From NCBI GenBank assembly GCA_934518555.1, contig CAKSXW010000033.1, positions 1 through 20,623 of the forward strand: 20,623 nucleotides of DNA. The letters run 5' to 3'. The position numbers and the translations under genes are program-made. The stretch comes from an uncultured Faecalibacterium sp. Lineage in GTDB: Bacteria > Bacillota > Clostridia > Oscillospirales > Ruminococcaceae. A model generated the notes under the pieces. It ran no database searches. It was not told the origin of the DNA and worked only from the letters and a program-made list of their open reading frames with translations. Below are positions 1 through 20,623 of the stretch, piece after piece (position 1 is the stretch's first letter; every line of letters starts with the position of its first letter).

Positions 1-1184
1 GGGCTGATCTCCACGGGGTAGTCGTAGATGAAGGTGGGCTGGATCAGCTTGTCCTCCACAAAGGCGTCGAAGAACTCCGCCAGGATGGCGCCCTTGGTGG
101 GCACCTCCGGCAGCTCCACCTTGTGGGCCTTGGCGGCAGCGATGGCATCCTCGTCAGACTTCCAGTCGTTGAAGTCCACGCCGGAGTACTTCTTCACGGC
201 CTCGATCATGGTCAGGCGCTCCCAGTGGCCCATGTCGATCTGCTTGCCCTGGTAAGGGATCACCAGGCTGCCGCAGATCTTCAGGGCCAGACGCTTGTAC
301 AGCTCCTCCACCAGATCCATCATGCCGTGGAAATCGGTAAAGGCCTGGTACAGCTCAATGGAGGTGAACTCCGGGTTGTGCTTGGGGTCCATGCCCTCGT
401 TGCGGAAGATGCGGCCCACTTCGTACACCCGGTCCATGCCGCCCACGATGAGACGCTTCAGGTACAGCTCGGTCTCGATGCGGAGCACCATGTCCATGTT
501 CAGGCTGTTGTGGTGGGTGTAGAAGGGGCGGGCAGAGGCGCCGATCTCAAAGGGGGTCAGGATGGGGGTGTCCACCTCCAAAAAGCCCTTCTCGTCCAGG
601 TAAGCCCGGATCTCCTTCAGGATCTGGCTGCGCTTGACGAAGGTGTCCTTTACCTCCGGGTTGGCGATCAGGTCCACATACCGCTGGCGATACCGCATCT
701 CGGTGTCAGTCAGGCCGTGGAACTTCTCCGGCAGGGGGCGCAGGCTCTTGGCCAGCAGGGTCAGCTCCGTGGCGCGCACGCTGAGCTCGCCGGTCTTGGT
801 GCGGAACACCTCACCCTTGACGCCAATGATGTCGCCCACGTCCAGCTTTTTGAAAGCGGCGTAGGCCTCGTCACCCAGCTCGTCCCGGCGGACATACAGC
901 TGGATATCGCCCTTGTCGTCCCGCAGGTGGGCAAAGCTGGCCTTGCCCATAACACGCTTGGACATCATGCGGCCAGCCAGGGCCACCAGCTTGCCGCTGT
1001 CGGTCTCGTTGGGCAGGTCCTTGTATTCCTCCTTCAGGTCTGCAGAGTATGCATCCTGGGGGAACTTGGTCAGGGTAAAGGGGTCGCTGCCAGCGGCCTG
1101 CAGGTCCGCCAGCTTCTGGCGGCGCACCTGCACCTGCTCGCTCTCAGACAGGCCCTGTGCAGGGTTCTTCTTTTGTTCTTCCAT
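1..1184 (-). CDS. lysS: Lysyl-tRNA synthetase (class II), 3' end cut by window edge
   Basis: It charges tRNA-Lys with lysine in the cytoplasm. Reading the minus strand from the ATG at 1184 gives 394 codons with no stop before the window edge. Bacterial LysRS is about 500 residues, so roughly the last 100, including class II motif 3, lie outside. An N-terminal OB-fold anticodon-binding region is followed by class II motif 2, seen as VGRIFRNEGMD then HNPEFTS, which is diagnostic for LysRS. The start is supported by AGGAGA just upstream. It lies only 13 bp after the greA stop, so the two are almost certainly co-transcribed, a pairing known in many Firmicutes. I see no T-box leader. Identification is secure; only the C-terminus is unknown. 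Confidence 0.96.
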   Translation of the reverse strand, partial: MEEQKKNPAQGLSESEQVQVRRQKLADLQAAGSDPFTLTKFPQDAYSADLKEEYKDLPNETDSGKLVALAGRMMSKRVMGKASFAHLRDDKGDIQLYVRRDELGDEAYAAFKKLDVGDIIGVKGEVFRTKTGELSVRATELTLLAKSLRPLPEKFHGLTDTEMRYRQRYVDLIANPEVKDTFVKRSQILKEIRAYLDEKGFLEVDTPILTPFEIGASARPFYTHHNSLNMDMVLRIETELYLKRLIVGGMDRVYEVGRIFRNEGMDPKHNPEFTSIELYQAFTDFHGMMDLVEELYKRLALKICGSLVIPYQGKQIDMGHWERLTMIEAVKKYSGVDFNDWKSDEDAIAAAKAHKVELPEVPTKGAILAEFFDAFVEDKLIQPTFIYDYPVEIS

Positions 1185-1197
1185 GGGTCTCTCCTAC

Positions 1198-1683
1198 TCA
1201 GTTTGCGGCATGGGTGATGCTCAGCACAGTGTACTCCACGGTGTGGCCGGTGGGCAGCAGCACCTCGGCGGTCTCGCCCACAGCCTTGCCCAGCAGGGCG
1301 TGGCCCACGGGGCTCTCATCGCTGATCTTGCCGTTCAGGGGGTCCGCCTCAGTGCGGCCCACGATATCGTATTCCTCGGTCTCGTCATCGCCGGTCATCC
1401 GGATGGTGACGTGGGTGCCCACAGACACGTTGTCCACGCTCAGCTCGCTCTCGTCGATGATGACAGCGTTCTTGATCATCTGCTCCAGCTCGGTGATGCG
1501 GTTCTCCACCAGGCCCTGGGTGTTCTTAGCCTCGTCGTACTCGCTGTTTTCCGACAGGTCACCGTGGCTGCGGGCCTCTTTGATCTCCTCAGCCAGCTCT
1601 TTGCGGCGGACGGTCTTGAGGTATTCCAGTTCATCCTGCATGGCCTTCAGGCCAGCGGCGGACATCTTGATCTCTTGTGCCAT
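1198..1683 (-). CDS. greA: Transcript cleavage/elongation factor GreA
   Basis: GreA binds the secondary channel of RNA polymerase and stimulates cleavage of backtracked RNA so stalled complexes can resume. The product is 161 residues, normal for the family. The N-terminal coiled-coil hairpin (about residues 8-75) carries the tip motif DLSENSEYDEAK with the acidic residues D42 and E45 that coordinate the catalytic magnesium. The C-terminal FKBP-like domain follows, with SPVGHALLGKAVGE and a beta-strand end. The chosen ATG (MAQEIK) is preceded by AAGGAGA. An in-frame ATG at 1743 would add 20 residues, but it lies almost on the predicted transcription start and lacks a ribosome binding site. It is first gene of the greA-lysS operon and has a near-consensus promoter. 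Confidence 0.96.
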   Translation of the reverse strand: MAQEIKMSAAGLKAMQDELEYLKTVRRKELAEEIKEARSHGDLSENSEYDEAKNTQGLVENRITELEQMIKNAVIIDESELSVDNVSVGTHVTIRMTGDDETEEYDIVGRTEADPLNGKISDESPVGHALLGKAVGETAEVLLPTGHTVEYTVLSITHAAN

Positions 1684-1755
1684 TTTGAGAATCTCTCCTT
1701 GTTTATTGTTTTGCACAAAGGCAAAGCTGCATAGTAATGCCATTTTGACTACACC

Positions 1756-1784
1756 ATTATAATAGCAAGCCGGGGCCTTGTCAA
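1756..1784 (-). promoter_or_regulatory. Promoter of greA-lysS
   Basis: On the minus strand TTGACA (1779-1784) is followed after exactly 17 bp by TATAAT (1756-1761), a perfect match to the sigma-A consensus in both boxes. Transcription would start near 1749, giving a 5' leader of about 66 nt before the greA ATG at 1683. Confidence 0.88.
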
Positions 1785-1857
1785 CAAAAAAGGCGGCATA
1801 CAGCAGAAAAAGCCACGGCCCCTGGCCCAGGCAAAGGCAGCAGGCCCCAGCCCACGC

Positions 1858-1898
1858 AAAAAGCCCCGCCGGCAGAGGGAAAGGTGCCGACAGGGCTT
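1858..1898 (-). terminator. Rho-independent terminator of the EF-G-like gene
   Basis: On the minus strand AAGCCCTGTCGGCA (1885-1898) can pair over all 14 positions, two of them G-U, with TGCCGGCGGGGCTT (1861-1874) around a 10-nt loop. Five U residues follow. It lies about 54 nt after the stop of the EF-G-like gene and before the greA promoter, so it separates the two minus-strand units. Confidence 0.85.
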
Positions 1899-1951
1899 GG
1901 TGAAAATGTCTTATTCAGGAAATTCCCTCATCTGGGGCAAAAAGACGGGGA

Positions 1952-4036
1952 TCAGTCGTCTGCAGCCTCGTCCAGGTTGCCCAGCTTCTTGGCCTGCTCC
2001 ACCACGGCAGGTACCAGCATCTCGGGCAGGATCTCGTACCGGGCAAACTCGGTGGTAAACCAGCCCCGGCCCTGGGTAGTCTGCCGGATGAAGGTGGTAA
2101 AGTTGGCCAGCTCGGCCAGCGGCACCTCGGCGATGATGGTCTGGAGGCCCTCCTCGTCAGGCTCCATACCCAGCACACGGCCCCGACGCTTGGTCACATC
2201 GCCCATGATGTCACCGGTGTTGTCATTGGGCACATGGGCCTTCAGGGTGTGGATGGGCTCCAGGATCACGGGGCCAGCCTCGGGCATAGCGGCCTTGTAA
2301 GCCAGCTTGGCGGCCATGATAAAGGCCATTTCAGAGCTGTCCACCGGATGGTAGCTGCCGTCCAGCAGGGTGGCCTTCAGGCCCACCACCGGGTAACCGG
2401 CCAGCACGCCCTTTTCGGCAGCCAGGCGAACGCCCTTTTCCACAGCAGGGAAGAAGTTCTTGGGCACGCTACCGCCGAACACCTTCTCCTCAAACACCAC
2501 CTGCTCGCTGTCGCAGGGATCAAAGTTGATGATAACATCACCGAACTGGCCGTGGCCGCCGGTCTGCTTCTTGTGGCGGCCCTGCTTCTGGCAGGCCTTG
2601 CGGATGGACTCACGGTAAGCGATACGGGGAGTTTCCAGGCCGATCTCCACGCCGAACTTGTTCTTCAGCTTGGCCTTCACCACGTCCAGGTGCTGCTCGC
2701 CCAGGCCGCCGATGACCTGCTGATGGGTCTCGGCGTTGTTGATGTAGCACAGGGTGGGGTCTTCTTCCATCAGACGGGCCAGTGCACTGGAGATCTTGCC
2801 CTCGTCCCCCTTCTTGGCCACGGTAACTGCCATGAACAGGCTGGGCTTGGGGAACACAGGAGCCGGCAGCTTGACCACACGGTCGGCGTCGCACAGGGTG
2901 TCGCCGGTCTTGGCACTTACCAGCTTGGCCACTGCGCCGATATCACCGGCACCGATGCCGTCGTTATCCAGCTGCTTTTTGCCCATGATGGTCAGGGGCT
3001 TGGAGATCTTTTCCACCTCACCGGTACGGGCATTGGTCAGGGGCTCGCCGGCGGTGACCTTGCCGCTGACCACTCGCAGGTAGCTCAGCTTGCCCACAAA
3101 GGGATCGGCCACGGTCTTAAAGACGTAGGCAGCAGTGGGCTCGCTTTCGGTGCAGTGGAGCTCCACAGGCTCGCCGTTGGTGTCCTCAGCCATGGTGCAG
3201 GCCTCGTGCTCCGGGCTGGGCAGCAGCTTGTGCATATTGAACAGCAGCATATCCAGAGCCTGCTGGTTCACGGCACTGCCGCAGAACACGGGGGTGATCA
3301 GGCCGTCCTTGACGCCCTTCCGCATTCCTTCCACCACTTCCTCGGTGGTAAAGGGCTCGCCGCCAAAGAACTTTTCCATCAGCTCATCGTCGGTCTCGGC
3401 AATGGCCTCGCTCATGGCCTCAATGAGGCCCTGGAAGCGGTGGCCGATGTCCGGCAGGTCCACCTGGATTTGCTTGCCGCTCTCGTACTTGAAGGCCTTC
3501 TGGCTGAACAGGTTGATGTACACCGGGGTGCCGTCATCCAGCTTGGCAGGCACCACGCAGGGGCAGACGGTGGAGCCGAACTTGATCTTCATATCCTCCA
3601 GGATCTTGAAGTAGTTGGCGTTCTCCAGATCGCACTTGGAGACAAAAACCATGGTGGCCTTGTTGTTCTTGCGGGCCAGCTGGAAAGCCTTCTCCGCGCC
3701 CACGGTAACGCCGCTGCGGCCGGACACCACCACCAGCACGCTCTCGGCGGCGCGGATGCCCTCGTACTCACCGGCCTCAAAGTCGAACAGGCCCGGTGCA
3801 TCGATCAGGTTGTACTTGATGCCCTCGTACTCCACCGGCACCACAGACGCCGACAGGCTGGCCTTGCGCTTTGCTTCCTCGGGGTCAAAGTCCGAAATCG
3901 TGGTGCCGTCCTCGACCCGGCCCATACGCTCGGCAGCGCCCGAAAAATAGACCAGCGCCTCGGTGAGCGTGGTCTTGCCGCTGCCGGCATGACCGGCAAT
4001 CAGGATATTGCGGATGTTGTTGCTTGCGTATTTCAT
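1952..4036 (-). CDS. Elongation factor G paralogue (EF-G-2 type translational GTPase)
   Basis: This is a 694-residue translational GTPase, full length for the EF-G family. The G domain shows P-loop GHAGSGKT (residues 15-22), DAPG (79-82), SKCD in place of NKxD, and CGSA. The GQFGDV and GGSVPKNFFPAVEKG region of domain IV and the C-terminal domain V are present. Classical EF-G has AHVDAGKT and DTPGH; here the catalytic histidine position is Leu83 and switch I lacks the RGITI signature. This matches the second EF-G subfamily (such as Thermus EF-G-2) rather than housekeeping FusA, whose gene should lie elsewhere. It may act in translocation under special conditions or in ribosome rescue; the role is not known. 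The start ATG at 4036 has GAGGG upstream; an upstream GTG at 4114 overlaps the promoter. It is monocistronic, ended by the terminator at 1858-1898. Confidence 0.9.
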   Translation of the reverse strand: MKYASNNIRNILIAGHAGSGKTTLTEALVYFSGAAERMGRVEDGTTISDFDPEEAKRKASLSASVVPVEYEGIKYNLIDAPGLFDFEAGEYEGIRAAESVLVVVSGRSGVTVGAEKAFQLARKNNKATMVFVSKCDLENANYFKILEDMKIKFGSTVCPCVVPAKLDDGTPVYINLFSQKAFKYESGKQIQVDLPDIGHRFQGLIEAMSEAIAETDDELMEKFFGGEPFTTEEVVEGMRKGVKDGLITPVFCGSAVNQQALDMLLFNMHKLLPSPEHEACTMAEDTNGEPVELHCTESEPTAAYVFKTVADPFVGKLSYLRVVSGKVTAGEPLTNARTGEVEKISKPLTIMGKKQLDNDGIGAGDIGAVAKLVSAKTGDTLCDADRVVKLPAPVFPKPSLFMAVTVAKKGDEGKISSALARLMEEDPTLCYINNAETHQQVIGGLGEQHLDVVKAKLKNKFGVEIGLETPRIAYRESIRKACQKQGRHKKQTGGHGQFGDVIINFDPCDSEQVVFEEKVFGGSVPKNFFPAVEKGVRLAAEKGVLAGYPVVGLKATLLDGSYHPVDSSEMAFIMAAKLAYKAAMPEAGPVILEPIHTLKAHVPNDNTGDIMGDVTKRRGRVLGMEPDEEGLQTIIAEVPLAELANFTTFIRQTTQGRGWFTTEFARYEILPEMLVPAVVEQAKKLGNLDEAADD

Positions 4037-4102
4037 ATCGGTTTTTCCCTCATTTCCGCCGCACGGAGCATTCTCTCCGCTTTTGTGGCATATTTTACAA
4101 AG

Positions 4103-4131
4103 ATAATACCACACTCAAAACGATTTTTAAA
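4103..4131 (-). promoter_or_regulatory. Extended -10 promoter of the EF-G-like gene
   Basis: On the minus strand the extended -10 TGGTATTAT occupies 4103-4111. A weak -35, TTTAAA (4126-4131), lies 17 bp upstream. The -35 sits inside the spacer of the inverted repeat at 4118-4141. The leader would be about 60 nt. Promoter position is inferred from motif match only. Confidence 0.5.
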
Positions 4132-4141
4132 TATATCGTTT
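4118..4141. repeat. Inverted repeat AAACGAT-N10-ATCGTTT, candidate operator
   Basis: AAACGAT (4118-4124) and ATCGTTT (4135-4141) form a perfect 7-bp inverted repeat with a 10-bp AT-only spacer, the size of a dimeric regulator site. It straddles the -35 of the EF-G-like gene. No regulator can be named. Confidence 0.4.
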
Positions 4142-4201
4142 GAAAAAAGCCGGTCGAATGCCTGCCAAACTTCAGGGCAGTGTTTTGTGCAAGTTGACAT
4201 T

Positions 4202-4215
4202 GGGAAAGCTTTCCC
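4202..4215. repeat. 14-bp perfect palindrome GGGAAAGCTTTCCC
   Basis: A perfect 14-bp palindrome with no spacer, lying in the 160-bp stretch between the divergent promoters of the EF-G-like gene and the small peptide gene, three bases after a TTGACA hexamer that has no matching -10. It could be a protein-binding site; function unknown. Confidence 0.35.
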
Positions 4216-4230
4216 CGCAGAAAAAGCATG

Positions 4231-4271
4231 CCCCCGGTGCCGCACACAGGTGCGATGCCGGGGGTGTTTTC
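4231..4271. terminator. Strong hairpin with short U-rich tail, possible terminator
   Basis: CCCCCGG (4231-4237) pairs with CCGGGGG (4258-4264), continued inward by CGCAC/GTGCG around an ACAG loop, nearly 15 paired positions. The plus strand continues TGTTTTC; on the minus strand the tail is TTTTT a few bases away. No gene that it would terminate is visible on either side, so it could insulate the divergent promoters or end an unseen small RNA. Confidence 0.45.
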
Positions 4272-4272
4272 G

Positions 4273-4301
4273 TTGCAAAGCGTATGATTTTATGGTATGC
4301 T
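4273..4301 (+). promoter_or_regulatory. Promoter of the small hydrophobic peptide gene
   Basis: TTGCAA (4273-4278), a 17-bp spacer and TATGCT (4296-4301), with TGG directly before the -10. Transcription would start near 4308, at the base of the first leader hairpin. Confidence 0.65.
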
Positions 4302-4306
4302 GTAGA

Positions 4307-4432
4307 TGCCGCTTCGGCGGCAATCAGGTGCTGATTGCATAATCGGTGGTCTAGCTCCTTCCGGCTGCGCGCCAGAGGGGACGAAAAACTTTTTGCTTCC
4401 CCTGACGCGAAAGCGGAAAGGGGGGATGCCTC
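4307..4432 (+). promoter_or_regulatory. Highly structured 5' leader with a masked ribosome binding site
   Basis: Three nested structures are visible. TGCCGC-TTCG-GCGGCA (4307-4322) is a UUCG hairpin. GCAATCAG-GTG-CTGATTGC (4320-4338) is a perfect 8-bp hairpin sharing three bases with the first, so the two compete. Then AGGGGA (4376-4381) pairs with TCCCCT (4398-4403), and CTCCTTCCG (4355-4363) can pair with CGGAAAGG (4414-4421), which includes the start of the AAAGGGGGG ribosome binding site of the small ORF. A leader this folded for a 33-codon ORF suggests translational control, as seen for type I toxin mRNAs. Confidence 0.55.
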
Positions 4433-4534
4433 ATGACGTTTGAACAGGTCGTGCTGCTGCTCACGCTTCTTGGCGGAGCAGTGTACATTACCTTCGAGAT
4501 CACATGGACGATTTCCAACGGCAAAAAGAAATGA
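4433..4534 (+). CDS. 33-residue hydrophobic membrane peptide, function unknown
   Basis: A short ORF with its own promoter, AAAGGGGGG ribosome binding site about 8 nt before the ATG, and its own terminator. The peptide begins MTFEQVVLLLTLLGG, has one hydrophobic stretch (residues 5-27) able to cross the membrane, and ends in a basic tail NGKKK. Small peptides of this shape occur as holin-like or type I toxin peptides in Firmicutes, but I cannot place it in a named family. The stop codon lies inside the left arm of the terminator hairpin. I saw no convincing antisense promoter that would make an antitoxin RNA. The expression signals make a real gene likely; the toxin reading is inference. Confidence 0.65.
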   Translation: MTFEQVVLLLTLLGGAVYITFEITWTISNGKKK

Positions 4535-4570
4535 CCGCTCATGCCCTCAGAAAGCAAGCGGTCATTCTTT
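4531..4570 (+). terminator. Terminator of the small peptide gene
   Basis: ATGACCGCT (4531-4539) pairs perfectly with AGCGGTCAT (4557-4565) around a 17-nt loop, followed by TCTTT. The left arm overlaps the stop codon of the 33-residue ORF. Confidence 0.7.
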
Positions 4571-4601
4571 ACGACTGATTAGCCGGATGAGGAGCTGACC
4601 A

Positions 4602-4632
4602 TTGCAGTCAGTGCCTTCTCTATTGGTAGTAT
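4602..4632 (+). promoter_or_regulatory. Probable promoter of the dCMP deaminase gene
   Basis: Extended -10 TGGTAGTAT (4624-4632), with TTGCAG (4602-4607) 19 bp upstream as a poor -35. A short inverted repeat, CTGAC-N7-GTCAG (4595-4611), overlaps the -35. The start of transcription would be near 4639, giving a leader of about 55 nt. Confidence 0.45.
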
Positions 4633-4693
4633 AGTGGATTTTTCCGGGTTTGTCAAGGGCGGACCCTGTGGGAATATAGGAGGATTTCTAACG

Positions 4694-5173
4694 ATGAAAC
4701 GCACGGATTATATCAACTGGGATGAGTATTTTATGGGCATTGCTCTGCTGACCGCCATGCGGTCCAAGGACCCCAACAGCCAGGTGGGTGCCTGCATCGT
4801 CAGCCCGGAAAACAAGATCCTTTCGCTGGGCTACAACGGCATGCCCATGGGGTGCAGCGACGATGAGATGCCCTGGGAACGAGAGGGGGAGCCGCTGCAG
4901 ACCAAGTATATGTACGTCTGCCATGCAGAGCTCAACGCCATCCTCAACAGTGCCCACAACAACCTGAAAGGGGCCCGGGTGTATGTGACCCTGTTCCCCT
5001 GCAACGAGTGCACCAAGGCCATCATCCAGTCCGGCATTGCCGAGGTGGTGTATTACGGGGATAAGTACCATGACAGTGATTCCAGCGTAGCTGCACGGTT
5101 TATGTTCCAGCACGCAGGGGTCAAACTGACTCCCTATACCCCCAGCGGACGCAAGGCAGAGCTGGACCTGTAA
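4694..5173 (+). CDS. Deoxycytidylate (dCMP) deaminase family protein
   Basis: The 159-residue product belongs to the zinc-dependent cytidine/deoxycytidylate deaminase fold. The zinc site is complete: HAE at 77-79 (His ligand, catalytic Glu79) and PCNEC at 102-106 (Cys103 and Cys106 ligands). The early motif [25 protein letters not shown] and the GYNGMP segment are typical of dCMP deaminases (ComEB-like), which make dUMP for thymidylate synthesis. The ATG at 4694 is chosen because AGGAGG (4678-4683) sits 10 nt upstream; an in-frame ATG at 4634 has none. It is followed by the argF promoter after a short gap with no clear terminator, so some read-through is possible. Family is certain; the exact substrate is inferred. 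Confidence 0.9.
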
Positions 5174-5191
5174 CAAGCTGGGAGCTGCCCC

Positions 5192-5220
5192 TTGACCTTG
5201 GGACTCTATCGTACTATAAT
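5192..5220 (+). promoter_or_regulatory. Promoter of argF
   Basis: TTGACC (5192-5197), 17-bp spacer and consensus TATAAT (5215-5220). Transcription would start near 5227. An inverted repeat CTCTAT-N9-ATAGAG (5204-5224) covers the spacer and -10, as a repressor operator would. Confidence 0.85.
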
Positions 5221-5224
5221 AGAG
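5204..5224. repeat. Inverted repeat CTCTAT-N9-ATAGAG over the argF -10
   Basis: Perfect 6-bp arms in a 21-bp site that overlaps the core promoter. An ArgR site would be expected at argF, but the arms do not match the usual TGAAT/ATTCA half-sites, so the regulator is open. A further AT-rich imperfect repeat lies at 5234-5276. Confidence 0.4.
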
Positions 5225-5276
5225 CTATCGCACGTATAAATATGCATCGTAGCGTGAATAGAGGGGAATATATACA

Positions 5277-6272
5277 ATGAGCCTGAAAAATCGCAGTTTT
5301 CTGAAACTTCTGGATTACACCCCTGCGGAGATGGGGGAGCTGTTGGACCTGGCAGCGGAGCTGAAGGCCAAAAAGAAGGCTGGCATCCGTCACGACCAGC
5401 TCCGGGGCAAGAATATTGCCCTGATCTTTGAAAAGACCTCCACCCGTACTCGCTGCAGCTTTGAGGTGGCAGCCCACGACCTGGGCATGGAGGTGACCTA
5501 CCTGGACCCCTCCGGCAGCCAGATCGGCAAAAAGGAGTCCATTGCCGACACTGCCCGGGTGCTGGGCCGGATGTTTGACGGCATCGAGTACCGGGGCTAT
5601 GGCCAGGAGATCGTAGAGGAGCTGGCCCATTACGCCGGTGTGCCGGTGTGGAACGGCCTGACCAATGAGTTCCACCCCACCCAGATCTTAGCGGATTTCC
5701 TTACCATCCGGGAGCATTTCGGTCATCTGAAGGATATCCACCTGGTATATTTTGGGGACGCCCGGTACAACATGGGCAACAGCCTGATGGTGGGCTGCGC
5801 CAAGATGGGCCTGCACTTTACCGCCTGTGCCCCCAAGGCCTACCAGCCGGACCCGGACCTGGTGGCCCAGTGCCAGGCCATCGCCGCCCAGACCGGGGCC
5901 ACCCTTACCTTTGAGGAGGACCCGGCCAAGGCTGCAAAGGGAGCCGACGTGCTGTACACCGATGTGTGGGTCTCCATGGGAGAGCCGGTAGAAGTATGGG
6001 CACAGCGGATCCAGGACCTGGCACCCTACCAGATCAACCAGCAGCTCATGAATATCGCAGGGCCCAAGGCTGTGTTTATGCACTGCCTGCCGGCCTACCA
6101 CGACCACAAGACTGCCGTGGGCAAGGAGATGGGCCAGCGGTTTGGCCGGGAGGCCATGGAGGTCACCGACGAAGTCTTTGAGGGTCCCCAGAGCATCGTG
6201 TTCGACGAGGCCGAGAACCGGATGCACACCATCAAGGCCGTAATGGCAGCTACCCTGGGCTACCAGGAATAA
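5277..6272 (+). CDS. argF: Ornithine carbamoyltransferase
   Basis: It joins carbamoyl phosphate and ornithine to give citrulline in arginine synthesis. The 331-residue product is full length. The carbamoyl phosphate site STRTR lies at 55-59 and HPTQ at 133-136. The ornithine loop DVWVSMGE (229-236) and HCLPA (269-273) mark it as ornithine rather than aspartate carbamoyltransferase, which would carry HPLP. The ATG has GAGGGG 10 nt upstream. No other arginine gene is nearby, but carA-carB, source of its carbamoyl phosphate, lie 6 kb downstream. Catabolic ArcB enzymes look very similar; absence of arcA or arcC here favours the biosynthetic role. Confidence 0.93.
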
Positions 6273-6293
6273 AGAGGGTTTTTGCACAAAAAT

Positions 6294-6333
6294 ACAGCCG
6301 CCGGGCAGAAGCTGCTGCCCGGCGGCTGTTTGC
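6294..6333. terminator. Shared bidirectional terminator between argF and cysE
   Basis: ACAGCCGCCGGGCAG (6294-6308) pairs perfectly over 15 bp with CTGCCCGGCGGCTGT (6315-6329), loop AAGCTG. The plus strand continues TTTGCG; the minus strand continues with five U after one base, so it serves the convergent cysE best and argF adequately. Confidence 0.85.
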
Positions 6334-6350
6334 GTAAATGCGGCAGAGGA

Positions 6351-7022
6351 TCACTCTTTTTGCCGCTTGGTGATCTGATGGGGCGAAGGGGGGATATCCC
6401 CCTGGGCAGCCTTTTCCAGCAGGCTCAGGCGGCGGTCCAGGTCCGTGAGCCGCTGGGAGACCACATCCGGCAGATCCTGCTGATCCAGGTCGTCAGCCGG
6501 GATCACGGCCTTGTTGTTGATGCGGACCACCTCGGCAGGCACGCCTACGGCGGTGCAGTTGGCCGGCAGGTTCCGCAGCACCACGCTGCCGGAGCCGATA
6601 CGGGCGTTGTCCCCGATGTACACCGGGCCCAGCACCTTGGTGCCGGCACCGATCAGCACGTTGTTGCCCAGGGTGGGGTGACGTTTGCCGGTGTCCTTGC
6701 CGGTGCCGCCCAGGGTCACGCCGTGGTAGATGGTGCAGTTGTCTCCGATCTCACAGGTCTCGCCAAACACGATGCCCATGCCGTGGTCAATGAACAGGCA
6801 CTTGCCAATGGTGGCACCGGGATGGATCTCGATGCCGGTGCGGTGACGGCCCTTCTGGCTGACCCACCGGGCCAAGAAAAAATGCTTGTGCTGATACAGC
6901 CAGTGGGCAATGCGGTGGTAGACCAGGATGTGAAACCCGGGGTACAGCAGGACCACTTCCAGCACACTCCGTGCAGCAGGGTCCTTGCGCTGAATGTTCC
7001 GCGCATCTTCCAACAAACCCAT
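6351..7022 (-). CDS. cysE: Serine O-acetyltransferase
   Basis: It transfers acetyl from acetyl-CoA to serine, the first step of cysteine synthesis. The 223-residue product is the shorter Firmicutes form. A helical N-terminal part (about 1-60) is followed by a left-handed beta-helix of hexapeptide repeats (about 62-165). The catalytic segment IDHGMGIVFGET (78-89) carries the Asp-His pair at 79-80; GVTLGGTGKD and RHPTLG (115-119) form the acetyl-CoA loop, and GVPAEVV closes the helix. The C-terminal 50 residues are polar and helical. The start at 7022 is supported by AGAGAGGG upstream; an in-frame ATG at 7100 has no such site and lies upstream of the predicted transcript. It is monocistronic, convergent with argF. 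Confidence 0.94.
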   Translation of the reverse strand: MGLLEDARNIQRKDPAARSVLEVVLLYPGFHILVYHRIAHWLYQHKHFFLARWVSQKGRHRTGIEIHPGATIGKCLFIDHGMGIVFGETCEIGDNCTIYHGVTLGGTGKDTGKRHPTLGNNVLIGAGTKVLGPVYIGDNARIGSGSVVLRNLPANCTAVGVPAEVVRINNKAVIPADDLDQQDLPDVVSQRLTDLDRRLSLLEKAAQGDIPPSPHQITKRQKE

Positions 7023-7095
7023 AAAATACCCTCTCTTTCCTGTGCACACCTGCAGCGCAGGCGGCAGACCATTCCTATAATAATGGTATAGCAGT

Positions 7096-7124
7096 ATCAT
7101 AGCACATCAGTGGAGTAATGTACA
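7096..7124 (-). promoter_or_regulatory. Probable promoter of cysE
   Basis: On the minus strand extended -10 TGCTATGAT (7096-7104) with TGTACA (7119-7124) 17 bp upstream. An inverted repeat CTATA-N7-TATAG (7075-7091) lies at the predicted start of transcription and might bind a cysteine regulator. No T-box or other riboswitch is visible. Confidence 0.5.
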
Positions 7125-7169
7125 GTGCCTTGCTAGGGATTGGCCCTGCTCCAGAGCCCAAATCCGACC

Positions 7170-7190
7170 TTTTGGGTAGAGTATCCAAAA
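7170..7190. repeat. Inverted repeat TTTTGG-N9-CCAAAA between cysE and the pyr promoter
   Basis: Perfect 6-bp arms (7170-7175 and 7185-7190) around a 9-bp spacer, 21 bp in all, lying between the two divergent promoters about 50 bp from each. Could be an operator for either side. Nothing else is recognised in 7125-7241. Confidence 0.35.
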
Positions 7191-7241
7191 TTAGAGGCTG
7201 GAGGCGGCAAACCTTTTTACAAAGAATCTTGTCGGGAAGCA

Positions 7242-7271
7242 TTGACACATTTTGCGCTTCTATGATAAAAT
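7242..7271 (+). promoter_or_regulatory. Promoter of the pyrC-pyrF-pyrK-pyrD operon
   Basis: TTGACA (7242-7247), 18-bp spacer and TAAAAT (7266-7271), with TG one base before the -10. Transcription would start near 7278, leaving a leader of about 210 nt before pyrC. Confidence 0.75.
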
Positions 7272-7310
7272 ATCAGGAAGAATATGCGAATGAAAAAAGG
7301 AGACGACACC

Positions 7311-7400
7311 ATGCGGAGCGGTATGATGTGCAACAAGCTGCAGAATCGGTTTGCGTCCGGCTTTGCCGTGGCTTCGTTGTTTCCTTTTTTTGTGAAGTGA
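7311..7400 (+). CDS. Putative pyr operon leader peptide (PyrL-like), 29 residues
   Basis: A 30-codon ORF lies in the long leader of the pyr operon. Its ATG has AAAGGAG (7296-7302) about 8 nt upstream, so it should be translated well. It ends with Leu-Phe-Pro-Phe-Phe-Val-Lys encoded within a run of ten U and two C (7380-7391), and its stop (7398-7400) touches the base of the terminator hairpin at 7402. The E. coli pyrBI leader peptide has the same design: U-rich Phe codons close before an attenuator. An alternative in-frame start at 7284 is possible but sits near the transcript's end. Expression is inferred; the peptide itself is probably not functional. Confidence 0.6.
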   Translation: MRSGMMCNKLQNRFASGFAVASLFPFFVK

Positions 7401-7432
7401 GCTTTTCCCTTTGCGGGGAAAAGTTTTTTTTT
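7400..7432 (+). terminator. Leader attenuator of the pyr operon
   Basis: CTTTTCCC (7402-7409) pairs perfectly with GGGAAAAG (7416-7423) around a 6-nt loop and is followed by nine U (7424-7432), a textbook intrinsic terminator located inside the leader, 55 nt before pyrC. Pairing can extend into the leader ORF stop codon. A ribosome standing at that stop would cover the left arm and prevent termination. Confidence 0.8.
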
Positions 7433-7455
7433 GCCCCTTTGTGGGGCTTAAGCCC
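7433..7455 (+). other. Second leader hairpin before pyrC
   Basis: GCCCC-TTTGT-GGGGC (7433-7447) can fold, or alternatively GGGCTTAAGCCC (7444-7455) pairs with itself. They follow the attenuator and share bases, so are mutually exclusive. There is no U-tract, so this is not a terminator; a role in message stability or ribosome access is possible. I found no PyrR-binding loop here. Confidence 0.4.
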
Positions 7456-7487
7456 ACAGAAACCACCCGAAACAGGAGGACACCGCA

Positions 7488-8678
7488 ATGCTGTTGGTAA
7501 ACGCTGTAAACACCGAGGGACGCCCGCTGGAGATCTACACCAAGGATGGCCGGATCGCTGCGGTGGGCCAGGACCTGAGCGCACTGGCCGGGGAGAACGA
7601 GACGGTCATCGACGCCGGAGGCCTGACGGTGCTGCCCGCTTTTGTGGACCTGCACTGCCACTGGCGCACCCCGGGCTTTGAGTACAAGGAGGACATTGAG
7701 ACCGGCAGCCGTGCTGCTGCTGCTGGTGGCTACACCTTTGTAAACCTGATGCCCAACACCAAGCCCGTTTGCTCCACAGCTGCCCAGGCCATGATGGTGG
7801 AGCAGAAGGCTGCCCAGGTGGGCCTGTGCGATGTGAACCAGACCGTGTCCATCACCGAAAACTTTGACGGCGTGAGCATCGACCACCTGAAGACCCTGCC
7901 TGCCAGCGTAAAGTTCATTACCGAGGACGGCCACGGGGTCCAGGACAACGCCACCATGGCCCGGGCATTTGCCATCTGCACCCAGAAGGACATCACCGTC
8001 ATGAGCCATGCAGAGGATATGGAGATCAGCCCCTGGGATTACCGCCTGGCAGAGGACATTGAGACGGTACGCAACTGCTGGCTCAGCGAGTATTACCAGA
8101 CCAAGCTGCACATGTGCCATGTGTCCACCCGGGGAGCCCTGGAGGCCATCCAGATGGCCAAGCTCCGGGGGGCTCCGGTGACCTGCGAGGTGACCCCCCA
8201 CCACCTGTGGTTCACCAACGACACCTGCGATTACCGGGTGAACCCTCCCATCCGCACTGCCGATGACGTGCAGGCCCTGGTGGAGGGCATCCGCACCGGC
8301 ATCGTGGACGCCATTGCCACGGACCACGCTCCCCACTCGGAGGAGGACAAGCTGAAGGGTATGGCTGGCATGGTAGGCAGCGAGACCGCCTTTGGGGTCT
8401 GCTACACCAAGCTCTGCAAGCAGGAGGGCCTGCCCCTGGAGGTGCTGGTGCACCTGATGAGCACCCGTCCGGCAGAGATCCTGGGCCTGGCCAAGGGCCA
8501 GCTGGAGCCGGGCTACGACGCCGACTTTGTGCTGGTGGACCTGGACACCCCCTACACCGTGGATAAGGACGCCCTGCACTCCAAGAGCCACAACACTCCC
8601 TTTGATGGGGCCCAGCTCTACGGCAAGGTGTTTGCCACCATCAAGGCCGGGGAGCTGACCTATCAGGCTCAGGAGTAA
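7488..8678 (+). CDS. pyrC: Dihydroorotase
   Basis: It cyclises carbamoyl aspartate to dihydroorotate, step three of pyrimidine synthesis. The 396-residue amidohydrolase shows the metal motif HCHWRTPG (H56, H58, substrate-binding R60), ITEDG with D147 where some dihydroorotases carry a carbamylated lysine, H174 in SHAED, H211 and the late DHAPHS motif with D279. This fits the longer dihydroorotase class found with pyrF/pyrK/pyrD in Firmicutes. AGGAGG lies about 9 nt before the ATG. It is the first structural gene after the leader attenuator, a place more often taken by pyrB. Confidence 0.95.
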   Translation: MLLVNAVNTEGRPLEIYTKDGRIAAVGQDLSALAGENETVIDAGGLTVLPAFVDLHCHWRTPGFEYKEDIETGSRAAAAGGYTFVNLMPNTKPVCSTAAQAMMVEQKAAQVGLCDVNQTVSITENFDGVSIDHLKTLPASVKFITEDGHGVQDNATMARAFAICTQKDITVMSHAEDMEISPWDYRLAEDIETVRNCWLSEYYQTKLHMCHVSTRGALEAIQMAKLRGAPVTCEVTPHHLWFTNDTCDYRVNPPIRTADDVQALVEGIRTGIVDAIATDHAPHSEEDKLKGMAGMVGSETAFGVCYTKLCKQEGLPLEVLVHLMSTRPAEILGLAKGQLEPGYDADFVLVDLDTPYTVDKDALHSKSHNTPFDGAQLYGKVFATIKAGELTYQAQE

Positions 8679-8731
8679 GATCATAGTTACAACTCATTTT
8701 CTATAAATACGACTTACAGGAGGACACCCAA

Positions 8732-9598
8732 ATGACGAACATGGACAAACTGTACGAAGCTGTTGAGGCCCGGGGCCCGGTCTGCGTGGGTCTGGACACC
8801 GACTTCAGCTACCTGCCCGCCGATTTTGTGGACAGCACCCTGACCAAGGGCGAGAACATCCTGCGCTTCAACCAGAAGCTCATTGATGCCACCAAGGCTG
8901 TGGCTGGCTGCTACAAGGTGCAGATCGCCTACTACGAGTCTCTGGGCATGGAGGGCATGAAGGCCTATGCCGACACCCTGAAGGCTGTGCGGGAGGCTGG
9001 TGTGCCGGTGATCGCCGACATCAAGCGTGGCGATATTGCCAAGACCGCTGAGATGTACGCCATGGGCCACTTTACCGGGGATTTTGAGTCCGACTTCGTG
9101 ACCCTGGCCCCCTACATGGGCCTGGACTCCATCAGCCCCTACCTGCCCTACGCTGAAAAGCAGGGCAAGGGCATGTTCGTGCTCTGCCGTACCTCCAACG
9201 GCGGTGCAAAGGACTTTGAGTATGAGAAGCTGGCCGACGGCCGCCACGTCTACGACCTGGTGGGCGACAAGCTGAACGCCCTGGGCAAGGACTACATGGG
9301 CCAGCACGGCTACTCCTCCATCGGCCTGGTCATCGGCGGCACCCACATCGAGGAGGCCACCGAGATCCGTGCCAAGTACCAGGACAGCTTCTTTCTGATC
9401 CCCGGCTACGGTGCCCAGGGCGGCAAGGCCGAGGACATTGCCCAGTACCTGACCAAGGGCAACGGCGGTGTGGTGAACTCCAGCCGCGGCATCCTGCTGG
9501 CTTACAAAAAGCAGCCGGGCGTTGCCTTTGACGAGGCCGCTTACAACGAGTGTGTGAACATGAAGGAGGCCATTGCTCATGCGTGCAGCCTGCTGTGA
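8732..9598 (+). CDS. pyrF: Orotidine 5'-phosphate decarboxylase
   Basis: It converts OMP to UMP, the last step of the pathway. The 288-residue protein belongs to the longer OMP decarboxylase group (type 2). The catalytic Asp-Lys-Asp array is in ADIKRGDIAKTA (D96, K98, D101), the phosphate-binding parts are PGYGAQGG (224-231) and SSRG with R252. The start has AGGAGG (8718-8723) 8 nt upstream. A 53-bp gap separates it from pyrC without promoter or terminator signals. Its 3' end overlaps pyrK by 20 bp, so the two are translationally linked. Confidence 0.95.
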   Translation: MTNMDKLYEAVEARGPVCVGLDTDFSYLPADFVDSTLTKGENILRFNQKLIDATKAVAGCYKVQIAYYESLGMEGMKAYADTLKAVREAGVPVIADIKRGDIAKTAEMYAMGHFTGDFESDFVTLAPYMGLDSISPYLPYAEKQGKGMFVLCRTSNGGAKDFEYEKLADGRHVYDLVGDKLNALGKDYMGQHGYSSIGLVIGGTHIEEATEIRAKYQDSFFLIPGYGAQGGKAEDIAQYLTKGNGGVVNSSRGILLAYKKQPGVAFDEAAYNECVNMKEAIAHACSLL

Positions 9599-10352
9599 AG
9601 CCACCGTCCTGCGCAATGAGGTCATTGCCCCGGACATCCGCCTGCTGACCGTGGTGTGGCCCGACCGGGACCACGCACCCCACGCAGGCCAGTTCTTTAC
9701 CCTGCGCGCATGGGGCGCAGACGAAGCCCCCTTCCTGTCCCGGCCCATCAGCGTGCACCGCTGGAACCCGGACAGCAGCACCATCGAGTTTCTGTATCAG
9801 GTGGTGGGCGAGGGCACTGAAAAGATCGCGCAGCTCAAAATGAAGGATACCTTCCAGCTCACCGGCCCCATGGGCAACGGCTTTGACGTGCCGGATATCC
9901 TGAGCAAGTACAAAAAGATCGCTGTGGTGGGCGGCGGCATCGGCACTGCGCCCATGTTCCAGCTCACCCGCGAGCTGGCAGCGGCAGGCGTGAAGCCGGA
10001 TGTGTTCTTCGGCTTCCGGGATGCCCCCTACTGCATGGAGGAGTACCGCGAGATCGCAAACCTCGTCAAGGTGTCCACCGACACCGGCGCGGTGGGCTTC
10101 CACGGCTTTGTCACCCAGCTGTACGACCCCGCCGACTACGACGTGGTGCTGGTGTGCGGCCCCACGGTCATGATGAAGAACGCTGCCCGCCTGTGTGCCG
10201 AGAAGGGCACCCCCTGCTTTGTGAGCATGGAAAAGAAGATGGCCTGCGGCATTGGTGCCTGCCTTGGCTGCACCTGCGAGACCAAGGGCGGCGAGGGCAA
10301 GAGCGTGTGCAAGAACGGCCCGGTATTTGATGCAACGGAGGTGTTCTTCTGA
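9579..10352 (+). CDS. pyrK: Dihydroorotate dehydrogenase B, electron-transfer subunit
   Basis: PyrK carries FAD and a 2Fe-2S cluster and passes electrons from PyrD to NAD+. The 257-residue product shows the flavin motif RPISV (55-59), the nucleotide loop VGGGIGTAP (117-125), and the cluster cysteines C223, C228, C231 and C244 in the pattern C-x4-C-x2-C-x12-C. The ATG at 9579 is chosen over a TTG at 9573 because AGGAGG (9564-9569), inside the end of pyrF, is then 9 nt away instead of 3. It overlaps pyrF by 20 bp and shares one base with pyrD (TGATG), consistent with coupled synthesis of the two subunits of one complex. Confidence 0.95.
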   Translation: MRAACCEATVLRNEVIAPDIRLLTVVWPDRDHAPHAGQFFTLRAWGADEAPFLSRPISVHRWNPDSSTIEFLYQVVGEGTEKIAQLKMKDTFQLTGPMGNGFDVPDILSKYKKIAVVGGGIGTAPMFQLTRELAAAGVKPDVFFGFRDAPYCMEEYREIANLVKVSTDTGAVGFHGFVTQLYDPADYDVVLVCGPTVMMKNAARLCAEKGTPCFVSMEKKMACGIGACLGCTCETKGGEGKSVCKNGPVFDATEVFF

Positions 10353-11278
10353 TGGCTGACCTGAAAACCAACCTGCTGGGCTTTGTGATGAACAGCCCGG
10401 TCATCGGCGCATCCGGCACCGTGGGCTACGGTGTGGAGTATGAGGAGCTGGCAGACTTTTCCAAGATCGGCGGCATCTCCGGCAAGGGCCTGACCCTGTA
10501 CGGCCAGTACGGCAACAAGGGCGAGCGGCTGTGGGAGACCCCCTCGGGCCTCATCAACAGCATCGGCCTCCAGAACCCCGGCGTCCAGCACTTTATCGAC
10601 GTGGAGCTGCCGGAAATGCTGGAGCTGAAGCAGAAGTACGGCACCCTGGCCATTGCAAACCTTGGCGGCCACAGCGAGGAAGAGTATGTGGAGGGGGCTG
10701 CCCTCCTCAGCGAAAGCGCTGTGGACATGGTGGAGCTGAACATCTCCTGCCCCAATGTCAAGGTAGGCGGCATGGCCTACGGCGTCAAGGCAGAGGCTGC
10801 CGGTGAGGTGGTGCGGATGGTACGGGCTGCCTGCAAAAAGCCCCTGATGGTAAAGCTGAGCCCCCAGGCCGAGAACATCCCGGAGATGTGCAAGGCCGTG
10901 GAGGCTGCCGGTGCCGACGCCATCAGCCTCACCAACACCTTCCAGGCCTGCGCCATTGATCTGGAAAAACGCCGCCCGGTGTTCAACAACATCTTTGCCG
11001 GCCTGTCCGGCCCGGCGGTGCGGCCCATTGCCCTGCGGATGGTATGGCAGGCTGTGGGGGCCGTGAACATCCCGGTGGTGGGCCTGGGGGGCATTGCCAC
11101 CGGCCGGGACGCTCTGGAGTTCATTATGGCCGGTGCCACGGCGGTGCAGGTGGGCGCAGCAAATTTTGCGAACCCCCGTGCCATGGAGACCATTGCCGAC
11201 GAGATGGCTGCCTGGATGGACAAAAACGGCGTAAAGACCCTGGACGAGATCCGTGGCTGCGCCCGTCATGCAGAATAA
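10352..11278 (+). CDS. pyrD: Dihydroorotate dehydrogenase B, catalytic subunit
   Basis: The FMN enzyme oxidises dihydroorotate to orotate. The 308-residue product has the class 1 catalytic cysteine in NISCPN (C133), typical of class 1A/1B enzymes rather than the membrane class 2 form, and the FMN phosphate site GLGGIATGRDALEFIMAGA. Adjacent pyrK assigns it to class 1B. GGAGG (10337-10341) lies 10 nt before the ATG. It is the last gene of the first pyr unit; no clear terminator follows before the pyrE promoter, so read-through into pyrE is likely. Confidence 0.95.
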   Translation: MADLKTNLLGFVMNSPVIGASGTVGYGVEYEELADFSKIGGISGKGLTLYGQYGNKGERLWETPSGLINSIGLQNPGVQHFIDVELPEMLELKQKYGTLAIANLGGHSEEEYVEGAALLSESAVDMVELNISCPNVKVGGMAYGVKAEAAGEVVRMVRAACKKPLMVKLSPQAENIPEMCKAVEAAGADAISLTNTFQACAIDLEKRRPVFNNIFAGLSGPAVRPIALRMVWQAVGAVNIPVVGLGGIATGRDALEFIMAGATAVQVGAANFANPRAMETIADEMAAWMDKNGVKTLDEIRGCARHAE

Positions 11279-11292
11279 AACCTGCAAATATC

Positions 11293-11340
11293 CGTTTATG
11301 ACTTGCGTTTATGCACATAAAATGAAAGATGATGCATAAA
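11293..11340. repeat. Four copies of TTTATG/CATAAA upstream of the pyrE promoter, candidate operator
   Basis: TTTATG occurs at 11295-11300 and 11308-11313, and its inverse CATAAA at 11316-11321 and 11335-11340. The inner pair forms TTTATG-CA-CATAAA; TTTATGCA (11308) and TGCATAAA (11333) form a longer-spaced inverted repeat. The cluster ends one base before the -35, where an activator or repressor would bind. A partly matching direct repeat, TGCAAATA, flanks it at 11283 and 11343. Confidence 0.5.
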
Positions 11341-11341
11341 T

Positions 11342-11370
11342 TTGCAAATACCGTAAAAGCGTGGTACAAT
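11342..11370 (+). promoter_or_regulatory. Promoter of pyrE-carA-carB
   Basis: TTGCAA (11342-11347), 17-bp spacer and TACAAT (11365-11370), preceded by TGG. Transcription would start near 11377, giving a leader of about 40 nt. This allows the second half of the pathway to be expressed apart from the attenuated pyrCFKD unit. Confidence 0.8.
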
Positions 11371-11417
11371 ACCACCCAAAGAGATATACACCACTTAAAA
11401 AGAGAGGGAAAAGTACA

Positions 11418-12011
11418 ATGAGTGAAGCACTTGAGATCCTGAAGAGCTGTGACGCATTCCTGGAGGGCCATTTCCTGCTGTCCTCTGGCCGCCATTCCAG
11501 CGCCTACTGCCAGATGGCCTACCTGCAGCAGTACCCGGACCGCTGCGCCGAGGCCCTGAAGGAAGTGGCTGAGAAGATCAAGGAGATGGACGTGGACGTT
11601 ATCGTGGGACCTGCCATGGGAGGCATCGTGTACGCCTATGAGCTGGCCCGTCAGACCGGCAAGCGTGCCATCTTTACCGAGCGTGTGGACAACGTGATGA
11701 CCCTGAAGCGCTTTGCCATCCATCCGGGCGAGAAGTGCCTCATTGCAGAGGACGTGGTGACCACCGGCATCTCCTCCCTGGAGACCAAGCGTGTCATTGA
11801 GGAGCACGGCGGCATCTGTGTGGGCATCACCTGCGTGGTGGACCGCACCAAGGCTGAGGCACCCTCTCCCATCCCCATCGTGGCCAGCGCCCTGAAGCTG
11901 GACCTGCCCAACTACGCACCGGAAGAGTGCCCCATCTGCAAGGAGGGCAAGTTGCCCCTGGTGCACCTGGGCAGCCGCAAGATGAAGCAGGAAGCAAAGC
12001 AGACCCTGTAA
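11418..12011 (+). CDS. pyrE: Orotate phosphoribosyltransferase
   Basis: It links orotate to PRPP to make OMP, the substrate of PyrF. The 197-residue protein has the PRPP-binding motif CLIAEDVVTTGIS (107-119), a GPAMGGI loop (64-70) for pyrophosphate, and the flexible-loop basic segment near residues 82-98. It ends with a short extension containing CPICKEG. The start ATG at 11418 (MSEALEIL) has GAGAGGG upstream; an in-frame ATG-type start at 11361 lies inside the promoter and is discarded. carA follows after 21 bp. Confidence 0.94.
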   Translation: MSEALEILKSCDAFLEGHFLLSSGRHSSAYCQMAYLQQYPDRCAEALKEVAEKIKEMDVDVIVGPAMGGIVYAYELARQTGKRAIFTERVDNVMTLKRFAIHPGEKCLIAEDVVTTGISSLETKRVIEEHGGICVGITCVVDRTKAEAPSPIPIVASALKLDLPNYAPEECPICKEGKLPLVHLGSRKMKQEAKQTL

Positions 12012-12032
12012 TGTGTTGAAATGAGGAAAACT

Positions 12033-13139
12033 ATGAACGCATATCTTCTTTTGGCAAACGGCATGGTCTTTACCGGCCAGTCGGTGGGTGCCCAGGGCGT
12101 GACCGTGGGCGAGGTGGTGTTCGCTACCGGCATGGTGGGCTTTGAGGAGACCTTGACCGACCCCAGCTACTACGGCCAGATCATCACCCAGACCTACCCC
12201 CTCATCGGCAACTACGGCATGAACAAGGACGACATGGAATCTGACCGCATCTGGGCCAAGGGCTACATCGTCCGGGAGGCCTGCACCACCCCTTCCAACT
12301 GGCGCTGCGAGGAGACCCTGGACAGCTTTTTGAAAAAGAACAACACCATCGGCATTGAGGGCATCGACACCCGGCACCTGACCCGGATCATCCGGGAGAG
12401 CGGTGTCATGAACGGTGCCATCCTCACCACCTTTGACCCTGCTGACCCGGCCAACCAGGCCCAGACCGAGGCCCTGCTGGCCCAGATCCGGGCCTACGCC
12501 GTCACCGACGCCGTCAAGAACGTGACCTGCGCCGCCCCGGAGGTGTTCAACCCGGAGGGCCAGACCCACATCGTGCTGATGCACTACGGCTGCAAGCGCA
12601 ACATCGTCCGTTGCCTGGTCAAGCGTGGCTGCAAGGTCACCGTGATGCCTGCCTTTACCACGGCAGAGCAGATCAAGGCCCTGGCTCCCGACGGCATCAT
12701 GCTGTCCAACGGCCCCGGCGACCCTGCCGAGCCGGTGGAGGTCATCGAGAACCTGAAGCAGATCTTTGAGCTGGGCATCCCCACCTTTGGCATCTGCCTG
12801 GGCCACCAGCTGTCTGCTCTGGCTGCCGGTGCCAAGACCATGAAGCTGAAGTACGGCCACCGTGGTGCCAACCAGCCTGTCACCGACTTTGAGTCCGGCC
12901 GCACCTACATCACCAGCCAGAACCACGGCTACGCTGTGGTGGGCGAGGAACTGCCTGCGGATATGGGCCAGGTGGCCCAGGTGAACGCCAACGACGGCAC
13001 CTGCGAGGGCATCAAGTATAACAAATGGAACTGCTTTACCGTGCAGTTCCACCCGGAAGCAAACGGTGGCCCCAAGGACACCGAGTTCCTGTTCGACCGC
13101 TTCCTGAACAACGTCAAAGCAGCAAAGGAGGCACGCTGA
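12033..13139 (+). CDS. carA: Carbamoyl phosphate synthase, small (glutaminase) subunit
   Basis: It hydrolyses glutamine and channels ammonia to CarB. The 368-residue product has the N-terminal CPSase small-chain domain (about 1-145) and a class I glutamine amidotransferase domain with the nucleophile Cys255 in GICLGHQ, oxyanion-hole loop SNGPGDP (225-231) and the HPE triad end at 340-342. The ATG at 12033 is preferred because GAGG lies 6 nt upstream; the in-frame ATG at 12021 would place this site inside the gene. It ends 1 bp before carB. Confidence 0.95.
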   Translation: MNAYLLLANGMVFTGQSVGAQGVTVGEVVFATGMVGFEETLTDPSYYGQIITQTYPLIGNYGMNKDDMESDRIWAKGYIVREACTTPSNWRCEETLDSFLKKNNTIGIEGIDTRHLTRIIRESGVMNGAILTTFDPADPANQAQTEALLAQIRAYAVTDAVKNVTCAAPEVFNPEGQTHIVLMHYGCKRNIVRCLVKRGCKVTVMPAFTTAEQIKALAPDGIMLSNGPGDPAEPVEVIENLKQIFELGIPTFGICLGHQLSALAAGAKTMKLKYGHRGANQPVTDFESGRTYITSQNHGYAVVGEELPADMGQVAQVNANDGTCEGIKYNKWNCFTVQFHPEANGGPKDTEFLFDRFLNNVKAAKEAR

Positions 13140-13140
13140 A

Positions 13141-16392
<3,252 letters not shown>

Positions 16393-16416
16393 TCCTGAAA
16401 AAAGTATGACTTTGAG

Positions 16417-16449
16417 CAGCGCCCACCAAAACGGTGGGCGCTGTATTTG
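16417..16449 (+). terminator. Terminator of pyrE-carA-carB
   Basis: CAGCGCCCACC (16417-16427) pairs perfectly over 11 bp with GGTGGGCGCTG (16433-16443), loop AAAAC, then TATTTG. It lies 25 nt after the carB stop. Confidence 0.8.
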
Positions 16450-16478
16450 TGAAAGACAACCAGAAACCAGAAACGCTC

Positions 16479-16508
16479 GTGTGCAATAAGTGACGTTTTG
16501 TGTGCAAT
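16479..16508. repeat. Direct repeat GTGTGCAAT x2, spaced 21 bp, upstream of the HU-like gene
   Basis: GTGTGCAAT at 16479-16487 and again at 16500-16508, exactly two helical turns apart, followed in both by a partly conserved xxGTxxC. They lie just upstream of the probable -35, as activator or repressor sites often do. Confidence 0.4.
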
Positions 16509-16511
16509 CTG

Positions 16512-16541
16512 TCGCAAATAACAGGCAAAGTATGTTATACT
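16512..16541 (+). promoter_or_regulatory. Promoter of the HU-like gene
   Basis: Extended -10 TGTTATACT (16533-16541) with TCGCAA (16512-16517) 18 bp upstream of the -10 as a weak -35. The start of transcription would be near 16548, 55 nt before the ATG. Confidence 0.6.
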
Positions 16542-16602
16542 CAACAACGCAAAATTTGCCAAAAGGACGTTACTTTTGGACATTCCAGGAGGATATCGAT
16601 AC

Positions 16603-16914
16603 ATGACCCGTTCCCAGATGATCGAAACCGTCGCCCGTAAGACCGGCTTTACCGAAGCACAGGTCGAGACTACGATGGATGCAATGTTTGACCAGATCGC
16701 CGATTGCCTGCGTGCTGACGAGAAGGTGACCATCGCCGGCTTCGGCCGTTTTGAGATGCGTCCCCGGAAGCCCAAGGCTTACACCAACCCCAAGACCAAG
16801 GTCTCCAGCCGCCTGGAGTCCACCTCTATCCCCGGCTTCAAGGCCAGCGGCCGCTTCAAGCAGAAGCTGGAGGCCGGCAAGGCAGCTGCCCAGGCCGCTG
16901 AGGAGACCGTCTGA
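16603..16914 (+). CDS. HU/IHF-family DNA-binding protein
   Basis: A 103-residue histone-like protein that bends and compacts DNA as a dimer. The N-terminal helices (about 1-40) and the signature IAGFGRFEMRPRKPKAY (44-60) are clear, and IPGFKASGRFKQKL (76-89) matches the end of the family fold. The DNA-binding arm (about 52-76) has TNPKTK rather than the usual GRNPxTG, and an Ala-rich tail AAAQAAEE extends past the usual 90 residues. The ATG at 16603 has AGGAGG 10 nt upstream; the in-frame ATG at 16576 lies ahead of it. Monocistronic between its promoter and a strong terminator. Whether this is the main HU or a specialised paralogue cannot be told. Confidence 0.93.
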   Translation: MTRSQMIETVARKTGFTEAQVETTMDAMFDQIADCLRADEKVTIAGFGRFEMRPRKPKAYTNPKTKVSSRLESTSIPGFKASGRFKQKLEAGKAAAQAAEETV

Positions 16915-16926
16915 TCTATCCCACAC

Positions 16927-16966
16927 AGAGCCATGCCCGTGACCCCGGGCGTGGCTCTTTTTATTT
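16927..16966 (+). terminator. Terminator of the HU-like gene
   Basis: AGAGCCATGCCCG (16927-16939) pairs over 13 positions, one G-U, with CGGGCGTGGCTCT (16946-16958), followed by TTTTATTT. Confidence 0.87.
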
Positions 16967-16969
16967 GTG

Positions 16970-16998
16970 CTGACAAGCCCGGCGTTTCATGGTATACT
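16970..16998 (+). promoter_or_regulatory. Promoter of the DEAD-box helicase gene
   Basis: CTGACA (16970-16975), 17-bp spacer and TATACT (16993-16998), with TGG directly before the -10. Transcription would start near 17005, about 30 nt before the ATG. It begins four bases after the U-tail of the HU terminator. Confidence 0.8.
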
Positions 16999-17035
16999 GG
17001 CTGTAACAAAAACAACAAGAGAACGGAGTGTCCAA

Positions 17036-18223
17036 ATGCTTTACCGTGAACTGCAATGCAGCGAAGCCATCCACAAGGCCGTGGAGCGCATGGGCTTTGC
17101 GGAAATGACCGAAATTCAGGAAAAGACCATCCCCGTCATGCTGGCCGGACATGACGTCATCGCCAAGGCTCCCACCGGCACCGGCAAGACCTGTGCCTTT
17201 GGCATCCCGGTGGCAGAGCACATCCAGCCGGAAAACAAGTATCCCCAGGCCGTTATCATGGCCCCCACCCGGGAGCTGGCCCAGCAGATCGCAGAGGAGC
17301 TTTCCAACCTGACCTATTTTATGCCGGAGGTGCAGGTGGCCTGCGTCTACGGCGGTGCCAATATGGAAAAGCAGGCAAAGCGTCTGGCAGAGGGCTGCCA
17401 GATCGTGGTGGCCACCCCGGGCCGCCTGATGGACCACTACAAACATCACACCATCGACATCTCCCATGTGACCCAGATCGTGCTGGATGAGGCCGACGAG
17501 ATGCTGAACATGGGCTTTTACAAGGACGTGCGCCACATCATTGAGATGATGAAGGCCCGCAAGGCCCTGTCCATGTTCTCGGCCACCATCAGCCGCGAGG
17601 TGATGGACATCGGCTGGCTGTACCAGCACAACGCCGAGGAGATCACCGTGCAGCCCAAGGAGGAGAGCCAGCCCAAGATCACCCAGTATATGCTGGAGAC
17701 CTCCGGCCGCAACAAGCTGTCGGACCTGGCCCAGATCATCATCGGGGAGGGCTACAAGCGTGTGATGGTGTTCTGCGACACCAAGTTCAATACCGCCACC
17801 CTGGCTAACCAGCTGGCTCGCCTGGGCTTCTCGGTGGACTGTCTCCACGGGGACCTGTCCCAGAAGGAACGCAACCAGATCATGCAGACCTTCCGGGAGG
17901 GCAAGCTGTCCATTTTGGTGGCCACCGACGTGGCAGCCCGGGGCATCGACGTGTCGGATGTGGACGCCGTCATCAATTACGATGTGCCCAGTGACAACGA
18001 GCACTACACCCACCGCATCGGCCGCACCGGCCGTGCCAAAAAGGAGGGCGTCAGCTACCTGTTCTATGTGCCGGAGGAGAAAAAACGGGTGCAGGAGCTG
18101 CTGCGCCTGACCCGCAATACGGAGCTGTGCACTCCGGTGCACTTCGACTTCAACCATGAGCGCATCGTGGTGGAGCAGAAGCAGGACAACGCCGACCGGT
18201 TCCAGATCAAGTGCTATTTTTAA
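17036..18223 (+). CDS. DEAD-box ATP-dependent RNA helicase
   Basis: The 395-residue protein has all core motifs of the family: Q motif with EIQEKTIP (26-33), Walker A APTGTGKT (45-52), PTRELA (77-82), TPGR (127-130), DEAD (151-154), SAT (182-184), ARGID (301-305) and HRIGRTGR (326-333). Such proteins unwind short RNA duplexes in ribosome assembly or mRNA decay. It stops soon after the second RecA domain and has no RGG-rich, basic or DbpA-type RNA-binding tail, so it is a minimal helicase and its target is not predictable. The ATG at 17036 has GGAG about 7 nt upstream; an upstream in-frame start lies within the promoter. Confidence 0.94.
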   Translation: MLYRELQCSEAIHKAVERMGFAEMTEIQEKTIPVMLAGHDVIAKAPTGTGKTCAFGIPVAEHIQPENKYPQAVIMAPTRELAQQIAEELSNLTYFMPEVQVACVYGGANMEKQAKRLAEGCQIVVATPGRLMDHYKHHTIDISHVTQIVLDEADEMLNMGFYKDVRHIIEMMKARKALSMFSATISREVMDIGWLYQHNAEEITVQPKEESQPKITQYMLETSGRNKLSDLAQIIIGEGYKRVMVFCDTKFNTATLANQLARLGFSVDCLHGDLSQKERNQIMQTFREGKLSILVATDVAARGIDVSDVDAVINYDVPSDNEHYTHRIGRTGRAKKEGVSYLFYVPEEKKRVQELLRLTRNTELCTPVHFDFNHERIVVEQKQDNADRFQIKCYF

Positions 18224-18229
18224 AGAAAG

Positions 18230-18264
18230 GAGCTGCTGTACGACCTTGTGCGGCAGCTCTTTTT
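18230..18264 (+). terminator. Terminator of the helicase gene
   Basis: GAGCTGC (18230-18236) pairs with GCAGCTC (18253-18259) around a 16-nt loop that can fold further, followed by five T. It lies 6 nt after the helicase stop. Confidence 0.8.
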
Positions 18265-18274
18265 GCAAAAAAGC

Positions 18275-18305
18275 TTGACGTTCCCCCTTCTGGAAGGTGT
18301 AAGAT
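18275..18305 (+). promoter_or_regulatory. MerR-type promoter with 19-bp spacer and dyad operator
   Basis: TTGACG (18275-18280) and TAAGAT (18300-18305) are separated by 19 bp, two more than usual. A dyad CCTTC-TG-GAAGG (18286-18297) sits in the spacer. A long spacer with a central dyad is the hallmark of promoters switched by MerR proteins through DNA untwisting, and the first gene downstream encodes a MerR protein, so autoregulation is very likely. Confidence 0.85.
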
Positions 18306-18331
18306 GGGAGCATAAGGAGGCAACCGGGACC

Positions 18332-18985
18332 ATGAAGATCAACGAAGTAGAAGCCGCTGTGGGCATATCCAAAAAGAACATCCGCTTTTACGAGGAGGAG
18401 GGGCTCATCAGCCCCAGCCGGGAGCCGGGCAACGGCTACCGCAGTTATGCCCCGGCGGATGTGGAACGGCTGCGCCGCATCAAGCTGCTGCGTAAGCTGG
18501 ATGTGCCTTTGGCAGAGATCCGGGAAATGCTGGAGGGCAGGCGCACCCTGGCAGAGGGCATGAGCCTTCAGCTGGAGCGTCTCAGTGTCCGCCGCAAGGA
18601 CCTGGAGGAGGCCATGGACTTCTGCCAGCTGCTGCATCAGACCCCCGGAAGCCTGGAAGAACTGGATGTGGAGCAGACGCTGGAGCGTCTGGCTGCCCGG
18701 GAGGAACAGGGGGTGACATTTGTGAACATTGAACGGACCGACCGGAAGGCAAAGCGGGTCCGGGGAGCCTGTATCGGCGCAGCTATTTTTGTGGCACTGA
18801 TGGCCTTTGTCATGGCCACCACGGCCTGGGCCCTTTACACGGATCCCCAGGATGCACCGCCGCTGCCCCTGGTAGTGGTGATGTTCGGCATCCCAGTGGG
18901 GTGCATCGTGGGCACCCTGAAGGTGCTGCTGGATCGGATCGAGGAGATCGGAAAAGGAGAAGAAGATGCTTATCGTAACTATTAA
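18332..18985 (+). CDS. MerR-family regulator with two C-terminal membrane segments
   Basis: The 217-residue protein starts with a typical MerR DNA-binding domain (residues 1-68), including IRFYEEEGLISPSR and NGYRSYAPADVERLRRI. A helical dimerisation region (about 72-125) follows. Instead of a soluble effector domain it has two hydrophobic stretches (about 146-168 and 178-200) after a basic RKAKRVRG segment, which should anchor it in the membrane with the DNA-binding part inside. The signal is unknown; a membrane state or metal is conceivable. The start has AAGGAGG (18314-18320) 11 nt upstream. It overlaps the YbjQ-family gene by 20 bp. Confidence 0.9.
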   Translation: MKINEVEAAVGISKKNIRFYEEEGLISPSREPGNGYRSYAPADVERLRRIKLLRKLDVPLAEIREMLEGRRTLAEGMSLQLERLSVRRKDLEEAMDFCQLLHQTPGSLEELDVEQTLERLAAREEQGVTFVNIERTDRKAKRVRGACIGAAIFVALMAFVMATTAWALYTDPQDAPPLPLVVVMFGIPVGCIVGTLKVLLDRIEEIGKGEEDAYRNY

Positions 18986-19277
18986 CGAGATCCCGGGCAA
19001 AAAGCTGGAGGCCCTGGGGGTGGTACGGGGCAGCACGGTGCAGAGCCGGAACCTGGGCCACGATATGATGGCCGGGTTCCGCACCCTGGTGGGCGGCGAG
19101 GTGACCGACTACGCCGAGATGCTCACCGAGGCCCGGCAGATCGCCACAGGCCGTATGGTCAAGGATGCTGAGGCCCTGGGGGCCGATGCCATTGTGGGAA
19201 TGCGTTACGCCTCTGCCAGCGTCATGCAGGGGGCGGCAGAAGTGATCGCTTATGGAACGGCGGTGAAGTTTGTATGA
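18966..19277 (+). CDS. YbjQ (UPF0145) family protein
   Basis: A 103-residue protein with the family pattern: a start of short beta strands LIVTINEIPGKK, the segment GVVRGSTVQSRNLGHDMMAGFRTLVGGEV, a helix with TEARQIATGRMVKDAEALGADAIVGMRY and an end strand AYGTAVKF. The family was once labelled as possible heavy-metal binding and forms ring-like oligomers in known structures; its biochemical role is not established. AAGGAGAAG precedes the ATG. It overlaps the MerR gene upstream by 20 bp and the CPBP protease gene downstream by 4 bp (ATGA), so the three are one operon. Confidence 0.88.
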   Translation: MLIVTINEIPGKKLEALGVVRGSTVQSRNLGHDMMAGFRTLVGGEVTDYAEMLTEARQIATGRMVKDAEALGADAIVGMRYASASVMQGAAEVIAYGTAVKFV

Positions 19278-20182
19278 CAGTCAAAGAAAAACAGGGCTTT
19301 GGCCTATACTTTTTGTTGGCCTTCGGCCTGGCATGGCTGTGCCAGGTCGGCGGCTGTATGGCACTGCTGCAGCAGAAGAATGCGGTGCTCTATCAACTGG
19401 CCTTGATCGCCACCATGTTCTGCCCCTTGCTGGCAGTGCTGCTGGTGCAAAAGGTCTTTTTGCGGCAGCCCACCGGCATCGGCTGGAAGGTCCAGGGCAA
19501 GCGGCGGTTCTGGCTGGCGGCCTGGTTCGGCCCGGCGGTGCTCACCCTGCTGGGTGCAGTGCTGTATTTTGCGGTGTTCCCTTCCCGGCTGGACCTGACC
19601 GGCAGCTGGCTGGTGGCCGTCTATGGCGGCGAAATGGACGCCCAGACCCTGCGTAGAGAGCTGGGGGTCTCCACCGGCAGCTATCTGCTGCAGACTGGCC
19701 TGTTTGCGGTGCTCCTGGCCCCGGCCATCAATATGTTCCCGGCTCTGGGGGAGGAAGCCGGCTGGCGAGGGTATATGATGCCCCGGCTGAAGGAGCGGTT
19801 CGGCCTGCTGAATGGCCGGCTGCTGGGCGGTGTGGTCTGGGGCGTCTGGCATTGGCCCCTGATGTTGCTGGTGGGCTACGAGTACGGCACCAACTACCTG
19901 GGAGCACCCTGGCTGGGGCTGTTGGTGTGGTGCGTGATCTGCTTTGCCCTCAATGCTTTGCTGGATGCGCTGTACGAAAAAACCGGCAGCATCTGGGTAC
20001 CTGCCATTGCTCATGGGGCCTTCAATGCCATTGCGTCCCTGCCCCAGGTCCTGACTACCCCGGCGGATACTTATTATAATGTATTAGGCCCCATGCCCAT
20101 TGGCCTGATAGCTGGGCTGCCGCTGTTGGCGGCGGCGGTTGCATGGACCCTGCGGCAGATGAAGGACGAGGAAAGCGATTGA
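19274..20182 (+). CDS. CPBP-family intramembrane metalloprotease
   Basis: The 302-residue, strongly hydrophobic protein has about eight membrane segments. The CAAX-protease/bacteriocin-processing (CPBP, Abi) motifs are complete: EEAGWRG with E160, E161 and R165; VVWGVWHWP with H193; and AHGAFN with H247 and N251. Relatives cleave membrane substrates or act in bacteriocin self-immunity; the bacterial substrates are mostly unknown. The ATG overlaps the stop of the YbjQ-family gene. Being in one operon with a membrane-bound MerR regulator suggests it might cleave or signal through that protein, which is only a hypothesis. Confidence 0.9.
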   Translation: MTVKEKQGFGLYFLLAFGLAWLCQVGGCMALLQQKNAVLYQLALIATMFCPLLAVLLVQKVFLRQPTGIGWKVQGKRRFWLAAWFGPAVLTLLGAVLYFAVFPSRLDLTGSWLVAVYGGEMDAQTLRRELGVSTGSYLLQTGLFAVLLAPAINMFPALGEEAGWRGYMMPRLKERFGLLNGRLLGGVVWGVWHWPLMLLVGYEYGTNYLGAPWLGLLVWCVICFALNALLDALYEKTGSIWVPAIAHGAFNAIASLPQVLTTPADTYYNVLGPMPIGLIAGLPLLAAAVAWTLRQMKDEESD

Positions 20183-20214
20183 CAGCCCTATTATAAAGAA
20201 TGGCAAACGCAAGG

Positions 20215-20247
20215 AGGCCGCTGCATGGTCGTGTGCAGCGGCCTTTT
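20215..20247 (+). terminator. Terminator of the MerR-YbjQ-CPBP operon
   Basis: AGGCCGCTGCA (20215-20225) pairs perfectly over 11 bp with TGCAGCGGCCT (20234-20244), 8-nt loop, then TTT A. It lies 32 nt after the last stop. Confidence 0.85.
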
Positions 20248-20340
20248 AGCGTCTGATGACGGTATCCGTCAAAACACACCTGGAAACAAGCAGGAAAACT
20301 AGCCGATGTGCCCAAAACGATAAAATGAACGAAAAACTTT

Positions 20341-20535
20341 GAAAAAAGGCTTGCAAAAGATGGCACAGTATGGTACTATATGTGAGCGCCAAGCGCTGAG
20401 ACAAAGAATGACTTCTGAAACCTCAGCCGGAAGCCTTTGAAAAGAACCAATAGACGCCGAAAAGTTCCGGTTAGCACCGAGAAACACGAAGCGATCCAAG
20501 TTCAGAAAGTTCAAAAGATTCCGAAAAAAGGCTTG
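20341..20535 (+). repeat. 13-bp direct repeat GAAAAAAGGCTTG at both tandem promoters
   Basis: The sequence occurs at 20341-20353 and 20523-20535, 182 bp apart, each time joining an A-tract to the -35 box. It shows the two promoters are duplicates or share a selected upstream element. Between them (20398-20522) I see no ORF, tRNA or other feature. Confidence 0.75.
20351..20379 (+). promoter_or_regulatory. Upstream promoter (P1) of the probable rRNA operon
   Basis: TTGCAA (20351-20356), 17-bp spacer and TACTAT (20374-20379) preceded by TGG. An A-rich tract GAAAAAAGG before the -35 resembles an UP element. A short hairpin AGCGC-CAA-GCGCT (20385-20397) lies at the predicted 5' end of the RNA. 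Confidence 0.7.
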
Positions 20536-20561
20536 ACAAGAAACCGCTTCTGTGGTAAAAT
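20533..20561 (+). promoter_or_regulatory. Downstream promoter (P2) of the probable rRNA operon
   Basis: Consensus TTGACA (20533-20538), 17-bp spacer and TAAAAT (20556-20561), preceded by TGG and by an A-tract upstream of the -35. Transcription would start near 20568. Confidence 0.82.
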
Positions 20562-20623
20562 AATCAAGTCGTCAGCCGCAAGGCTGGGGCGCACGGGACC
20601 TTGAAAATTGAACAATATCGAAA
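20562..20623 (+). other. Probable 5' leader of an rRNA operon, cut by window edge
   Basis: After P2 a hairpin CAGCC-GCAA-GGCTG (20573-20586) is followed by GGGACCTTGAAAATTGAAC, a phrase of the kind found in rRNA leaders and spacers of clostridia. No coding start is visible before the edge. The rRNA gene itself is not in the window, so this is inference from the promoter style and this phrase. Confidence 0.55.

Follow-up and report, generated by a model that had tools for sequence, protein, structure and literature searches.

A conserved, likely PyrL-like leader attenuator ahead of the pyrC operon in Faecalibacterium and its relatives

The pyrimidine operon of an uncultured Faecalibacterium sp. 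is preceded by a leader that likely works in the manner of the E. coli pyrL attenuator, and this putative attenuator is a conserved device rather than an accident of one genome. The best explanation for its layout, and one we consider fairly probable, is a translation-coupled UTP attenuator of the PyrL type with a kinetic gate at the Shine-Dalgarno (SD) sequence of its leader ORF. Such a nucleotide-sensing switch, as the leader likely represents, was unexpected in the group to which Faecalibacterium belongs. The leader lies in a stretch of 20,623 nucleotides (contig CAKSXW010000033.1, positions 1–20,623, assembly GCA_934518555.1), referred to below as the window. The parts of the leader, their near-fixed spacing and conservation, the SD complementarity, and the absence of pyrR from relatives were all read in the sequences.

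The first-pass annotation of this DNA had described a 29-codon ORF with a U-run, whose stop codon adjoins a terminator hairpin with nine U, and had proposed a UTP-sensing switch; the described layout can be read directly in the sequence (Table 1). The terminator hairpin has eight perfect pairs, with the TGA of the leader ORF at its foot. In most leaders of relatives, the TTGACA box is likewise situated 17–18 nt ahead of the -10 box. Downstream of the leader, the operon has the order pyrC-pyrF-pyrK-pyrD-pyrE-carA-carB (7488–16392). Pfam assignments cover the first six genes, pyrC and pyrE at the superfamily level only, and the last gene we take to be carB. The upstream neighbor, a cysE-like hexapeptide transferase gene, has the opposite orientation, and hence there is no upstream gene for the leader terminator to serve. 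Positions 7433–7447, immediately 3' of the T-tract, form another short hairpin, GCCCC-TTTGT-GGGGC; similar GCCC...GGGC pairs also occur 3' of the terminator in four relatives (L001, L003, L007, L019).

Table 1. Parts of the pyrC leader in the window
Feature	Position	Strand	Basis
Sigma-70-type promoter, TTGACA-18-TAAAAT	7242..7271	+	11/12 consensus matches
RNA start, predicted	near 7278	+	expected from promoter position
SD-masking helix, 5' strand, containing the SD	7290..7307 (7292-7307 in the minimum-energy fold)	+	centroid fold; comparative tests
SD of the leader ORF, AAGGAG	7297..7302	+	sequence
Leader ORF, 29 sense codons MRSGMMCNKLQNRFASGFAVASLFPFFVK, ATG 7311, stop TGA 7398-7400	7311..7400	+	sequence; counterpart ORFs in 62 leaders
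SD-masking helix, 3' strand (anti-SD)	7376..7393	+	fold
U-run, 10 T in 12 nt, proposed UTP-sensitive pausing stretch	7380..7391	+	sequence; U-richness conserved
Intrinsic terminator hairpin, CTTTTCCC ... GGGAAAAG, arms 7402-7409 / 7416-7423	7402..7423	+	sequence; similar in upstream regions of 62 relatives
Terminator U-tract, T9	7424..7432	+	sequence; 7-10 T in 62 relatives
pyrC (dihydroorotase), ATG 7488, first gene of the controlled operon	7488..8678	+	superfamily-level Pfam

Conservation of the leader layout

A contig scan with PyrC yielded 64 loci, of which 36 belong to Faecalibacterium, Gemmiger, Fournierella, Anaerofilum, and one Oscillospiraceae MAG. This set was extended by a genus search (31/31 genomes matched) and a family sample (288/297 matched, many weakly), and the pooled set comprises 79 distinct regions upstream of pyrC. 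A terminator of similar sequence is retained in 62 of these regions. Sixteen of the 17 regions lacking it were traced further upstream, where pyrB precedes pyrC, and in 12 of the 16 a terminator was found before pyrB, indicating that the leader there can precede that gene. No terminator was found before pyrB in L138 (cut by the contig end), L140, and L141, and L145 has unrelated ones only; the seventeenth region, L147, is cut by the contig end.

All 62 terminator-bearing pyrC leaders contain an ORF preceded by an SD match of 4–9 bases. The ORFs considered were those ending from -30 to +40 relative to the opening C of the hairpin, and the ORF with the best SD overall is identical in 61 of the 62 leaders. 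Its stop codon is situated at 0 or -1 of the opening C in 58/62 leaders, the exceptions being L077, L130, L132, and L139. The ORFs are 21–33 codons long and end in TGA, TAA, or TAG (50, 7, and 3 cases, respectively; n=60). The distance from the stop to the end of the T-tract is 29–33 nt in 57/60 leaders, which would be approximately the room required for the leading edge of a ribosome and the polymerase; by this geometry, a ribosome completing the ORF could cover the terminator.

The leader peptides are unrelated between clades, as expected if it is the act of translation that matters, and the coding constraint is weak (pN/pS 0.47–0.89, the lowest of the three frames in 4/6 clusters). What is conserved is the place where the reading frame ends and not its peptide product. 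By a fixed rule demanding an SD and an ORF of 14–50 codons ending at the terminator, the layout was recovered in 62/78 related pyrC upstream regions, compared to 60/310 controls with a shuffled pre-terminator part.

Among the 11 pyrB-type leaders examined, the stop occupies the same base as in the pyrC leaders in five (L022, L024, L026, L040, L143), lies inside the hairpin in L134–L137 and beyond it in L144, and could not be assigned in L131. In Faecalibacterium itself, pyrB matches occur in 31/31 genomes, and inspection by eye of the 330 nt preceding the best pyrB match at each of 12 loci, with weaker second copies left out, revealed no second leader. At these loci (L149–L160), pyrB is found at another site, close behind another reading frame whose C-terminus presumably resembles a regulator with a UTRA domain.

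When applied class-wide, to 80 pyrB loci out of 127 identified across 291 genomes, the same rule selected three upstream regions (L207, L220, L231). As these three passed a loose rule and L220 alone is leader-like, the device is not a general feature of the class. L220 lies outside the main set and has a 29-codon ORF ending in FFLLL just ahead of a terminator, possibly an independent case. The predicted 5' region preceding the ORF is 53–76 nt long in L023, L027, L093, L117, L118, L121, L124, and L130 and 22–48 nt in the others; in L093, an additional GC-rich hairpin was noted by eye ahead of the SD.

The U-rich ORF end and its pairing with the Shine-Dalgarno sequence

The first half of the leader ORFs has a T fraction of 0.26 and the second half one of 0.40; the second half is the richer in 52/60 leaders. 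Near the ORF end, the most T-rich 12 nt contain on average 8.1 T, compared to 4.2 for pyrC windows of 60 nt (p = 4e-5, 22 clusters), and in 19/22 clusters this stretch exceeds every 60-nt window of the respective pyrC. The U-run is not strict, as at least 8 T in 12 nt were found in 41/60 leaders and 16/22 clusters; a group of leaders (L011–L014, L016, L017) has GTTCCCC in its place, complementary to their SD GGGGAAC. Phenylalanine constitutes 14% of leader residues (22 clusters), with TTT and TTC codons in the proportion 58:22, compared to 82:100 in pyrC (p = 5e-5).

In the window, the segment containing the SD is predicted to pair with the U-run, forming 16 pairs in the minimum-energy fold and 18 in the centroid (whole-leader z -3.2). 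The corresponding regions of relatives pair using other letters, e.g., GGGGAACAAA/UUUGUUCCCC in L011, and the helix exceeds 20 pairs in L006 and L121. RNAalifold applied to a MAFFT alignment of 57/62 leaders yielded no SD helix and no useful consensus. The two arms of the helix shift against each other from clade to clade, and for this reason partner swaps and codon shuffles took the place of a consensus fold. When partners were swapped between 22 clusters, the own duplex averaged -24.0 kcal/mol and the swapped one -19.2 kcal/mol (p = 4e-5); L029, L107, and L098 failed in this comparison and L132 was weak. The cost of opening the SD increases from 2.5 kcal/mol before the distal ORF is present to 7.2 kcal/mol after, the codon-shuffled value being 4.5. 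It exceeds the codon-shuffle null in 21/22 clusters (p = 2e-5) and in 20/22 in a separate run, in which L012, L027, L029, L124, and L130 fell below the shuffled mean. The SD of pyrC, used as a control, gave no effect (3.3 before, 3.5 after, null 3.3; p = 0.59).

In the minimum-energy folds, half or more of the SD is paired in 20/22 clusters, and in the ensemble the probability of pairing between the SD and the distal ORF exceeds 0.5 in 18/22. The exceptions are clusters 15 and 18 (L117, L107), where the partner of the SD lies earlier in the ORF, cluster 7, which is split, and cluster 17, mostly unpaired at the SD. In the Anaerofilum pyrB leaders L022, L024, L026, and L040, the SD is likewise masked by an earlier ORF segment. 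With these exceptions, the predicted complementarity between SD and anti-SD exceeds chance and persists through sequence change. The first-pass interpretation thus stands in part: the ORF, the stop-to-hairpin position, the U-richness, and the U-tail are conserved in the relatives whose alignment had been proposed as a check, and pyrR is absent, but the pairing of the U-run with the SD of the same ORF had been missed.

The maintenance of this pairing across divergent relatives suggests that the U-run may be kept for pairing, besides or instead of pausing. Were it kept only as the SD complement, the leader would be a translation-gated attenuator that responds to ribosome supply or to the general capacity for translation and not to UTP. 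The survival of complementarity at the lower U-richness of L011 and the masking by an earlier segment in Anaerofilum are consistent with such a gate. We consider it unlikely, given that U-richness is far above the level of the genes themselves in 19/22 clusters, that TTT is preferred to TTC, that the controlled genes are pyrimidine genes, and that the E. coli pyrL attenuator responds to UTP. It is by coupling that the pyrL leader controls pyrBI, as stated in an excerpt of one report (PMC5021804).

A constitutive weak terminator, with the ORF and the SD pairing arising from a purine-rich SD in pyrimidine-rich surroundings, is a very unlikely alternative to the UTP attenuator. Any purine-rich SD can pair with U/C-rich RNA, and 60 of the 310 shuffled controls do retain an ORF at the terminator; however, the partner-swap and codon-shuffle controls, which keep composition, were exceeded, and the oppositely oriented neighbor is in no need of a terminator.

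PyrR and amino-acid signals

PyrR-controlled pyr leaders of Firmicutes bring about attenuation before pyr genes. The leader described here resembles them in this respect, and relatives from the same family carry PyrR; it differs in having a leader ORF, in showing no significant PyrR-binding RNA, and in the absence of pyrR from relatives. No pyrR above the cut-off was found in the 12 genomes of relatives or in the 31 genomes of the genus, and each of the 12 contains weak hits, of 30.5 bits or less against a cut-off of 138, to other phosphoribosyltransferases. In the family sample, PyrR occurs in 120/297 genomes, comprising 0/46 genomes with this type of PyrC (sharing 52% identity or more with the PyrC of L028) and 120/251 others (Fisher p = 5e-12, with genomes counted without kinship correction). 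The leader itself was not seen in three of the 46 genomes (G210, G153, G205). The initial claim that no pyrR is seen holds for 31/31 genomes of the genus and 46/46 of the PyrC type, all of them relatives.

The accompanying claim, that no PyrR loop is present, holds for the window leader at the Rfam threshold: under permissive settings, RF00515 gave 18.6 bits (threshold 54, E = 5.2). At threshold, RF00515 is also absent from short stretches around pyrR in ten PyrR-bearing relatives; as the model goes unseen even near real pyrR genes, the Rfam negative is weak in this family. A PyrR-like protein or a ligand-binding RNA element, with the ORF incidental, would fit the position of the leader and its terminator, which resemble those of PyrR-controlled leaders, and the weak RF00515 match. 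The lack of pyrR in both genome sets and the conservation of the stop codon through codon change make this reading very unlikely. The least probable is a pheL-type attenuator sensing charged Phe-tRNA, to which the Phe content of the leader peptides would point, since pyrimidine genes lie downstream, the Phe codons by eye are variably placed and form no long runs, the TTT bias indicates selection at the nucleotide level, and a competing antiterminator hairpin is absent from the window fold. The bare terminator, the PyrR element, and Phe-tRNA attenuation were all set aside on the evidence against each.

Proposed mechanism and relation to known leaders

For the UTP attenuator, we infer that the leader ORF is translated, that the polymerase pauses at its U-rich end, that UTP is the signal, and that the SD helix acts as a kinetic gate. 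UTP would be the most economical signal, given a U-rich stretch ahead of genes for UTP synthesis and an E. coli counterpart that responds to UTP. At ample UTP, the default state, the polymerase would cross the U-rich ORF end fast, and the U-run, on exiting it, would pair with the SD of its own ORF and exclude ribosomes; the terminator would fold, leaving pyrC-carB untranscribed. At low UTP, the polymerase would slow in the U-rich stretch with the anti-SD and the terminator not yet emerged, and a ribosome could load, follow the polymerase, and undo any SD helix. When this ribosome reached the stop at the hairpin foot, its leading edge would cover the 5' arm while the polymerase cleared the U-tract, and the operon would be read. 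The switch would thus be a two-step race, in which ribosome loading has to come ahead of the emergence of the U-run, the time available for it being longer at low UTP.

The pyrBI operon of E. coli is preceded by a leader with a short ORF, a U-rich stretch, and an intrinsic terminator, and we know of no regulatory protein involved in its attenuation. It shares with the window leader the short ORF, the U-richness late in the ORF, the intrinsic terminator, and the predicted SD pairing. In silico, the pyrL SD CGGGAGGA pairs with a segment of the U-tract, UCUUCCCG (L148; z -4.2), and the cost of opening it increases from 0.6 to 12.7 kcal/mol once the tract is present, with a shuffled mean of 7.1 and none of 60 shuffles reaching 12.7. 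Among 13 further gammaproteobacterial leaders, hand-chosen from 30, 11 exceed their own shuffled mean (L177 barely) and two do not (L178, L196); in the gammaproteobacterial leader L199, the distal part brought no gain. We tentatively raise the possibility that the UTP-sensing U-run of PyrL-type attenuators, including that of E. coli, is also the anti-SD of the leader, an overlooked second part by which it would both time the polymerase and, once out, close ribosome entry. With such a gate, coupled attenuation could function in clostridia even where the polymerase normally runs ahead of the ribosome. If the gate is real, the classical pyrBI model would gain a step that is testable in E. coli K-12.

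A U-rich late ORF ahead of the terminator, characteristic of the PyrL type, was found here. The terminator inside the ORF was not: in E. coli, it lies within a 44-codon ORF that stops past it, whereas in the window, as in 58/62 leaders, the stop stands at the hairpin foot. The operons also differ, i.e., pyrBI and pyrC...carB, respectively. The attenuator is thus likely PyrL-like in its working, and it was not filed as a strict member of the type because the stop position differs and the UTP response is a predicted one. The trpL leader of E. coli also has its ribosome binding site paired with a distal segment, with Trp-tRNA as the sensor; self-limited leader translation would be common to both, the masking segment here being the proposed UTP-sensing run. 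In bacilli, histidine leader peptides before hisS paralogues have been proposed in silico to act in attenuation (excerpt of PMC2965389). These too are leader-peptide attenuators of Firmicutes, but they have runs of His codons and an amino-acid signal; the excerpted text does not mention pyr leaders alongside them. For pyrL itself, a sequence-dependent pause that is not lengthened by NusA was observed in vitro ~24 nt upstream of the previously studied one (excerpt of PMC9291695).

Among the literature matches listed, which did not include the older pyrBI papers, and in the excerpts consulted, neither a leader of this kind in Faecalibacterium or its relatives nor SD masking in pyrL is described. 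A 2026 review, in its excerpted part, assigns PyrR to Gram-positives and mechanisms acting through premature termination or at the start site more to Gram-negatives (PMC13328217). In the clade of gut Clostridia described here, PyrR is absent and PyrL-like leaders are present. As transcription and translation in B. subtilis are held to be mostly uncoupled (excerpt of PMC7858274), a leader that needs a ribosome close behind the polymerase would offer a direct test case of coupling in Firmicutes.

The pyrBI RNA of E. coli we take to start with AAUUU, unlike the predicted RNA start of the window, which has no similar sequence. UTP-dependent reiterative transcription has been reported for pyrBI (excerpt of PMC6245113); such slippage at the start was set aside for the window, where no U-run occurs at the predicted +1. 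An A/G-UUU sequence resembling the pyrBI start was observed at the predicted RNA start in 10/35 leader groups, namely the L021, L028, L029, L035, and L103 clusters, L134–L137 (counted singly though alike), and L144; in L024, L026, and L040, AAAUUUA occurs one base further on, and these were left uncounted. L144, situated before pyrB, combines an AAUUUG-like start with an ORF of 43 codons that spans the terminator and, like the one of E. coli pyrL, has its stop codon on the far side.
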